Below, one piece after another: positions 1 to 64,000 of a DNA stretch of 64,000 nucleotides. The notes beneath the pieces are model-generated. The model had not been told where the DNA came from. It saw only the letters and a list, made by a program, of their open reading frames with translations, and did no database searches. Each line of letters begins with the position of its first letter. Positions within the stretch are counted from its first letter, which is position 1. This DNA is from an uncultured Erythrobacter sp. (GTDB taxonomy: Bacteria; Pseudomonadota; Alphaproteobacteria; Sphingomonadales; Sphingomonadaceae), in contig CANLZP010000002.1 in the NCBI GenBank assembly GCA_947495695.1, positions 682,001-746,000 on the forward strand. Reading direction: 5' to 3'. The position numbers and the translations under genes were made by a program.

Positions 1-434
1 CCCAATATACGGCTGTCGAAGCTAAATTGGCCGATCCGCTTAGAGAAGTTGAGCGCCACTATTCGCCCCCTCGCCCTGTGTGAGCTGGACACAGATATTG
101 GCCGATGTGTTTGCACACACGGCCATCATTGCTCTGTTCTAAATGGTAAAACTGTTCGCTCATCAGCCGCTATACCCTCACGTATAATCAATGTATTACG
201 TGGTGCGATAACGACCCGGCTGTTTGTTTTCTAGCACCGGATTGAGCTGCAAACTAACGACTATTGGCGTTGGCACAAGAGCGATTGTGCTGGTTTGTTC
301 TGAACTGACGCAGTCGGAATTGTCGGCGAAATCATGTGGATCCACCCAGAAGCGAGTAAATTCGATGATATTGGACTGGCTTATGCCGGTTCCATTTGTC
401 GTCAGATGCTATGGCGTAATCGCGGCCAATGAGC
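1..434. other. No supportable gene at window start
   Basis: Both strands are broken by frequent stops. Two plus-strand open frames (49-234 and 224-463) show no recognisable motif, and the second runs into the PilZ gene on the other strand. A minus-strand frame at 196-345 begins with GTG and would give 49 residues of fairly protein-like composition, but it has no ribosome binding site and no family I recognise. I see no RNA gene, terminator or repeat here. Confidence 0.5.
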
Positions 435-755
435 CTATTCTGCTCCGCGGTCGCGCTTCTTGATCAATTCCTGCTTGCACAGATGATCAATCACTCCAGG
501 GTGCATGGTCCCGGTGAATTTGACACCGGCATATTTGCCTTCGACCCACACAACATTGCCCAGAGGCGCGCGGATGCCGTTAACCTTCAAGGTAACGTGC
601 TCGCCTTCTTTGGCGAAACCGTGGCGTCCGCGAATTTTGCAGCCACCTTCGGAAACATCAATCAATTCAACGCAAATTGGGCGCGCACGAAGGCGTCCTT
701 CGACAAGAATGTCGAGTGGTTTGCGCAGGGATGAGCGAGTTGTGTCCTGATCCAT
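435..755 (-). CDS. PilZ domain protein
   Basis: The 106-residue protein is essentially a single PilZ domain. The c-di-GMP signature is visible: an arginine-rich N-terminal part (SLRKPLDILVEGRLRAR) followed about 15 residues later by DVSEGGCKIRG, the D/N-x-S-x-x-G motif of the PilZ beta barrel. PilZ proteins bind cyclic di-GMP and act on motility, polysaccharide synthesis or transcription through partner proteins. The partner cannot be told from the neighbours, which are an ImuA-like gene on the same strand 68 bp upstream and no gene downstream. The arginine motif is imperfect, so nucleotide binding is likely rather than certain. Confidence 0.8.
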   Translation of the reverse strand: MDQDTTRSSLRKPLDILVEGRLRARPICVELIDVSEGGCKIRGRHGFAKEGEHVTLKVNGIRAPLGNVVWVEGKYAGVKFTGTMHPGVIDHLCKQELIKKRDRGAE

Positions 756-823
756 TTGGCCGTGATGCCAGATAATGGTTAATGAATTATAAGCTTTGCT
801 AAGGGTTTTCGCCGGTTTCTGGA

Positions 824-1648
824 CTAACCAGCAGCCTGAAGCAGATCGAGTTGAGCCTGATTTCGGATCGCATCAGCCCCGATCAACCTTTTGCGGACAA
901 AGGCATTGCCCACCATCTGCTGTTTTGCAGCTGTATGCGATTGTCGCTGCGGGGACTGCCTGAGTTGACCGGCATCCTCATACAAATTCCAAACCCCGGG
1001 CGCATGACTGCGTGAGCGGAACAATTCGGCCTTCCACGAAGGCAAGCCGGGTGCCTGACGATCCCACAGCGCCGCCAGCGAGCGGTCAGAGGCAACCGAC
1101 CAGCGCATACGGGCTGAGGAAAGATCAGGCCGCGCGTCCAACCGAATTAAGCACAAGGGGACACCGTAACGCTCGCTAACCAAGCTCAAACGGCGCGAGG
1201 CAGTGAATGTCAGCGCGCGTGGATTGCCGGCTATTTCACCGATCACAAAGGCCAGCTCGCGGCACCGAAGCCCCTCTTCCAATGCGAACAGAGCATCTTC
1301 GCAGCTGCTGGCTTCAACATAAATCAACCGATCGCGCCATTGCTGCGGCAAGCCATGGCGATAGGGCCTGCCCGAAAGCCGCACGGCCCTGCGATCCTGC
1401 ACCCACATAATCCGGCCATCATCCATGCTGCGCTGATCAGCAACGGCCTGTATCGCATCGCGCGCCAAAGCCAGTGTCAGGCCTGCGCCTGCTCCATCAC
1501 CGGCAGAGGCAAACACCTCGCTATGCGCAGAACCTGCAACGCCCGGGCGCCAGCGATTGTCCTGTCGGGCCGCCAACGCTGAAACATCACACGTTGGAAC
1601 AACGGAAGAAAAATCGGAAAGAGAACAGGATCGCAGAGATGGAGTCAT
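824..1648 (-). CDS. ImuA-like (RecA/SulA-related) SOS protein, orphan
   Basis: The 274-residue protein resembles the ImuA family, the RecA-like partner of ImuB and DnaE2 in the alphaproteobacterial mutasome. The family-like part is LIYVEASSCEDALFALEEGL, then LAFVIGEIAG, TASRRLSLVSERYGVPLCLI and RMRWSVAS, which follows the usual order of ImuA: per-gene vote on residues, TASRRL helix, then RW near the end of the core. No Walker A motif is seen, as is common in ImuA. A LexA-type box lies directly before the ATG, which fits an SOS gene. imuB and dnaE2 normally follow imuA, but here the next gene is PilZ, so the gene is an orphan or the cassette is split. The last 60 residues are basic and not typical. 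Family assignment is by eye. Confidence 0.65.
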   Translation of the reverse strand: MTPSLRSCSLSDFSSVVPTCDVSALAARQDNRWRPGVAGSAHSEVFASAGDGAGAGLTLALARDAIQAVADQRSMDDGRIMWVQDRRAVRLSGRPYRHGLPQQWRDRLIYVEASSCEDALFALEEGLRCRELAFVIGEIAGNPRALTFTASRRLSLVSERYGVPLCLIRLDARPDLSSARMRWSVASDRSLAALWDRQAPGLPSWKAELFRSRSHAPGVWNLYEDAGQLRQSPQRQSHTAAKQQMVGNAFVRKRLIGADAIRNQAQLDLLQAAG

Positions 1649-1683
1649 GTTCTTATTATGTTCTATTTATTGATGATTCGCAA
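1649..1683 (-). promoter_or_regulatory. LexA (SOS) box overlapping the promoter of the ImuA-like gene
   Basis: GTTC-TTATTAT-GTTC at 1649-1663 is an exact match to the alphaproteobacterial SOS box GTTC-N7-GTTC. On the minus strand it reads GAAC-N7-GAAC and touches the ATG at 1648. A plausible promoter overlaps it: TTGCGA (1683-1678), a 17-bp spacer and CATAAT (1660-1655). With that -10 element transcription would begin at or within a few bases of the start codon, so the mRNA would be leaderless or nearly so. No Shine-Dalgarno sequence is visible. The promoter is inference; the box itself is read directly. Confidence 0.75.
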
Positions 1684-1707
1684 TTGCTCTCTTCACAGTC
1701 ATGCAAA

Positions 1708-1735
1708 AGGGCGGGAAAGTTGCCCTTCCCGCCCT
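1708..1735 (-). terminator. Intrinsic terminator after the NSS transporter gene
   Basis: A 10-bp GC-rich inverted repeat (AGGGCGGGAA / TTCCCGCCCT with an 8-base loop) lies 36 bp after the transporter stop. Read on the minus strand the stem is followed by TTTTGC, a short T run. It also sits between the transporter and the SOS promoter of the next gene and would insulate them. Confidence 0.7.
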
Positions 1736-1771
1736 ATTGAAGGCCGTTATTGTTTAAAAGAAACCGAGCCG

Positions 1772-3205
1772 TCAGCCTCCTAGAATGCCAGGGAACAGAC
1801 CCGTCACCAAAATTGCACCGACCGCTAGCGGGCACAACCAAGCGATCAAGAAACGCCAAATTCCCAGCCAGAAACCCGATAGGCCCGTCATTTCCTCAAC
1901 CAAATTTCGGTCAGCCTTCCAGCCAACGAAAACGGCTGTGAACAATGCGCCCAGCGGTAACATTACCTTACCTGTAAACCCGTCGACCGTATCGAGAATA
2001 TCTGTCTCGGCGAACAGCGGCCAGAAGCCGAGCAATCGGACGTCCGACCACACATTGTAACCGAGCAAACACGCAATCCCGATCAGAAACGCTCCCGTTC
2101 CAAAGATCAGCGATGATTTCCGGCGACTCCAACCCAATTCTCCAATGCCCCAAGCGGTTGGAACCTCCAGCAGAGAAATAGAGCTTGTCACCGCAGCGAC
2201 CAGGATCAGCACAAAGAACAAAAAGCCAATCAGCGCACCGCCCGGCATCGTCTGGAATGCGAATGGCAGGGTCTGGAACACCAAAGTCGGCCCTGCCGCA
2301 GGATCAAGACCAACCGCAAAGACAATCGGAAAAATCATCAAACCGGAAATCAGAGCCACACCTGTATCAGCAAAAGCGATGGTTACAGACGTAGGGCCAA
2401 GGCCCGCGCTCCCCTTGATATAAGAGCCGTAGGTAATCAGACCGGCCACACCCAAAGACAGAGAGAACAACGCCTGTCCCAATGCAGTGTTCATGACCTG
2501 CGGCGTCAATTTTGACCAGTCGGGCGTAAACAAGAAGGCAACAGCCTCACCCATATTGCCCACAAATGCCCCGTAAATGGCTATCCCAATCAGCAAAACA
2601 AAGAACATCGGCATCAGGATAGTGGCCGCCTTTTCGATGCCTGATCCAATACCCCGCGCGACGATGAACAAGGTTACACCCATGAACGCCAAGTGCATCG
2701 CAAGCAGCAACGCCGGATTAGCGAACAGATCGCCCATGCGTCCCTGAATTGCCTCTTGGCTTTCTCCGACCAAAGCTCCACGCAAGGGTTCACCAGCTGT
2801 CAACGCGCCCACAAAGTCAGCGCCCATCACTCCGACGTAATAAAGCACCCAACCAGCCACGACCGAATAAAACGAAACGATCAGAAATGCCCCGGCAACC
2901 CCCAACAGCCCAAAGGCGGACCACGACTTGGCGGCGCCAGACTTCTCAGCCACTTTGCGGATCGAACCAACAGCATCATTTTGCCCGGTCCGGCCGATGA
3001 AAATCTCTGAGATTACCAACGGAAGACCCAACAAGAACACACAGCCGACGTAGAACAAGACGAAAGCGCCTCCGCCATTCTCGCCAGCCAGTGTGGGAAA
3101 ACGCCACACATTTCCCAAGCCAACCGCGGCCCCCACTGCCGCCAGAATGAATGCTGTCCGCGAAGACCACCCTTCGCGCTCGGTTGTACCTGCGGCTGCT
3201 ACCAT
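1772..3205 (-). CDS. Sodium-dependent transporter, NSS/SNF family
   Basis: The 477-residue membrane protein belongs to the neurotransmitter:sodium symporter family (LeuT fold), which imports amino acids or related amines with Na+. The diagnostic first transmembrane segment is present: AAVGAAVGLGNVWRFPTLAGE (residues about 22-42), with the unwound GNVWRFP and the following NGGGAF loop. About eleven hydrophobic segments can be counted, as in many bacterial members that lack TM12. The start is the ATG at 3205 with a GGGAC-type site upstream. The gene stands alone and ends at an intrinsic terminator. The substrate cannot be predicted. Confidence 0.9.
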   Translation of the reverse strand: MVAAAGTTEREGWSSRTAFILAAVGAAVGLGNVWRFPTLAGENGGGAFVLFYVGCVFLLGLPLVISEIFIGRTGQNDAVGSIRKVAEKSGAAKSWSAFGLLGVAGAFLIVSFYSVVAGWVLYYVGVMGADFVGALTAGEPLRGALVGESQEAIQGRMGDLFANPALLLAMHLAFMGVTLFIVARGIGSGIEKAATILMPMFFVLLIGIAIYGAFVGNMGEAVAFLFTPDWSKLTPQVMNTALGQALFSLSLGVAGLITYGSYIKGSAGLGPTSVTIAFADTGVALISGLMIFPIVFAVGLDPAAGPTLVFQTLPFAFQTMPGGALIGFLFFVLILVAAVTSSISLLEVPTAWGIGELGWSRRKSSLIFGTGAFLIGIACLLGYNVWSDVRLLGFWPLFAETDILDTVDGFTGKVMLPLGALFTAVFVGWKADRNLVEEMTGLSGFWLGIWRFLIAWLCPLAVGAILVTGLFPGILGG

Positions 3206-3335
3206 GTGCTGTCCCGTCCCCTAATCAGACAAATTTACGCTCTATCACGGCGTTATACCAAGCATCTTTGCCCTGCAAAACGTCGTTAGTCGAGCAAGCA
3301 TTTGCGCAAATCCCCCGCTCGGCTAAAAGCGTTCT

Positions 3336-4208
3336 ATGTCTACAACATTTCAACTCGATACATCGACCAGTCGCGCCAACCCCACACCAAAGCCGCGCAA
3401 GCGGCTAACGGTGCCGCGCATCCGCGATCACAAGAAGGATGGCAAAACCAAACAACCTTTGGTCATGCTGACCGCATACACTGCCCGTCAGGCACAATTG
3501 CTGGATGCCCATTGCGATCTGTTGCTGGTGGGCGACTCGCTTGGACAGGTGATCTATGGCCTCGACTCTACCCTGCCCGTGACGGTCGACATGATGGTAA
3601 ACCATGGTGCTGCGGTGGTGCGTGGAAGCTATCACAGCGTTGTCGTGGTCGACATGCCATTTGGGTCTTACGAAGCATCTAAAGAGCAAGCCTTCAATAC
3701 TGCCAGCCAAATCATGGCAGAAACCGGCTGTGCGGCGGTAAAATTGGAAGGCGGCGAGGCAATGGCCGAAACCGTCTCCTTTCTTTCCAATCGCGGCATC
3801 CCTGTAATGGGCCATGTTGGTCTTACCCCTCAAGCCGTCAACGTTCTGGGCGGTTACGCAGCGCGCGGACGCAGCCAGCAGGAACACGATAAGATCATCT
3901 CTGACGGACAGGCGTTGCAGGACGCTGGCGCATTCTCGATCGTGGCCGAAGGGGTTATCGAGCCGATCGCAATTGCACTCACAAATACGCTCGAAATACC
4001 TGTGATTGGTATCGGCGCCTCGGCCCAATGCGATGGCCAAGTGCTGGTCACGGAAGATATGCTCGGCATGTTCGAACGGGTGCCACGATTCGTTAAACGC
4101 TATGAGGACATCGCGGCGATCATTGACAAGACGGTCGCTTCTTTTGCCTCAGAAGTCCGCGACCGCAGCTTTCCGAGCGAAGAACAAACTTATCAGCCCA
4201 AAAAATAG
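3336..4208 (+). CDS. panB: 3-methyl-2-oxobutanoate hydroxymethyltransferase
   Basis: PanB makes ketopantoate from 2-oxoisovalerate and 5,10-methylene-THF, the first committed step of pantothenate and CoA synthesis, in the cytosol. The 290-residue protein shows the family hallmarks: LVMLTAYTARQAQLLD at 42-57, LLVGDSLGQV with the metal ligand Asp67, VDMPFGSY, AVKLEGG, MGHVGLTPQ and the C-terminal VIGIGASAQCDGQVLV. It is slightly longer than the usual 265 residues because of an extended basic N terminus, which is normal in this order. panC and panD are not adjacent. The start at 3336 is the first ATG in frame; no strong ribosome binding site is seen. Confidence 0.95.
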   Translation: MSTTFQLDTSTSRANPTPKPRKRLTVPRIRDHKKDGKTKQPLVMLTAYTARQAQLLDAHCDLLLVGDSLGQVIYGLDSTLPVTVDMMVNHGAAVVRGSYHSVVVVDMPFGSYEASKEQAFNTASQIMAETGCAAVKLEGGEAMAETVSFLSNRGIPVMGHVGLTPQAVNVLGGYAARGRSQQEHDKIISDGQALQDAGAFSIVAEGVIEPIAIALTNTLEIPVIGIGASAQCDGQVLVTEDMLGMFERVPRFVKRYEDIAAIIDKTVASFASEVRDRSFPSEEQTYQPKK

Positions 4209-4278
4209 CCCTCTGTCCTTGCGCCTTGCTGGCGCTCTGCCTAGCGAGCTGTGAGAAATATCGGGTCCGGGGGCCGTC

Positions 4279-5355
4279 ATGCAAACGCTGCTGCGTTACT
4301 ACACATTTTCATTGATATTCACTGCCATCTGTATGGGACTGGCCGTGTGGTACGGCTGGGCTAGCACAAGTTCAGTCGTGGCAACACTCTCGATCCTTTG
4401 GATCGTGATTGTGCTGTCCATTCTAGAGGTCTCGCTCAGCTTTGATAACGCCGTGGTCAACGCCACAGTGTTGCGAGAAATGGACCCCGTTTGGCAGCGG
4501 CGATTTTTGACCTGGGGAATTCTGATCGCCGTCTTCGGCATGCGTATCGTATTCCCGATCGCGATTGTGGCAATTGCGGCAGGCATCGGCCCGGTTGACG
4601 CAGTAACCTTGTCATTGAACGAGCCTGAGGAATACGAGCGGATCGTTTCAGGCGCTCATGTGGGCATTGCCGGTTTTGGTGGCGCGTTCCTGGCCATGGT
4701 GGGCCTCACCTTCTTCTTCGATTCGGAAAAACAGATTCATTGGATCGGCTCGGTTGAGCGCGCCATTTCTCGCTTTAGCAGCGTACCTGCTGTTGAATTG
4801 GGGTTGGTCTTGCTGATCATCTACGGGGTTTCAACTCAGCTGACACCGGAAGATGCCAACACCTTCCTCACCGCCGGCATTCTGGGCCTTGTCACCTTCA
4901 TTGGCGTCCATGCTTTGGGTGCGATCATTGAACAACGCGAGGCACGCAAAAAGGCCGCTGGGGAAATCGTGCGATCCGGCCTAGGCGGATTTCTCTATCT
5001 CGAAGTGCTGGATGCCAGCTTCAGTTTCGATGGCGTGATCGGCGCTTTCGCTTTGTCGAACAATATGATCATCATTGCATTGGGCCTGTCTGTAGGCGCC
5101 ATGTTCGTGCGATCCATGACCATCCATCTGGTTCAAACCGGCACCTTGGCGCAATATCGCTATCTGGAGCATGGAGCGTTCTGGGCCATCATCGTGCTCG
5201 GCGGGATTATGCTGTTTTCAGCCAAATACCACATCCCCGAAACGATCACCGGCTTGCTGGGTGCGGTGTTGATCGGCCTGTCCTTGTTCTGGTCCATCCG
5301 CCACAACAAGCGCGAAGGGGCTGAGCCCACGAAGCTGCCGAATGTGGCTGACTAA
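4279..5355 (+). CDS. DUF475 membrane protein, TerC superfamily
   Basis: The 358-residue polytopic membrane protein has two copies of the acidic TerC-like signature, SLSFDNAVVNA (about residues 53-63) and LDASFSFDGVIGAF (about 243-256), each in a hydrophobic segment. This arrangement is that of DUF475, within the TerC/MntH-like metal exporter superfamily. Related proteins export Mn2+ or protect against tellurite, but DUF475 itself is not well characterised, so a metal transport role is inference. It lies 70 bp after panB and could be co-transcribed. Its stop overlaps the convergent next gene by 4 bp. Confidence 0.8.
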   Translation: MQTLLRYYTFSLIFTAICMGLAVWYGWASTSSVVATLSILWIVIVLSILEVSLSFDNAVVNATVLREMDPVWQRRFLTWGILIAVFGMRIVFPIAIVAIAAGIGPVDAVTLSLNEPEEYERIVSGAHVGIAGFGGAFLAMVGLTFFFDSEKQIHWIGSVERAISRFSSVPAVELGLVLLIIYGVSTQLTPEDANTFLTAGILGLVTFIGVHALGAIIEQREARKKAAGEIVRSGLGGFLYLEVLDASFSFDGVIGAFALSNNMIIIALGLSVGAMFVRSMTIHLVQTGTLAQYRYLEHGAFWAIIVLGGIMLFSAKYHIPETITGLLGAVLIGLSLFWSIRHNKREGAEPTKLPNVAD

Positions 5356-6311
5356 CCTGCCGATAGCTTAGCCGACAGTGGGGCTGCGATCAGCAGTTGC
5401 AGCAGGTGGTAAAGCAGCAGCGGGGCGATAACGAATCCGGCCACTTCCGGGGCGAACAGGATCGCTGCCAAGGGGGCACCAATGGCAACGCTTTTCTGCG
5501 CGCCAGCGAACAGAAAAGCTATCCTGTCCTCGCGTGGATAGCGCAGTGCTGTAGCCGCTTGCCACGCCCCCCAATTGGCAACAGCCAGAAAGGCCAGCGT
5601 AATTCCAATCAGCCAGGCCCATCCGATGGCATCGAACATCTGGGCAATGCCCTGCTCAACCGCACCGGAAAAAGCGACGTAAACGGCAATGCCGATCACA
5701 ATCCGGTCGAGCCAAACGACCTTGGCCTTGCGCTCGGTAATCCAGTCGCGAGTCCAATGCTGGACAGCCTGTCCAATGACGAATGGCAGCACCAAGATTG
5801 TTCCGATGCGAACAATTGCATCACTGCCAATGTCTGCAACCGCTCCACCACCCAAAATTGCGAAAAGCGGCGCTGTCACAAATACTCCAGCGATATTGAT
5901 CAACGCCGCTCCGACGACCGACAAAGCGACATTCCCGCCCGCAATCGTAGTGTAGCTGGTCGCTGATTGAATGGTGGAAGGCAGGGTGCCGAGGTAGAGG
6001 AAGCCCAAAGCCACCAAGGGCGGCAAGATGCCCTGCGCCAAGATCGAAATTCCCAATCCAGCGAGCGCCATCACGCCAAACACCCAGATGAACAATGGCA
6101 AGAAGAAGCCCCAATTGGCCAACCCGCGCAATATCTCCCCGCGCGGCACCCGCATGCCGTTGACCAGAAACAGGAGGAAGATGGCAACGCTGGTGACCAA
6201 TTGCGCGGTTTCACGAGCAGCACCAACAGCGGGCAACACAAACCCGGCCATGGTCGCGATCAGTAAGACCGCGATCATGGGATCGGCCAGCAAAGCAAGA
6301 CGAGATTTCAT
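5352..6311 (-). CDS. Bile acid:sodium symporter family protein (BASS)
   Basis: The 319-residue protein has about ten hydrophobic segments. The features match the SLC10A7/YfeH-like branch of the bile acid:Na+ symporter family: a short N terminus, the LFLVNGMRVPRGEI segment, PSTIQSATSYTTIAGGN (the crossover region with small polar residues) and GAQKSVAIGAPLA near the C terminus. Members carry organic anions, and the substrate here is unknown. It converges on the DUF475 gene with a 4-bp overlap, which leaves no room for a separate terminator. The ATG start at 6311 is clear. Confidence 0.85.
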   Translation of the reverse strand: MKSRLALLADPMIAVLLIATMAGFVLPAVGAARETAQLVTSVAIFLLFLVNGMRVPRGEILRGLANWGFFLPLFIWVFGVMALAGLGISILAQGILPPLVALGFLYLGTLPSTIQSATSYTTIAGGNVALSVVGAALINIAGVFVTAPLFAILGGGAVADIGSDAIVRIGTILVLPFVIGQAVQHWTRDWITERKAKVVWLDRIVIGIAVYVAFSGAVEQGIAQMFDAIGWAWLIGITLAFLAVANWGAWQAATALRYPREDRIAFLFAGAQKSVAIGAPLAAILFAPEVAGFVIAPLLLYHLLQLLIAAPLSAKLSAG

Positions 6312-6365
6312 TGCGCCGCCCTGCCCTTCAGCAGGCCGATTGTCGATACCAAGCTGCCTTAGCTC

Positions 6366-7730
6366 TTAAGCCTGCAGATCATATTGCTTGAGCAAATCAT
6401 ACAGAGTTGGTCGGCTGATACCCAGCAATTTGGCTGTGCTGGAAATATTGCCCTCGCTGCGCGCCAACGCATGGCGAATGACCTTGCGATCGGCCTGCTC
6501 TCGCGCGGCCTTGATGTTCAAGACATCGTCCCGGTCTTCACCGCTTTCCTGTAAATCCAGATCGCCAGCGCACACCAGCTTGCCATCAGCCATGATCACC
6601 GCCCGCTTTACCCGGTTTTCCAGCTCGCGAACATTTCCCGGCCAATTCCATGCATCAATCGCGGCCAGAGCATCCGGCCCAAAGCCGGAGACCTGCGGGT
6701 TCATTTCGGTGGCAAAGCGTTTCAAGAATGCCTTGGCCAGAAGGGTAGCATCGCCATGACGCTCGGCCAGATTGGGGATCCGAACAACGATTTCGGCCAA
6801 ACGGTAGAACAAATCCTCGCGGAAGTTGCCTTCGCCAATCATGGCTTCCAGATCCTGATGGGTTGCGCAGACAATGCGTGTGTTGACCGCAATTTCCTTG
6901 CGACCACCAATGCGTTCAATCGTGCGCTCCTGTAGGAAGCGCAACAATTTTACCTGCAATGGCAGCGGAATGTCGCCCACCTCATCCAGGAAGAGCGTGC
7001 CGCCATTGGCGCTTTCGATCTTGCCCTCTGTGGTCTTAACCGCGCCGGTAAAGGCGCCCTTCTCATGACCGAACAGCTCGCTCTCCAGCAAGTTTTCCGG
7101 GATCGCCGCGCAATTGATCGCCACAAACGGACCATCGCTGCGATCGCTGGCATCATGCAGACCTTGCGCCAACAATTCCTTGCCGGTGCCGCTCGCACCC
7201 AGCAGCATGACCGATACATTGGTGTTGGCCACCCGCTCGATTGTCCGCGCAACTTTGACCATTTCAGGCGCACCCGTAATCATCCGACCCAGGACCTTGT
7301 GATCATCACCCACTCGCTGAACTAGGCGGCGGTTTTCCTGCTCGATTTCGTGCAGATTATAGGCTCGACGAACGATCAGGCCCAACGCCTCGATATCAAC
7401 CGGCTTTTGGTAAAAATCATAAGCGCCGCGCTCAATTGCTTGCAGGGCGCTTTCGCGCGCGCCGTGTCCCGATGCCACGATGACCTTGGTGTCGGGCTTT
7501 AGCTCCATGATGGCATCCAGCACGGCAAACCCTTCCGTTGTGCCATCAGGGTCAGGCGGCAAGCCCAAGTCCAGGGTGACAACAACCGGCTCTATCTGCC
7601 GCAGCGCTGCAATCGCACTTTCGCGATCACCTGCGATGGTGACTTCGAAATCGTCATAAGCCCATTTCAGTTGAGCTTGCAGACCGGCATCATCCTCGAT
7701 CACAAGCAGTGCAGGTTTCTTGTCGGCCAT
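6366..7730 (-). CDS. prsR: PEP-CTERM-box response regulator, NtrC-type sigma-54 activator
   Basis: The 454-residue protein has three domains in order: receiver (about 1-125, phospho-acceptor Asp54 in VVTLDLGLPP, and an unusually long following loop PDPDGTTEG), AAA+ sigma-54 activation (about 145-375, Walker A GASGTGKE, the sigma-54 contact GAFTGA, GTLFLDEVGD) and a Fis-type helix-turn-helix at the C terminus (ISSTAKLLGISRPTLYDLL). The order and receiver match PrsR, which pairs with PrsK and controls exopolysaccharide/exosortase gene sets. The ATG at 7730 overlaps the prsK stop as TGATG, so the two are translationally coupled. A GTG one codon earlier is also possible. Confidence 0.9.
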   Translation of the reverse strand: MADKKPALLVIEDDAGLQAQLKWAYDDFEVTIAGDRESAIAALRQIEPVVVTLDLGLPPDPDGTTEGFAVLDAIMELKPDTKVIVASGHGARESALQAIERGAYDFYQKPVDIEALGLIVRRAYNLHEIEQENRRLVQRVGDDHKVLGRMITGAPEMVKVARTIERVANTNVSVMLLGASGTGKELLAQGLHDASDRSDGPFVAINCAAIPENLLESELFGHEKGAFTGAVKTTEGKIESANGGTLFLDEVGDIPLPLQVKLLRFLQERTIERIGGRKEIAVNTRIVCATHQDLEAMIGEGNFREDLFYRLAEIVVRIPNLAERHGDATLLAKAFLKRFATEMNPQVSGFGPDALAAIDAWNWPGNVRELENRVKRAVIMADGKLVCAGDLDLQESGEDRDDVLNIKAAREQADRKVIRHALARSEGNISSTAKLLGISRPTLYDLLKQYDLQA

Positions 7731-9844
7731 CACGCCACCTCGCTTTGGTTATCTTTGTTTTTGGTCATCATGCCATGCGCCGCCGCAACCGTCAGGCTGA
7801 GGATAAAGCGCGAGCCTATGCCTTCTTGCGATTCAACATTCAGGCGGCCGCCCATTGCTCGGATAATCTCGCGAGCCTCATAGGCACCGATCCCAAATCC
7901 ACCATTCTTGGAGGAAACAAACGGCTTGAACAGACCGTTGCGTACAAACGCAGGTGACATACCCGCGCCTGAATCGACAATTTCGATCAATCCGGACAGG
8001 CCATCGCTGGAAACTTGCACAAAGACCGGGGAACCCGCTTCGCTTGCATCAATCGCGTTCTGGACCAAGTGGATCAGCGCCTGCTCCACGCCTTCAGCAT
8101 CGGCGTAAACCGTACAAGTTTCGCTGCGTGTGATGGTGACGTCATGAATGCCGTCGAACCGGGCCACCACGCGTTCTGCCACGCCTGCAAGATCGATCAA
8201 TTCGCGCGTACTGACCTGGCCAGAACCATACCGCCCCAGTCGAGCCAGAAGCGCGTTCAGCTTGTCCGCGCTGTTGCGCAGCGTCACCAACATGTCGGCA
8301 CGAAATTCGGGATTGTCGGCATGCTTTTCTGCATTGCGAACCAACAAGGCCAATTGGCTGGCCAAGTTCTTGATGTCGTGCATCACGAAAGCGATCCGGC
8401 GATTGAATTCGTCAAACCGGTTGGCTTCCATCAAGGCTTCTTGACCCGATTGCTCGGCCAGATAGCTGGCCAATTGTTGTCCAACCACGCGCAGCAGATC
8501 AAAATCCTCCCAATCCAATGCTCGCTGCGCCTTGGGCCTGGCCAGCACCACTGCGCCCACCAAACGATCAAAGTGCAACAGCGGTACAACAGCCCATGCA
8601 TCCTCGGCATTGCGCAGCCAATCCGGCACCAATGCGTTCTCTCCGATGCGATCAATGCCCGCACGCACCTCGTCCAGATCGAGCACGAAATTGCGCTCTT
8701 CCAACATCGCCGCCAGCTGATAGCTGCCCGCCGGGGCCGAATGCTGGATGGTCGGCCACTGCCAACGCGCAACCAGTTCCAGTTCTGCCTCTTCATTGGG
8801 AGACAACAGCAACCCACCTGGGCTTTCGGTTATGTCCGCCAGGGCTTTGACAGCACGCTCGTGAAAACTTTCAGAGCGCGATGCAGCATGACCGATAGTC
8901 TGAGTGAAACGCAGCCATTCCTGGCGATAATCATAGCGGTGTTGGAACAGGTGCTTGGCAACCGTCACACGGATCCATCCGCGCATTCGTTGAGAGGGAA
9001 GCCACAAAACCGCAGCAATGCTGGCCAGCACCAAGAAACCGATCTGGACCAGGCGACCCACCTCGCCGCCCAACAGGGACAGCGATTGGGTTACCACCAT
9101 CATGCCGAGCAGATAGGCTCCGATGATGACAAGAGAGAACGATTGGAACGCGACCGCGCGCGACGGGCTGAACTGCAATCCCGCGCTGGCAGGGCTGGAG
9201 CCAAAGGCGAGCAGGATCGCGAACGCTCCTGCAATGATGCCGCGCATCACAACCAGCAGCATGGGCGCTGACCCGCTGAGATAAGCAATGCCGTAGAAAT
9301 TGAGATCATAGGCATAGGCGCAACCCAAGGCGATGGCGCTCCAGCGGAGCAACTGCCGCGAGCTGGCCGATCCACCAGCATACAGATTGTGCAGCAACAC
9401 CAGCGCACCAATAGCCACCAACAGACGCAAGAAAGCACTGATCTGGAAGGTCAGGCTGGCTATTTCTGGTGTCAGGGCAAAGCGCAGCGCAATCAGCAGC
9501 AAGACCGGCTGTAACAGCTCTACAAAGGCCAAGGTGAAGATCACGGGCCTAATCGGCAGCAATGTTTCATCGCGGCCATCATTGGCAAACAGTTTCAGGA
9601 TCAGCCCGATCCAACCTAGATTACGCGCGATCTCTGCCATCAATGTTGCTGGAGCGCTTGATCCATAGGCAGCAGCAAAGATGCACCACAGTCCCGTCAG
9701 TCCCACAGCCGTAATGGCCGCAGTCCGATCCGAACGTTCCTTGGCCCCCTTGCGAGCGATGACAAAAATGCCCACCGCGCAAGCGACAGCACCCAGCAAA
9801 TAGCCGAAATAACCCAGAACAGAGAGGTAGCTGGCGTCGAGCAT
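7730..9844 (-). CDS. prsK: XrtA/PEP-CTERM system histidine kinase PrsK
   Basis: The 704-residue membrane histidine kinase has roughly seven or more hydrophobic segments in its first 290 residues, then a GAF-like domain (about 325-470), then a kinase core. The phospho-acceptor is His489 in FVMHDIKNLASQ, a variant H-box typical of PrsK, and the ATP-binding part shows LVQNAIDASEAG (N box), IVDSGAGMSPAF (G1) and GGFGIGAYEAREI (G2). It is the sensor partner of the downstream prsR. No exosortase, PEP-CTERM or polysaccharide genes lie in this window, so the regulated genes must be elsewhere. I chose the ATG at 9844; a GTG eight codons upstream is the alternative. Confidence 0.9.
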   Translation of the reverse strand: MLDASYLSVLGYFGYLLGAVACAVGIFVIARKGAKERSDRTAAITAVGLTGLWCIFAAAYGSSAPATLMAEIARNLGWIGLILKLFANDGRDETLLPIRPVIFTLAFVELLQPVLLLIALRFALTPEIASLTFQISAFLRLLVAIGALVLLHNLYAGGSASSRQLLRWSAIALGCAYAYDLNFYGIAYLSGSAPMLLVVMRGIIAGAFAILLAFGSSPASAGLQFSPSRAVAFQSFSLVIIGAYLLGMMVVTQSLSLLGGEVGRLVQIGFLVLASIAAVLWLPSQRMRGWIRVTVAKHLFQHRYDYRQEWLRFTQTIGHAASRSESFHERAVKALADITESPGGLLLSPNEEAELELVARWQWPTIQHSAPAGSYQLAAMLEERNFVLDLDEVRAGIDRIGENALVPDWLRNAEDAWAVVPLLHFDRLVGAVVLARPKAQRALDWEDFDLLRVVGQQLASYLAEQSGQEALMEANRFDEFNRRIAFVMHDIKNLASQLALLVRNAEKHADNPEFRADMLVTLRNSADKLNALLARLGRYGSGQVSTRELIDLAGVAERVVARFDGIHDVTITRSETCTVYADAEGVEQALIHLVQNAIDASEAGSPVFVQVSSDGLSGLIEIVDSGAGMSPAFVRNGLFKPFVSSKNGGFGIGAYEAREIIRAMGGRLNVESQEGIGSRFILSLTVAAAHGMMTKNKDNQSEVA

Positions 9845-9996
9845 CAGATCACACGCCCTGCTCGGCACAGTTCAGCAGACGCATCCGCTGACCGGCGAAA
9901 CTGTAGCTGCAATGGCAGGTTTGATTCCAAATCATCGGTAAAGCCCAAAGCAAATTGTTCATCCAATTGCGTCGGGTTTAAGATCAATAAGTGAAA

Positions 9997-10013
9997 TGTC
10001 GGTAAACTTTACA
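9997..10013. promoter_or_regulatory. Palindromic element upstream of prsK (candidate PrsR/PEP-CTERM box)
   Basis: TGTCGGTAAACTTTACA contains the perfect palindrome GTAAA-C-TTTAC inside a longer TGT...ACA frame. It lies in the 239-bp gap (9869-10107) about 150 bp upstream of prsK. It may be an operator for autoregulation by PrsR, but I cannot align it with known sites here, and I found no clear sigma-54 -24/-12 promoter between it and prsK. Nothing else recognisable lies in this gap. Confidence 0.3.
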
Positions 10014-10107
10014 CTCGGATTTATATCTCTGTTTCTAAACGGAAAGCATGCTTAACCCCGAGTTACATCGAGGAAAATGTCATCCATCCTGAGCTAGTGA
10101 TGGCCGC

Positions 10108-11502
10108 TCATGCCTCATTGCCAAATTCAAACGGTGCGATGCCGCGCTTTACCCGATCAATCCTCAAAGACACACCAGATGGTGGGAGCGAGCGCTGCCG
10201 GCACTCTTTCACAAAGCAACGTGTGCATCCTTGTCCGATGGTCTGGGCTGTTGCCTCGTCAAGCCGCTGACCGCGCGCCGCAGCCAAATTGGCCGCCAGT
10301 CGGGCCTCAATACCCAGGACGACGATGAATCCGGTGTCGGACCCCGATCCCATTCCCTCAACTGTACGAGAGAGTGTGAACCAATGGGCTGGGCCACCAT
10401 CTGCGCCATCCACGCGGACATTCTGGACAGATAATTGACCCCGCCGCTCGAACGCCTGGTGGGCATTCCACAAGGGACAGCTGCCCTCGCTTTCCAACCA
10501 GGTGGCCCCGCTGGCTCCGGAATAGCGCTTTGAAAATTGCCCCGAGCGATCCAATCGCGCCATAAAGAAGGGCAAGCCGCGCTGGCCAACACGCTGCAAT
10601 GTTGTCAGCCGGTGTGCGGCTTGCTCGAAACTCACGCCAAAGCGCCGCTGCAATATCGCGATGTCATAGCCTGACTGATCGCAGGCACGCAGAAAGCGTC
10701 CATAAGGCATCAGCAGTGCGGCAGCGAAATAGCCGGTCAAGTGATGCTCAAACAATTGCCGTGCGCCCTCGTCCGACAATTGCGAGCCAGCCACAATATT
10801 GGTGATCGCCTCGCGCTGCTCAAGCTGGGCGATCTGCAATGCGATTTGGAAGCTGCGCGATGATTGGTCCAACATCTCGGACAATTGCAATTGCCGGGCA
10901 TGCAGATCGAGGCGCCGCATTGCCTCGGGCATAACGTCCAGCGGTAAGATGCGGACCGAGAGCTGGTGCTTCTCGCGCAAACGTTGGGTCAGGGCAGACG
11001 CAATATCACTACGAGACAAGCGCATCTCGTCCGCCAGTTCCTCAGCCGCATGATCCAGGTCAGCAAAGTGATTGCGCCACCGCTCGATCTCGCGCCGTGA
11101 AGCTACCAGCGCATCGTTCACCCCGCTCGCCTCTGGTCCGCTGCGATCATACAATCGCACGAATGCAGCCGCAGCCTGCGGTGCTGTTGCCAAAAACTCG
11201 CTCACTTCCTCGCGATCAATACCCAGATCTGCAAAGCGTTCGTCTGCCAATCGGCGGGCCAGCCCATCTACTCCGCCAATCGCCTCATCCTCGCGCAGTG
11301 TGCGCGGGTCAAAATCATATTGCTCGATTACCCGCATCAAGACGCGAGCAGACAATGGCCGCTGGTTACGCTCTATCAGGTTGAGATAGCTGGGCGATAT
11401 GCCAAGGGTACCCGCCATGGCCGCTTGCGTAGCGCCAACACGCTTGCGCAATCTGCGCAGGGCCGGTCCCGCGAATAGAGCAGTTTCTGCCAATTTGAGC
11501 AC
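10108..11502 (-). CDS. ScfR/RamB-type XRE regulator of the glyoxylate shunt
   Basis: The 464-residue protein begins with a Cro/CI helix-turn-helix (about residues 12-66, with GATQAAMAGTLGISPSYLNLIE) and continues into the IrrE-like and DUF2083 parts of the short-chain fatty acyl transcriptional regulator family. The middle segment GYFAAALLMPYGRF is that of the ImmA/IrrE-like domain, but the zinc-protease HExxH motif is not visible. The C terminus has the conserved cysteine cluster GCTRCFVKECRQR. RamB-type members bind acyl-CoA signals and control isocitrate lyase genes, and this gene is divergent from aceA with palindromic DNA between them. The start is uncertain: GTG at 11502, or a TTG three codons later with a better-spaced GGAG. 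Confidence 0.8.
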   Translation of the reverse strand: MLKLAETALFAGPALRRLRKRVGATQAAMAGTLGISPSYLNLIERNQRPLSARVLMRVIEQYDFDPRTLREDEAIGGVDGLARRLADERFADLGIDREEVSEFLATAPQAAAAFVRLYDRSGPEASGVNDALVASRREIERWRNHFADLDHAAEELADEMRLSRSDIASALTQRLREKHQLSVRILPLDVMPEAMRRLDLHARQLQLSEMLDQSSRSFQIALQIAQLEQREAITNIVAGSQLSDEGARQLFEHHLTGYFAAALLMPYGRFLRACDQSGYDIAILQRRFGVSFEQAAHRLTTLQRVGQRGLPFFMARLDRSGQFSKRYSGASGATWLESEGSCPLWNAHQAFERRGQLSVQNVRVDGADGGPAHWFTLSRTVEGMGSGSDTGFIVVLGIEARLAANLAAARGQRLDEATAQTIGQGCTRCFVKECRQRSLPPSGVSLRIDRVKRGIAPFEFGNEA

Positions 11503-11513
11503 TCCACATTGGT

Positions 11514-11583
11514 TGTAAATTAATTTACAGATTTACAAGTGAAACTGGCATAATAGCGCCAAACAGACAAGTTTGTTTGTAAG
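11514..11583. promoter_or_regulatory. Candidate operator in the aceA/regulator divergent region
   Basis: TGTAAATTAATTTACA at 11514-11529 is a perfect 16-bp palindrome just before the start of the ScfR-type regulator. A second TTTACA follows at 11533-11538, and the related TTTGTTTGTAAG lies at 11572-11583, 83 bp before the aceA start. An AT-rich operator with repeated TTTAC/GTAAA half-sites between a regulator and its likely target suggests autoregulation together with control of aceA. That the ScfR-type protein binds here is inference. Confidence 0.5.
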
Positions 11584-11665
11584 TTTTCCTGTTTTTGAGT
11601 CTCCAAAGCACTCATAACCAATGGGCAACAGGGCACCCTCCCCGCCCGACCACAGGAGAATTTTC

Positions 11666-13264
11666 GTGACTTACCAGGCTACCATCAACAATCTTGAAAA
11701 CACCATCGCGCAGCAGGGCTCGCCGTGGAATGCGATCGACGCAGAAGCGGCTGCACGGATGCAAATCCAGAACCGTTTCCCCACGGGTCTCGACATTGCC
11801 AAATACACGGCAAAGATCATGCGCGCCGATATGGAAGCTTATGACGCGAACCCGGCCGAATACACGCAGTCGCTCGGCTGCTGGCACGGTTTCATCGCGC
11901 AGCAGAAGATGATTTCCATCAAGAAGCACTTCGGCAGCACGAAACAGCGTTACCTGTATCTTTCCGGCTGGATGGTTGCCGCGCTGCGCAGCGAATTTGG
12001 TCCTTTGCCGGATCAATCCATGCACGAGAAAACCAGCGTTCCTGCGCTGATTGAAGAGCTCTACACATTCCTGAAGCAAGCCGATGCACGCGAATTGGGT
12101 ATGATGTTCCGCGAATTGGATGCCGCTCGTGCCAACGGTGATGAAGTGGAAGCCAAGCGCATCGAGCATGCGATCGACAATTACGAAACGCATGTTGTGC
12201 CGATCATCGCTGATATCGATGCTGGATTTGGTAACGCCGAGGCAACCTATCTTCTGGCCAAGAAGATGATCGAAGCCGGTGCCTGCGCTCTGCAAATCGA
12301 AAATCAGGTTTCTGATGAAAAGCAGTGCGGTCACCAAGACGGCAAGGTTACGGTTCCGCATGAAGACTTCATCCAGAAGATCCGTGCCTGCCGCCATGCC
12401 TTTCTGGAAATGGGCATTGAAGATGGTATCATCGTTGCCCGGACAGATTCGCTGGGTGCTGGCCTGACCAAGCAGATTGCCTACACCACACAGGAAGGTG
12501 ATCTTGGCGATCAATACAACAGCTTCCTCGACTGCGAAGAAGTTGATCCAACCAACATCAAGAACGGCGATGTGTTCCTGAGCCGTGATGGCAAATTGCT
12601 GCGCCCCAAGCGCCTGCCTTCAAACCTGTATCAGTTCCGTGCTGGAACAGGCGAAGATCGCTGCGTTCTGGATGGCATCACATCGCTGCAAAATGGTGCC
12701 GATCTGTTGTGGATCGAAACCGAGAAGCCTCACATTGGCCAAATTGGCGGCATGGTGAACCGTATCCGCGAAGTCATTCCAAACGCCAAGCTGGTGTACA
12801 ACAATTCACCCAGCTTCAACTGGACGCTGAATTTCCGTCAGCAGGTGTTTGATGCCTGGGCCGAGGAAGGCCGCGATGTCTCTGCCTACGATCGGGATAA
12901 GCTGATGAGCGTTGATTATGATGCGACCGAACTCGCCGTAGAAGCCGACGAGCGTATCCGCACCTTCCAACGCGATGCTGCTGCGCAGGCTGGCATCTTC
13001 CACCACCTGATCACTCTGCCGACTTATCACACGGCAGCGCTGAGCACGGACAATCTGGCCAAGGAATACTTCGGCGACCAAGCAATGCTTGGTTACGTGA
13101 AGAATGTTCAGCGCGAAGAAATTCGCCAAGGCATTGCCTGTGTTAAGCACCAGAACATGGCTGGTTCGGACATTGGCGATGATCACAAGGAATACTTCGC
13201 TGGCGAAGCTGCTTTGAAAGCGGGCGGCTCCGACAACACAATGAACCAATTCGAGGCCGCTTAA
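11666..13264 (+). CDS. aceA: Isocitrate lyase
   Basis: Isocitrate lyase cleaves isocitrate to glyoxylate and succinate, the first step of the glyoxylate shunt, in the cytosol. The protein (532 residues) is of the roughly 530-residue proteobacterial class. The active-site loop is EKQCGHQDGKVTVPHEDF, where the general signature has KKCGH, and the metal-binding part AGSTAYH-like region is replaced by the class-typical IIADIDAGFGNAEATYLL. I chose the GTG at 11666 because AGGAG lies seven bases upstream; a longer frame from 11621 has no such site. Malate synthase is not in the window. The gene is divergent from its likely regulator and followed 22 bp later by a small ORF. Confidence 0.95.
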   Translation: MTYQATINNLENTIAQQGSPWNAIDAEAAARMQIQNRFPTGLDIAKYTAKIMRADMEAYDANPAEYTQSLGCWHGFIAQQKMISIKKHFGSTKQRYLYLSGWMVAALRSEFGPLPDQSMHEKTSVPALIEELYTFLKQADARELGMMFRELDAARANGDEVEAKRIEHAIDNYETHVVPIIADIDAGFGNAEATYLLAKKMIEAGACALQIENQVSDEKQCGHQDGKVTVPHEDFIQKIRACRHAFLEMGIEDGIIVARTDSLGAGLTKQIAYTTQEGDLGDQYNSFLDCEEVDPTNIKNGDVFLSRDGKLLRPKRLPSNLYQFRAGTGEDRCVLDGITSLQNGADLLWIETEKPHIGQIGGMVNRIREVIPNAKLVYNNSPSFNWTLNFRQQVFDAWAEEGRDVSAYDRDKLMSVDYDATELAVEADERIRTFQRDAAAQAGIFHHLITLPTYHTAALSTDNLAKEYFGDQAMLGYVKNVQREEIRQGIACVKHQNMAGSDIGDDHKEYFAGEAALKAGGSDNTMNQFEAA

Positions 13265-13286
13265 GCGCGCCCGAAAGGAAAAACTG

Positions 13287-13457
13287 ATGACCGATACTGC
13301 ACCTTCGAAAGAACCTGGCCGCGCTCGTGCCCTTCTTTCCACGGCTGACTTCAAATTGCTCCGTCGTGCGCTGGAAAGCCACGCCAAGGCAACCGATGAC
13401 CGTGAAGAACTAGCCAAGATCAATGCTCTGCATCACCGGCTTGGTTCCTACGGCTAA
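13287..13457 (+). CDS. Small 56-residue protein downstream of aceA
   Basis: The ATG at 13287 has AAGGA nine bases upstream and opens a 56-residue frame with chromosomal codon use. The product is highly charged and probably helical: it has FKLLRRALESHAK followed by DDREELAKINALHHRLGSYG. There is no signal peptide or membrane segment. It begins 22 bp after the aceA stop and so is very likely in the aceA transcript. I do not recognise a named family. Its position suggests a role linked to growth on acetate or fatty acids, which is inference only. Confidence 0.75.
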   Translation: MTDTAPSKEPGRARALLSTADFKLLRRALESHAKATDDREELAKINALHHRLGSYG

Positions 13458-13474
13458 CGCCAGGCAAAACTATA

Positions 13475-13498
13475 GCGCCGCCGATGGTTTGGCGGCGC
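13475..13498 (+). terminator. Hairpin after the aceA operon
   Basis: GCGCCGCC-GATGGTTT-GGCGGCGC is a perfect 8-bp GC-rich stem 17 bp after the small ORF. It lacks a T run on the plus strand, so either it acts with Rho or it stabilises the mRNA end. It lies between two convergent genes and could serve both. Confidence 0.5.
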
Positions 13499-13592
13499 CA
13501 ACCTTCTCCTGGGGAGGAGAGTACGGCCGTCGAAGCTCCCCCAAGTTTCGGCGGTCGTAATTCGTTTTGGATGCGGCGTTTGGCCCGGCTGG

Positions 13593-14915
13593 TTAGCCGC
13601 CTCTGCGAGCCATCAGGTCAAGCGTTGCCGCAGCCATGGCTTCTGTGGCGGTCTCAATAACGGTCTTGGCATCGGGTGCCCAGAAAGGTGAGTGGAGCGA
13701 AACCAACTCCACTTCCCCACGCGCTGCGGCCTCAAACCGATCCTGCGGCACCCCGCCCACCCAGAATATCAGCGACTGGATATTGTCCGGATCTGCTCTG
13801 CGGAACTGGCCAAAATCTTCGCCGCCCATCACCGATGGCACTTCGAACACCCGGTTGGGGAAACGCTCGATCAAACCGCCCATCACCTGGTCGGTAAAGT
13901 CAGGATTGTTGTAAGTCGACGGTGTGTAAGGATCCTTCACAGAAACCTGAGGCAGCTTGTCTTCGGGCATCCCTGCCGCCTGCGCCTCAGCCACTGCAAT
14001 ACGCTCAATGCCGTCAAGCAACAGCTTGCGCGATTCATCGCTGTACGATCGGACGGTCAGCTGGAGTTTAGCCTCGTCGGGAATGATGTTGTGCTTTGCC
14101 CCGGCGTGGAAACTACCGACCGTAACAACTGCAGGGTCCTGTGGGTTGCTTTCGCGGCTCACCAAAGTTTGCAATCGCATCACAATGGAACTGGCGACAA
14201 CGATCGGGTCTTTGGTGGTGTGCGGATAGGCGCCATGACCACCCACGCCGGGCACACTGATGTCCACGCTGTCGACATTGGCCAGCGCATAGCCCTTGGA
14301 ATAACCAATGAAGCCTGCAGGGGCTTGTGCTGCATCGTGGAATGCCAAGACATATTCCGGCTTGGGAAAACGCGTGAACAGCCCGTCTTCCAACATGGCC
14401 AAGGCACCCAGCCCCAGCTCTTCGGCTGGTTGCAAGATCATCACCAAGGTGCCTTGCCACTGGTCTTTGCGCTCTGACAGTAATTGGGCAACGCCAACCC
14501 ATGCGGTCATATGAGTGTCGTGTCCGCAAGCATGCATGATGCCCGTTTCAACGCCTGATTCCGGAATGCCGATTTGTTTGGAGGCGAATGGCAGCCCGGT
14601 CTGCTCAACCACGGGCAAACCATCCATGTCAGCGCGCAGCATGACGGTAGGCCCCTCGCCATTGCGCATCACTGCAACCACGCCGGTCTTACCCACACCT
14701 TCGGTCACCTCGAAACCTAACGCGCGCGCACGCTCCGCCAGCTTGGCCGCTGTTTTATATTCCTGAAAGCTGAGCTCGGGATGAGCGTGCAAGTCTTGAT
14801 ACAGTGCGATCAGATCGGGCATATCTTGCGCCAGATCATCGCGCAGGTCATCCGCTTGCGCCGGCACGGATAGAGCCAGAGCACTGGCTCCTGCCAAAAT
14901 TGCAGCAAGTCTCAC
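13593..14915 (-). CDS. Secreted M20 amidohydrolase (hippurate hydrolase-like)
   Basis: The 440-residue enzyme is an M20D-type metallo-amidohydrolase, the family that hydrolyses N-acyl or N-benzoyl amino acids and related amides. Metal and catalytic motifs are visible: MLRADMDGLPVVE, MHACGHDTHMTAW, LQPAEELGLGALAML and, near the end, VMGGEDFG. A signal peptide (VRLAAILAGASALALSVPAQA) directs it to the periplasm, which is less usual than the cytosolic members. I set the start at the GTG at 14915 because GGGAG lies seven bases before it and the signal peptide then begins correctly; the longer frame to 14954 has an unlikely N terminus. The precise substrate is unknown. Confidence 0.9.
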   Translation of the reverse strand: MRLAAILAGASALALSVPAQADDLRDDLAQDMPDLIALYQDLHAHPELSFQEYKTAAKLAERARALGFEVTEGVGKTGVVAVMRNGEGPTVMLRADMDGLPVVEQTGLPFASKQIGIPESGVETGIMHACGHDTHMTAWVGVAQLLSERKDQWQGTLVMILQPAEELGLGALAMLEDGLFTRFPKPEYVLAFHDAAQAPAGFIGYSKGYALANVDSVDISVPGVGGHGAYPHTTKDPIVVASSIVMRLQTLVSRESNPQDPAVVTVGSFHAGAKHNIIPDEAKLQLTVRSYSDESRKLLLDGIERIAVAEAQAAGMPEDKLPQVSVKDPYTPSTYNNPDFTDQVMGGLIERFPNRVFEVPSVMGGEDFGQFRRADPDNIQSLIFWVGGVPQDRFEAAARGEVELVSLHSPFWAPDAKTVIETATEAMAAATLDLMARRGG

Positions 14916-14975
14916 GTCAATTCTCCCACATAGAAAAGGATGTGTCGGCTGCAAGCGTAATGCTTCGGCAAGAAC

Positions 14976-16775
14976 TTACATATCGTAAGTGAACACCAGC
15001 AGGACCGACAAGGTGGTGACCATGATCAGCACGAGCGGAACGCCGGTGCGAATATAGTCCTTAAATTCATAGCTGCCCTCAGCCATGATCAGCATATTGG
15101 TTTGATAGGCAATTGGCGTAGCGTAACAAAGGTTACAGCCGAACAGAACGGCCAGAATGAGAGGCTCTGCAGGCAGTCCCAATTGCGTGGCGATGGCAAA
15201 GGCGATGGGCGTGCCAACGGTGGCAGCAGTCGCATTGGACGCAAAATTTGTCAGCACGGTCACAAACAGCATTATCGATGCCAACACCGCAGCCGGCGAG
15301 AGATATTGCAGGCCCAGCACAAGTAACTCAGCCAACCAGCCTGCAGCACCACTTTCCAATATGATCCGGCCAATCGCAATACTGGCCGCAACCAGCACAA
15401 TGACTTGCCCTGACAAAGCTCGGCCCACGCGGTCAAACTTCACACAACCGGTGACAAACATCAAAATTGCACCTGCCAGCGCCGATACGGCAATCGGGAA
15501 TATTCCGACAGAAGCGGTAAACACCGAAAAGCCCATGATTGTCCCAGCGAGCAGAGCCTTGGACTTACGCGGCAATTCGCGCGCACCTTCGAGCATCAGG
15601 AGGCTGTCAGCAATTGCAAAGCGTTGAAGGTCATTGTCCAGCCCCATCACGAGCAGAACGTCGCCTTCCATGATCCGCAGATCACCGCCTTCGCTATACT
15701 GTTCTTTTTCACCCAACAGACGGTCTGGCCGGTGAATGCCCAGCACTGCCACTCCGTGCAGATCAGCGATACCCGATGTGGGAAGCGTCCGATTGATCAA
15801 GCGCGAGTCAGCTGTGACCGTCATCTCGACCACAACAATGTCTTTATCGCTGTTGGAAGATTCGCGGCGAATACGGTCCAGCACCCAACTGGGCGCCAGC
15901 TCACCGCGAAGCTCGCGAACGGCATCTTCCAGCGCGGCATGCGTGCCCGAGATATGCAAGCGCTGCTGGGCCTGAATGGGACCGCTGGCCGTGTCATGAA
16001 AGCGAATGTCATCGGACAATTTCGGCATAATCGTAGACATTTCCTGCCCAATAAGGCTGCTGTGGCCGCCGATCCGCAGCCGCGTGTGGAAACGCCGCTT
16101 CTGATGAACCTCGGCCACGCGGTTATCGCCCAGCAATTTTGGGCTGACTAGCCACAGATATGGCAATGCAACCAGCGATGCCGCCAACACTATCGGGGTA
16201 AAGTGGAATACATCCATTTCAGGCATGCCCAAATCAACCGCGATGGAGACGACCAGGATATTGGTGGATGTGCCGATCGTTGTCGCCAGTCCGCCCAGCA
16301 AGGAGGCGGAGTTCAGCGGGATTAACGTCTTGGATGCCGGCAAGGCCCCGCGCTCTGCCAAGGCAACGAAGATGGGAATCATCAACACCAAGACCGGTGT
16401 ATTGTTCACAAACATCGATAAGAAGAATGCGATCAACAGCGAAACCAGCAAGCCCAATTGCAGATTCACTTTGAACACACGCTCTAGCACCCGCGCTGCT
16501 GGTTCCAGAGCACCGGTTACGACCAAGCCTCTGCCCATGATCATCAAGGCGCAAATTGTTATCAGCGCGTAATGGCCGAATCCGCCAAAGGCCAAGGCCA
16601 GACCATCGGTTTGGCTGGTTCCTTCGAGTGGATAGAAATACAGGCCAACAGCCATGGCAGCGATGGTCAAAAGCGAGATAATCTCGATCGACATCTTGCC
16701 ACGAGCAAAGCCGATAAACATGGCAATAGTCAGCACCATGGCGGCTATTGCGTGAAAGGATGGCATTGCGATCAT
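14976..16775 (-). CDS. SLC13/DASS family permease with TrkA-C (RCK_C) domains
   Basis: The protein of about 600 residues has a cluster of hydrophobic segments, then a soluble middle (about residues 195-390) with two RCK_C/TrkA-C-like units (HDTASGPIQAQQRLHISGTHA, then SRLINRTLPTSGIADLHGVA), then further membrane segments. This is the plan of SLC13-type anion or dicarboxylate permeases with inserted TrkA-C domains. The motif VNNTPVLVLMIPIF and the later TNFASNATAATVGTPIAFAI are the paired helical hairpins of the family. The substrate may be sulfate, dicarboxylate or another anion. The start is uncertain: ATGs at 16802, 16775 and 16766 are all possible, and no strong ribosome site decides. Confidence 0.85.
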   Translation of the reverse strand: MIAMPSFHAIAAMVLTIAMFIGFARGKMSIEIISLLTIAAMAVGLYFYPLEGTSQTDGLALAFGGFGHYALITICALMIMGRGLVVTGALEPAARVLERVFKVNLQLGLLVSLLIAFFLSMFVNNTPVLVLMIPIFVALAERGALPASKTLIPLNSASLLGGLATTIGTSTNILVVSIAVDLGMPEMDVFHFTPIVLAASLVALPYLWLVSPKLLGDNRVAEVHQKRRFHTRLRIGGHSSLIGQEMSTIMPKLSDDIRFHDTASGPIQAQQRLHISGTHAALEDAVRELRGELAPSWVLDRIRRESSNSDKDIVVVEMTVTADSRLINRTLPTSGIADLHGVAVLGIHRPDRLLGEKEQYSEGGDLRIMEGDVLLVMGLDNDLQRFAIADSLLMLEGARELPRKSKALLAGTIMGFSVFTASVGIFPIAVSALAGAILMFVTGCVKFDRVGRALSGQVIVLVAASIAIGRIILESGAAGWLAELLVLGLQYLSPAAVLASIMLFVTVLTNFASNATAATVGTPIAFAIATQLGLPAEPLILAVLFGCNLCYATPIAYQTNMLIMAEGSYEFKDYIRTGVPLVLIMVTTLSVLLVFTYDM

Positions 16776-16891
16776 AAGCTGGGACGCTGAATCCCAAAGC
16801 ATTGCCGAAAACACAAGCAAATTCGTAGAGATGGCGCTTGCCCAGTTTTGTCGATGGTGCGACATCGTCCTGCAAAAGGAGACGCGACCAC

Positions 16892-17941
16892 ATGAAAGCA
16901 TTGGTGTTCAACGGCCCTCGGGACATCCGTTATGAGAGCTATGACGATCCGGAATTGCGGTCTGCCAACAGCGCGATCCTGAAAGTGGAAAGCTGCTCCA
17001 TCTGCGGCAGCGATTTGCACATGTATCATGGCGCACATATCGGAAAGACCGAATACAACGCGGATACTCCACGGTTTTGCACTGGTCATGAATTCATCGG
17101 CGAAGTGGTGGAAGCCGGACCAGACGTGCATGGCTTCAAAGTAGGCGACAAGGTCTTGTCTGCTGGCGGTACCGGGTGTGGTCAATGCAGTGTTTGCAAG
17201 ACTGGAAACCCTGGCCAATGTTCGGCCGCGACAGCATTTGGACTAAGCACAGGATTGCAAGGCGGTCAGGCAGAATTCGTCAATATCCCCAATGCCGATA
17301 AAACCTTGATGAGCATGGATGGATTGACGCAAGAGCAAGGACTGTTGCTGACCGATGGCATGGCGACCGCCTATTTCGGGCTGACCCGCGCGGACCCAAA
17401 ACCGGGCGGTACGGTGGCCGTGGTTGGACTGGGCCCAATAGGCCTGATTGGGGTGGAGCTGGCGTTTCTTTTGGGCGCAGCGCAGGTCTTGGCGATTGAT
17501 CCTGTCGCATCGCGCCGAGCGATGGCCGAAAAGCTGGGCGCTATAGCCCTTGCGCCTGGCCCTGACCTGATCGATCAAGTTCGCGAGTTGACCCATGGCA
17601 AGGGTGCGGAATCGGTTTTTGAAGCGTCTGGTTCCAGCGGAGCCATCGCCAGCGTGCTGCCACTGGTGGCTTCGCGCGGCACATGTTCCTTCATAGGCAT
17701 CCCTGAACCCGATGATTCGCTCCCTTTGCCCTTGATTATGTTTAAACATGTGACCGTGCGGGGCGGCATTTGCGATGTCCCAAACATGTGGCCGCATTTA
17801 GTGCCGCTGATTCAGGAAGGCCGCATCAAAGCCCCCGATCTGTTCAGTCACCATTTCTCGCTTGAGGATGGCTCAGGAGCCTATCGACTGTTCGACAGCC
17901 GCGAAGACGGCGTCATCAAAATCAAGATCGATGTGGGGTAA
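16892..17941 (+). CDS. Zinc-dependent alcohol dehydrogenase (MDR family)
   Basis: The 349-residue enzyme is a medium-chain dehydrogenase/reductase with two zincs. The catalytic zinc site is seen in SICGSDLHMYHG and TGHEFIGEV; the structural zinc site is the four-cysteine lobe CGQCSVCKTGNPGQC. The NAD(P)-binding fold begins with VAVVGLGPIGLIGVELAFLLGA and AIDPVASRR, where the Asp after the second strand suggests NAD. The start at 16892 has AAGGAG upstream with good spacing, and a frame reaching back to 16838 is not needed. The substrate is a primary or secondary alcohol of unknown kind. It is divergent from the SLC13 permease. Confidence 0.9.
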   Translation: MKALVFNGPRDIRYESYDDPELRSANSAILKVESCSICGSDLHMYHGAHIGKTEYNADTPRFCTGHEFIGEVVEAGPDVHGFKVGDKVLSAGGTGCGQCSVCKTGNPGQCSAATAFGLSTGLQGGQAEFVNIPNADKTLMSMDGLTQEQGLLLTDGMATAYFGLTRADPKPGGTVAVVGLGPIGLIGVELAFLLGAAQVLAIDPVASRRAMAEKLGAIALAPGPDLIDQVRELTHGKGAESVFEASGSSGAIASVLPLVASRGTCSFIGIPEPDDSLPLPLIMFKHVTVRGGICDVPNMWPHLVPLIQEGRIKAPDLFSHHFSLEDGSGAYRLFDSREDGVIKIKIDVG

Positions 17942-17958
17942 GTTGTCGCGCAAAAAAG

Positions 17959-18043
17959 TGGTGCCCCTGGCCCGACTCGAACGGGCACTCCGTTAGGAAC
18001 TCGATTTTGAGTCGAGCGCGTCTACCAATTCCACCACAGGGGC
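17959..18043 (-). tRNA. tRNA-Leu (CAA)
   Basis: The minus strand folds into a class II tRNA: acceptor GCCCCTG paired with CAGGGGC, anticodon stem CTCGA/TCGAG around the loop CTCAAAA (anticodon CAA), a long variable arm, the T loop GTTCGAGTC and an encoded CCA end. The length of 85 bases with CCA fits tRNA-Leu. Confidence 0.95.
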
Positions 18044-18088
18044 ACTGCGCGTTGGAGGCACGGCTGTTAGCGCCGTGACGAGGCTGCA

Positions 18089-18907
18089 TCAACCCTTTAA
18101 GGCACCAACCAGCATTTTATGAAGTTTGGAATGTAATCCGTCATTGGCTGCGAGCACCTGCGCCGAGTGAATTGGCTCTGATCGGCCGCGGAAATCTGTC
18201 ACGAATCCGCCTGCTTCGCGCACCAGCAAGCAACCTGCTGCTGTGTCCCAATCGTTCAGACCGCTTTCCCAAAAGCCATCGAATCGCCCTTGAGCCAGCC
18301 AAGCCAGATCAAGCGATGCTGCTCCATAACGCCTGATGCCAGCCACTTGCGGTCCGGTAGCTGCAAAGATCTTGGACCATTCCTCAAAATCACCGTGACC
18401 GTTAAAGGGGATGCCGGTCGCAATCAGAGCATCGGACAAGTGAGATCGGGCTGACACGCGCAATCTGGCGTCCTGCAGCCAAGCACCGCGCGATTTTTCG
18501 GCCCAATAGGTTTCGTCCAAAATGGGCTGATAGATAACCGCGGCGGTTACCTCGCCCCAGCCACCACCGGGCTTGGGCTCTTGGGCCGCAATGGAAATGG
18601 CAAAGTGCGGGATGCCGTGCAGAAAATTGCTCGTGCCATCCAATGGATCGACGATCCAACGCGGCTTGGTCGGATCGCCCTCGATTGTACCGCCTTCTTC
18701 AAGCACAAATCCCCAGTCGGGCCGTGCATGCAGCAGCTCGTCATAGAGCGTGCGCTCTGCGATCTGATCCGCCTTGGAAACAAAGTCGGCTGGCCCTTTG
18801 CGGCTCACCTGCAAATGTTCAACTTCGCCAAAGTCACGGCGCAAACGTCCGCCCGCTTTGCGTGCGGCGCGTTCCATCACGCGGATTAGGCCTGAATACA
18901 TAGACAT
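18089..18907 (-). CDS. suhB: Inositol monophosphatase family protein
   Basis: The 272-residue enzyme shows the Mg2+-dependent phosphatase signatures FVLEEGG (metal Glu), WIVDPLDGTSNFLHG (the DPLDGT box with two metal ligands) and DWDTAAGCLLVREAGG near the C terminus. These define the inositol monophosphatase/FBPase superfamily. SuhB-type members dephosphorylate myo-inositol-1-phosphate and in some bacteria also help rRNA antitermination. A second family member with a more HisN-like context is at 63063-63878. The gene follows efp with a 6-bp gap on the same strand, so the two are probably co-transcribed. Substrate assignment is from family only. Confidence 0.85.
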   Translation of the reverse strand: MSMYSGLIRVMERAARKAGGRLRRDFGEVEHLQVSRKGPADFVSKADQIAERTLYDELLHARPDWGFVLEEGGTIEGDPTKPRWIVDPLDGTSNFLHGIPHFAISIAAQEPKPGGGWGEVTAAVIYQPILDETYWAEKSRGAWLQDARLRVSARSHLSDALIATGIPFNGHGDFEEWSKIFAATGPQVAGIRRYGAASLDLAWLAQGRFDGFWESGLNDWDTAAGCLLVREAGGFVTDFRGRSEPIHSAQVLAANDGLHSKLHKMLVGALKG

Positions 18908-18913
18908 GGTTGG

Positions 18914-19477
18914 TTAGCTCGCTTTGCCGACGTAAGTTTGTTCGTATACGTCGACGATGATGCGCGTTCCGGCGCCGATATGCGGGGGAACCATGATGCG
19001 CACTCCATTGTCCAGCACGGCCGGCTTATAGCTGGAAGAAGCGGTCTGCCCCTTTACCACGGCATCCGCCTCGACAATTTCCGCCTCAATCTGGTTGGGT
19101 AACTGCACGCTGATGGGCTTTTCTTCCCACAATTCCAGCTGCACTTGCATTCCGTCTTGCAGGAATGCGCGCGCGTCTCCCAGCAAGTCGGATGGAAGCA
19201 TGATCTGTTCGTAATTCACCTGATCCATGAATACGAGCATGTCGCCGTCTTCATACAGGAATTGATAATCAGCCGTATCCAGACGGACCTTTTCAACGGT
19301 GTCGGCGCTGCGGAAGCGGACATTGGTTTTGCGGCCATCCTGCAGATTCTTCATCTCGACCTGCATATAGGCCCCGCCCTTGCCAGGTTGGGTATGCTGA
19401 ATCTTGGCAACTTTCCAGATGCCGCCTTCATATTCGAGGATATTGCCAGGACGGATATCGACGCCGCTGATTTTCAT
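18914..19477 (-). CDS. efp: Elongation factor P
   Basis: EF-P relieves ribosome stalling at polyproline stretches. The 187-residue protein has the three expected OB-like domains, with the N-terminal KOW-type domain [44 protein letters not shown] collapsed around residues 1-45 and the tip residue Lys34 in QPGKGGAYM that is the modification site in the lysylated class. The C-terminal domain ends with [21 protein letters not shown], as usual. RBS AAGG lies upstream of the ATG at 19477. No epmA/epmB gene is in the window. Confidence 0.95.
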
Positions 19478-19613
19478 GGGATTGCCTTCTTGTGGGGATC
19501 GGATGAACCATCCGGTAAACTTGGTCCGAGAACTCGGGCGCGCCTTAGCTTACGCTTCAACTCGGGGCAAGCAGGCTGGCGATATAGCGCAAGGAATGAT
19601 AGATCGCCCGCCT

Positions 19614-20012
19614 ATGAAGACCGTAATTGCTCTTGCCTTGTCACAAGCCCGACGGATGCCCCCTGCGCTGGCTATCGCCGCGACCATATGGGCTGCTGCG
19701 CCTGCCTTGGCATTTGACGGCAGCACGCTGAAAACGATGCCACGAGGCACCTATCAGTGCGCCTTGCCCGGCGATGCCGAGCTAGCGCCGATGCGCTACG
19801 TTGCAGAAGAAAGCTTCACCATCGGCGCATCATCGAGTTACTCGACAGCGCAGGGGCGCGGGATTTATCTGCTCAAGGGGAAGAATTTCACCTTCACCAG
19901 TGGTCCAAAGCGTGGGCAAAAGTTTCGCCATACCGGAACGCATGAACTGCAAAAGCTGGAGAATGACGGCTCGCTCGGAAAGCTGATCTGCTCACGGACG
20001 AGCTTGACCTGA
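19614..20012 (+). CDS. Conserved hypothetical exported protein
   Basis: The 132-residue product starts with a basic stretch and a hydrophobic segment ending at PALAFDGS, a credible signal peptide with an AxA-type cleavage site. The mature part contains two cysteines (YQCALPGDAE and LGKLICSRTSLT) that may pair, and the turn-rich GKNFTFTSGPKRGQKFRHTG. I do not recognise the family. It diverges from efp. The start is unsure: ATG 19614 gives the best signal peptide, while ATG 19596 is directly adjacent to AAGGA. Confidence 0.65.
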   Translation: MKTVIALALSQARRMPPALAIAATIWAAAPALAFDGSTLKTMPRGTYQCALPGDAELAPMRYVAEESFTIGASSSYSTAQGRGIYLLKGKNFTFTSGPKRGQKFRHTGTHELQKLENDGSLGKLICSRTSLT

Positions 20013-20020
20013 TCTTACCC

Positions 20021-20085
20021 GGTCTGGGCCAGGTCCGAGCCAGGTCTGGGCCAGATCTCTTGAGGTCTAGGCCTAGTCTCTCAAG
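20021..20085. repeat. Short repeats and dyad between convergent genes
   Basis: GGTCTGGGCCAGGTC (20021-20035) recurs with one mismatch as GGTCTGGGCCAGATC (20043-20057), a 22-bp period. It is followed by the inverted repeat CTTGAG...CTCAAG with the palindrome CTAGGCCTAG inside. The area lies between the hypothetical exported protein and the convergent M23 peptidase and covers the last codons of the latter. It may form a bidirectional terminator or be a degenerate repeat element. Confidence 0.45.
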
Positions 20086-20783
20086 GTCTTGGTGAGCAAA
20101 GGATACGGATTTACCGCATTGGCGGGCTCCCACCAATCGGCATCGGCCGTCGTACGCAACATCGCAAAATGCAGATGCGGCGCTTCGCCGTCTCCGCCAC
20201 CAGCCGTATCCGCCGCGCCGACTTCGCCCAATCTTTGGCCACGACGTATGCGCTGCCCCTCCTTCAAACCTTCGGCAAAGCTGTCCAAGTGCGAATATAC
20301 GTGAATTGTACGTCGGTCCGTCGAGCGGACATACATGGTCTCGCCAGTTACTTTTGAGAGGAACATCTTCTCGATTGTACCGGGGGCCGCGGCCACCACG
20401 GCTGTTCCCGCCGGCGCCTCGATATCGATCGCCTCATGAAGGCGAGCCTGACCATCACGTTGATCCAGGAATGTATCGATCAGATCAATCGCCCGCACAT
20501 TCTTGACCGGGATCATCAAGGTTGCCTCGCCCGGTTCTGGAGTTGCAGTGGCAGGCACACCCTCTGGCACTGGCAGGTCCTGCAGGCCCTGTTCTGCCGA
20601 AGGTGTTGCTGGAGTTGCAGCAAGGTTTTGCTCAGCTGGCGTCACTGCATCAGGCTGTTCTACAGCTGCAGGAGCGCTGCGGTCTTCGGTCAGCTCGATC
20701 AAGCTTCCGCCTGCAACGATCCACACCGCCGATGTCAGAGTGGCGGTGATGATGATGGTGAGCAGGCGGTCAAAGAATGTCAT
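20073..20783 (-). CDS. M23 family metallopeptidase (LytM domain)
   Basis: The 236-residue protein has one N-terminal membrane anchor (LLTIIITATLTSAVWIVAGG), a low-complexity Ala/Pro/Glu linker (about 35-85), then a LytM/M23 peptidase domain. The zinc motif is visible as HEAIDIEAPAGTAVVAAAPG and HLHFAML, so the first His-x3-Asp and the HxH are both present. Such enzymes cut peptidoglycan cross-links in the periplasm or serve as activators of amidases. The active-site residues look intact. It is 33 bp from thiE on the same strand. Confidence 0.85.
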   Translation of the reverse strand: MTFFDRLLTIIITATLTSAVWIVAGGSLIELTEDRSAPAAVEQPDAVTPAEQNLAATPATPSAEQGLQDLPVPEGVPATATPEPGEATLMIPVKNVRAIDLIDTFLDQRDGQARLHEAIDIEAPAGTAVVAAAPGTIEKMFLSKVTGETMYVRSTDRRTIHVYSHLDSFAEGLKEGQRIRRGQRLGEVGAADTAGGGDGEAPHLHFAMLRTTADADWWEPANAVNPYPLLTKTLRD

Positions 20784-20816
20784 ATGGGTGTATCCTATCG
20801 TAATTCCGGCCTGAAA

Positions 20817-21458
20817 TCACCCTTGAGCCTTGGCAAGGCTGGTGACGAATTTGCGCACTGCAGCCTGTTCATCGCCTGCCCAAACTGCCCCTGAGACGGC
20901 AAGGAAGTCCGCGCCGGCGGCCACCAAGGGCGCGCAATTGTCTGGCGTAATGCCGCCGATGGCAACGCAAGGTATCTCGAACAGTCCGCTCCACCATTCC
21001 AACACTTCCGGCTCGGGCCGATGTTCTGTTTCCTTGGTGGTGCTGGGATAAAATGCCCCAAATGCGACATAGTCTGCCCCCTCCTCGCCTGCTTCCATAG
21101 CCAAGTGCTTGGATGCATGACAGGTCACGCCAATCTGGGCCTCACGCCCCAATTCCTCGCGCGCTTCCTTGGGAGAACCGTCTTTCTGACCCAGATGCAC
21201 TCCATCAGCCTTTAGACGCTTCGCCAGCGCAATGCTGTCATTGACGATAAAGGCCACCTCATGCGCTACACAGATCGCCTGCAATGGCTCTGCCAAAGCC
21301 GCAGCTTGATGCTGATCCATATCTTTGACCCGGAATTGAAAGGCGGCAACTGCACCGTCACCTGCGGCAATCGCGCGCTCCAATCGATCGGGAAAATCGC
21401 CGCCAACGTCCAGTGGCGAGATCAGATAAAGCTGTGTCGGGGGTAGCTGATGTTCCAT
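20817..21458 (-). CDS. thiE: Thiamine phosphate synthase
   Basis: ThiE joins hydroxymethylpyrimidine diphosphate and the thiazole phosphate to make thiamine monophosphate. The 213-residue TIM barrel shows the family features: QFRVKDMDQHQAAALAEPLQ (phosphate loop), FIVNDSIALAKRLKADGVHLGQKDGS, IGVTCHASKHLAMEAGEEGADYVAFGAFYPSTTK, and CVAIGGITPDNCAPLVAAGADFLAVS, all seen in shortened form. It lies upstream of the M23 gene. No TPP riboswitch was recognised in front of it, and no other thiamine gene is in the window. Confidence 0.9.
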   Translation of the reverse strand: MEHQLPPTQLYLISPLDVGGDFPDRLERAIAAGDGAVAAFQFRVKDMDQHQAAALAEPLQAICVAHEVAFIVNDSIALAKRLKADGVHLGQKDGSPKEAREELGREAQIGVTCHASKHLAMEAGEEGADYVAFGAFYPSTTKETEHRPEPEVLEWWSGLFEIPCVAIGGITPDNCAPLVAAGADFLAVSGAVWAGDEQAAVRKFVTSLAKAQG

Positions 21459-21612
21459 CGCACTCTCAATAACGACGCGCTGACATCGCGCAATGTCCTT
21501 TGCCGCCTATGTGCGTTAACCTTGACGAAAATTGTGCCCATTCAGGACAGTTGAAAGCAAGCTCCTGACACCGGCCGACTATACTGACACTGATCGGATC
21601 AGGAGATTTCTT

Positions 21613-21981
21613 ATGCCCCACCCCGCAATCGCGAGCGCCCTTCTATTGATGGCGACATCCGGCGCGCCAACATTTGTCCAAAATGTTGCTATCTTTGAAG
21701 CTGCCCCAATTACTGAAACTCTATCGGTCACGGCTTTTGGCATCATCAAAGATTCGCGTTGCGGGGATTCATACTTCTGTACTCGAGACAACCAATTGGT
21801 GGTTGCCGCGATCATCACCGACGGCGATGTGCAGCGTGAAGTTTCGCTGGAACTGGGTAAACCCTTGGCCGTCAATGGCGGTACATTGACCCTGACTTCG
21901 GCTGGCACTCCAGCAACCGGACGCGGTGCCATCCACCTGAAGAAATACGCGCTGGATTTTACCTTCAACCCATCGCGCTGA
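21613..21981 (+). CDS. Hypothetical exported protein (122 aa)
   Basis: The ATG at 21613 is preceded by AGGAG at seven bases. The product starts with a short hydrophobic signal-like segment (AIASALLLMATSGAPTFVQ), then has an immunoglobulin-like beta pattern: alternating hydrophobic residues in VVAAIITDGDVQREVSLEL and a GGTLTLTSAG turn. A cysteine pair (DSRCGDSYFC) may form a loop disulfide. I do not recognise a family. It converges on the aldolase gene with an 8-bp gap. Confidence 0.65.
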   Translation: MPHPAIASALLLMATSGAPTFVQNVAIFEAAPITETLSVTAFGIIKDSRCGDSYFCTRDNQLVVAAIITDGDVQREVSLELGKPLAVNGGTLTLTSAGTPATGRGAIHLKKYALDFTFNPSR

Positions 21982-21989
21982 AATGGAGT

Positions 21990-22880
21990 TCAACCCGCGG
22001 CTGAGGCGCAAGCGATCTGATTGATTGCCTTACCCAGAACAGCATCAAACTCGGCGTCAGTCTGGTCCTTACGCAGATCCTGTAGCAAACCCCGGCTAAA
22101 GCTGGCGATCATACCGCCGTTTTTGGCCAATTGCTCACAAGCATCATCGGTCGAGTATCCACCAGACAAGGCAACCACGCGCAGCACGTTAGGATGCGCA
22201 ATTAAAGGCGCGTATAGGCCAGGCTTAACCGGGATGGACAATTTCAACATGACTTTCCGGCCTTCGGGCAAGGCGTCCAACCGCTTCATGATCTCGGCCA
22301 GCAAAATTGCCTCGCCCTCGGCCCTGTCGGCGGCGGTGATATCATATTCGGGTTCCAGGATCGGCATCAGGCCAGCATCGGCGATCTGATTAGCGACGGA
22401 AAATTGTTGTTCGACTATGGCAGCGATACCGGCAGCATTAGCGGACTTGATCACAGACCGCATCTTTGTGCCGAACATTCCCTTATCAACTGACTTTTCC
22501 AACAGCGCTGGTAATTTATCGAGCGGCTTCATCAATTGAACCCCATTGGCTTCATCCGCCAATCCCTGGTCCACCTTGATGAAAGGAACCACCCCGCGAG
22601 CCTTGAGCGCGTCTGCGGTTGATTGGCCATCCACCTGGCTATCCATCGTGCGTTCGAACAGAATTGCGCCAATGATTTGCCCATTACTAAAGCTAGGCGA
22701 TGTAATCACACGGCTGCGCATTTCGTGTATTTTGGCGAACATTTCTTCGTCGCCATTCCATTCGTCATCTTCGACACCATAACCGCGCAACGCCTTAGGG
22801 GTTGATCCGCCAGACTGATCGAGTGCGGCAATGAAGCCATCAGCAGTCGCAATCTTTGCGGTCATTTGATCGAGATTCAT
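21990..22880 (-). CDS. fda: Fructose-bisphosphate aldolase class I
   Basis: The enzyme interconverts fructose-1,6-bisphosphate with DHAP and GAP through a Schiff-base lysine. The 296-residue protein matches the bacterial short class I group: DGFIAALDQSGGSTPKAL at the N terminus, PFIKVDQGLAD, the PILEPEYDI motif, and MLKLSIPVKPG, which carries the Schiff-base lysine. The start at 22880 follows AAGG by nine bases; the longer frame to 22949 reads through an unlikely N terminus. It belongs by function to the pgk/gap/tkt set located upstream on the same strand, though two genes separate them. Confidence 0.9.
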   Translation of the reverse strand: MNLDQMTAKIATADGFIAALDQSGGSTPKALRGYGVEDDEWNGDEEMFAKIHEMRSRVITSPSFSNGQIIGAILFERTMDSQVDGQSTADALKARGVVPFIKVDQGLADEANGVQLMKPLDKLPALLEKSVDKGMFGTKMRSVIKSANAAGIAAIVEQQFSVANQIADAGLMPILEPEYDITAADRAEGEAILLAEIMKRLDALPEGRKVMLKLSIPVKPGLYAPLIAHPNVLRVVALSGGYSTDDACEQLAKNGGMIASFSRGLLQDLRKDQTDAEFDAVLGKAINQIACASAAG

Positions 22881-23045
22881 GGGAGTCATCCTTGTTTGTG
22901 CATACCTATGCCTTGGTGGGCACTTAGACAGCGAGCCGTTTTCTCGCAACTGCAGTTGGTAGCCATTTAAACACTTATCCTGTCTTCAAGCCTGTGGGCC
23001 CATTGGCGTGTGCCATTGCGACCGACCTGACCTACGCAGCAAAGG

Positions 23046-23492
23046 CTATTTCTTAGGGAAACGCCGGACGATCCCGGTAAAACTGAAAGCTGGTTCTCCA
23101 TTGCCGGTGATCAACCCGCGCGCGAAGATCGTCTTACCCCCGCCCCGTGTCACTTCCCCGCGCGCCTCTACCAATGCGCCGGGAGGAACTGCGCCTAGAA
23201 AATCTCCTGACAGGTTCATCGTCACGCCCGAATCGCCGCCCATCTCGTCATGGGCGATGGCGAACAGAGCAAAATCGGCAAAGGTCATCATGCAACCACC
23301 ATGCAAAAACCCGCCGCCATTCATATGCCGGTCTTCAGCCCTAAACGCGCTGACAATGGAGCCATCTTTGTCGCGTCGCATAAAAAACGGCCCAGAGCGC
23401 GTTTCATAAGGATCGCCCGGCCAATTGGACCAACCAGCAAATTCGCCTTCAGTGGCCTTCAACAGGCCCTCAAATTCGCTTTCATCACTCAT
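23046..23492 (-). CDS. PaaI-like thioesterase (hotdog fold)
   Basis: The 148-residue protein has a hotdog domain with the usual central helix and the HGG motif MNGGGFLHGGCMMTFADFALFAI (the HGGxxxxxAD pattern of the 4HBT/PaaI family, central Asp/His present). Members hydrolyse acyl-CoA thioesters. The ATG at 23492 overlaps the stop of the preceding gene as ATGA, so translation is coupled. The longer TTG start at 23498 is unnecessary. The substrate is unknown. Confidence 0.8.
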   Translation of the reverse strand: MSDESEFEGLLKATEGEFAGWSNWPGDPYETRSGPFFMRRDKDGSIVSAFRAEDRHMNGGGFLHGGCMMTFADFALFAIAHDEMGGDSGVTMNLSGDFLGAVPPGALVEARGEVTRGGGKTIFARGLITGNGEPAFSFTGIVRRFPKK

Positions 23493-23914
23493 GTCCAAAG
23501 CTGCAACATCCTAATTTTGTCCGCAAATTCTTCGCTTGATTGGAATTGTGACAGGCTGCGCTCCATCAATTTCCAACCCCCAAAGCGCGGCTTGCGCCAC
23601 ATGTCGGTGACCAGAAAGTCTCCGCTCCACTCTTTGGCTCCCAACCGCAATTCCAGTTGAACGCCAGCGCTGTACCAGGCTGATCGGCCATGGCGCCGGA
23701 CAAAGCTTTCGCCCAGACGAAACCCTGTGCACCGAAAGTCTTTTTCCATCGCTGCAACAAAGCTTGGTCGGTCGAGCAATTGCGGCGGATTGGTACCGAC
23801 CAGCATCATGAAATCGCGCGCGGCAATCTGTTTGATGCCGCTCGTGTCGCGGTGCATCCAACACTGCATAAAACGCAGTTCATTTGCCTCTAAGGTGGCA
23901 GTTACGTCGGCCAT
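23489..23914 (-). CDS. NTF2-like (DUF4440/SnoaL-type) protein
   Basis: The 141-residue protein fits the NTF2-like cone fold: an N-terminal helix LEANELRFMQCWMHRDTSGIKQIAARDFMMLVG (seen around residues 7-39) followed by beta strands with WYSAGVQLELRLG and SGDFLVTDMWRK. This resembles DUF4440 proteins; no catalytic residues are certain. The ATG at 23914 has GAGGA nearby. It follows pgk with a 16-bp gap and is coupled by ATGA to the downstream thioesterase, so it rides at the end of the glycolytic operon. The role is unknown. Confidence 0.65.
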   Translation of the reverse strand: MADVTATLEANELRFMQCWMHRDTSGIKQIAARDFMMLVGTNPPQLLDRPSFVAAMEKDFRCTGFRLGESFVRRHGRSAWYSAGVQLELRLGAKEWSGDFLVTDMWRKPRFGGWKLMERSLSQFQSSEEFADKIRMLQLWT

Positions 23915-23930
23915 ATTGTCCTCTTTATCT

Positions 23931-25133
23931 TCAGCCTTGCAAGGCCGCGACACCGGGCAATGTTTTGCCTTCCATCCATTCCAGGAAGGCCCCGCCGGCA
24001 CTTGATACATAGGTCACAGTGTCTGTCACACCGGCGTGCGCCAGCGCCGCCACTGTATCCCCGCCACCACACACAGAGATCAGGGATCCTTCCTGCGTCA
24101 AAGCGGCGGCTGTCTTAGCCAAAGCTACAGTAGCTGCATCAAATGGCTCAATCTCAAACGCGCCCATCGGCCCGTTCCACACCAATGTGCGGCAGGTCTT
24201 CAGAACATCGCCCAAGGCCTCTGCCGCTTGCGGTCCGACGTCCAAAATCATCTCGTCACTAGCAACCTCATGCACATTGCAGATCCGCAAGGATTGCGGG
24301 TTTGCAGCAAATTCGGTCGCAACTGCCACATCATAGGGCAAATGCACCGTGCATCCTGCGTGATCGGCTTTGTCCATAATGGCGTTGGCAGTGTCCGTCA
24401 GATCGTGCTCGCACAGGCTTTTGCCGACATCCACTCCTCGTGCAGCGAGGAACGTATTGGCCATACCGCCGCCAATAATCAGATGCTGGACCTTGCCGAC
24501 AAGATTTTCCAGGACGGCCAGTTTGGTCGATACTTTTGCCCCGCCCACGACCGCTGCAACTGGCGCTTCAGGATTACCCAATGCTGCATCCAATGCGGTT
24601 AGCTCGCGTTCCATTGCCCGCCCGGCATAGGCAGGCAGTAAGTGCGCCAAGCCCTCGGTGGAAGCATGCGCCCGATGCGCGGCAGAGAATGCATCATTGA
24701 CGTAGAAATCACCATGCGCGGCAATGCTCTTGGCAAAATCGGCATCATTGGCTTCTTCACCTGGCCAAAAACGGACATTGTCCAGCAGGCCGATATCGCC
24801 ATTGCCCAAGATGCCGATGGATTGGTCCACCACCGGACCGGAGACTTCGGGAATGAACATGATCTCGCGGTCGAGCACGCGTTCGACATCGCCCTGCACC
24901 ATGCTTGTGCTCAGAACAGATGAGCGCGCGCCATTGGGACGGCCGAAGTGCGCCAACAACAAGACCTTGGCGCCCTTGTCTGCCAGCTCAAGAATAGTGT
25001 CCTTGACCATCTCAACGCGGGTGAGATCGCTTGCCCGACCCTCTGCCATCGGCAAGTTTAGATCGACACGAACGAGCGCGACCTTGCCAGCTACATCGGC
25101 AGGCAGATCATCCAGGGTCTTAAAATTTGGCAT
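23931..25133 (-). CDS. pgk: Phosphoglycerate kinase
   Basis: PGK makes ATP from 1,3-bisphosphoglycerate in glycolysis. The 400-residue protein shows VALVRVDLNLPM (substrate Asp/Asn loop), LLLAHFGRPNG, VNDAFSAAHRAHAST, VVGGAKVSTKLAVLENL and the C-terminal CGGGDTVAALAHAG nucleotide loop. It lies downstream of gap with an 84-bp gap that holds an inverted repeat. The family is complete and unmodified. Confidence 0.95.
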   Translation of the reverse strand: MPNFKTLDDLPADVAGKVALVRVDLNLPMAEGRASDLTRVEMVKDTILELADKGAKVLLLAHFGRPNGARSSVLSTSMVQGDVERVLDREIMFIPEVSGPVVDQSIGILGNGDIGLLDNVRFWPGEEANDADFAKSIAAHGDFYVNDAFSAAHRAHASTEGLAHLLPAYAGRAMERELTALDAALGNPEAPVAAVVGGAKVSTKLAVLENLVGKVQHLIIGGGMANTFLAARGVDVGKSLCEHDLTDTANAIMDKADHAGCTVHLPYDVAVATEFAANPQSLRICNVHEVASDEMILDVGPQAAEALGDVLKTCRTLVWNGPMGAFEIEPFDAATVALAKTAAALTQEGSLISVCGGGDTVAALAHAGVTDTVTYVSSAGGAFLEWMEGKTLPGVAALQG

Positions 25134-25143
25134 TGGGAACTCC

Positions 25144-25210
25144 GCTCATCCTGAGCCTGTCTAAGTGTTTGAGGCGAGCGCCCACTGTTGGACAAACTCA
25201 GGATCAGCGC
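25144..25210. repeat. Imperfect inverted repeat (REP-like) between pgk and gap
   Basis: The left arm GCTCATCCTGAGCCTGTCTAA and the right arm, whose complement is GCTGATCCTGAGTTTGTCCAA, pair with four or five mismatches around a loop of roughly 25 bases. Similar CTCATCCTGAGCCTGTC sequences are known as dispersed hairpins in related genomes. A shorter fragment (ATCCTGAGCTAG) lies near 10086. The hairpin may help set the gap/pgk mRNA ratio. Confidence 0.55.
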
Positions 25211-25217
25211 AAGAGGA

Positions 25218-26225
25218 TTACAGCAGTTTCGCCATGACTTTGGCGGTGTCGATCATCCGGTTGGAAAAGCCCCACTCATTGTCATACCAGCTGACGACGC
25301 GAGCCAGCTTGCCTTCCATCACGCTGGTTTCCAGGCTGTCGACCGTGGAACTGGCGGGGTGATGGTTGAAATCGCTGCTGACAAGAGGATCAGAGGTATA
25401 ATCCAACACGCCCTTCATTGGACCATCCGCTGCCGCCTTCAGTGCCGCGTTTAGCTCCTCAGCCGAGGTATCACGACTAGGCGTAAACACCAGGTCAATC
25501 AGGCTGACGTTGGGTGTTGGGACACGAACAGACGATCCGTCCAACTTGCCCGCCAATTCAGGCAGAACCAAGCCAACAGCCCGGGCAGCGCCAGTGGTTG
25601 TCGGGATCATATTCTGCGCTCCGCCACGCGCACGGCGCATATCGCTGTGCATCTGGTCCAGCATGCGCTGATCATTGGTGTAGGAGTGGATCGTGGTCAT
25701 GAAACCACGCTCAATTCCCACCAGATCGTTCAGCACCTTCGCCACGGGCGAAAGGCAATTGGTGGTGCAGCTTGCGTTGGAGACGATCACATCGTCGGCG
25801 GTTAGAATATCATGGTTCACACCATAAACGACGGTGGCTGAGACGTTCTTGGCCGGCGCCGAGATCAGCACACGCTTGGCACCAGCGGTCAAATGCGGTG
25901 CCGCGGCCTCGTGCGATTGGAAGAAACCGGTGCATTCCAGCACGATATCCACGCCCATTTCGCCATGCGGCAGATCGCCGGGATCACGCTCTGATGTAAC
26001 GGCAATGCTTTTGCCATCGACAATCATCGCCCCATCAGCAACCTCTACCGAACCGGCAAAGCGGCCATGCGTACTGTCATACTTGAACAGCAGCCCATTG
26101 GACTTTGTATCTGCCAAGTCGTTGATTGCGACCAGTTCTAGATCATCATCGCTACGCTCCAGAATGGCGCGCGCTACCAGCCGTCCGATGCGGCCAAAAC
26201 CGTTGATTGCAACCTTCGTCGCCAT
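25218..26225 (-). CDS. gap: Glyceraldehyde-3-phosphate dehydrogenase, type I
   Basis: GAPDH oxidises GAP to 1,3-bisphosphoglycerate with NAD(P). The 335-residue protein begins VAINGFGRIGRLVARAILE (Rossmann fold), has the catalytic SNASCTTNCL (Cys in the middle of the protein), the phosphate site TGAARAVGLVLPEL, and ends with SWYDNEWGFSNRMID. The RBS AGGAG precedes the ATG at 26225. It sits between tkt (15-bp gap) and pgk. Cofactor preference is not clear from the visible residues: the second strand ends AINDLAD, which is compatible with NAD. Confidence 0.95.
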   Translation of the reverse strand: MATKVAINGFGRIGRLVARAILERSDDDLELVAINDLADTKSNGLLFKYDSTHGRFAGSVEVADGAMIVDGKSIAVTSERDPGDLPHGEMGVDIVLECTGFFQSHEAAAPHLTAGAKRVLISAPAKNVSATVVYGVNHDILTADDVIVSNASCTTNCLSPVAKVLNDLVGIERGFMTTIHSYTNDQRMLDQMHSDMRRARGGAQNMIPTTTGAARAVGLVLPELAGKLDGSSVRVPTPNVSLIDLVFTPSRDTSAEELNAALKAAADGPMKGVLDYTSDPLVSSDFNHHPASSTVDSLETSVMEGKLARVVSWYDNEWGFSNRMIDTAKVMAKLL

Positions 26226-26240
26226 GAGAAAAACTCCTAC

Positions 26241-28238
26241 TTAGCCTTTGAGTTGATTGGTGATTTGCGGAACAATTGCGTCCACAGTGAAGCCGAATTT
26301 CTCGAACAGATCGCCCGCCGGTGCCGATGCGCCAAAGCGGTCAATGCCGATGTTGACCCCGTCGGTGCCCGTATAGCGTTCCCAGCCAAAGCTGGTTCCT
26401 GCCTCGACCGACACCTTAAGCACGTCGGCCGGAAGAATGTCTGCCCGATAAGCGTCGTCTTGTGCGTCAAACAATTCGGTACATGGCATTGACACCACAT
26501 CCGAACCAATGCCCTTCGCCTCCAATTCGTCGGCCACCTGAATCGCCAAAGCGACTTCTGATCCAGTGGCAATCAGCACCACTTTGCGCTCACTATTGGC
26601 ACCGCGCAGACGATAGCCACCTGATGCACAACGGTTGGAACTGGCCGACCAATTCTCGTCGCCCTCGCCCCGCAATTGCGGCAGACCTTGCCGAGACAGA
26701 GCAAGCACAGATGGCGTCTCAGGCGTTTGCAAGGCGAGGGCCCAGCATTCCGCAGTCTCGATCGTGTCGCATGGGCGATAGACATTGAGGTTGGGTACAA
26801 GGCGCAGGCTCATCACCTGTTCAACCGGCTGGTGGGTCGGGCCATCCTCGCCAAGACCAATGCTATCATGCGTCATCACATAGATCGCACCAACCTGCTG
26901 CAGCGCGGACAGTCGGATTGCGTTGCGGCAGTAATCGCTAAAGATCAGGAATGTGCCACCATAAGGCACAACACCGCCGTGGAGCATCATCCCGTTCATC
27001 GCCGCGGCCATGCCAAACTCCCGGATGCCGTAATAGACATAGCGGCCAGAGTAATCGTCGGCACTAAAGGGAGGCGTGCTAGGCGTCTTGGTGTTGTTCG
27101 ATCCGGTTAGATCGGCCGAACCGCCGACCAAATTCGGAATGGCAGCGGTGAGCGGGCCAAGCGCCATCTCGGACGCTTTTCTGGTCGCAACCTTTTGCGG
27201 CTCGGCAGCCAATGCAGCAATATGCCCTTCAATGGCTGGTCCCGCCAGATCGCAGACATTGGCCATCCGGCTTTCAAATTCGCCCCTGCGGCCTGATGCA
27301 TCCAAGCGCGCCTGCCATGCCGTGCGTTCGCGTGTCCCGCGTTCAGCAGTTGAACGCCAGTCAGCGGTTACATCATCTGGCACGGTGAAAGGATCGTGGG
27401 GCCAATTCAAAACGTCGCGAGCCGCTGCAATCTCGTCAGCTCCCAATGGAGCGCCATGCGTTGCAGACGTGCCCTGCTTTGTTGGCGCGCCCTTACCGAT
27501 GATGGTCTTGCAAGCCACCAATGAGGGGCGCTCGTCAGCCATCGCTTCCTCGATCGCACGGCTGATGTCGGCAAAGTCATGGCCATCGCAGCTGACAACA
27601 TGCCAACCCGCAGAGGCATGACGGGCCTTTACATCTTCGCTGGAGGACAGGTCAGCAGAGCCATCAATGGTGATGTTGTTATCGTCCCACAACACTGTCA
27701 GCCGGCCCAGCTTCAGATGCCCAGCAAGACCGATTGCTTCGTGGTTGATGCCCTCCATCAGGCAACCATCGCCAGCGACCACCCAGGTGCGGTGATCGAC
27801 CAAATCGTCACCAAAACCGGAATTAAGCTGGCGTTCGGCCATCGCCATCCCGACCGCCATCGCCAAGCCTTGGCCTAGCGGTCCGGTGGTGCATTCAACG
27901 CCATCGAGCAGGAAGTTTTCCGGGTGCCCGGCACAGGGGCTGCCCAATTGACGGAAATTGCGAATGTCATCCATCGTTGGCGCGGCATAGCCAGACAGGT
28001 GCAGCAAGGAATAGATCAGCATCGAACCGTGGCCAGCCGACAGAACGAACCTGTCGCGGTCTGCCCAGTTAGGTTGCGATGGGTCAAATTTCAAATATTT
28101 GGACCACAAAACTGTAGCCACATCAGCCATACCCATCGGCATTCCGGGGTGGCCCGAATTGGCAGCTTGAACCGCATCCATCGAAAGGGCGCGAATGGCG
28201 TTGGCCATGGATTGCAAGCGGGCGGGATCAAGACTCAT
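26241..28238 (-). CDS. tkt: Transketolase
   Basis: Transketolase moves two-carbon units in the pentose phosphate pathway. The 665-residue ThDP enzyme shows RALSMDAVQAANSGHPGMPMG near the start, HGSMLIYSLLHL, the ThDP-binding GDGCLMEG (about residue 155), VLWDDNNITIDG and the second half with THDSIGLGEDGPTHQP. I set the start at the ATG at 28238, where the N terminus matches the family and GGAG lies nine bases upstream. The upstream frame to 28478 is spurious. It begins the tkt-gap-pgk run. Confidence 0.95.
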   Translation of the reverse strand: MSLDPARLQSMANAIRALSMDAVQAANSGHPGMPMGMADVATVLWSKYLKFDPSQPNWADRDRFVLSAGHGSMLIYSLLHLSGYAAPTMDDIRNFRQLGSPCAGHPENFLLDGVECTTGPLGQGLAMAVGMAMAERQLNSGFGDDLVDHRTWVVAGDGCLMEGINHEAIGLAGHLKLGRLTVLWDDNNITIDGSADLSSSEDVKARHASAGWHVVSCDGHDFADISRAIEEAMADERPSLVACKTIIGKGAPTKQGTSATHGAPLGADEIAAARDVLNWPHDPFTVPDDVTADWRSTAERGTRERTAWQARLDASGRRGEFESRMANVCDLAGPAIEGHIAALAAEPQKVATRKASEMALGPLTAAIPNLVGGSADLTGSNNTKTPSTPPFSADDYSGRYVYYGIREFGMAAAMNGMMLHGGVVPYGGTFLIFSDYCRNAIRLSALQQVGAIYVMTHDSIGLGEDGPTHQPVEQVMSLRLVPNLNVYRPCDTIETAECWALALQTPETPSVLALSRQGLPQLRGEGDENWSASSNRCASGGYRLRGANSERKVVLIATGSEVALAIQVADELEAKGIGSDVVSMPCTELFDAQDDAYRADILPADVLKVSVEAGTSFGWERYTGTDGVNIGIDRFGASAPAGDLFEKFGFTVDAIVPQITNQLKG

Positions 28239-28480
28239 GCACAGCAGCTCCGGCAGTGTGTTCGGGCAAGGCCATCGTGTCCGTAGCCCGGCGTGACGAT
28301 TCGACGCGATGCAAGCCTTTGCGGAGGCAAACTGCGAGGTCAAGCACAACACCGGCGGCATCCCCCGCAGCCTGCCAATTGAGACGAAGAATCTGATTAT
28401 GACACTTCTGCGTAGAGAAGTTATCAACAGGCTGGGCCAAGGCTTTGCCACCATTTGCAAAAATTGATATTTATCCACCC

Positions 28481-28690
28481 ATGGACGGAGAGAGGATCGA
28501 CCAAGCGATCCATAGGATCGAAGCGGCTTTGGCGCGTATCAACGCTGCCGCCGAGAAATTGCGGTCTGCTCCATCTGCATCTGACAATCCTGAGTTGGCC
28601 GAATTGACCAGCAAGCACGAAGCCTTGCGGGCCGAAGTTTCGAGCACCTTAAGCGATCTGGATCGCCTGATCGAGCAGGTGGAAGCATGA
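28481..28690 (+). CDS. Small coiled-coil protein coupled to zapA
   Basis: The 69-residue product is almost entirely helical with heptad-like spacing: DQAIHRIEAALARINAAAEKL in the first half and HEALRAEVSSTLSDLDRLIEQVEA in the second, joined by a short Ser/Pro segment. This looks like a dimeric coiled coil. The stop overlaps the zapA start as ATGA, so the two are translationally coupled. That suggests a division-associated partner comparable in shape to ZapB, but I see no sequence proof. The ATG at 28481 lacks a strong ribosome site. Confidence 0.65.
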   Translation: MDGERIDQAIHRIEAALARINAAAEKLRSAPSASDNPELAELTSKHEALRAEVSSTLSDLDRLIEQVEA

Positions 28691-29031
28691 GCCAGATCAC
28701 GCTGACCATTGGCGGAAACTCGCACCGTGTATCCTGCGCAGATGGTGAAGAAGCGCATATCACAAAATTGGGTGCAATGATCGACGCCAAACTGCACGCC
28801 ATGGGCGGCAATTTGTCAGCGCAAGAGGCAGAGAACTTGCTGTTCGCGGCGCTGCTGCTGGCAGATGAGCTGCATGAAACAAAGCAAAACTCAACCTCGT
28901 CATCCGCTGATCCTGACCCTGCCCCTACAATAGCGCAAAGCGCCCCAGATATCGCACCAAAGCTGGATCAACTGGCACAATCGCTCGAATTATGTGCCGA
29001 CAAGCTTGAGGCCGCGGCCTCGGACGCCTAG
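28687..29031 (+). CDS. zapA: Cell division protein ZapA
   Basis: ZapA binds FtsZ and stabilises Z-ring bundles. The 114-residue protein has the family N terminus SQITLTIGGNSHRVSCADGEE and the LGAMIDAKLHAMGG region, then a helical tail with LLFAALLLADELHE. The C-terminal 45 residues are a Ser/Pro-rich linker plus a short helix, longer than in E. coli ZapA. It is coupled to the small coiled-coil gene upstream and followed by 6S RNA, the usual arrangement. Confidence 0.9.
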   Translation: MSQITLTIGGNSHRVSCADGEEAHITKLGAMIDAKLHAMGGNLSAQEAENLLFAALLLADELHETKQNSTSSSADPDPAPTIAQSAPDIAPKLDQLAQSLELCADKLEAAASDA

Positions 29032-29036
29032 ATAGG

Positions 29037-29190
29037 GTTTGGCGGGGCTGCCCGGCACGAGCCGTTTGAACATCCCTGAGGCTATAAGCAATCCAACGGG
29101 AGCTGTCCCTGCCTTGGTTTACGGGTTCGTCCTGGGGATCAGGGCATACGGCACCCACCTGACGTTTTAGGCGTCGGCGGATTTCTCGAG
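29037..29190 (+). ncRNA. ssrS: 6S RNA
   Basis: 6S RNA mimics an open promoter and sequesters RNA polymerase in stationary phase. The position between zapA and the 5-formyl-THF cyclo-ligase gene is the conserved site of ssrS. Sequence features also fit: GAGCCGTTTGAACATCCCTG and, on the other side, TGCCTTGGTTTACGGGTTCG and TCCTGGGGATCAGGGCATAC, which can pair as a long stem with a central bubble. The ends are approximate; a GACG-TTTTAGG-CGTC hairpin near 29163-29177 may mark the 3' end. Confidence 0.75.
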
Positions 29191-29223
29191 CAAACGACCC
29201 ATGGTGGTCCCGCCACTTTACTG

Positions 29224-29289
29224 ATGCGCTAACGCTTCGCTGCTTGAGCGCGGGCTATGCGCTAACGCTTCACAGCTTGAGCGCAGGAG
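29224..29289. repeat. Two tandem 33-bp repeats after 6S RNA
   Basis: ATGCGCTAACGCTTCGCTGC at 29224 and ATGCGCTAACGCTTCACAGC at 29257 begin two adjacent 33-bp units that differ at only a few positions. Each unit has GCGCT...GAGCGC ends that can pair as a small hairpin. The repeats lie between 6S RNA and the cyclo-ligase gene. Confidence 0.6.
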
Positions 29290-29358
29290 TACTGCCAACT
29301 ATTCATCAGCGGCTGTCCATGGATGACAATTGTCGCAGATCTGCGTAGCGGACGTTTT

Positions 29359-29940
29359 ATGCCATCAATGCCAACCAAGACTGAACTGCGTAAATCGCTT
29401 CGTAAGGCGCGATTGGAGCATGTTCAGGCACAGCCCGATAGTATCCGAGCGCTGCTGTTCCACCGGCCGCCTGAGCCGCTGTTGCAGAAAGTCCCCAGCG
29501 ATGCCGTGATAGGACTGTATCAAGCGGTTGCAGGCGAGGCGCCAGCATCGGGCTACGCCAAATTCTTCCAAGAGGCTGGCCACACAATTGCTCTGCCGTC
29601 CTTCGCTTCAGACACAGCCGAAATGCAATTTCGAGAGCATAACGACCCCTATGAGCATTCCGATCTATCGCGTGGCCCATTCGGGATTATGCAACCATCA
29701 GCCAAAGCGGCTGAGATCGTGCCTGATCTGGTGTTTGTACCGCTGGTCGGCTTTACGGCTGAAGGCAACCGACTGGGCCAAGGCGGCGGGCATTATGATC
29801 GTTGGTTGGCTGCCCATCCGGGCCGTATTGCGATTGGCCTAGCTTGGGATGTGCAATTGTGCGAGGCCCTGCCTGCAGAGCCGCACGACATCGGTTTGGA
29901 CGCTATTGTGACCCCAACCCGCATTTATGGACCATTTTGA
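29359..29940 (+). CDS. 5-formyltetrahydrofolate cyclo-ligase
   Basis: The enzyme converts 5-formyl-THF to 5,10-methenyl-THF with ATP, rescuing a dead-end folate. The protein shows TELRKSLRKARLEHVQ at the start, the LPSFASDTAEMQFR central part, LVFVPLVGFTAEGNRLGQGGGHYDRWLA (the hallmark GQGGGYYDR-type loop, here GQGGGHYDRW) and DIGLDAIVTPTRIY at the end. It is the standard partner of 6S RNA. The start could also be the ATG at 29323 or 29368; no site has a clear ribosome binding sequence. Confidence 0.9.
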   Translation: MPSMPTKTELRKSLRKARLEHVQAQPDSIRALLFHRPPEPLLQKVPSDAVIGLYQAVAGEAPASGYAKFFQEAGHTIALPSFASDTAEMQFREHNDPYEHSDLSRGPFGIMQPSAKAAEIVPDLVFVPLVGFTAEGNRLGQGGGHYDRWLAAHPGRIAIGLAWDVQLCEALPAEPHDIGLDAIVTPTRIYGPF

Positions 29941-30173
29941 TGCGAGAAGAACCCACCGCTCGAATTCCCATCGGTATCTTTGGCCTGCTTATCGGACTGA
30001 TTATCTATGGCGCGTTGATCGCGCGCTATATCCCCGAAATCATCGGCGACTGGCCCACTTTGGTGCAAACGATGGTCTATTTGATCTTGGGCGTGATTTG
30101 GCTGCTACCCTTGCGGCGCTTTCTGATCTGGATGGAAACGGGCAAATGGAGCCCGCCCAGCCCCGACGAGTAA
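29940..30173 (+). CDS. DUF2842 membrane protein
   Basis: The 77-residue protein has two hydrophobic segments (IGIFGLLIGLIIYGALIA and TMVYLILGVIWLLPL) and the C-terminal RRFLIWMETGKW, which fits DUF2842, a small alphaproteobacterial inner-membrane family without known function. Its ATG overlaps the cyclo-ligase stop as TGATG, so the two are coupled. Confidence 0.8.
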   Translation: MREEPTARIPIGIFGLLIGLIIYGALIARYIPEIIGDWPTLVQTMVYLILGVIWLLPLRRFLIWMETGKWSPPSPDE

Positions 30174-30226
30174 ACCCGTCCAAGGGCACCGAGACAAAAG
30201 CCAATTCGATTTCAGAAAGTCCCAAG

Positions 30227-30303
<77 letters not shown>

Positions 30304-30415
30304 TTAAACTTGACCGTTCAAACTGTGGTTTGCACCGCTTGGGAGCGAGGCCATTAGGCCCCACAAACTTTGCTGTCAACGGCTGTATCAGCCATTTTTT
30401 CGCATTTCTTCGACT

Positions 30416-31705
30416 TTATTCGGTCAATAGCAAAACCGGCGTTTCGATGAGCTTTTTCATCTCCTGAATAAAGCTCGCCGCATCATAGCCATCAACCACC
30501 CGATGGTCGCAGCTAATCGAGATATTCATCAGCTTGCGCTTCTCGATACGCTCGATGCCATCAGAGCCGGTGACGAACATCGGACGCTCGATAATCCGGT
30601 TGGGTCCAATGATGGCCACTTCGGGACGATTGATCACCGGCGTTGTTGCAACACCGCCCAATGGACCGAGCGATGTTACAGTCAAAGTGGAGCCGGACAG
30701 CTCGTCGGATTTAGCTGAACCGTCGCGCGCCGCCTCTGCCAATCGTCCAACTTCGCTGGCCAATTGCCACAAATTGCGGCTTTGTGCGTCCTTCACAACC
30801 GGAACCATCAGGCCGTTGTCGGTTTGCGCGGCAATGCCAATATGCACGCTACCGTGGCGGGTGACCACATTGGCTTCGTCATCATAACGTGCGTTGATCA
30901 TGGGATAGGCCGGAACCAGTTTGCAGATCGCGCTGATCAGCAATGGCAGCATCGTCAATTTCGGCTTGTTGCCACGGTTGGCGTTCAGATCCGCGCGCAT
31001 CCGTTCCAGATCGGTCACGTCCACCTCCTCAACGTAGGAGAAGTGAGGAATGCTTCGCTTGGATGCCGCCATGTTTTGCGCAATGCGCTTGCGCAAGCCG
31101 ATAACTTTGATTTCTTCGTCTGCCCGAGAAGCACCAGCAGGGGCAAATCCGCCGCCTGCGTTGTAGGACAAAAACGCATCCAGATCGGCGTGGCGGACGC
31201 GGCCATCTGCAGCAGGCTTTACCTGGGCCAGATCGATACCCAGATCACGCGCCCGTTTGCGAACCGCAGGAGTGGCGAGGACCTTGGCCTCTGGCGCGGC
31301 AGTTGTCGCATCAGTTGCCTCGACCTGAGGCGCTGGAGCCGGTGTTGGTTCCTTTACAGGTTCCGGTTCTGGCGCAGGTTCGGCTTCGGCCTCAGATGCG
31401 ACTTCCGGCTCGGCGGCTGGGGTCTCAACTGCGGTGCCAGTATCGGCTTCCGGCGCATCTTCGCCTTCTACTTCGATCACCAGCAACATGCCGCCAATGG
31501 CAATCGTATCGCCAACTTCGCCAGCAAGCTCGATCACAGTACCATCGACGGGGCTTTCGATGTCGATCGTGGCCTTATCGGTCATCACGTCCACCAAATG
31601 CTGGTCTTCGCTGACGCTATCGCCAACCTTCACGTGCCATTCGACCACTTCGGCCTCGGCCACGCCTTCGCCCACATCGGGCATGTTGAATGTGAATATT
31701 GCCAT
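30416..31705 (-). CDS. bkdB: Branched-chain 2-oxoacid dehydrogenase E2 (dihydrolipoamide acyltransferase)
   Basis: E2 is the core of the complex that turns branched-chain 2-oxoacids into acyl-CoAs. The 429-residue protein has one lipoyl domain (residues 1-80, lipoyl Lys in DVMTDKATIDI), an Ala/Pro/Glu-rich linker (about 85-140), a peripheral subunit-binding domain (LATPAVRKRARDLGIDL) and a catalytic domain ending in SCDHRVVDGYDAASF, with the His and Asp of the acetyltransferase active site. The ATG at 31705 begins the lipoyl domain; the longer frame is not plausible. It is five bases after the E1 beta stop. No E3 gene is nearby, so a shared lipoamide dehydrogenase is expected. Confidence 0.9.
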   Translation of the reverse strand: MAIFTFNMPDVGEGVAEAEVVEWHVKVGDSVSEDQHLVDVMTDKATIDIESPVDGTVIELAGEVGDTIAIGGMLLVIEVEGEDAPEADTGTAVETPAAEPEVASEAEAEPAPEPEPVKEPTPAPAPQVEATDATTAAPEAKVLATPAVRKRARDLGIDLAQVKPAADGRVRHADLDAFLSYNAGGGFAPAGASRADEEIKVIGLRKRIAQNMAASKRSIPHFSYVEEVDVTDLERMRADLNANRGNKPKLTMLPLLISAICKLVPAYPMINARYDDEANVVTRHGSVHIGIAAQTDNGLMVPVVKDAQSRNLWQLASEVGRLAEAARDGSAKSDELSGSTLTVTSLGPLGGVATTPVINRPEVAIIGPNRIIERPMFVTGSDGIERIEKRKLMNISISCDHRVVDGYDAASFIQEMKKLIETPVLLLTE

Positions 31706-31710
31706 AGCGT

Positions 31711-32775
31711 CTACTCGCTCATGATCTTGTCGATGGCCTCGCCAATACGGACGGGACCGGGGAAATACGCCCATTCCAGGCTGTGCGGATAGGGTGTGTC
31801 GAAGCCGGTAACGCGTTCGACCGGCGCTTCAAGATGGTAGAAGCAACGCTCTGTCACCAATGCGGACAATTCAGCACCGAAACCCGATGTGCGCGTCGCT
31901 TCGTGAACGATCAAGCAGCGACCGGTTTTCTCTACCGATGCTTCGATGGCTTCAATATCCAGTGGAACCAGCGTGCGCAGGTCCAGAATATCGGCATCAA
32001 TGCCCTTATTGGCGCAAACCGCCTCTGCCACATGGACCATTGTGCCATAGGCCAGCACGGTCAGCGCCTCGCCTTGGGCAACATGGCGCGCCTTGCCCAG
32101 CGGGATACGATAATAGCCCTCGGGTACAACGCTGTCCTTGTGCTTCTTCCATGGCTCAACCGGCTTGTCATAATAACCCGAGAACGGCCCGTTATAGATC
32201 CGCTTCGGCTCAAAGAAGATCACCGGGTCATTGTCTTCAATGGCCGCTATCAACAAACCCTTGGCATCGTATGGCGTCGCCGGGATGACGGTTTTCAGAC
32301 CTGAAACATGGGTGAACATAGCCTCGGGGCTTTGGCTGTGGGTCTGGCCACCAAAAATCCCTCCACCGAAGGGCGAACGCACCGTCATCGGCGCGATGAA
32401 CTCGGTTGCCGAGCGATACCGCAAGCGCGCTGCCTCGCTGACCAATTGGTCAAGGCCGGGGTAAATATAATCGGCGAACTGGATTTCCGGCACGGGCCGC
32501 AAGCCATAAGCACCCATGCCCACGGCAACACCGATGATCCCGCATTCTGAGATCGGCGTATCAAATACGCGAGTTTTGCCGTGCTTTTCCTGCAAGCCAG
32601 CCGTGGCGCGGAAAACCCCGCCAAAATAGCCCACATCTTCGCCCATCACGATCACATCAGGATCGCGCTCAAGCATAATGTCCATCGCGTCATTGATCGC
32701 ATCAATCATATTGAGCCGACGCTCGGCGTTCTCACCGGCAGCTTTAGGCGCTTGGGTCATTTGAGGTTCGCTCAT
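31711..32775 (-). CDS. bkdA2: Branched-chain 2-oxoacid dehydrogenase E1 beta
   Basis: The 354-residue subunit binds the pyrimidine side of ThDP and contributes the E2 contact. It shows LNMIDAINDAMDIMLERDPDVI, MGEDVGYFGGVF, the PISECGIIGVAVGMGAYGL helix, SPFGGGIFGGQTHSQSPEAMF and, at the C terminus, RVTGFDTPYPHSLEWAYFP. These match E1 beta of branched-chain and pyruvate complexes; the E1 alpha partner with its long N terminus favours the branched-chain enzyme. The ATG overlaps the E1 alpha stop as ATGA. Confidence 0.9.
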   Translation of the reverse strand: MSEPQMTQAPKAAGENAERRLNMIDAINDAMDIMLERDPDVIVMGEDVGYFGGVFRATAGLQEKHGKTRVFDTPISECGIIGVAVGMGAYGLRPVPEIQFADYIYPGLDQLVSEAARLRYRSATEFIAPMTVRSPFGGGIFGGQTHSQSPEAMFTHVSGLKTVIPATPYDAKGLLIAAIEDNDPVIFFEPKRIYNGPFSGYYDKPVEPWKKHKDSVVPEGYYRIPLGKARHVAQGEALTVLAYGTMVHVAEAVCANKGIDADILDLRTLVPLDIEAIEASVEKTGRCLIVHEATRTSGFGAELSALVTERCFYHLEAPVERVTGFDTPYPHSLEWAYFPGPVRIGEAIDKIMSE

Positions 32776-34085
32776 TTGCCCGCTCCATCTTTGGGATGCT
32801 CATCGGGCCATTTGATCTCGCGTTCGCGCGTTGCTTGCTCGGCCTGTTCTTTCAAATGCCAAGGCAATTCTTCGAACACATCTTCAAACATGGTGCGGAA
32901 CGGATGGTGCAGACCATGTCCCAAAATACCGTTCTTTTCCGCTTCCTTGGTCGCAGCCTTAACCCGGTCAGCGCAATCCTGGTCCATCGCAGCCTGACGG
33001 TCCTCGTCCCATTCGCCAATCGCAATCAGGTGATCTTTCAGGCGTGTGATCGGATCGCCCAGTGGCCACTCGTCTTGCTCTTGCGCGCTGCGATACCCGC
33101 TGGGATCATCAGAGGTCGAATGCCCCTCGGCCCGATAGGTGAAATATTCGATCAGGGTTGGACCGCCGTTGGACCGGGCTCGATTGGCCGCCCATTGCTG
33201 CGCAGCAAACACGGCCAGTGCATCATTTCCGTCCACCCGCAATCCGGCCATGCCATAGCCCAATGCACGCGCGGCAAATGTGGTCCGCTCTGATCCGGCA
33301 AAACCCGAGAAGCTGGAGATCGCCCATTGGTTGTTGACCACATTCAAGATCACCGGTGCGTTATAAACGGTGGCAAAAGTGCAGGCCGAATGGAAATCGC
33401 CCTCGGCGGTTGATCCCTCGCCCACCCAAGTTGCTGCAATCCGCGTGTCGCCCTTGATCGCGCTCGCCATCGACCAGCCGACTGCCTGAGGCAATTGGGT
33501 AGCCAGATTACCGCTGATGGAAAAGAAATTGTAATCGCGCGCCGAATACATGATCGGCAGCTGGCGTCCCTTCAACTTGTCCGCCTTGTTCGAATATATC
33601 TGGTTGATCATATCGACCAAGGGATACCCCCTGGAGATCAAGATGCCCTGCTGGCGGTAGCTTGGGAACACCATGTCATCGCTGGCCAGGGCCATTCCGG
33701 CTGCAACGCTGGTCGCCTCCTCGCCGGAACACTTCATGTAAAAGCTGGTTTTGCCCTGACGCTGACCGCGAAACATGCGTTCATCAAATGCACGGACCAG
33801 CGCCATATTGCCCAGCATCGTGCGCAATGTGTCAGCATCAAGCTTTGGGTCCCAAGCACCATGGGCCTGGTTATCTTCGCCCAGCACCCGCACCAGACTA
33901 TAGGCAAAGTCTGACATGTCTGCCGGAGCGCTTGCCTCGTCAGGACGCGACAACGCTCCTGCTTCGCCAATATCGATATGGCTGAAATCGGCTGTGTCGC
34001 CAGGGCGATATTTGGGTTCTGGAACATGCAGCGCCAGCGCAGGCTTGTTGCTGCCCCCCGACGCCACTTCACTGTCTCCAGCCAT
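32772..34085 (-). CDS. bkdA1: Branched-chain 2-oxoacid dehydrogenase E1 alpha
   Basis: The 437-residue subunit carries the diphosphate side of ThDP: ATWVGEGSTAEGDFHSACTFA followed by NVVNNQWAISSFSG gives the GDG-N-type motif with GEGSTAEGD in place of the usual GDG. The long N-terminal extension (about 60 residues before the PDEASAPADMS region) and YRAEGHSTSDDPSGYR are typical of bkd rather than pdh E1 alpha. GGGAG lies eight bases before the ATG at 34085. It is the first gene of the operon bkdA1-bkdA2-bkdB. Confidence 0.9.
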   Translation of the reverse strand: MAGDSEVASGGSNKPALALHVPEPKYRPGDTADFSHIDIGEAGALSRPDEASAPADMSDFAYSLVRVLGEDNQAHGAWDPKLDADTLRTMLGNMALVRAFDERMFRGQRQGKTSFYMKCSGEEATSVAAGMALASDDMVFPSYRQQGILISRGYPLVDMINQIYSNKADKLKGRQLPIMYSARDYNFFSISGNLATQLPQAVGWSMASAIKGDTRIAATWVGEGSTAEGDFHSACTFATVYNAPVILNVVNNQWAISSFSGFAGSERTTFAARALGYGMAGLRVDGNDALAVFAAQQWAANRARSNGGPTLIEYFTYRAEGHSTSDDPSGYRSAQEQDEWPLGDPITRLKDHLIAIGEWDEDRQAAMDQDCADRVKAATKEAEKNGILGHGLHHPFRTMFEDVFEELPWHLKEQAEQATREREIKWPDEHPKDGAGK

Positions 34086-34193
34086 TGTTCTCTCCCGCTT
34101 GTGTCTCTGCCACAAGCAGAAACTGCACTAATAATATATTTCGCGTGTGAGTTATTTTATTTCACACAGCGCTTGCGGTCAAGCTGGGCATGA

Positions 34194-35162
34194 TCAGACA
34201 GCCACGGGAGCCTTAATCGCGCCCAGCGGAGCGTAGTCATGCACCTGAAAATCCTCGATTGTATAATCAAAGATACTTGCCGGTTTCCGCACTATCTCAA
34301 GCCATGGGTGACCTTGCGGTTCCCGAGTGAGCTGTTCGGTGATCAAATGTTCGTGATTCAGATAAAGGTGAACATCGCCGCCCATCCACACCAATTCGCC
34401 CGGTTGCATCCCCACCTGTTGGGCAATCATGCGCTGAAGCAACGCCGCCGACCAAAGGTTGAAAGGCAGACCTAAGGCCACGTCGCAGCTGCGCTGATAC
34501 AGCATGCAATTCAGGCGGGCATCCGCCCCCTCGCCCACGACATGGAATTGATAGGTTTTGTGGCACGGCGGTAAGGCCATCTGGTCCAACTCAGCCACAT
34601 TCCATCCTTCGATGATATGGCGTCGGCTGCCCGGGTTGTTGCGCAGGCTATCGATTACTTGGGCGACTTGATTGATGCCCTCGCCTTTCTCGTACAGCCC
34701 GTCCTTGCGATAGCGATATGTCGGCCAATCTACCCATTGTTTGCCATAGACAGGCCCCAGATCGCCCCACTGCATGGCGAAACTTTCGTCATCGGCAATA
34801 CGTTGGACAAAATCCTCAAGCGCAATTTTCTCACCGCTCTGTTTGACATAGCGCGCATGGGGCCACTCGTTCCAAATCTTCACGCCTTGCAGAACCAAGG
34901 GACGAATATTGGTCTCGCCGGTTAAAAACCACAGCATCTCGCGCGTGGCCGTCTTCCAGAAAACCCGTTTGGTTGTCAGTAACGGCATGGCACCGTTCGC
35001 CAAATCAAACCGCAGCATCGCCCCAGCAATGGAACGCGTGCCAATGCCAGTGCGGTCGACCCGCTCGTTGCCTTGCTCCCATATTTGCCGCATCAGCGCC
35101 AAATACTGCCATTCTGGGTGGGACTGATCCGTAGTTCCGGAAGGAATCGATGCGCTTGCCAT
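34194..35162 (-). CDS. thyA: Thymidylate synthase
   Basis: ThyA methylates dUMP with methylene-THF to give dTMP. The 322-residue protein carries the dUMP-binding and catalytic motifs RTGIGTRS, FLTGETNI, DLGPVYGKQW, MALPPCHKTYQF (catalytic Cys), QRSCDVALGLPFNLWS and DVHLYLNHE. It is longer than the 264 residues of E. coli because of inserts that are seen in other members. dfrA (folA) is not adjacent. The start at 35162 is the first ATG, with AGGA upstream. Confidence 0.95.
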   Translation of the reverse strand: MASASIPSGTTDQSHPEWQYLALMRQIWEQGNERVDRTGIGTRSIAGAMLRFDLANGAMPLLTTKRVFWKTATREMLWFLTGETNIRPLVLQGVKIWNEWPHARYVKQSGEKIALEDFVQRIADDESFAMQWGDLGPVYGKQWVDWPTYRYRKDGLYEKGEGINQVAQVIDSLRNNPGSRRHIIEGWNVAELDQMALPPCHKTYQFHVVGEGADARLNCMLYQRSCDVALGLPFNLWSAALLQRMIAQQVGMQPGELVWMGGDVHLYLNHEHLITEQLTREPQGHPWLEIVRKPASIFDYTIEDFQVHDYAPLGAIKAPVAV

Positions 35163-35242
35163 GGCACCGTCCTAAACCGCCTAAAGCCCGCTTGCCACCC
35201 CGCTCATCCACACCTAAAAAGTGGCCTTTAAGGAGAATTCAC

Positions 35243-35365
35243 ATGCGCAAGGTTTCCGTCATCACAATTATCATCGCATCGCTGGCTTTGTCCGCTTGCA
35301 ATACCGTGCGTGGCCTGGGTGACGATCTGACCTCTGTTGCCGATGCGGTTGACGAAGAAACCTGA
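35243..35365 (+). CDS. Entericidin-like small lipoprotein
   Basis: AAGGAG lies seven bases before the ATG at 35243. The 40-residue product has a lipoprotein signal with lipobox LSAC at residues 16-19, followed by NTVRGLGDDLTSVADAVDEE. This is the pattern of the entericidin EcnA/EcnB family of small membrane lipoproteins, which are often stress-induced. No paired copy is seen. It diverges from thyA and precedes an ABC1-family kinase gene by about 110 bp. Confidence 0.8.
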   Translation: MRKVSVITIIIASLALSACNTVRGLGDDLTSVADAVDEET

Positions 35366-35474
35366 TCCTTGCGCGCCCGTTTGATAGCCAAGCGTTCTGT
35401 AGATTGCTTGGCCCGCCGGCGCCTATCCACATTCTAACTGCGCCCAATTTGCGCGCCTCGGGAAATGAATCACA

Positions 35475-36833
35475 ATGAGTGATGACACCAAATGGGGGCG
35501 CCAACGCGCAGTGCCCAGCGGCAGATTGTCGCGCATGGCCAGCTTTGGCGGTTTGGCCGCAGGCGTTGCAGGGTCCGTTCTGGGCCAGGGTGCCAAACGG
35601 CTTGCCGCGGGAGAAATGCCCACGCTGGACGAGTTGGTCCTGACCGCCAGCAACGCCCAACGCCTGACCGAGCGACTGTCACATTTGCGCGGCGCGGCGA
35701 TGAAGATGGGCCAGATGATCAGCATGGATGCTGGTGACATGCTGCCGGCAGAGCTGACCCAAATACTCTCTGCCCTAAGGGATAAGGCCAATTTCATGCC
35801 CGCCCGGCAGCTGGACAAGGTGTTGAAAGAGGAATGGGGCGCTGATTGGCGCAGCCAGTTCAAATGGTTCAACCCTCGCCCAATCGCTGCCGCCTCTATC
35901 GGCCAAGTCCATAAGGCTATGACCCGTGAGGGCGAGCTGTTGGCCATCAAAGTGCAATATCCCGGCGTTGCGGACAGCATAGATTCCGATGTCGATAATG
36001 TTGCCAGCCTACTGCGGCTATCCGGTCTGTTGCCCAAGGAATTGGACATCGCCCCCTTGCTGGCCGCAGCCAAACAGCAATTGCAAGAAGAGGCCGATTA
36101 TGCGCGCGAGGGAGACCAGATGCGCAAATTCGCCGAGCGCTTGGCTGGCGACACCGGATTTGTGGTGCCCTCACTGCATGATGGTTTAACCGGGCCGCGA
36201 ATTCTCGCCATGAGCTTTGAAGAAGGCGCTCCGATAGAGACATTAGCCGACGAGCCCGCGAGCGTTCGCAATGCTGTGTTTGAACGGCTGATCCGATTGG
36301 TGGCTAGGGAATTGTTTGAATTCGGCGTTATGCAAACCGATCCGAACTTCGCCAATTTTCGTTATTGCCAATCCGATGATAAAATCATCCTGCTGGATTT
36401 CGGTGCAACGCGTGATGTCGCTCCGCATGTGCAGTTGGCATATCGCAATTTGCTGATGGCTGGATTGTCAGCCGACCCAGACCGTATCCTGGCGGAAGCA
36501 TTGAATGCTGGGTTTATCAATCAAACCGTGATCGATCGACAAAGGGAATCTCTCGATACCATGATCAACATCATTGCCTCTGAAATGAGCGCTGATGCGC
36601 CGTTTGATTTTGGTGACCGGTCGTTTGTGCCCTTATTGCGCGAAGAAGGCATGGCCATCGCGCAGGACAAGAAAAGTTGGCATCTTCCGCCGGCAGAAAC
36701 GCTGTTCATTCAACGCAAAGTGAGCGGAACCGCTCTGTTGGGCGCTAAGCTGCAAGCCGTGATCAATGTCCGCGCAATTGTTGAAGAGGTGCTAGCAATG
36801 CACCCCGGCCCATCTATGTCTCAATCCGATTGA
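35475..36833 (+). CDS. ABC1/ADCK (UbiB-like) atypical kinase
   Basis: The 452-residue protein shows the ABC1 family signatures: LRGAAMKMGQMISMD (the KxGQ motif), PIAAASIGQVHKA (the Ala-rich loop replacing the P-loop), LAIKVQYPGV with the ATP-binding lysine, and MQTDPNFANFRY plus ILLDFGATRDV in the catalytic loop (D-P-N-x-x-N and DFG). It lacks the C-terminal transmembrane pair of true UbiB, so a soluble ADCK-type protein linked to quinone metabolism is most likely. No ubi genes lie close by. Confidence 0.8.
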   Translation: MSDDTKWGRQRAVPSGRLSRMASFGGLAAGVAGSVLGQGAKRLAAGEMPTLDELVLTASNAQRLTERLSHLRGAAMKMGQMISMDAGDMLPAELTQILSALRDKANFMPARQLDKVLKEEWGADWRSQFKWFNPRPIAAASIGQVHKAMTREGELLAIKVQYPGVADSIDSDVDNVASLLRLSGLLPKELDIAPLLAAAKQQLQEEADYAREGDQMRKFAERLAGDTGFVVPSLHDGLTGPRILAMSFEEGAPIETLADEPASVRNAVFERLIRLVARELFEFGVMQTDPNFANFRYCQSDDKIILLDFGATRDVAPHVQLAYRNLLMAGLSADPDRILAEALNAGFINQTVIDRQRESLDTMINIIASEMSADAPFDFGDRSFVPLLREEGMAIAQDKKSWHLPPAETLFIQRKVSGTALLGAKLQAVINVRAIVEEVLAMHPGPSMSQSD

Positions 36834-36852
36834 GGCTTAACCGGATGCAGCG

Positions 36853-38667
36853 TTAGCCATCCGCCAATTGCGCGGCGATCCATCGGTCCACATGCTCCTC
36901 CAAAACGGATAAGGGAATCGCTCCGTTTTCCAAGACAGTGTCGTGAAAGTCACGCAGATCGAATTTTGCGCCCAAAGATTCTTCCGCACGGCCGCGCAAC
37001 TCGCGAATTTTCAGCTCTCCAATTTTATACGCGAGCGCCTGTCCTGGCCAGGTCATATAACGATTGACCTCGGCATCGATATTTGCCGGCGAAAGCGCAG
37101 TATTGTCTAACATGTAGTCAACCGCGCGCTGCTTGCTCCAGCCTTTTGCATGGAGCCCTGTATCTACGACCAGCCGGGTCGCGCGCCACATTTCGTATGA
37201 CAACCGACCCATTTCCTTTGCTGGCGTATCATACAGCCCCATTTCTATCCCCAACCGTTCAGAATAGAGCCCCCACCCCTCCACAAAGGCGGTGAAGAAT
37301 GTGCCATTGGCTCGCAAGGGATGGATATCGAGCTCTTGTTGCAAGGCAATTTGGTGATGGTGTCCCGGCACCGCTTCATGCACCCCCAATGCGGGCAACT
37401 CCCACAAGGGCCGTTGGTCCAATTCGGTCAGATTGAGCCGATAAATGCCCGCCTGGCCGGCCTCCAAAGATCCGCGCTCATAATAAGCCGTCGTGTTGCC
37501 CGGGGCTTGTGCAGCAGGGATCGGCAGAACGGTGTAGGGCAAGCGTGGAAGCTTGCCGAACAGCTTCGGCATGAAGTTGTCGATCTCCTTCGCCAGCGCC
37601 TGCGTGTAGCGCAGATATTCCTGCTCGTCGGTCATGTAATACTGCGGATCTTTGCGCAGGTGTTCGATGAAGGCTTCACGGTTTTCAAAACCGGCCAGTT
37701 TGGCGACCTCAACCATTTCAGATCGGATCCGTGCGACCTCGCTCAAGCCCAAATTGTGAATTTCGTCCGGTGTCATATCGGTCGTGGTGAAACTGCGAGC
37801 GCGATAGGCGTAATATTCTGCGCCATTGGGGGTTTCGAGAACGCCAGGCGTCCCCGGTCGGCAATTGGGCTCGTATTCGTTTTCGTAAAAGGCCAAAAAG
37901 TAGCGATAGGCTGGCATAATCCCAGTTTCCAACGCGAGCTTTGCCTGCTCTTTCAGCCTGTTCCAATCCGCGTCGCTGATCGAGCTCGGCTTGTCCGCCA
38001 AAAATGGCTGCCACAGCGGTGATTGGGTGTAATCGTCGAAAATCTGCTGCCGAATATTGGCTTCGATACCCCGCATCGGCTCGCATGGCTGGGTTAGGCC
38101 GAGCTCCACCGCTTTGCGGCTGCGCTCAATTCCATCAGCATTAACTTGTCCAAAAACGTCCAAACGGTCTGCGTAACTTTGGAAATCGGCAAGGGTGAAC
38201 AAAGGAGATCGGTAGGGAAGCGATTCAATCCGCGAAAACCAGTTACTGCGATTGGTGAAAATGATGTAGCGGCTATGATCGAATTCAGCACCAGCTAGCT
38301 CGTCGTCAAAGCTGCTTTTCATGATCGCGTAGTCGATACGCATATCTGCGGGAAGCTGCTCTTCATCGATAGATTCCAGACGGACGGAGAAGGTGCGTGT
38401 TTCCGCAATTCCGCGCTCGTACTCCTCAATTGAGATATTGCTCAATTTGCCATCGCCGCGCCGGTCTCCGATGCGGGTTGCCAGCGTGGGGGAATTGTTC
38501 AATGTCGACTGCCACACGTCATCGCGCAGAGCCTTGAACGCCGATGCTGCTTCACTTTCGACCTGTTCGGCATCTGATTGCTGAGCATGGGCCGGGCTGG
38601 CAGGTATCACCGCCCCGCTGCCAAGCAATGTGGAGGCCAAAAATGTGGCAACGATCAATCTGCGCAT
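36853..38667 (-). CDS. DUF885 family exported protein
   Basis: The 604-residue protein has a signal peptide (IVATFLASTLLGSGAVIPASPAHAQ) and the DUF885 hallmark LGVHEAVPGHHHQIALQQEL, a HExxxGHH motif that looks like a metal or peptidase site. DUF885 proteins of this kind are thought to be peptidase-like, but function is not proven. AGGAG precedes the ATG at 38667. It is convergent with the ABC1 kinase gene and stands alone. Confidence 0.85.
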   Translation of the reverse strand: MRRLIVATFLASTLLGSGAVIPASPAHAQQSDAEQVESEAASAFKALRDDVWQSTLNNSPTLATRIGDRRGDGKLSNISIEEYERGIAETRTFSVRLESIDEEQLPADMRIDYAIMKSSFDDELAGAEFDHSRYIIFTNRSNWFSRIESLPYRSPLFTLADFQSYADRLDVFGQVNADGIERSRKAVELGLTQPCEPMRGIEANIRQQIFDDYTQSPLWQPFLADKPSSISDADWNRLKEQAKLALETGIMPAYRYFLAFYENEYEPNCRPGTPGVLETPNGAEYYAYRARSFTTTDMTPDEIHNLGLSEVARIRSEMVEVAKLAGFENREAFIEHLRKDPQYYMTDEQEYLRYTQALAKEIDNFMPKLFGKLPRLPYTVLPIPAAQAPGNTTAYYERGSLEAGQAGIYRLNLTELDQRPLWELPALGVHEAVPGHHHQIALQQELDIHPLRANGTFFTAFVEGWGLYSERLGIEMGLYDTPAKEMGRLSYEMWRATRLVVDTGLHAKGWSKQRAVDYMLDNTALSPANIDAEVNRYMTWPGQALAYKIGELKIRELRGRAEESLGAKFDLRDFHDTVLENGAIPLSVLEEHVDRWIAAQLADG

Positions 38668-38735
38668 TGAAAATTCTCCTATGATCCTGCCGGTCCTATT
38701 GCGCCAAAAGGTGCGCGTCCAGTAGGGTGCCCTTC

Positions 38736-39209
38736 ATGACCAGACCTGCAATCTTGTTCGTATGCCTTGGAAATATCTGCCGTTCTCCGCTGGCAGAGGC
38801 TGCCTTTCGCAAGGCTGCTGATGCTGTAGGAATGGATGCGATTGCCGACAGCGCTGGCACCGCAGCCTATCATGTCGGCTCTGCGCCCGACCCACGCTCT
38901 GTCGAAACGGCGCAAAAACACGGTGTCGATATTCGCCACTATCGCGGCCGGCAATTAGAAAGCACAGACTTTACCCGCTTCACCCATATCTTTGCGATGG
39001 ATCACCAGAATTTGCGCAATATTCTGGCGGCTGCACCATCCGATAGCACGGCAAAGATCGCCCTACTGATGGATTGCGTAAAGGGGCGCGAAGGGGCCGC
39101 GATTGCCGACCCCTATTACGACGGAGAAGAACATTTCGGCCCGACATGGAAAGATGTGGATGCTGCAGCCCAAGCCTTGATTGCCACGCTTCAGTCTACG
39201 GAAGCTTAG
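38736..39209 (+). CDS. Low-molecular-weight protein tyrosine phosphatase
   Basis: The 157-residue enzyme has the signature ILFVCLGNICRSPLAEAAF (CX5R loop, catalytic Cys and Arg) near the N terminus and the general-acid Asp in IADPYYDGEEHF. Members dephosphorylate protein tyrosines or, as in polysaccharide loci, autophosphorylated kinases; no kinase is adjacent. The ATG at 38736 is preferred over a GTG three codons earlier. Its stop overlaps the convergent recG stop by 4 bp. Confidence 0.9.
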   Translation: MTRPAILFVCLGNICRSPLAEAAFRKAADAVGMDAIADSAGTAAYHVGSAPDPRSVETAQKHGVDIRHYRGRQLESTDFTRFTHIFAMDHQNLRNILAAAPSDSTAKIALLMDCVKGREGAAIADPYYDGEEHFGPTWKDVDAAAQALIATLQSTEA

Positions 39210-41269
39210 CCCCCGCGCAATAGCTGCACGCCCCAATCGCGCTCAAACAAATAGAGCAATATTCGAGCAGCCTCACCGCGTTGCGAGGCCAAGCCGCCGT
39301 CGCGCTCCATCAACAGCCGCGCATCTGCATGAGCAGCAGGCAAAAGCCGCGAGATCTGCTCTAGGTCTGCTATTCTAAAGGCCTCGTCTCCCGATTGGCG
39401 GGTGCCCAGCAATTCACCTCCGCCGCGCAGCGCCAGATCTTCCTCCGCAATAAGAAAACCATCCTGGGTTTCGCGCATCAAAGCGAGCCTTTTGCGACCC
39501 GTTTCGCTTAGTTCAGCGCCCCTTAGCAGGAGGCAAACAGACTTTTCCGAACCGCGCCCCACGCGGCCACGCAATTGGTGCAATTGCGCCAGGCCAAAGC
39601 GTTCGGCCTGCTCGATCACCATCAGCGTTGCGGCCGGAACATCCACGCCCACCTCGATCACCGTTGTTGCGACCAAAAGCTTGGCCTCGCCCGAGGCAAA
39701 GCGGTGCATTGCGCGGTCTTTCTGGTCGGGTTTGAGTTGGCCGTGGACCAGCACAACATTATCGCCAAAGCGCTCCTTAAGCGATGCATAGCGGGCTTCT
39801 GCTGCGGCAATGTCGGCCACCTCGCTGTCGCGCACCATCGGGCATACCCAATAGGCCTGCTGACCAGCGCCAACATGGCGCGCCACGCCGTCCACAATCT
39901 CAGCCAGTCTTTCCTGTACGACCACGCGGGTATCAATTGCCTGCCTACCCGGCGGCATCTCATCCAGACGCGAGACATCCATCTCGCCATATTGCGCCAG
40001 CGTCAGCGTGCGCGGAATCGGTGTTGCAGTCATGGCCAGTGTGTGCGGCGTGGCTTTGCCCTTGCTCGCCAATTGCAAACGCTGGGCCACGCCAAAACGG
40101 TGCTGCTCATCCACCACAACCAAAGCCAAATCTTTGTAGGCCACGCTGTCCTGAAAAATTGCATGGGTGCCAACGACAATATCGATGCTGCCATCCAGCA
40201 GCCCCATCAATATGCTTTCGCGCGCCTTGCCCTTGTCCCTGCCCGTCAACAGCGCGACCTCCACGCCGGTGGGGCCAGCCATTGTGCGCAGAGTTTCGTA
40301 GTGTTGCCTCGCCAGAATTTCGGTCGGAGCGAGCAGGGCAGCCTGCTTACCCGCTTCATTCGCGATCAGCATCGCCATCAAGGCTACCACAGTTTTACCC
40401 GCGCCAACATCGCCTTGCAGCAGGCGCAACATCGGTGCTTCTTGCACCAGATCGCCCTCAATCTCTTGCACCGAACGCGTTTGCGCACCTGTCAATGGGA
40501 ACGGCAGGTCCAGCTTGTCGCGCAAGGCCCCATCGCCGCGCAAAGGCTGGCCGCGCCGCGCGCGATTGTCGGCCCGAACCAGTAGCAGGGCGAGCGAATT
40601 GGCGAGCAGTTCGTCATAGGCTAGCCGGTCGCGTGCGCCAGAATGCTCGGCCTTATGCGCCAGCCGGAGCGAATCGCTCCAGCTAGGCCATCCTTCCTTT
40701 TCCATTTGCGATGGCTCGATCCATTCAGGCAGCTGCGGCAGACGCCCCAAGGCCTGCGCGACCAAGCCGGCAATGCGCGGCTGGGTCAAACCTTCGGACA
40801 AGGCATAGACCGGCTCGCACAACCTCCCAAGATTTGCCCCGCCCTCTTTCTCGACGTGATCGGGATGTACGATCTGAAGCATATCGCCATAGCGATCGAG
40901 CCGCCCAGCGACCCAGCGTTTCTCGCCTACAGGCAACAGTTTCTTGGCTGTGTAAGACGCCCGGCCAAAATAGGTCAGAGTGCAGATATTGCCCACGCTA
41001 TCCTGCGCCAAAACCTGATATGGGCCGCGCCCCGGATTGCGCGGACTGCGATGCTCTGTCGGGGTGAGCACGATAATGACCTGCTCGCCTTCGGATGCTT
41101 CATCCAGCGAATCAATCGAGCGCCGCGTCACAAAACGATCAGGCAAATGGTACAAAAAGTCTCTCAGCCTCTTCAGACCCAGCTTTTCCAAAGGCTTCTT
41201 GAGCTTAGGACCAACGCCTTCCAGCGTGTCGCTTTCAGCAAACAGGGGATTGAGAACTTCGGGCCGCAT
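39206..41269 (-). CDS. recG: ATP-dependent DNA helicase RecG
   Basis: RecG reverses stalled replication forks and branch-migrates Holliday junctions. The 687-residue protein has the N-terminal wedge/OB domain (GVGPKLKKPLEKLGLKRLRD near the start, then VLAQDSVGNICTLTYFG), the SF2 core with Walker A GDVGAGKTVVALM, DEQH (VVDEQHRFGV), TATPIPRTL, and LRGRVGRG. All helicase motifs appear intact. It lies in a repair cluster with mfd, which shares the same motor family, and sdhE lies between them on the other strand. Confidence 0.95.
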   Translation of the reverse strand: MRPEVLNPLFAESDTLEGVGPKLKKPLEKLGLKRLRDFLYHLPDRFVTRRSIDSLDEASEGEQVIIVLTPTEHRSPRNPGRGPYQVLAQDSVGNICTLTYFGRASYTAKKLLPVGEKRWVAGRLDRYGDMLQIVHPDHVEKEGGANLGRLCEPVYALSEGLTQPRIAGLVAQALGRLPQLPEWIEPSQMEKEGWPSWSDSLRLAHKAEHSGARDRLAYDELLANSLALLLVRADNRARRGQPLRGDGALRDKLDLPFPLTGAQTRSVQEIEGDLVQEAPMLRLLQGDVGAGKTVVALMAMLIANEAGKQAALLAPTEILARQHYETLRTMAGPTGVEVALLTGRDKGKARESILMGLLDGSIDIVVGTHAIFQDSVAYKDLALVVVDEQHRFGVAQRLQLASKGKATPHTLAMTATPIPRTLTLAQYGEMDVSRLDEMPPGRQAIDTRVVVQERLAEIVDGVARHVGAGQQAYWVCPMVRDSEVADIAAAEARYASLKERFGDNVVLVHGQLKPDQKDRAMHRFASGEAKLLVATTVIEVGVDVPAATLMVIEQAERFGLAQLHQLRGRVGRGSEKSVCLLLRGAELSETGRKRLALMRETQDGFLIAEEDLALRGGGELLGTRQSGDEAFRIADLEQISRLLPAAHADARLLMERDGGLASQRGEAARILLYLFERDWGVQLLRGG

Positions 41270-41321
41270 TCGCTTTCTATAGCCGCTTGCGCGATATTGG
41301 CGAGTGCCCTACCCGCCTGTC

Positions 41322-41600
41322 ATGCCCGACGCATTGACATTTCCCGCCCGAATGGCCCGCACCAAATTTCGCAGCTGGCATCGTGGTACCCGCGAAGCTG
41401 ACTATATCTTTGGCGGTTTCTTTGACCGCTATTCTGCTGATTGGACCGAGGCCGAGCTGGCCTGGTTCGAGGCTTTGCTGGACCAAGAAGATGTCGATGT
41501 GATCGGCTGGGCCATGGGGACCATTGCGGTGCCGCAAGAATTTTCAGGGCCGCAAATGGATTTGATGAAACAGCTCGATTTTGTGGACATTCCGCGCTGA
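41322..41600 (+). CDS. sdhE: Succinate dehydrogenase assembly factor 2 (SdhE)
   Basis: SdhE inserts FAD into SdhA. The 92-residue protein has the RGTREADYIFGGF motif (the RGxxE signature at the flavin-contact loop) and the downstream LAWFEALLDQEDVDVIGW region. Both match the family. The ATG at 41322 begins a normal N terminus, and a GTG-led frame from 41304 is unlikely. It precedes mfd by 41 bp on the same strand, a common alphaproteobacterial order. Confidence 0.9.
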   Translation: MPDALTFPARMARTKFRSWHRGTREADYIFGGFFDRYSADWTEAELAWFEALLDQEDVDVIGWAMGTIAVPQEFSGPQMDLMKQLDFVDIPR

Positions 41601-41641
41601 TCGGGCACAGCGCCGCAAACTTAGCCAACAATTGAACCGCA

Positions 41642-44600
41642 ATGCCTGATTTCAACCGCATCTTATCGGCCAAGTCGCCGCTGACCTTGTCCTCTATCGC
41701 CCGTGGTGCGCAGCCATTGGTGATGAGCGATCTGGCGCGCGCTGCGACAGGCCGCGCGGTGTTCATCGCGCCCGATGATACCAGCATGCGCAGCATTGCA
41801 GAGGCAGCCAAATTCTTCGCTCCAGAGCTGGAAGTGGTGGAATTTCCGGCATGGGATTGCCTGCCTTATGACCGCGCCAGCCCGGCCTTGTCCGTCAGTG
41901 CCAAACGGCTTGCTGCTCTGTTCCGACTGCAGGCCGAACATTCTGGCGCGCAATTGGTGGTCACCACTGTCAACGCGATTCTGCAACGCGTGCTGACGCC
42001 GTTTCGCATCCGTGAAAGCGTGCGCGAGTTCAAACAAGGAACCACCATCGGGCACGATAGTCTGGCCGCATTGTTGCAACGCCAGGGCTATTCGCGCACC
42101 GATACAGTAATTGACCATGGCGAATTCGCCTTGCGCGGATCGATTGTCGACATCTTCCCTTCCAGTCTTGATCAAGGCTTGCGCCTAGATTTCTTTGGCG
42201 ACGAGTTGGAAAGTCTGCGGCTGTTCGATCCGGCGACGCAGATGTCGGTCGGCACCCTGAAGAACCATTTATTGCTGCCCGCCAGCGAAGCCTTGCTGGA
42301 TGAAGACAGCATCAAACGCTTCCGCACCCGGTATCGCGAGAAGTTTGGAGCCACCGCCACCCAAGACCCACTGTATGAGGCAGTGAGCGATGGACGCCGC
42401 CTGGCCGGGATGGAGCACTGGCTGCCTCTGTTCGAAGACAGGCTGGCCACATTGTTCGACTATCTGTCTGCCGATGACGATGTGGTGGTGATAGATAGCG
42501 GAGCCATTGCCGCCAGCGAAGAACGCTTGTCCGACATTGCCGATTATCACCGCTCTCGCGAGCGCGCTGCGGGTCAAGCTGCGGGCAGTTTTCGCCCGCT
42601 ACCCCAAGACGCATTGTATCTGTCTTCAGACGAATTCCGGGATGGGATGGCGCAGCACAATGTCCATCGCTGCGTTATTTTTTCCGAACCGCCCAGCGAT
42701 AGCGTAGTGGACTTTGGCTTTACCTCTGCACGCGATTTCGCGCCCGAACGCGCGCGCGGTCACAATATTTACGAGGCTGCAGGCAAGCACCTCAGCCAAA
42801 TCGCCAAATCGGGGCGTAAGCCGATCCTCGCCGCCTATTCGACCGGCAGCCGCTCGCGCATAGCCTCGATCCTGTCCGAGGCGGGCGTGCAAACCAGCCA
42901 GGCCGACAACTGGCAAGAAGCACTGGGCCTGGCTGCAAAGGGTCAGACGGCAGCGATGGTTCTGCCCTTGGAAACCGGCTTTGCCAATGATCAGATCGAG
43001 CTGCTGACCGAGCAGGATGTGCTGGGTGACAGGCTGGTTCGGCGTAAGAAGCGGCGCAAGGATTCCGACGCCTTTCTGGCCGAATTGCAGGCGTTAGGTC
43101 GCGGCGATCTCGTGGTGCATGTCGATCACGGGATTGGCAAATATCTGGGCCTGGAACCCGTTGCCGTGGGCAAGAGCCAGCATGATTGCGTGATGCTGGA
43201 ATATCGCGGCGGGGACAAATTGTTCATCCCGGTCGAGAATATCGATGTGCTGTCGCGCTATGGCAGTTCCGAAGATGCCGTCATGCTCGATCGATTGGGC
43301 GGAGAAGCATGGCAAAAGCGCCGTTCGCAACTGAAGGAACGTATCCGTGCGATAGCCGGTGAGTTGATGCAGGTTGCAGCGCAACGTGCGCTTAGAAAAG
43401 CGCCTGTGCTGGAGACCGATGAGTCGGGCTTCAACCAGTTTGTCGAACGCTTCCCATGGGACGAAACCGACGATCAAGACCGCGCGATTGACGATACTTT
43501 GCGCGATCTGGCCAGCGGCCGCCCAATGGACAGATTGGTTTGCGGTGATGTTGGCTTTGGCAAAACAGAAGTCGCGTTGCGGGCCGCATTTGTGGCCGCA
43601 ATGGGCGGTCAGCAAGTGGCAATCGTTGCCCCAACCACTCTGCTTGCGCGCCAACACTACACCAATTTCGTAGAGCGCTTTGCCGGCTTTCCTCTGAAGA
43701 TCGGGCGGCTGTCCCGATTGGTCCCCGCCAAAGAAGCCAGCGAAACCCGCGATGGGCTGACCAGCGGCGATATCGATATTGTGATCGGAACCCATGCGAT
43801 CCTTTCCAAGAGCACCAAGTTTCGCAATCTGGGCCTGGTGATTGTTGACGAGGAACAACGCTTTGGTGTGACGCATAAGGAAAAGCTGAAGCAGCTGCGC
43901 GCCGATGTGCATGTCCTCACCCTCACCGCAACGCCCATCCCCCGCACTTTGCAGATGGCAATGACTGGCTTGCGCGAACTGTCCACTATCCAGACCCCGC
44001 CGGTCGACCGCTTGGCGGTGCGTACTTATGTGATGGAATGGGACGATATGGTCATGCGCGAGGCCTTGCTGCGCGAACACCATCGAGGGGGCCAGAGCTT
44101 TATCGTGGTGCCGCGCATTTCCGACATGGCCGATGTGGAAGAATGGCTGCGCGAAAATGTGCCCGAGGTGAAAACCGTGTCTGCTCATGGTCAGATGGGC
44201 GCGAACGAGGTCGAAGAGCGCATGAGCGCCTTTTACGACCGGAAATATGATGTGCTGCTCTCAACAACCATCGTTGAAAGCGGGTTGGATATTCCCAGCG
44301 CCAATACGATCATCATCCATCGTGCGGACCGCTTTGGCCTCGCCCAATTGTACCAGCTGCGCGGCCGTGTTGGCCGATCAAAGTTGCGCGCCTATGCCTA
44401 TCTAACCTATGGCAAAGACACGCAATTGTCCGAAATTGCCGAGAAGCGTCTGAAGGTGTTGGGTGATCTGGATTCGCTGGGCGCTGGCTTTCAACTTGCT
44501 AGCCATGATCTGGACATTCGCGGGGCAGGCAATCTGCTGGGCGATGAGCAATCGGGCCATATCCGCGAAGTGGGCTTCGAACTATACCAATCCATGCTGG

Positions 44601-45127
44601 AGGACGCGATTTTGGCGGCCAAAGCCGGTGCAGCCGGGCTGGAACCGGAACGCGAGGGCCTCTCGCCCCAGATCACGGTTGATGCGCCGATTATGATCCC
44701 CGAGGATTACGTGCCGGATCTGGCCGTTCGCATGGCGCTGTATCGCCGCTTGAACGATGCCAAGGACAAGGCCGAGATTGAAGCGATGGCAGCCGAGATG
44801 ATCGACCGCTTCGGCCCCTTGCCCGATTCAACCGCCAATCTGGTGAAATTGATCGAGATCAAGCATCAGGCCATCGAGGCCAGCATTGCCAAGATCGATG
44901 TTGGTGCCCGCGGCACTCTGGTCAGTTTCCACAAGGATGATTTCCCCGATCCCGTCGGGCTGCTGGCCTATGTCGATCGCCTGCAAGGTACGGCCAAACT
45001 GCGTCCCGATATGAAGCTGGTTATCAATCGCGCATGGAATGATCCGCAAAGCCGGTTGAACGGGCTGTTCCAGCTGACCAAGGGGCTCAGCAATGTGGTG
45101 AAAAAGGCGAAGAAGGCCAAGGCCTAA
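41642..45127 (+). CDS. mfd: Transcription-repair coupling factor Mfd
   Basis: Mfd removes RNA polymerase stalled at lesions and recruits UvrA. The 1161-residue protein has a UvrB-like N-terminal module (FPAWDCLPYDRASP), the RNA-polymerase-interacting domain (GDLVVHVDHGIGKYLG followed by YRGGDKLFIPVENID), the SF2 motor (Walker A GDVGFGKTEVALRAA, DEEQRFGV, TATPIPRTL, LRGRVGRS) and the TRG motif region, and finally domain 7. It is complete and of the usual length. Its stop overlaps the convergent EAL gene by 4 bp. Confidence 0.95.
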   Translation: MPDFNRILSAKSPLTLSSIARGAQPLVMSDLARAATGRAVFIAPDDTSMRSIAEAAKFFAPELEVVEFPAWDCLPYDRASPALSVSAKRLAALFRLQAEHSGAQLVVTTVNAILQRVLTPFRIRESVREFKQGTTIGHDSLAALLQRQGYSRTDTVIDHGEFALRGSIVDIFPSSLDQGLRLDFFGDELESLRLFDPATQMSVGTLKNHLLLPASEALLDEDSIKRFRTRYREKFGATATQDPLYEAVSDGRRLAGMEHWLPLFEDRLATLFDYLSADDDVVVIDSGAIAASEERLSDIADYHRSRERAAGQAAGSFRPLPQDALYLSSDEFRDGMAQHNVHRCVIFSEPPSDSVVDFGFTSARDFAPERARGHNIYEAAGKHLSQIAKSGRKPILAAYSTGSRSRIASILSEAGVQTSQADNWQEALGLAAKGQTAAMVLPLETGFANDQIELLTEQDVLGDRLVRRKKRRKDSDAFLAELQALGRGDLVVHVDHGIGKYLGLEPVAVGKSQHDCVMLEYRGGDKLFIPVENIDVLSRYGSSEDAVMLDRLGGEAWQKRRSQLKERIRAIAGELMQVAAQRALRKAPVLETDESGFNQFVERFPWDETDDQDRAIDDTLRDLASGRPMDRLVCGDVGFGKTEVALRAAFVAAMGGQQVAIVAPTTLLARQHYTNFVERFAGFPLKIGRLSRLVPAKEASETRDGLTSGDIDIVIGTHAILSKSTKFRNLGLVIVDEEQRFGVTHKEKLKQLRADVHVLTLTATPIPRTLQMAMTGLRELSTIQTPPVDRLAVRTYVMEWDDMVMREALLREHHRGGQSFIVVPRISDMADVEEWLRENVPEVKTVSAHGQMGANEVEERMSAFYDRKYDVLLSTTIVESGLDIPSANTIIIHRADRFGLAQLYQLRGRVGRSKLRAYAYLTYGKDTQLSEIAEKRLKVLGDLDSLGAGFQLASHDLDIRGAGNLLGDEQSGHIREVGFELYQSMLEDAILAAKAGAAGLEPEREGLSPQITVDAPIMIPEDYVPDLAVRMALYRRLNDAKDKAEIEAMAAEMIDRFGPLPDSTANLVKLIEIKHQAIEASIAKIDVGARGTLVSFHKDDFPDPVGLLAYVDRLQGTAKLRPDMKLVINRAWNDPQSRLNGLFQLTKGLSNVVKKAKKAKA

Positions 45128-45933
45128 GCGCGGGCCAATTGCAACATCGCTGCCGGATCAATCGGCTCTGACCGCAAGAAACCCTGCCACAGCGCGCAAC
45201 CCTCCTCCACGATCACATCCAATTGTTCCTGGCTCTCGATACCCTCGGCCACAATATCCAGATCCAGAGCTCGGCACAAAGCCACGATGGCGCGTAGAAC
45301 TTCCAGATCGCGCTTGTCGCTGGCAATGCCTTCAACCATCGAACGATCCAGCTTGATCACATCGAGCGGGAGCAGCTTAAGGTAACGGAAATTGCAAAAT
45401 CCTGCACCAAAATCGTCCAGCGCAATACGAAATCCAGCATCATGCAAAGTTCCTAGCGCCGTCGCTGCGAAATCCAAATCGGTCAGCAAAATATCTTCGG
45501 TAATTTCCAGCGTCAGGCGGTCCGGTGTAAAGCGCGAGCGTTCAACAACCTCGATGAATGTCTGCGCAAAAATTCCTTCCGCCAATTCCTCAGGAGTAAT
45601 GTTGAGCGACAAGCGCATCTCTTGCGGCCAGTCCGCCGCCATATCCAACGCCTTTGCCACGATATGGCGCGACAAAGGCGCAACCAGCGAGGCTTTCTCA
45701 GCAATCGCAAACAAATCCCGTGCGCCCACCACGTCACGGCTGGGATGATGCCACCGCGCAAGCGCTTCTGCGCCGTTAATTTCTCCGGTCACTGTAGACA
45801 CTTGGGGTTGGAACAGAACTTGAATTTCATCCCTTCCCAATGCCTTCAGCAAATCGGATTCCAGCGCGCGCGCAACCGCATCTGGTAGGTCAGCTCCACG
45901 CATAGATCGGGGCAGGTAAGGAATATCGGCCAT
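45124..45933 (-). CDS. EAL domain protein (c-di-GMP phosphodiesterase)
   Basis: The 269-residue protein is an EAL domain with a short N-terminal lead. The catalytic residues appear intact: FQPQVSTVTGEINGAEALAR (EAL), LSLNITPEEL (Asn), LEITEDIL (Glu), ALDDFGAGFCNF (DDFG-A/T-G), VIKLDRSMV (Lys) and IVAEGIE (Glu). It should therefore hydrolyse c-di-GMP to pGpG. There is no sensor or GGDEF domain. The ATG at 45933 has GAGA upstream; a TTG-led extension to 46077 would overlap the NAD kinase start and is unlikely. It may act with the PilZ protein near 0.5 kb only through the shared messenger. Confidence 0.8.
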   Translation of the reverse strand: MADIPYLPRSMRGADLPDAVARALESDLLKALGRDEIQVLFQPQVSTVTGEINGAEALARWHHPSRDVVGARDLFAIAEKASLVAPLSRHIVAKALDMAADWPQEMRLSLNITPEELAEGIFAQTFIEVVERSRFTPDRLTLEITEDILLTDLDFAATALGTLHDAGFRIALDDFGAGFCNFRYLKLLPLDVIKLDRSMVEGIASDKRDLEVLRAIVALCRALDLDIVAEGIESQEQLDVIVEEGCALWQGFLRSEPIDPAAMLQLARA

Positions 45934-46051
45934 GCTGTCTCTATAGAGAGGTTCGCCGGTGATTGCGCGATGCAATTGCAGGCCCGTTGAATTATGGCAC
46001 ACTTGGCCATAATAACACTGCAAGCAGCCTGCGGGCGAGAGGGGCACTGAA

Positions 46052-46843
46052 TTGGCCAAGCCGAACGACTTTACCAAGCTTGCACTGCTCGCATCCGATA
46101 CGCCGCGCGCGCAAGCGGCCTATGCCGAGTTGCATCCTCAGCATGATTGGGTCCCATTGGAGCATGCCGAGGTCGCCATAGTATTGGGCGGCGATGGCTT
46201 CATGCTGCAAACCTTGCATGCCATGCTGGACAGTGGCCGGGTCATCCCCGCCTATGGTATGAATTTGGGAACCGTTGGCTTCCTGATGAACAATTATCGC
46301 CTTGGGAAAAACATTCAGGAGCGGTTGAGCAAAGCGCGCGCGATGGCAATCGCTCCCCTTAGGATGGACGCCATTAGCAATTCGGGTGAAACGCATTCGA
46401 TCAGCGCCATCAACGAAGTCTCGCTGCTGCGTGAAACGCGCCAAACGGCCAAGATCGAAGTGACAGTGGGTCGCAAGGTGCGGATCAAGGAATTGGTGTG
46501 TGACGGCGTACTCGTTTCAACCCCTGCTGGCTCAACCGCCTATAACCTCTCGGCCAATGGTCCGATCCTGCCACTCGATTCAGAATTGCTGGCGCTTACT
46601 CCGATCAGCGCCTTTCGTCCGCGCCGATGGCGCGGCGCCATCGTGCCCGATCGGTTGAAGATAAAGTTTCGCGTGTTGGAAATGGACAAGCGGCCTGTGT
46701 CCGTGGTTGCTGACCAGAAAGAGTTCCACGATATCGCCGAAGTCTCGCTCAGTTTGGCGCGAGAGGCCGAGCTGACTTTGCTGTTTGATCCGGGCCATGC
46801 GTTGGACGAACGGATCGTTGCTGAACAATTTATTGTTGGATGA
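46052..46843 (+). CDS. nadK: NAD kinase
   Basis: NadK phosphorylates NAD to NADP. The 263-residue protein shows the GGDG motif VVLGGDGFMLQT (the glycine-rich loop with catalytic Asp), GMNLGTVGFLMNNY, and GSTAYNLSANGPILP, the conserved NAD-binding GSTAY segment. The frame begins with TTG at 46052, preceded by GAGAGGGG at a normal distance; no ATG gives a complete N terminus. It diverges from the EAL gene and precedes tRNA-Asn. Confidence 0.9.
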   Translation: MAKPNDFTKLALLASDTPRAQAAYAELHPQHDWVPLEHAEVAIVLGGDGFMLQTLHAMLDSGRVIPAYGMNLGTVGFLMNNYRLGKNIQERLSKARAMAIAPLRMDAISNSGETHSISAINEVSLLRETRQTAKIEVTVGRKVRIKELVCDGVLVSTPAGSTAYNLSANGPILPLDSELLALTPISAFRPRRWRGAIVPDRLKIKFRVLEMDKRPVSVVADQKEFHDIAEVSLSLAREAELTLLFDPGHALDERIVAEQFIVG

Positions 46844-46923
46844 ATTTTGCTTCAATGCAAGTCGGCCCTTGCCAAACGAATTCGTCGCCAATATAGGCGC
46901 ATCCCTGCCTGTCAAAAGGCTGC

Positions 46924-46998
46924 TCCCCGATAGCTCAGCGGTAGAGTAGGTGACTGTTAATCACTTGGTCGTTGGTTCGAATCCAACTCGGGGAGCCA
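46924..46998 (+). tRNA. tRNA-Asn (GTT), integration target
   Basis: The gene folds into a standard 75-base tRNA with encoded CCA: acceptor TCCCCGA/TCGGGGA, D arm AGCTCAGCGGTAGAGT, anticodon stem GTGAC/ATCAC-type around CTGTTAA (anticodon GTT) and T loop GTTCGAATC. Its 3' half from 46952 is the left copy of the 47-bp direct repeat that bounds the integrated element. The tRNA is intact and continues to function, as in most tRNA-targeting insertions. Confidence 0.95.
46952..46998. repeat. attL: 47-bp direct repeat in tRNA-Asn
   Basis: The sequence from GACTGTTAATCACTTGG through the CCA end of tRNA-Asn is repeated base for base at 57702-57748. It spans the anticodon loop, the T arm and the 3' end, as is typical for tyrosine integrases that target tRNA genes. 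Confidence 0.9.
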
Positions 46999-47167
46999 TT
47001 TTTTCAATGGCTTAGATGTTTCCAGCTACACCTAAGCTAAGCCTAGGTAGCAAATAGGTATCGGTGCGTTTCATTTCGGAAGGGTAGGACTGCCCTGCTG
47101 ACCCCAAGCTGCCTCCACCTCTAATACCCCCCTGTCGGTATATGAGAAAATTTCTTGATAATCTCAC
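46999..47167. other. Left junction, candidate integrase arm sites
   Basis: This gap between the tRNA and the operon 3' end contains CTAGGTAGCA at 47043-47052, which recurs at 57574-57583 next to the integrase gene near the other end. GCTACACCTAAGC just before it is a near inverted copy. Such short repeats near both att sites are what arm-type binding sites for Int or Xis look like. No gene is seen. Confidence 0.35.
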
Positions 47168-49411
47168 TTATCCGAATCTTTGCTTCACGTAGTCGGTGAT
47201 CGACAACCCAGATAGCTCAGCAGTCGCATTGCCTCCTCGCACAAAGAAGCGCTGCTCTTTTCCATCTTTCAGAAATGCGGGCTTGGGTCCTTTCTCGCAC
47301 TTAATTGATAGGACTCGCTCGCCGTCCTCGTCCTCGAAATGTGGATGGACATACGGAAGGAACACGTCGCCCATACGGTCCTTTATAAGGTTCACTAGGT
47401 GAAGACCCATCTTGTCCTCGTTCGGGAACTTGTCGGCTCCAATTCCTAGGACTTCGCCATCGTCCGCTACGCCAATTAACAATGTGCCCCCTTGAGCATT
47501 GAGGAAGCCAGCTATTGTCTTAAGCGCACTTAGATGCATTTTCTCGTCTGGCTGGCCCGTGTGCAGGTTGGTCCTCAACGTTGACTTGAACTCAACAGCT
47601 CCTGTTTCTCCACCACTGATAAGGTCAGCAATTTCAGGCGGAGCGGCTGGACTACCTTTTGTGGCCCCTCTCAGCTGCTCCCAAGCGCGGCGGACAACCT
47701 TCGCCATACGAAGTCGCCGCTCAACCAAGAATTCTTTATAGGGCATCTCCCACCACAGGTGCGGCAGGGCATGAAGATCATACAAGCGCTCTCGATCGCT
47801 CGCAGATAGCTCCGCGTCGATTTCAGGGACGTAGCTTGAAGGCGATTGCTTCCCAATTTTGATGTTTTTGGGCCACTCAACAGGAGCGAAGTTCGCTATC
47901 TGATTTATCTGCTTCAGGTCACCAACCCCCTGCTCTTCAAGGTAGCCTCTAGGAAAGAGGTGGTGCTGCTCTAGCGCAGCCTTAGTGCCTTTGATTGCAG
48001 GATCGACCATTGCTGCGATCTTAAGTGGGCTAAACAAAGCAGGAGCGTCCAACATGATAAGCGCAGCCTGATATGCGAAGAGAGTTGGACTGCGCGATGC
48101 TGATGTCGCCAACTGGCTTGGAAGGGTTATCTCCCAAAAGTCGTTTGTCAGTGTCGTATCACAGATGTCCCTTAGTCTACTGAGAAACGCTTCCCCGCTC
48201 TCCAAGTCTTTTAGCTGAGACAAGTCCGCCTCGAATCGAGTTTCTGGAGAGCTGGTGTATCGACCGGTCATTGCTGACATGAAATAGAATTGAGCAATGG
48301 CTTGCCGCATCTCTTCGCGGTCAATGCCGTAGTCGCGGATGCCAATCAAATAGACCACATAGCTATAGATAATGGCTGTCTCAGAGCTGACCATCTTTTG
48401 ACCTCGATAGCCAGCGAGCTTGAGCGAATCCAAAAAGTGATGCCAGTTTGCGAGATTTAGCACGGCTGCCTGTGCATCTTGCATCAAGCCAAACTGACCG
48501 TCTCGCTTCTCTGGGTTATCCAAGCCCGTGGATGCGTCTTTGCCCCGCAGTGCCCCATACACATTCTTAAGACGTGCTCGTTTTAGCGCGACACCTACAG
48601 TTGCTCTTAACATCTGATCCGGCGAAGGTTTAATGAAGTGATTGAAAGGTGAAGCCTGCCCTTCGCTAGGCACGGTTGCATTAAGGGCAAAGTTTTCAAG
48701 CTGCATCCTGCCCTCATCCCAGAAGACAGACATTAAGGTCATGATAAAGTCAGCTTGGTTGAGAGCTTTCCCCTTGCCATTGATACGGACAAACACCTCG
48801 GCAATCGTCTCTTCATCTACCGACGAATCCAAGGTGAGAGCGACAAAGGTATAGTTGGTCAGATTACGGAGGCTGTCGATAGCGTCCTCGATCTGCTCCT
48901 CTTCGTCCTCGGTGATCTCCCGAACTTCGGTGAGCTGTTTCAAGAACGCCTTTCGGAATGCCCCGGCTTTGAAGTCCGGTGCCCAAAGAACTGAGATATC
49001 AGGGATGAACGCCCGGTCTTTCTTGATGGCAGCGTCCGCCACGTCAAAACGACCGGACAAAGGGTTAAACGCAATCTGTATGCGCTCCTTCTTGAAGTTG
49101 GAGCGCAGGACCTCCATGCCCTTAACGACTGCGTAGAGTGAGGTCAGGCGCTGCTGACCGTCCACGATTGCCAGCTCAGGAACAGACTGTTTTGCACTGG
49201 TCCCGATGCTCTTGAGACCTGCATCAACTCCGGTTTTCCAGAACAGAAGAAAACCGGCTGGGTATCCACGATATAGGGAATCAAAGAGGTCACGAACGTT
49301 GACGTTGGGCCAGACGAAAGGACGCTGAAGCTCGGGCAGGCCAATCTTACCCATATCAATATCCTCGATCAGGGAGGATATTGGTACGTTGCTTGTCGTG
49401 AAAATTGCCAT
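47168..49411 (-). CDS. DUF262 - DUF1524 - AlbA_2 fusion protein (GmrSD-like)
   Basis: The 747-residue protein has three parts. Residues 1 to about 250 form a DUF262/GmrS-like domain: PELQRPFVW at 26-34 and the nucleotide-pocket motif IVDGQQRLTSLYAV with DGQQR at 84-88. The middle ends in a DUF1524-type HNH nuclease site, QHHLFPRGYLEE (HHLFP 483-487), followed by NQIANFAPV. The last 150 residues are a Schlafen-type AlbA_2 domain (ETGAVEFKSTLR, TLLIGVADDGEVLGI, FFVRGGN). GmrSD proteins are nucleotide-dependent nucleases that cut modified DNA, and AlbA_2 domains usually bind nucleic acid. It is the last gene of a three-gene operon, seven bases after the DUF262-HNH gene. I set the start at 49411, where the family N terminus begins. 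The combination of domains is unusual. Confidence 0.85.
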   Translation of the reverse strand: MAIFTTSNVPISSLIEDIDMGKIGLPELQRPFVWPNVNVRDLFDSLYRGYPAGFLLFWKTGVDAGLKSIGTSAKQSVPELAIVDGQQRLTSLYAVVKGMEVLRSNFKKERIQIAFNPLSGRFDVADAAIKKDRAFIPDISVLWAPDFKAGAFRKAFLKQLTEVREITEDEEEQIEDAIDSLRNLTNYTFVALTLDSSVDEETIAEVFVRINGKGKALNQADFIMTLMSVFWDEGRMQLENFALNATVPSEGQASPFNHFIKPSPDQMLRATVGVALKRARLKNVYGALRGKDASTGLDNPEKRDGQFGLMQDAQAAVLNLANWHHFLDSLKLAGYRGQKMVSSETAIIYSYVVYLIGIRDYGIDREEMRQAIAQFYFMSAMTGRYTSSPETRFEADLSQLKDLESGEAFLSRLRDICDTTLTNDFWEITLPSQLATSASRSPTLFAYQAALIMLDAPALFSPLKIAAMVDPAIKGTKAALEQHHLFPRGYLEEQGVGDLKQINQIANFAPVEWPKNIKIGKQSPSSYVPEIDAELSASDRERLYDLHALPHLWWEMPYKEFLVERRLRMAKVVRRAWEQLRGATKGSPAAPPEIADLISGGETGAVEFKSTLRTNLHTGQPDEKMHLSALKTIAGFLNAQGGTLLIGVADDGEVLGIGADKFPNEDKMGLHLVNLIKDRMGDVFLPYVHPHFEDEDGERVLSIKCEKGPKPAFLKDGKEQRFFVRGGNATAELSGLSITDYVKQRFG

Positions 49412-49418
49412 CTTGCCG

Positions 49419-50522
49419 CTACTTACCTGACTTTCGCCGATTGTCCTCGCGGCAAAGCATCTGACAGTTTTCAGAATTTGTCTGTCCGCCCTCATGCCAA
49501 GGAGTGATATGGTCAGCTTCCATTTCAGAGAACTCAAACGTCTCGCTGCAAACTGGGCAAACGCCATTTTGGCGCTCGTAGGCCTCACGGCGCTGATTAG
49601 GAGTGAAGGCCCTAATATTGAGATGTTTCTCCTTGCGGTTCAACGCATAGGAATAAATCCCCTTTTTGTTGGTGACGTCTTCGTCAGCCATCAACGCTGC
49701 TACTTCATCCTCGATTGCTGATGGGTCGAGTTTGGCTTCCCTAAATTCATTGTAGAGGAAGCCCCAAGGCACGCCCTTCATCTCTTTACGATACTGGACA
49801 AATACCGCCTTCACCCAATTCAGTACTGAGTTGAAATACAGCCACAGATCGTTGGCACTTGGTTCATCTTGATGCGCCGACATATAATTCTCTATGTCGC
49901 CGTCTTTGGATGCCCATTTGATGGCAGTTTCGAGGTAATCTTGACGAATAACTGAACCACTCAGGTAGTCAGAACCTAGCCCATAAGCCGGGCAATTGCT
50001 TCTACTAAAATATCGCTTGGCGTCAGAAACCCAAGGGCCGTGGTAAACTGCATTCAGCAGCTCCTGATCTGTCAGCTCTTCGCCTGCAATGTTGATGGTC
50101 TTAAACCACTCAAGCTTCTCGCTATCGGTTCCGCTACAAAGATAGACCATTAGCTCGTAATCTAGGAGCGCATCTCGTTCGTCCTGTTGCAGGTTATGGA
50201 AGGCCCTTTTTTCAGGAAAGCTCCCGATCTGCACTGAAAAGTCGCCCTCGACATACTGACAAAGAGAAATGGTTCGCTGCTGTCCATCGATCACTTCAAA
50301 GCCCCCATCATCTCGCACAGCCCAGTACATGACGTTGAGAGGGAAACCTTTGGACACAGTATCAATAACTGCATCTCGCTGCTTGTCTTTGTAAATGAAT
50401 TCACGCTGGTAAGGCGGACGGATATCTAGGCGTCCGTCGAATCCTAGAACTCCGGCCTCCTCATTGTCTTCGTACCCTTGCGTAAGCTCTCGAACGGATA
50501 TTTCTTTTAGTTCAATTTTCAT
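49419..50522 (-). CDS. DUF262 - HNH endonuclease protein
   Basis: The 367-residue protein begins with a DUF262 domain: PPYQREFIYKDKQRDAVIDT (36-55) and VIDGQQRTISL with DGQQR at 79-83. A helical middle follows. The C terminus is a McrA-type HNH nuclease with CPVC at 322-325, ADHITPW at 336-342 (His338), and later NCQMLC and EDN (Asn352/Asn361). The pairs of cysteines would bind a structural zinc. All nuclease residues seem present. It is ten bases after the methyltransferase gene and seven bases before the DUF262-AlbA_2 gene, so the three are one transcript. It likely cuts DNA under nucleotide control, with specificity set by the modification state of DNA. That role is inference. Confidence 0.85.
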   Translation of the reverse strand: MKIELKEISVRELTQGYEDNEEAGVLGFDGRLDIRPPYQREFIYKDKQRDAVIDTVSKGFPLNVMYWAVRDDGGFEVIDGQQRTISLCQYVEGDFSVQIGSFPEKRAFHNLQQDERDALLDYELMVYLCSGTDSEKLEWFKTINIAGEELTDQELLNAVYHGPWVSDAKRYFSRSNCPAYGLGSDYLSGSVIRQDYLETAIKWASKDGDIENYMSAHQDEPSANDLWLYFNSVLNWVKAVFVQYRKEMKGVPWGFLYNEFREAKLDPSAIEDEVAALMADEDVTNKKGIYSYALNRKEKHLNIRAFTPNQRREAYERQNGVCPVCSETFEFSEMEADHITPWHEGGQTNSENCQMLCREDNRRKSGK

Positions 50523-50532
50523 CGTCGGGCTT

Positions 50533-51546
50533 TCACTTGAGTTTCACGAAAATTCGAGCATACATTCGCTTCCCGTTCAGATAGGCTCTGTCGGTTTTTC
50601 CGCCCCATTCCCCCTTGATGAGATCCGGCAGCAAGCCATCTTTCACTTCAAAGTCTGATCCGACAATCTCGAATTGGTCGGGGTTGTACTTATTAAGAAA
50701 CGTGATCGGAACACCCATCACACCCCTATAATCAAAGGGGATTTTCGTGACCTGACTCACTTCAATTGCTTTATAGTTGTCATATTCTGGGTACTTCGAT
50801 GGATCGAACGACTCAAACAGGATCAAGTCTTCGTGCCGCTTCGCGTTCTCAAGGTTCGTGAACCAGCACGTATTGTTAGAGGAAACAATCCTGTTACCCT
50901 CCTCATCAATCCGTGCCTCAGTACCGTGTAGCGGATAATGCGGAGGAACAATAAAGCCTGAGAAATTGCGGTTGCTATTCACCCCAATCCAAACCTGATC
51001 ATTTTTGATCAGCTTAAATATCTCCTTGTACGTGATCGCATTCCAAGTCCCTATAATCAGGAACTTTTTATCAAACTCTATGAGCTGAGAGACATACTCT
51101 CGAAATAAGGAGAATGGCGGATTGGTAACGACCACATCTGACCGTTTGAGAAGCTGGATGCATTCCGCACTCCGAAAATCGCCGTCTCCGTCTAAAGGCC
51201 TTATGCCGATCTCTTCAACGTCAGGGATATTGTTGCCATTTTTGTCACCATCGTACTCTAGATAAATCGCACGCTCTTCGTCATGCTTGCTGAACAGGTC
51301 TCGATCCCTGTTTTTGTAACAAGTGGTGATCAGCCCATCTAGGCCCAGCCTTTCAAAGTTGTAAGAGAAGTAATGGAAGAAATTGCTCTTCCTCGGATCA
51401 TCACAGTTGCAGAATACTGTCTTACCGTGAAAATGTTTCCGATAGTGGCGAAGCTCTTTTTCGATGTCCGAAAGAACAGTGTAGAACTCATCACTCTTTG
51501 CTTTTCGCGCTTGCTGGAGAAATTTATTTGTCGCTACTCTCGCCAC
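50533..51546 (-). CDS. M.EcoRI-like adenine-specific DNA methyltransferase
   Basis: The 337-residue protein matches the EcoRI methylase family closely from my memory of M.EcoRI: ATNKFLQQARKAKSDEFYT at the start, FCNCDDPRKSNFFHYF, DGDFRSAECIQLLKRSD, the catalytic VVTNPPFSLFREYV (NPPF, the N6-adenine motif IV), FLIIGTWNAITYKEIFKLI, GFIVPPHYPLHGTEARID and GVMGVPITFLNKYNP. M.EcoRI methylates the inner adenine of GAATTC; whether this protein has the same target is unknown. The start is the GTG at 51546. No R.EcoRI-like gene is adjacent; instead two DUF262 nuclease-type genes follow in the same operon. Confidence 0.9.
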   Translation of the reverse strand: MARVATNKFLQQARKAKSDEFYTVLSDIEKELRHYRKHFHGKTVFCNCDDPRKSNFFHYFSYNFERLGLDGLITTCYKNRDRDLFSKHDEERAIYLEYDGDKNGNNIPDVEEIGIRPLDGDGDFRSAECIQLLKRSDVVVTNPPFSLFREYVSQLIEFDKKFLIIGTWNAITYKEIFKLIKNDQVWIGVNSNRNFSGFIVPPHYPLHGTEARIDEEGNRIVSSNNTCWFTNLENAKRHEDLILFESFDPSKYPEYDNYKAIEVSQVTKIPFDYRGVMGVPITFLNKYNPDQFEIVGSDFEVKDGLLPDLIKGEWGGKTDRAYLNGKRMYARIFVKLK

Positions 51547-51667
51547 ATTAGCCCCGTATATTACGCGAAATCATTGGCCCCATCTTATTGCAGCTGCGAC
51601 TCCACGTCTAGCCATGTGATGTATATTTTGTCGGTTCCCCCACATACGTTGAGAGGCGACATAAGTC

Positions 51668-52009
51668 TCACGCCAAATAGATGTTCTCTCGGTGAAATTT
51701 CATGAAGTTTGAACGCGCCACAGAACCTAGATCAATGCTCATCTCACTAGCTAATCCGAATGAGCTTAGGCCGCTTTGGCCAAGTGCTTTGGAAAACAGC
51801 AATCCACTTTCTTCCTCGAACGAAATATAGCCCTTATCAAAGAGGGCATCAGCGTTCGCAGCAAGCAACAATCCATTGTTTGGATCAAGCCGCTCAGCTG
51901 CATCTGAAAATCGCCAAGGCTTGATGTGGGACGCCCTAAGAAGGTCAGGCTGAGAAATGCCAGTTAGAGGATACCTTGTTCTGTCTAAAACGTGCGCTAA
52001 GCTAGTGCA
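51668..52009 (-). pseudogene. N-terminally truncated HNH endonuclease (PF13391-type)
   Basis: The minus-strand frame from 52009 reads LAHVLDRTRYPLTGISQPDL, then LLRASHIKPWRFSDAAERLD, then NNGLLLAANADALFDKGYIS, ending about 60 residues later in FHRENIYLA. This is the C-terminal HNH domain of the family with the LLRASHIKPW signature. Two in-frame TGA codons lie just upstream of 52009 and no ATG, GTG or TTG occurs before the domain, so the intact protein cannot be made. The break lies 20 bp from the start of the divergent exported-protein gene, which suggests that insertion of that gene removed the N-terminal part. The first usable start is a TTG at 51871, inside the domain. Confidence 0.75.
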
Positions 52010-52029
52010 TCATCATTCTGGAGCAGATT

Positions 52030-52824
52030 ATGAAATACGCGCTTCTTACTTTCGCGTTAGTCCTTGAAACTTTCGGAAATCAGAGAGTTGAAGCCGATTC
52101 TGCGGACTGTAGCGCATACTTAGACCAACAGATTAGGCTGCGAACTTTTGATGATGTCTGGAAGTCGCTTCGAGATGTACCGAAGCAAGGTCAGTACGAG
52201 ACAAACGCATCTTATGAAAACCGGGTGGCTGAGATTAATCCGTCTCAGCCGATTTGGATCCAACTGGTCAGATCCCAAAAATCACCAATAGGCAGATTCG
52301 AGAAGGATTCTGGGATTCTAAGAATCAGTAGCTGGGATCTCTTCTATTATGATGCTCCAGACTTTGGATTGGATCTTGGGTTTCAGAATTACACCAATAC
52401 ATTCGGTTTCATTGCAACCTACTACGGTCAGTCAACTGGTGAACCATATCGAGCTGCGAACTCGATGGGGGCCAGGACAATAGTGGATGTAACTACTTCC
52501 TATTACGACCTAATTCTCGCTGCCGGAGACAACCAGAGAAAGCGTCGATGGAGGCTAAATCCACGTCAACGATATCTCCAATCCTGGGAAATTGATGGAA
52601 CACCTGAGAAAATACACAACATCGCGGAAAGAGGAAATTTGGCTTGGCTTGTGGCTCCCAGAAGAAAGGCGGCCGAAAGCCAAAAAGTCTTGACGCACTC
52701 GGCTACTTTCGACGATCCCATTGACACATTCGCAGTAGCAAAGCGTACAATGCTGGCAGATGTGTTTTGTACTGGCCTGCTAGACGAAGATGGTATTGTC
52801 ATCAGGTCATCGCCCTTGGAATAG
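52030..52824 (+). CDS. Hypothetical exported protein, element cargo
   Basis: GGAG lies seven bases before the ATG at 52030. The 264-residue product starts with a signal peptide (MKYALLTFALVLETFGNQRV followed by ADSADC). The mature part contains KQGQYETNASYENRVAEINP, then beta-rich segments such as LDLGFQNYTNTFGFIATYYG. It is the only plus-strand gene in the element. I do not recognise its family; similar ETxAxYExRVA patterns occur in periplasmic proteins of unknown function. Its AT-rich codon use differs from the flanks. Confidence 0.6.
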   Translation: MKYALLTFALVLETFGNQRVEADSADCSAYLDQQIRLRTFDDVWKSLRDVPKQGQYETNASYENRVAEINPSQPIWIQLVRSQKSPIGRFEKDSGILRISSWDLFYYDAPDFGLDLGFQNYTNTFGFIATYYGQSTGEPYRAANSMGARTIVDVTTSYYDLILAAGDNQRKRRWRLNPRQRYLQSWEIDGTPEKIHNIAERGNLAWLVAPRRKAAESQKVLTHSATFDDPIDTFAVAKRTMLADVFCTGLLDEDGIVIRSSPLE

Positions 52825-52882
52825 CAGAGCTTGCCAAATTGACCGGCTCAAACGCAGAATCTTTGGTCGGTCGAAAACCAAA

Positions 52883-53380
52883 TCACCATTTGCCGGAAGG
52901 TTCTTTCTGTTGAGGCGTCAGTCGGCGAACACCTGAAAACAGGTCGTAGGCTGATCTCTTACCCTGCAAGACATTCGCAACAGTACTTTGAGAGCACCGG
53001 AATGCTGCTGCAATCTCGCACCGTGAATAGCCTCGCTTTTGATATTCGCAGATCGCCATCTTCGACCACGAGGGGAGCTGTGCACGTCCCCTAACTTGCG
53101 CCATAGCCAACCCATCTTCAGGCCTTATTTCAGCAACCAGCTGCTTCACATCATGCAAGATTGTTTGGTCTAGTTTAGCGGCCCTGAGTGCTTCTGCTCT
53201 GTAGGACCATACAGAGGATCTAGAGCGATTAAGCGTAGCAGAGTAAAATGAGCCAGAAAGGCCGGGGATCAACATGAAGGAGTGAAATGCTCTCCGGCAT
53301 TGCCCGCGTCGGGGAATCTTCGCTGGCTGCCACCTTTTAGAGCTTTCCAATGTGGGTTTTTCTGAGTGAAAGTTGGTCAT
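52883..53380 (-). CDS. Helix-turn-helix protein of unknown role
   Basis: The 165-residue protein ends in a helix-turn-helix: YQKRGYSRCEIAAAFRCSQS followed by TVANVLQGKRSAYD, with the pattern of resolvase-like or homing-endonuclease-associated HTH units. The N-terminal half is basic and has no recognised domain. The ATG at 53380 has no strong ribosome site, and a later start such as the Met of AMAQVRG is possible. It lies beside the repeats at 53438-53526 and could bind them. Confidence 0.5.
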   Translation of the reverse strand: MTNFHSEKPTLESSKRWQPAKIPRRGQCRRAFHSFMLIPGLSGSFYSATLNRSRSSVWSYRAEALRAAKLDQTILHDVKQLVAEIRPEDGLAMAQVRGRAQLPSWSKMAICEYQKRGYSRCEIAAAFRCSQSTVANVLQGKRSAYDLFSGVRRLTPQQKEPSGKW

Positions 53381-53437
53381 CAAAACTGTTCACCACAGCA
53401 TTAGCCTTTGCGATCCACTCATTTTCCTGAAATTGGG

Positions 53438-53526
53438 ACAGTTAAGACAGTTTGGACAGTTCGGTATAAAGTGCAGAGGAAAAAGCCACCTAGGAATGGT
53501 TTCGGCAGAACCGTCCTCAACTGTCC
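53438..53526. repeat. GACAGTT iterons and inverted copy, candidate origin or operator
   Basis: Three tandem 9-mers GACAGTTAA, GACAGTTTG and GACAGTTCG run from 53438 to 53464. An inverted copy AACTGTCC lies at 53519-53526. The cluster is in the gap between the HTH gene and the 151-residue gene downstream of the primase-helicase. Iterons near a P4-type primase often form the replication origin, but an operator for the HTH protein is also possible. Confidence 0.55.
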
Positions 53527-53550
53527 AACCATCCCAAATGGTCAAGTGCA

Positions 53551-54006
53551 TTACGCTGCACGCGCAATTCTCCCATAGGGAAGCATCAAACAAACAGGGT
53601 AATCTACCTCAGCCAAATCCAGCAAATTTAGCAGCTCTGCACGACGATGCTTTGACACGAATAAAGATGGGTTGAAGGGGTCCTGAAGGCGAAGCCGTCC
53701 GTTCTTACGATCAATGTGGCCATGCACTGTAACCTCGCCTGCACTCCGCTTAGCATTGGCACACTGAATCCAAGTATCAACATCATCCGATGGCCAAAGG
53801 GCGAGAGAAATCCGTGCCTCATCAAACCGCCATTCTGTAAAACAGACCCGAATTGGACGGCCTAGAAGCGGCGCATCAAAGCACCAAGAACGTCGGTCGC
53901 ATTGCGGTTCACAGTTTGAACCTAACGGGTCAATAATTGCCTTGCCAATGCCGACATCGACCACATGCGATAGCAGTTTGTCGCTTAGGTACATTCGCTT
54001 GTTCAT
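53551..54006 (-). CDS. Hypothetical protein coupled to the primase gene
   Basis: The ATG overlaps the primase stop as ATGA, so the 151-residue product is translated together with it. Visible features are four cysteines in the first half (NCEPQCDRRSWC and IRVCFTEW) and the HIDRKNGRLRLQDPFNPS stretch. I do not recognise a domain. Coupling suggests a role in replication of the element or in its control. Confidence 0.65.
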   Translation of the reverse strand: MNKRMYLSDKLLSHVVDVGIGKAIIDPLGSNCEPQCDRRSWCFDAPLLGRPIRVCFTEWRFDEARISLALWPSDDVDTWIQCANAKRSAGEVTVHGHIDRKNGRLRLQDPFNPSLFVSKHRRAELLNLLDLAEVDYPVCLMLPYGRIARAA

Positions 54007-56090
54007 GCCGCTTCCTCAAAAAATCTTGTGCGGAGCTTCAAGCCGACTCGGAACTTAAGCCCACTACTCCGTTTCTCCGCTCGAAATCCTTTGGCGCTCA
54101 GCGTCCGACCAAACATGGTCTGGCTCACTGGAGATCGGCCCGTATCATTGGAATGCTTGCGGTAATTCTCATAAAGTGACGAAGATGACATCGCCGCGCC
54201 TGGAGCAACTTCGCATCGCTCTTCGATGAACTGAGAGACGGTGTCCATTTCCGAGCGATACCCAGCGGTCGCCTCAGCAACAACTTTCGGGGTTTGCAGC
54301 CCATGCTGATACCAATCCATCGCTCCTCGAACGATCCATGCGAGGATGCCCGATTCTTCGGCTTCCAACTTCTTGCTCAGTTCACGATCCTGCTCTTCGA
54401 CGGAGAAATTACGATTGAATGGGATGATCCGAAGGCGGCGCCAAATCGCAGAGTCATTTCCGTTCACATGCGGAAGCTGGTTTGTAGCAAGACAGACCTT
54501 GAACGTGGGCCTAAACTCGATGAATTCTTTGAACAGGAATCGGGCTACAATAGGTTCATCGCCAGTAATCTGCTTCAGCAATCCGTCCGCCAATCGCTGG
54601 TCTGCGTTAGCCTCAGATGCTGTGACAAGGCGAGACCCTGCCAAACGCGCCAGATCATTTGAGGCAGCACCTGTCTTAGCAATCAGCGTCTCTGTAGGCG
54701 TGTGCTTGCCATAAGGTCCAAGTACGCCGCGCAAGGTGTTCAGTAGAGTGCTCTTACCGTTGGCCCCTTCCCCAATAAGGAAGAAGAGGCACTGCTCTCG
54801 GGTCTCTCCGGTTGCGGTATAGCCTGCCGCTCGCTGAACGTACTCCGCCAGCTCCTTATCATGCATCAAGATGTCATCAAGGAAGCAATCAAAGGTAGGG
54901 CAAGCAGCCTCAGGTACGTAGTCGATGTCGATAATGTGCGTGGCAAAAGCCTCACGATCATGCGGCAACAGCTCGCCTGACCTTAGATCAATCATACCAT
55001 TCGCTACGTTAAGGAGGTGCGGCTGGCGGTCAAAAGCCGAAAAATTGATCGAAATGCCCGGTTCGGTTTTCGCCAGTTCAATCATTCCTGAGATGCGAGG
55101 CGATGTTTGAGATTTGTGAGCAAACTGTACTCGTCGCTTGATCGTATCTGGGTCGTTGCTCAGCTTTGCAGTTGAGAGTAGCTCATCCACGACTTGCTTT
55201 GCCTGACGAGCGATGTGTCCCTCAATGTCCCGCTGCCAACAGCGACCATCCCAAACGAACCAGACTTTCGCAGATGGTTCATACCGGGCATTGCCATCGA
55301 GTTTGTCGACCAAACGACGACCGTTTCCTAGTTCAGTATCTGGATACTCCGAGCCACGCTCATAGCGTTTGACGCTTTGAATAATCCGCTCGACCTCATC
55401 TTCGGCTAGCGGGGGAACACAGCAAGCTACGTTTTCCGCCAAAACAGCTGCCCTAATCGCTTCGTCAGACAGGCCACGAGCGACGAGACCGCATGCCATA
55501 CGGAAAAGAGTGTCATTGCGACCACCTTCCTCAACCGGGCCGCCAAACTTGGTCTCTGCTGATTTGATGCGTCGTTGACCACAAGCAAGGTCGATCAACC
55601 AACTAGGAGCCTCTGCTATATCTACTTCACGTTCCCAACAGTAAGCATTGCCAGACTCATGGATGCTCGGGGCAGCTACAACGTAGCCTCCAGCTTTCAG
55701 GTCAACTCCAGCGTAGCCATCAACGTTAATACTGTCTCTCAACCCTGCGGTTTCGGCTGGGACATTAAAATATAGGTGCCTGCCGCCTCCCCCGGTTTTA
55801 GCCGACATTGTATCTGGTAGCTCGCCAAATGTGCGCTCAAAGCGTTCAAAACTGGCGTCGCCATCGTTGCGCGGGTCAATATCGACCACAATGAGGCGCG
55901 ACTGTTCACCCGTTACTATGCCGATGTTGTGATTGCTGTCTGGCTCAAACCAGTGTGAAATCTGTCCTGCATCTGTTGAGGCATCGTTCTTGCCATGCGC
56001 TGTTGCGGGGATCTTACTTCTTGGACGCAGCGGCAAGACCGGAAAGCCTCTATCCGCGTAATCACGTGCTGCTGAAGCGACTGAAATCAT
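54003..56090 (-). CDS. Prim-pol / D5-type primase-helicase
   Basis: The 695-residue protein joins a bifunctional primase-polymerase domain to a D5/P4-type helicase. The prim-pol active site is VVDIDPR (Asp70, Asp72) with GGRHLYF (His105). A linker domain with a D5-N-like region follows, then the SF3 helicase with Walker A FLIGEGANGKSTLL (440-448) and the later WRRLRIIPFNRNF motif. This architecture is that of P4-like satellites and integrative plasmids and should unwind and prime replication of the excised element. It is coupled by ATGA both to the AlpA-like gene before it and to the 151-residue gene after it. Confidence 0.9.
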   Translation of the reverse strand: MISVASAARDYADRGFPVLPLRPRSKIPATAHGKNDASTDAGQISHWFEPDSNHNIGIVTGEQSRLIVVDIDPRNDGDASFERFERTFGELPDTMSAKTGGGGRHLYFNVPAETAGLRDSINVDGYAGVDLKAGGYVVAAPSIHESGNAYCWEREVDIAEAPSWLIDLACGQRRIKSAETKFGGPVEEGGRNDTLFRMACGLVARGLSDEAIRAAVLAENVACCVPPLAEDEVERIIQSVKRYERGSEYPDTELGNGRRLVDKLDGNARYEPSAKVWFVWDGRCWQRDIEGHIARQAKQVVDELLSTAKLSNDPDTIKRRVQFAHKSQTSPRISGMIELAKTEPGISINFSAFDRQPHLLNVANGMIDLRSGELLPHDREAFATHIIDIDYVPEAACPTFDCFLDDILMHDKELAEYVQRAAGYTATGETREQCLFFLIGEGANGKSTLLNTLRGVLGPYGKHTPTETLIAKTGAASNDLARLAGSRLVTASEANADQRLADGLLKQITGDEPIVARFLFKEFIEFRPTFKVCLATNQLPHVNGNDSAIWRRLRIIPFNRNFSVEEQDRELSKKLEAEESGILAWIVRGAMDWYQHGLQTPKVVAEATAGYRSEMDTVSQFIEERCEVAPGAAMSSSSLYENYRKHSNDTGRSPVSQTMFGRTLSAKGFRAEKRSSGLKFRVGLKLRTRFFEEAA

Positions 56091-56269
56091 CGCGCCACCG
56101 CTGCACTTGAAACAAATGAATCCAACTCAGCGACTGAATACCGCACTGCCGAACCAAGCTTATGGAATACTGGTCCCTTACCAGCCCACCTCCATCGAGC
56201 TAAAGTTTTGGGGGAAAGTCCCAAGTAGTCTGCCGCCTCTGCTTCACGCATTAGAAATAAATCACTCAT
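56087..56269 (-). CDS. AlpA-like excisionase/regulator
   Basis: The 60-residue protein is a winged-helix MerR-like DNA-binding domain: LMREAEAADYLGLSPKTLAR then WRWAGKGPVFHKLGSAVRYS. This is the AlpA/Xis-type fold that in P4-like elements controls the integrase or acts in excision. It overlaps the primase start as ATGA, and the integrase gene lies about 100 bp upstream. Confidence 0.85.
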   Translation of the reverse strand: MSDLFLMREAEAADYLGLSPKTLARWRWAGKGPVFHKLGSAVRYSVAELDSFVSSAAVAR

Positions 56270-56366
56270 TTTTAATTACCTCAACTGTAGTCCTATTGCG
56301 CCCTTTATTACTACAAGCGCCCTCTCTACTGAAGGGAATTGATCGATAACCAGAGTTAACCGTCCT

Positions 56367-57548
56367 CTAATTCTCAATTGGCATACAACTTGCTTGCCTC
56401 AATAGCTCTGCGCCAATTGCATCCGCAGCGGTGCGTACGGGTTCTTGCGCCAAATGAGCATAACGCGTTGTGGTCGCTGCTTGCTTGTGGCCTAGCAGTC
56501 GACCCAGCATGTGCAGGCTAAGCCCCATGCCAGCACCCACGCTGGCGAAAGTGTGCCTTAAGTCATGCAAGCGAACATCTTCTAGCTCAGCCATTTCACG
56601 CACCAGACGCCAAGGCTTTTGCAAGTTGACCAAATGAGCATTCTTTCTCTTGCCTGCGATGACGAAAGTTTCGTCTGCTTGGGTCGTTTTCAAGTCGTTG
56701 AGAACTTCGATTGCGGGTTCGCCTAGAGACACAAGCAAAGCGCCCGACTTAGTATCAGGCAGCCTCAACACCCTCGCTTCCAGATCGACCCATGACCACT
56801 CAAGCTTCAGCACCTCATTTAACCGGCGACCAGTCAGCATAAGGAGCTTGATTGCCGCCAAGGCGCTGCTCGACACTTTTGATGCAGCCGCCTCAGAGTT
56901 CAGCACCTCCCAAAGGCGTGCGACTTCATCACTGGAAAGATAGCGCTCCCGTTTCTCTTCCTTGTATCGATCGATGTTTTTAGCTGGATTGGAGTTATCA
57001 GGCCTCAATCCCCAACGCTCAGCTAGGCTGAACATCTTACTGGACAGGGCAAGCGTTCTGTTCGCCTCATAGGGTGTTTCTCGAAGCGAGTGATGTATTT
57101 TCGCGATGTCATCACGTGTGATTGACGCGACTTTCTTCGTTCCAATAGCAGGAAGTAGATGAGAGCCAATTAGCCGCTTGTCAGAGCGGATTGAACTTTC
57201 CTTCTTCCTGATTTCAGCATGCTCCGCCAAGTACCTCTCACTTAAGTGCCTAACGTTTGGGGCTGATCGATCCTGCGAACGCTGCTGTGAAGGGTCATTC
57301 CCCTGCGCAACCTCCGCCAGCCATCGCTTTGCGATCTCACGAGCAGCCTCTGGCCGCAATGGACCATGCAAACCGATTGTTGGTCGCCTCTGCTGACCTT
57401 CTCTTGTGCGGTAATAGAGGAAGTAGGAACGTCTACCTTTCGGTGTAACCTTGCAGCCAAACCCCGTCAGCTCGTTATCCCAGATGATTACGTCGGAAGC
57501 CTCCGGCTGGACTGCCTCAACCCTACGAACTGTTAGCTTTGCCTTCAT
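56367..57548 (-). CDS. Tyrosine integrase (DUF4102-type)
   Basis: The 393-residue recombinase has an N-terminal DUF4102/arm-binding part (DNELTGFGCKVTPKGRRSY), a core-binding domain (about 100-195) and a catalytic domain (about 205-380). The active-site residues are visible: Arg241 in LTGRRLNEVL, His328 and Arg331 in LHDLRHTFAS, His354 in LLGHKQ and Tyr363 in TTRYAHL. It should recombine the 47-bp tRNA-Asn site. I set the start at the ATG at 57548, where GGGGG precedes. It is at the right end of the element, next to attR and far from the intact tRNA. Confidence 0.95.
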   Translation of the reverse strand: MKAKLTVRRVEAVQPEASDVIIWDNELTGFGCKVTPKGRRSYFLYYRTREGQQRRPTIGLHGPLRPEAAREIAKRWLAEVAQGNDPSQQRSQDRSAPNVRHLSERYLAEHAEIRKKESSIRSDKRLIGSHLLPAIGTKKVASITRDDIAKIHHSLRETPYEANRTLALSSKMFSLAERWGLRPDNSNPAKNIDRYKEEKRERYLSSDEVARLWEVLNSEAAASKVSSSALAAIKLLMLTGRRLNEVLKLEWSWVDLEARVLRLPDTKSGALLVSLGEPAIEVLNDLKTTQADETFVIAGKRKNAHLVNLQKPWRLVREMAELEDVRLHDLRHTFASVGAGMGLSLHMLGRLLGHKQAATTTRYAHLAQEPVRTAADAIGAELLRQASCMPIEN

Positions 57549-57701
57549 GCTACCCCCGCTAAATAAGTAGCAGCTAGGTAGCACAAGGGAGGGCTCTTGG
57601 ACAATGACTAGCGCACTGCACCAACCCTAACCATTAGGTTTACAGAGCTTTTATCGACGTGCAGCGTAGCAGAGCAAACGAGAGAGTATTTTAGGACAAG
57701 A

Positions 57702-57748
57702 GACTGTTAATCACTTGGTCGTTGGTTCGAATCCAACTCGGGGAGCCA
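57702..57748. repeat. attR: second copy of the 47-bp tRNA-Asn repeat
   Basis: This copy matches 46952-46998 exactly but lacks the upstream half of the tRNA: before it stands TTTTAGGACAAGA in place of the D arm. It is therefore the remnant end of the integration, and the sequence after it is the original chromosome. Confidence 0.9.
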
Positions 57749-57772
57749 CTTCATTCGACGAACAAGCCAAAG

Positions 57773-57797
57773 GTCTCGCCAATAGGCGGGACTTTTT
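57773..57797 (+). terminator. Original tRNA-Asn terminator, displaced
   Basis: GTCTCGCC-AATA-GGCGGGAC forms an 8-bp stem with one G-T pair, followed by TTTTT. It lies 24 bp after the second att copy and in the same orientation as tRNA-Asn, so before the insertion it would have been the tRNA terminator. Confidence 0.7.
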
Positions 57798-57812
57798 GCG
57801 TTTGGGGCAAGC

Positions 57813-58565
57813 TCAGCCGGTGAGCAGCCTCACCCCCACCCAGATCACCAGCACAGCGGTCAGCCATCGAATCGCGCGCTGTGGCAAGAACTTCACCGCC
57901 ATCAGACTGCCGATCTGACCGCCTATTGCCACAGCGATCAGCAAGGGTAGAGCGGCACCAATTGCGCCGCCTAGCACTGACGGCCCCTGCTTGAGCACCT
58001 GGCCAACCAAGCCAAACAGCGAATTCACCAAGATGAAGATACTGGCGGTCGCCGCGATGGCGCGCGGGTCCTTCCAGCGGGTCAGATGCAACAGCGGCGC
58101 GAGAAATATTCCGCCCCCAATGCCAACCAATCCGGCCAAATAGCCCAGCGGTGCTGCGATAAAAGGCATGGCCGTGGCAAAGCGGGTTGGCTCTCCAACC
58201 ACGCCTTCACGCACGGGAATCAGCATGGTGACGCCGGTTAGCAATAGGCTGCCGCCCAGCAGCAGCATGAAGGTTTCGCGGTCAATCGGGGTCAAGCCTC
58301 CCAGCAGCGCCGCAGGAGCCGCTAACGAAGTCATCAGCAACGCCCCACGCCATGGCGTAATGCGCGCCTGAGCAAAACGCACGCTGCTGCCGACGACAAC
58401 GATGATATTGCAGGCCAGCGCCACCATCGGGAGCAGGCGGTAATCCATCCCCGACAGCGCAAGCAGCGCAGCATAGGTCGATCCGCCTCCAAAGCCGACC
58501 GCCGCATAAAGGAGCGCGGTGACAAAAAACGCAGCAATGATGGTGAGCGGGACCAGTCCGATCAT
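57813..58565 (-). CDS. TSUP family permease (TauE/SafE)
   Basis: The 250-residue protein has about eight hydrophobic segments and the family features: AAVGFGGGSTYAALLALSG at the start and YLAGLVGIGGGIFLAPLLHL later, the two glycine-rich repeats of the sulfite exporter TauE/SafE family. Members carry sulfite, sulfoacetate or other sulfur anions; the substrate here is unknown. It follows the element directly. Confidence 0.85.
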   Translation of the reverse strand: MIGLVPLTIIAAFFVTALLYAAVGFGGGSTYAALLALSGMDYRLLPMVALACNIIVVVGSSVRFAQARITPWRGALLMTSLAAPAALLGGLTPIDRETFMLLLGGSLLLTGVTMLIPVREGVVGEPTRFATAMPFIAAPLGYLAGLVGIGGGIFLAPLLHLTRWKDPRAIAATASIFILVNSLFGLVGQVLKQGPSVLGGAIGAALPLLIAVAIGGQIGSLMAVKFLPQRAIRWLTAVLVIWVGVRLLTG

Positions 58566-58608
58566 TGGATTGCCCCGCCCCTAATGCTTAGCTGAGTTGC
58601 AAGCGCGC

Positions 58609-61368
58609 TCAGCCGGCACGACCGCCAGCAGCGCCGTGGCAATGCTTGTACTTGTTGCCGCTGCCGCATGGGCATGGCGAATTGCGGCTGATTGATTGAC
58701 CGGCGTAAGGATTTTCGCTGATCGCCCCGCCCGGTCCGGCCGCAGCGCGCGGCGATCCGGCTAGCGAGCCAAACATTTCGGGACGCTCTGCTGAGCCATC
58801 GCTATCATCGGAATTGTCCAGCCCAGTGAATGGATCGATATGGCCGGTGAGGAAATCGGGCAAATCTGGAAGATCTGGCGCCTGAACCGGCTGCGCGCGC
58901 AATTCAGATTTCAGCAGAATCCGCGTTACGTCCTCGCGCAGTGTGTCGAGCATGTTTTCAAACAGGCCGAAGGCTTCTTGCTTATATTCATTGATCGGCT
59001 GCTTTTGAGCGATCCCGCGCATCCAGATCACCTGACGCAAGGCGTCCAGCGTCGCGAGGTGCTCTTTCCAATGATAATCTAACCGTTCGAGCAGAATGGA
59101 TTTCTCCACCTGCCGCCAAACACCAGAATCGGTCTCGGCGACCTTCTTGGTCATTTTCTCGCCGGCCAGCGCATCGATGCGCTCCTCCAGGATCTCTGGT
59201 TCAACCTGATCTTCTTCCAACCAGGAATCGATGGGCGGATTGAGACCGAACACATCTTCGACCTTTTCTTTAAGACCTTCGATGTCCCATTGTTCGGGAT
59301 AGGAACCGGGAGGGCACGCTTCGCCCACGATCGCATTGACCGTGTCGTGGCGCATGTCCTCGACCACATCATCAACCGTTTCCGATTCCATGATTTCGCC
59401 GCGCTGTTCATAGATAACTTTGCGCTGGTCATTCATCACGTCATCATATTGAACGACCTGCTTGCGGACGTCATAATTGCGTGCCTCAACCTTCTTCTGC
59501 GCGGTCTCAATCGCTTTCGAAAGCCACTTCGAACCAATCGCTTCGCCATCGGCAAGGTTGGAGTTCATCATCTTGGAGAACATCGTGTCCGGGCCAAAGA
59601 TGCGCAGCAGATCGTCTTCCAGACAGAGGTAGAAACGCGAAAGGCCGGGATCGCCCTGGCGACCAGAGCGACCGCGCAGCTGATTATCGATCCGGCGGCT
59701 TTCATGGCGTTCTGTTCCCAATACGAACAAGCCGCCCGCTTCCAGCACCTTAGCCTTTTCTGCTGCAACTTCGGCTTTCAAGGCCTCCAATGCCTTATCG
59801 TATTCGCGGCCTTCGGGAATGCCGGCCAATTCATCGCCGATCCGAAACTCCAGATTGCCGCCCAGCTGAATGTCGGTGCCGCGACCAGCCATATTGGTGG
59901 CAATGGTAACCGCTCCAAACCGTCCGGCTTGGGCGACAATATGCGCTTCGCGTTCGTGCTGGCGAGCGTTCAAAATTTCGTGCTTTACGCCCTCCTTGTC
60001 CAAGAACTGGCTGAGCAATTCGGATTTCTCGATAGAGACCGTACCAACCAAAACCGGCTGACCAATGTCGTTCTTTTCCCGAATGGCGCTGGCGATCGCG
60101 GCAAACTTATCCAGCGTGTTCTTGTAGAATTCGTCTTCTTCATCGATCCGCTGGATCGGAACATTGGTCGGGATTTCGACCACATTCATCTTGTAAATGT
60201 CCCAAAATTCAGAAGCTTCGGTGGCGGCTGTTCCGGTCATGCCCGACAACTTTGGATACATGCGGAAATAGTTCTGGAATGTGATCGATGCCATGGTCTG
60301 GTTTTCAGGCTCGATCTTGACGCCTTCCTTGGCTTCTGCCGCCTGGTGCAGACCGTTGGACCAACGGCGACCGTCCATCATACGTCCGGTGAATTCGTCA
60401 ATGATCACGACCTTATCGTCTTTCACAATATAGTCGGTGTCCTTCTTGAACATATGGACCGCTTTTAGGGCCTGATCGAGGTGGTGAACCACTTGGGTAT
60501 TTTCCACATCGTATAGGTTGTCTGTCGCCAGAATTCCCTTTTCGATCAGCAATTGCTCGACATTCTCAGTGCCGTCTTCAGTGAGTTGGATGTTCTTGGT
60601 TTTCTCATCCTTCTCGTACCAATCTTCTGGAATCTCCTTCACCACGGCATCGATGGTGACATAAAGCTCGGACTTATCCTCGGTCGGACCAGAGATAATC
60701 AGAGGTGTCCGGGCCTCATCGATCAAGATCGAATCCACCTCATCGACAATGCCGAAATTGAAGGGACGCTGAACCATTTGTGCGCGTTCGTGCTTCATAT
60801 TATCGCGCAGATAATCAAAGCCGAATTCATTATTGGTGCCATAGGTGATGTCGGCATTGTAAGCATCGCGGCGCTCAAGCTCATTCAAATTGGGCACGAT
60901 CACGCCAACTGTCAGACCCAACCACGTATACAGTTGGCCCATCCAATCGGCATCGCGGCGCGCAAGGTAATCATTCACCGTCACGACATGGACGCCCTTG
61001 CCCTCAATCGCGTTGAGATAGGTCGCCAGAGTAGCCATCAGGGTCTTACCCTCGCCTGTGCGCATCTCGGCAATTTCGCCCCGATGCAGCACAACGCCGC
61101 CAATCATCTGCACGTCAAAATGGCGCATACCAAAGACGCGCACCGACGCTTCGCGGACGGTGGCAAAGGCTTCGGGCAAAATATCGTCATGCGTGCTGCC
61201 GTCATCCAGCATACGGCGGAATTTGTCAGTTTGAGCTTTTAGCTCATCATCAGACAGTGCCTGAACCTGCGGTTCGAGTGCGTTGATTTGATTGACGATT
61301 TTCCCAACGGTTTTGACATATCGATCGTTGGATGAGCCGAAAAAGGTTTTGGCCAATGCGTTAAACAT
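58609..61368 (-). CDS. secA: Preprotein translocase ATPase SecA
   Basis: SecA drives protein export through SecYEG. The 919-residue protein shows Walker [14 protein letters not shown], Walker [21 protein letters not shown], the GTDIQLGG and [21 protein letters not shown] motifs of NBD2, and a C-terminal zinc motif [16 protein letters not shown] that binds SecB and phospholipid. It is complete and of normal length. The ATG at 61368 is clear. It lies alone between the TSUP gene and a small hypothetical gene. Confidence 0.95.
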
Positions 61369-61479
61369 GATGAAGGTCCTGACGGGACTGAATGTTTGAA
61401 AAGAGATGGCAGCTGGGCCTTGAACGCCCGCTACCGCAAATGTGTAAAAGCGGCCTGAAGAGGCACGCAGAAACCGGCG

Positions 61480-61752
61480 CTATTCGTAAGCGCGATCAAT
61501 CCTCAGCAGGACTGTAGGAGCGGCAGGGATTGGCTGGCGCGCAGCAGGCAATACTGCCTTTTGTAGACGCTGTGCCAAGCTGGCTCGGGGCATGCTTGCG
61601 CAAGCCTGGTGCTCTTCAGCACCGTCAACGCTCAACTGCGCGCTGGCATCAATCTGGCAGGACAGCGCTTCTACTTCAGACGCACTGACCGGTGCAGCGG
61701 CAGCTGCAAGTCCGGTAACCAGAGCGAAACATGCGAGAAGACGGCTAATCAT
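61480..61752 (-). CDS. Hypothetical exported protein (90 aa)
   Basis: The product begins with a clear signal peptide (LLACFALVTGLAAAAAPVSAS). The mature part has two cysteines (EALSCQIDAS and EEHQACASMP) and a basic end with VLPAARQPIPAAPTVLLRID. I do not recognise a family. It diverges from argJ and lies about 110 bp upstream of secA on the same strand. Confidence 0.65.
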   Translation of the reverse strand: MISRLLACFALVTGLAAAAAPVSASEVEALSCQIDASAQLSVDGAEEHQACASMPRASLAQRLQKAVLPAARQPIPAAPTVLLRIDRAYE

Positions 61753-61839
61753 TGCGACACGCTACTTAGGGATGCCGAACGGTTTCGTCCACTCCATTAC
61801 CGCATTTACTGACGCGCAAAGGCAACCTAGAGCGAGGTC

Positions 61840-63066
61840 ATGGAACTTGAGACATCGCCATTGGCCCAGCCCTTTCCCGAAATGCCCATAATCGATGGCG
61901 TGACACTGCGCGCGGTAAGGGCTCAGTATAAGGATTGGGACAGGGCCGATCTCACTTATGTCGAGCTGGCCGACGGGACCAGCGTAGCCGGTGTCTTTAC
62001 CCAAAGCCTGTGCGCCTCTAGCGAGGTTGAGCTGGGCCGAGAGCAAGTGAAATCGGGCAGCGCACGCGCCTTGGTGGTGAATGCCGGTAATGCCAATGCC
62101 TTCACCGGCTATCGTGGGCGCGAGGCAGTTGAACAAATCATGCAGCAGGCTGCTGACCACATCGGTTGCTCTGCGCAGCAAGTGTTTGTGTCTTCCACCG
62201 GTGTGATCGGCGTCCCCTTACCCAAGGACAAAGCGCAAGAAGGCCTAGCCGCCGCCTTTGCCGCCGATAGGGCGAGCTGGGAAGAAGTGGCCCAAGCCAT
62301 CAGCACGACCGACACCTTCCCCAAGGGTGCCCATGCCAGTGCCATTGTCGATGGTCAGCGGGTCAATTTGGTTGGCGTCATCAAGGGCAGCGGCATGATT
62401 GCGCCGGATATGGCGACAATGCTGGGGTACATCTTCACCGATGCAGCGATTGCGCCAGAATTCCTGCAGACTCTGCTCAGCGACGCCAATGTTCAGAGCT
62501 TCAACTGCATTACCGTGGATGGAGACACATCGACCAGCGACACGGTGTTAGCTTTCGCAACGGGGAAATCCACGGCTGCTCGAATCGAGAATTATGAGAG
62601 CTCAGGCGCCGATGCCTTTGCTGCCGCGCTGAGCGATCTTTGCCGCCAGCTGGCACATTTGGTGGTGCGCGACGGTGAAGGTGCTCGCAAATTCATTGCG
62701 GTGCGCGTTTCGGGTGCTGCCAGCGATGACAGCGCGCGCAAGGTCGGATTGGCTATCGCCAACTCTCCTTTGGTCAAAACCGCGATTGCAGGAGAAGACG
62801 CTAATTGGGGCCGTGTGGTCATGGCCGTAGGCAAAGCGGGTGAGCCAGCAGATCGGGACAAATTGTCCATCGCGTTTGGCGGCGTATGGGCAGCGAAAAA
62901 TGGACTGCCGGTCGAGGACTATGACGAGGCGCCAGTTGCCCAACATTTGAAGGGCTCAGAGATTGATTTGGCGGTGGATCTGGGGATCGGCGATGGCCGA
63001 TCAACGGTTTGGACCTGCGATCTGACGCATGGCTATATCTCGATCAATGCGGACTATCGCTCATGA
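61840..63066 (+). CDS. argJ: Ornithine acetyltransferase / N-acetylglutamate synthase
   Basis: ArgJ transfers the acetyl group of N-acetylornithine to glutamate in the cyclic arginine pathway. The 408-residue protein is cleaved into two chains at the nucleophile Thr in KGSGMIAPDMATMLGYIFTDA, visible near residue 190. Other family parts are ALVVNAGNANAFTG, VFVSSTGVIGVPLP, FNCITVDGDTSTSD, and the conserved end with DLTHGYISINADYR. Its stop overlaps the next gene as ATGA. Confidence 0.95.
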   Translation: MELETSPLAQPFPEMPIIDGVTLRAVRAQYKDWDRADLTYVELADGTSVAGVFTQSLCASSEVELGREQVKSGSARALVVNAGNANAFTGYRGREAVEQIMQQAADHIGCSAQQVFVSSTGVIGVPLPKDKAQEGLAAAFAADRASWEEVAQAISTTDTFPKGAHASAIVDGQRVNLVGVIKGSGMIAPDMATMLGYIFTDAAIAPEFLQTLLSDANVQSFNCITVDGDTSTSDTVLAFATGKSTAARIENYESSGADAFAAALSDLCRQLAHLVVRDGEGARKFIAVRVSGAASDDSARKVGLAIANSPLVKTAIAGEDANWGRVVMAVGKAGEPADRDKLSIAFGGVWAAKNGLPVEDYDEAPVAQHLKGSEIDLAVDLGIGDGRSTVWTCDLTHGYISINADYRS

Positions 63067-63878
63067 GCGCGCTCGACGACGAAATTCGTGATCTCCTGCG
63101 CTTTGCCGCAGAGCGGTCCATGCTGCCCCGCTTTCGCGCTCTGAACGAGCATGAGATCGAGATGAAGAGCAAGGACGATCCGGTCACAATTGTCGACCGC
63201 GAGGTTGAAGAGTTTCTCACCGATGCGCTGGCCAAAATGGCCCCGGGTGTGGCGATTGTTGGAGAAGAGGCGGTCCATGAAGACAAGTCTGTGCTCGACC
63301 ATTTATCGGGGCCCTGCTGGATCATTGACCCGTTGGATGGAACCGCCAATTTTGCAGAGGGTAAAGAACCGTTCGGAATCATCATTGCCTTGGCCGACGC
63401 AGGAGAGGCGATTGCGGGATGGTTGTATGACCCGATTACTGATCGACTGTGCCACACCAAACGCGGCGAAGGGGCCTTCGTGAATGGCGAGAGGGTCCAC
63501 TCGGTCGGTACCGGTGAGGCCCAGCCCGTCACGGCCGTTGCACGAACATTTCTCACCGAGGAACAGCGCGCCATGGTCGATGCAAAACTCGCCCCGCATT
63601 ACAAGCTGGTCGACATTCCGCGCTGCGCCGCCGAGCAATATCCGCGTCTAGCGCTGGGGCAGAACGATGTGTCGAGCTTCAAGCGCACATTGCCTTGGGA
63701 CCATGCCGCAGGCGTGTTGTGGCTGAATGAAGCAGGAGGAAGGGCAGCGCGGTTGGATGGAACCGCCTATCGGGTTGACGAGCATGGCTCATCAGAAGAT
63801 CGCAAAGGTCTGGTGGGGGCATCAACGCCCGCGATCTGGGATGAATTTGTTGGCCGGGTCTTGGCGGCCAGCAGCTAG
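63063..63878 (+). CDS. Inositol monophosphatase family, HisN-like phosphatase
   Basis: The 271-residue enzyme has KSKDDPVTIVDREVEEFL, VGEEAVHED (metal Glu), WIIDPLDGTANFAEG and the C-terminal WDHAAGVLWLNEAGG, the Mg2+-dependent phosphatase signatures. Histidinol-phosphatase-type (HisN) members of this family are used for histidine synthesis in alphaproteobacteria that lack the HAD or PHP enzyme, and coupling to argJ is compatible with amino-acid synthesis. The ATG at 63063 overlaps the argJ stop. Phosphate substrate is inference; inositol phosphate is the alternative. Confidence 0.8.
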   Translation: MSALDDEIRDLLRFAAERSMLPRFRALNEHEIEMKSKDDPVTIVDREVEEFLTDALAKMAPGVAIVGEEAVHEDKSVLDHLSGPCWIIDPLDGTANFAEGKEPFGIIIALADAGEAIAGWLYDPITDRLCHTKRGEGAFVNGERVHSVGTGEAQPVTAVARTFLTEEQRAMVDAKLAPHYKLVDIPRCAAEQYPRLALGQNDVSSFKRTLPWDHAAGVLWLNEAGGRAARLDGTAYRVDEHGSSEDRKGLVGASTPAIWDEFVGRVLAASS

Positions 63879-63890
63879 ACTTCTGGCAAG

Positions 63891-63916
63891 GTGGCCCCTG
63901 CTTTCGCAGGAGCCCA
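63891..63916. repeat. GC-rich hairpin between convergent genes
   Basis: GTGGCCCCTGC-TTTC-GCAGGAGCCCAC is a nearly perfect stem with a TTTC loop. CCTGCTTTCGCAGGA hairpins are common dispersed intergenic repeats in related genomes. Here it lies between the phosphatase and the convergent thioredoxin gene and can end both transcripts, though no T run follows. Confidence 0.5.
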
Positions 63917-63923
63917 CATTACT

Positions 63924-64000
63924 TTAAAGTTCGCCTTCAAGCCATTCTTTAAGCTGGCTTTTTGGACGAGCACCGGTCAGTTCAGCGACCTTTTCTCCGC
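63924..64000 (-). CDS. trxA: Thioredoxin, C-terminal part (cut by window edge)
   Basis: The last 24 codons of a minus-strand gene read GEKVAELTGARPKSQLKEWL followed by EGEL and a TAA stop at 63924-63926. The G-A-x-P-K-x-x-L-x-x-W-L pattern is the C-terminal helix of thioredoxin. The active-site CGPC lies outside the window, so the call rests on this tail only. Confidence 0.65.
   Translation of the reverse strand, partial: GEKVAELTGARPKSQLKEWLEGEL

Follow-up and report, generated by a model that had tools for sequence, protein, structure and literature searches.

The window, that is, the whole stretch of 64,000 nucleotides that was analysed, contains three genes in a row on the minus strand, separated by spacings of 10 and 7 bases. 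The first (50533..51546, GTG start) encodes an M.EcoRI-family adenine methyltransferase of 337 aa, hereafter M. It is followed by the gene for a DUF262-HNH protein of 367 aa (R; 49419..50522), a predicted nuclease effector, and by a third gene of 747 aa (47168..49411, ATG start), a predicted accessory defence gene with DUF262, His-Me-like and AlbA_2 parts. The open reading frame listed for the latter begins at 49588 only because it was extended mechanically into R, and the real start is the ATG at 49411. A simple scan of the minus strand found no terminator-like site in either intergenic gap, and the same scan found no sigma-70-like promoter in 46850-52100.

These genes lie on a 10.8-kb island at a tRNA-Asn gene (46924-46998, plus strand), which is the host gene of the att site. 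The last 47 bases of the tRNA gene (46952..46998, plus) are repeated exactly at 57702..57748 (plus), adjoining the tyrosine integrase of the island (56367..57584, minus; Pfam Phage_integrase, E 1.2e-21). The island also carries a primase/D5 helicase gene (54003..56090, minus; Pfam Prim-Pol, D5_N and PriCT_1). Just upstream of M is the remnant of an HNH gene (51668..52000, minus; Pfam HNH_2, E 2.3e-12) that had not figured in the initial annotation; it is preceded by stop codons and covers only positions 168-273 of the 286 in the PADLOC HNH model, which is the C-terminal part. The initial annotation had described the three closely spaced genes, a tRNA-integrated element and the absence of an EcoRI-type endonuclease. 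The coordinates agree with the first of these and the repeat beside the integrase with the second. As to the third, PF02963 has no match in the window's own genome, so that no EcoRI endonuclease was found elsewhere in it either.

M belongs to the M.EcoRI family by its match to Pfam EcoRI_methylase (PF13651, E 1.3e-133, residues 10-337) and also matches the PADLOC MTase_II model PDLC03297 over its full length (E 4.6e-129). Its AF2 structure (pLDDT 87.8) has the class I methyltransferase fold. The Foldseek rows for M were weak, and a PDB sequence search with M gave no match. The catalytic NPPF motif (residues 142-145; 51112..51123, minus) is intact in the translated sequence, as had been noted, and NPP followed by F or Y is present in 197/197 distinct M. 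Two segments of M vary strongly between relatives: a central one of EcoRI type (residues 186-229; 50860..50991, minus) and a C-terminal one of non-EcoRI type (residues 295-326; 50569..50664, minus). They are predicted to be target-recognition segments 1 and 2, respectively.

R matches Pfam GmrSD_N (E 4.9e-19) and HNH (E 9.9e-13), as well as the full-length PADLOC REase_II model PDLC03418 (E 4.1e-150), which all 62 of the family members checked also match. In its AF2 structure (pLDDT 91.6), a fold search recognizes an N-terminal ParB/Srx-like domain (residues 3-147; 50082..50516, minus) whose closest solved fold is BrxU (Z 8.9, rmsd 3.6, 129 aligned), followed by SspE (Z 7.3, rmsd 3.8, 131 aligned) and by ParB rows near Z 7, a level that can reflect a mere common arrangement. 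Fold and motif also identify an HNH domain (residues 304-367; 49422..49613, minus), with similarity to the nicking HNH of 4h9d (Z 7.0, 66 aligned), Cas9 HNH (Z 7.8) and McrA (Z 6.9). No row of the fold search covered residues 148-300, which is not evidence for a new fold. PDB sequence searches matched HNH and BrxU for the two DUF262 proteins, while NCBIfam returned nothing useful, the only hit being one of R to Cas9d HNH, weak and below the cut-off. At E up to 0.001, Pfam finds only GmrSD_N, HNH and HNH_5 in R and no helicase; the nuclease part matches the HNH family PF01844 instead of the DUF1524 of GmrSD. The DGQQR motif of R (residues 79-83; 50274..50288, minus) is present in 153/153 R, is intact in both DUF262 proteins of the window as annotated, and occurs together with D337-H338, N352 and N361 in 148/153 R.

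The third protein matches Pfam GmrSD_N (E 5.8e-31, residues 11-225), SLFN_AlbA_2 (E 6.8e-16, residues 602-732) and PADLOC HEC-05 (E 8.9e-31). A DUF1524 domain had been assigned to it, but Pfam does not report one even with the E limit relaxed to 1; what can be seen by eye is a His-Me-like stretch, EQHHLFPRG. Together with M and R, this gene had been proposed as one recurring three-gene system in which the two DUF262 proteins act together. The shared strand, the short gaps without a terminator-like site and two other contexts favour that idea, namely a Patescibacteria MAG (L092), where a third-gene relative lies upstream of M at a distance of 4 bases, and L006, where another follows an EcoRI restriction-modification pair. 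Nevertheless, relatives occur in only 4/268 fetched loci, these being the window, the two just named and a solo case. Another 10 loci taken from the order of the window contained none; only eight of these are new, because L316 and L317 coincide with L007 and L008 among the 268. Moreover, Sinorhizobium pSymA and Haloquadratum carry relatives of nearly full length with no M-R pair within 6 kb, and a comparison with viral contigs found no relative. The order of methyltransferase, DUF262-HNH and DUF262-AlbA_2 genes was found in this form nowhere but in the window. As a conserved unit, the three-gene set is ruled out by the rarity of the third gene beside M-R pairs, and joint action of all three genes here is improbable. 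The third gene is better read, from its distribution, as a separate DUF262-AlbA_2 defence gene that was inserted downstream and shares the operon here.

By contrast, the part of the proposal that joins M to the DUF262-HNH protein stands. Of the 158 loci selected by R, 149 have M no more than 2.6 kb away from R, and in 133 of these the two are less than 200 bases apart; the other nine comprise five with a partial R, three cut by a contig end and one without M. The selected loci are the best 80 of at least 582 by similarity to the window R, plus 78 viral ones; because of this choice, the conservation of R is inflated and the power of comparisons is reduced. The pair occurs in many phyla, with nuclease and NTPase-type motifs kept. 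Such constancy is hard to reconcile with type IV logic, by which one or both DUF262 proteins would cut modified foreign DNA and M would have an unrelated role. Modified DNA is indeed what the most familiar DUF262 restriction enzymes, GmrSD and BrxU, cut (PMC12707154), and the idea may hold for the third gene. For R, however, a methylase neighbour in 149/158 loci would be needless, and the type IV explanation is very improbable. Nor is the pair unrecorded, since PADLOC already models both proteins at full length as type II restriction-modification enzymes. No paper on it was found in the largely open-access literature searched; two candidates, PMC7785942 and PMC8713573, proved to treat other subjects.

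The two hypervariable segments of M reassort among DUF262-linked systems. In 151 M-R pairs there are 26 central types, 80 C-terminal types and 117 combinations, and 21 of the 30 C-terminal types with at least two members occur beside more than one central type. For these comparisons, removal of identical M reduced 244 sequences to 197, and M below 240 bits, R below 450 bits and pairs more than 1500 bases apart were left out. L047, L066 and L234, with incomplete M segments, were excluded from the final counts, which before this exclusion were 27, 82 and 119 in 153 pairs. Gracilibacteria read TGA as Gly, which accounts for the apparent stop in L066. The 31 M without a partner include some cut by contig ends. 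The segments would set the sequence read by M.

If R read the same site itself and were blocked by methylation, as in orthodox type II systems, R should change along with these segments. Some observations agree with this explanation: M and R are separate adjoining genes, their pairing is strict, and the PADLOC labels REase_II and MTase_II cover both proteins. Nevertheless, the reading by R that these labels imply is not supported by sequence comparison. With the M backbone held, the partial correlation of R similarity is 0.015 with the central segment (152/500 permutations as high) and -0.027 with the C-terminal segment (411/500 as high). The best R column carries 0.20 of 2.67 bits about the central segment, compared with 1.06 bits in an M column from outside that segment. 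Among 14 locus pairs whose R are at least 90% identical, the central type differs in 10 and the C-terminal type in 12, and even R that are 97-98.6% identical can accompany different M segments. For instance, the DNA of L022 and L029 is 0.87-1.00 identical per 60 columns across most of M, the intervening gene and R, but falls to 0.52-0.67 at one segment and 0.38 at the other; their R are 97% identical, with 11 residues differing. Between R that are nearly identical, 5-12 positions still differ, and a few residue changes could alter what R reads; in the MmeI family, two residues switch specificity (PMC4081073). The distribution of segment types on the R tree is also not fully random (85 changes versus 95-108 in shuffles). 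Still, in this indirect, sequence-level test, R specificity does not shift with M. Neither segment leaves a detectable trace in R, which seems not to read the target.

Systems with a true type II partner provide a control. M linked to an EcoRI endonuclease have a single central type (13/13) and a single C-terminal type (12/12), whereas random R-linked subsamples of 12 contain at least three central types each. The control is a single clade, since the M tree shows a single switch of partner, and ten EcoRI-type endonuclease loci (L179, L180, L182-L188 and L267) whose stretch contains no methyltransferase of this family were left out of it. A search for a surface patch on M that would mark DUF262-linked methyltransferases found no contact patch for R; only three M columns distinguish the two partner classes, and these were not used.

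In addition, an intact R accompanies an interrupted M in seven loci (L030, L041, L047, L060, L078, L142 and L312). Five of these come from MAGs or viral contigs and could owe the interruption to misassembly, while L312 sits in a single-contig genome; another methylase could protect such cells. Long repeats of the phase-variation type were seen, as raw sightings, in L046, L078, L111 and L142, either within M or immediately ahead of it. In L126, a long G tract lies inside the R gene, near a contig end. Loci with an intact R beside an interrupted or repeat-bearing M would fit specificity residing in M alone. Given the interrupted M, the fixed segments of the EcoRI control and the lack of covariation, the orthodox type II explanation is rather unlikely.

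Taken together, M and R probably form a two-gene restriction-modification module, in which specificity would lie in M alone and R would be an effector under the control of M or its mark; our confidence in this is moderate. M would mark adenines, and two exchangeable recognition segments would determine the site at which it does so. R, with its DUF262 domain (ParB/Srx-like, a predicted NTPase) and its HNH domain, would cut or nick, as its motifs and fold suggest, without reading the target, so that one conserved R could serve many M specificities. Our first choice for the link between them is an M-R complex that would act at unmarked sites, like type III Mod-Res, with ParB/Srx in place of the helicase. 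The second choice is that R senses the marked state, as SspE and DndI do with phosphorothioate. In its full form, the second choice says that the DUF262 pocket of R senses m6A-marked host DNA in any sequence and gates the NTPase and nuclease, so that contact with M is unnecessary. This would account for the blindness of R to the M segments, and it has a precedent in SspE and DndI, in which a DUF262 domain detects the mark and thereby controls an HNH nickase (PMC9646914 and PMC11662687). The alignments of the R N-domain with BrxU and SspE point the same way, though the SspE score is near the level that common arrangement can produce. Any m6A methylase should then serve, yet the neighbour is one M family in 149/158 loci, and sensing of this kind is unlikely. 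Action of R through M is the most likely arrangement overall. More tentatively, and with somewhat less than an even chance, the pair may represent a restriction-modification class with M as sole specificity subunit, whose single chain bears two independently swappable recognition segments, and with a specificity-blind ParB/Srx-HNH effector that works only with M; such a class is absent from the literature searched.

The proposed module recalls several known systems. As in type III Mod-Res, specificity would sit in M alone with exchangeable recognition segments, and some M genes here carry long repeats; TRD movement has been reported for type III M (PMC3983042). In contrast to type III, M belongs to the M.EcoRI family and has two variable segments, and R has a ParB/Srx-like domain and HNH instead of a Pfam-detectable SF2 helicase. 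Two reassorting recognition segments also resemble type I HsdS, as described in PMC3983042, but here they lie inside the methyltransferase and not in a separate S subunit. With SspABCD-SspE and DndI, where a self mark controls a DUF262 and HNH-type nuclease (PMC9646914 and PMC11662687), R shares the DUF262 fold with DGQQR; its neighbour, however, is an adenine methyltransferase and not a phosphorothioation system, and its HNH is of the PF01844 type. GmrSD and BrxU likewise have an N-terminal DUF262, as do R and the third gene, but R lacks DUF1524 and has a constant methylase partner.

If this reading is correct, a compact and common system of two genes, at present classed as type II, would have to be seen as one that gains new specificities through exchange of short methylase parts alone, as types I and III do, with R untouched. 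This would explain how the system can follow phages quickly. A ParB/Srx-type protein would join the restriction motors known so far, type IV-like DUF262 nucleases would be tied to ordinary adenine methylation, and a small platform would become available on which restriction can be reprogrammed. Should each segment recognize a different half-site, the sites of many of these M would be asymmetric and would carry the mark on a single strand. In L022 and L029, nature supplies a pair on which the central claim can be tested directly.

For the window itself, a comparison with EcoRI restriction-modification is informative about the site. The M family and the central segment type are the same, but the nuclease is the unrelated DUF262-HNH protein, and M segments vary in these systems where they are fixed in EcoRI ones. 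The window M is 56% identical to the M.EcoRI of L171. Trp183, Tyr204 and His235 of M.EcoRI have been examined for a role in contacting DNA; if their numbering omits the initiator Met, they correspond to W184, Y205 and H236 of the L171 M, which would place them in or beside the central segment. Because that segment is of EcoRI type, part of the window system's site is probably shared with GAATTC. The C-terminal segment type is common to L025, L038, L080 and L173, whose central segments differ, and this segment suggests that the whole site differs from GAATTC.

The conserved unit at this locus is M, an adenine methyltransferase of the M.EcoRI family, plus R, a DUF262-HNH protein and predicted nuclease. 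M (50533-51546, EcoRI_methylase), R (49419-50522, GmrSD_N (DUF262) and HNH) and a third gene (47168-49411, GmrSD_N and SLFN_AlbA_2) lie on the minus strand, and their coordinates bear out the trio of the initial annotation, with gaps of 10 bases between M and R and 7 bases between R and the third gene. The proposed tRNA-integrated element is also confirmed, as 47-base repeats of the 3′ end of tRNA-Asn (46952-46998 and 57702-57748) bound an island encoding an integrase and a Prim-Pol/D5 protein. PADLOC matched M and R over their full length, both as type II enzymes. Judging from the C-terminal remnant of a restriction-type HNH gene upstream of M (51668-52000), the island probably once carried another system that has since been lost.

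When species genomes were searched with an alignment of R, at least 582 matched; the best 80 of these span 20 named phyla, half being Bacteroidota, and with 78 loci from viral contigs they form a set of 158. M is directly upstream of R in 128 of these loci, upstream with a gap in 16 and directly downstream in 5; in the rest, R is partial (5), the contig end cuts the locus (3) or M is missing (1). In this last case (L077, R at 3418-4518), an ORF upstream of R starts like the R N-terminus and continues as a cytosine-methylase-like protein. The DGQQR motif is present in all 153 R, 148 of which also carry D337-H338, N352 and N361, and NPP[FY] is present in 197/197 M. In the window's order, R was found at E up to 1e-40 in 9 of 396 genomes, including the window's own, and M was present in all 10 loci checked (8 of the 9 plus two already seen), once interrupted.

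By contrast, the third gene is accessory. Of the three-gene system first proposed, only the recurrence of M and R stands: among the 268 fetched loci, 4 including the window carry a relative of the third gene, and none of the 10 loci checked in the window's order does. The DUF1524 domain attributed to the third protein was not confirmed: Pfam gives no match to that profile. Matches at E up to 1e-10 occur in 25 of 385 genomes of the window's class, mostly to the N-terminal domain. The M-R pair is absent within 6 kb of the Sinorhizobium and Haloquadratum relatives (99% of the third gene covered), which have other restriction genes nearby. PADLOC places the third gene nearest to candidate family HEC-05. 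In a Rhodococcus plasmid (L006, 4126-8621), an EcoRI endonuclease, M and a DUF262 protein related to the third gene follow in that order, while in a Patescibacteria MAG (L092, 2211-5150) such a relative lies 4 bases upstream of M, and another gene separates M and R.

Across 147 M-R pairs, conservation is even along R and dips in M at residues 186-229 (central segment) and near 300-325 (C-terminal segment). For the 151 DUF262-linked M in which both segments are complete, clustering at distance 0.55 gave 26 central types, 80 C-terminal types and 117 combinations; with other cut-offs, the central and C-terminal types number 34 and 85, or 20 and 67. Of the 30 C-terminal types that have at least two members, 21 are found together with more than one central type. 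Thus, the segments reassort. The same family also partners true EcoRI endonucleases, and there a single central type (13/13 distinct M) and a single C-terminal type (12/12) are found on differing backbones. At 0.5-0.6 backbone identity, the central segments of EcoRI-linked M are 0.715 identical and those of DUF262-linked M 0.279. This control is limited in that all EcoRI-linked M belong to one clade, with a single partner change on the M tree. The constancy of the segments despite differing backbones supports the reading of the segments as specificity parts, kept fixed where the nuclease itself reads GAATTC. The window M combines an EcoRI-type central segment with a different C-terminal segment; in L020 and L022 both are EcoRI-type, yet the partner is DUF262-HNH.

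As far as sequence comparison can tell, R does not follow these segments. The more similar the M backbones, the more similar the R (correlation 0.589); with the backbone accounted for, the correlation of R similarity is 0.015 with the central segment (as high in 152/500 permutations) and -0.027 with the C-terminal one (411/500). For the 126 pairs that fall into eight central types (2.67 bits), the most informative column of R reached 0.20 bits above shuffles, while M residue 168, outside the segment, reached 1.06. On the R tree, central type requires at least 85 changes (minimum 25) versus 95-108 in shuffles; therefore, some inheritance remains. In 14 pairs of loci, the two R share 90% identity or more; the central type differs in 10 of these pairs and the C-terminal type in 12. 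In two Rickettsiales MAGs (L022 and L029), DNA identity in blocks of 60 columns is 0.87-1.00 across most of M, the intervening gene and R, but falls to 0.52-0.67 at the first segment and 0.38 at the second (0.75 beside the latter); their R have 11 scattered differences.

In the R model (pLDDT 91.6), the N-domain is ParB/Srx-like, with BrxU and SspE as its nearest matches, and the C-terminal domain is HNH; no separate recognition domain stands out, residues 148-300 being hardly covered by the comparison. If R itself read the site, M loss should be lethal. M is interrupted beside an intact R in six loci of the R set (L030, L041, L047, L060, L078, L142). In the single-contig genome L312, about 1.3 kb of unrelated sequence stands in place of roughly half of M, and R is intact; this R (about 4084-5478) is more distant, at 44% identity, and the M fragment lies at 6512-7165. 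M is broken at a run of 12 G in L078 (5159) and at one of 11 G in L142 (5149), and 12-copy pentamers lie in or before M in L046 (5620) and L111 (4865), repeats that fit switchable, phase-variable-type systems. Together, the interrupted M and these repeats favour a requirement of R for M. An M-R complex would then act, which we rank before simple m6A sensing because R almost always has a member of this M family next to it.

PMC4081073 describes R.EcoRI and M.EcoRI as recognizing the same site by different means, and PMC3983042 describes recognition-domain exchange for type I and type III systems. Known DUF262 proteins, according to PMC12707154, PMC9646914 and PMC11662687, are GmrSD/BrxU and SspE. 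The proposed division of labour between M and R was not found in the literature searched. The M-R pair is already in databases and so is not new there; there is a fair chance that it represents a distinct class.

Other arrangements were also observed. Of 75 viral-contig loci (L189-L263), 21 have M but neither nuclease despite room on both sides, and 8 more are cut short; the nuclease-free M are possibly phage self-protection methylases. Two consecutive M genes precede a single R in L005, L120 and L153. An in-frame TGA within M of a Gracilibacteria MAG (L066, 5475) is probably decoded there as an amino acid. Finally, annotated macrolide resistance genes adjoin the M-R pair on a Macrococcoides canis plasmid (L003).
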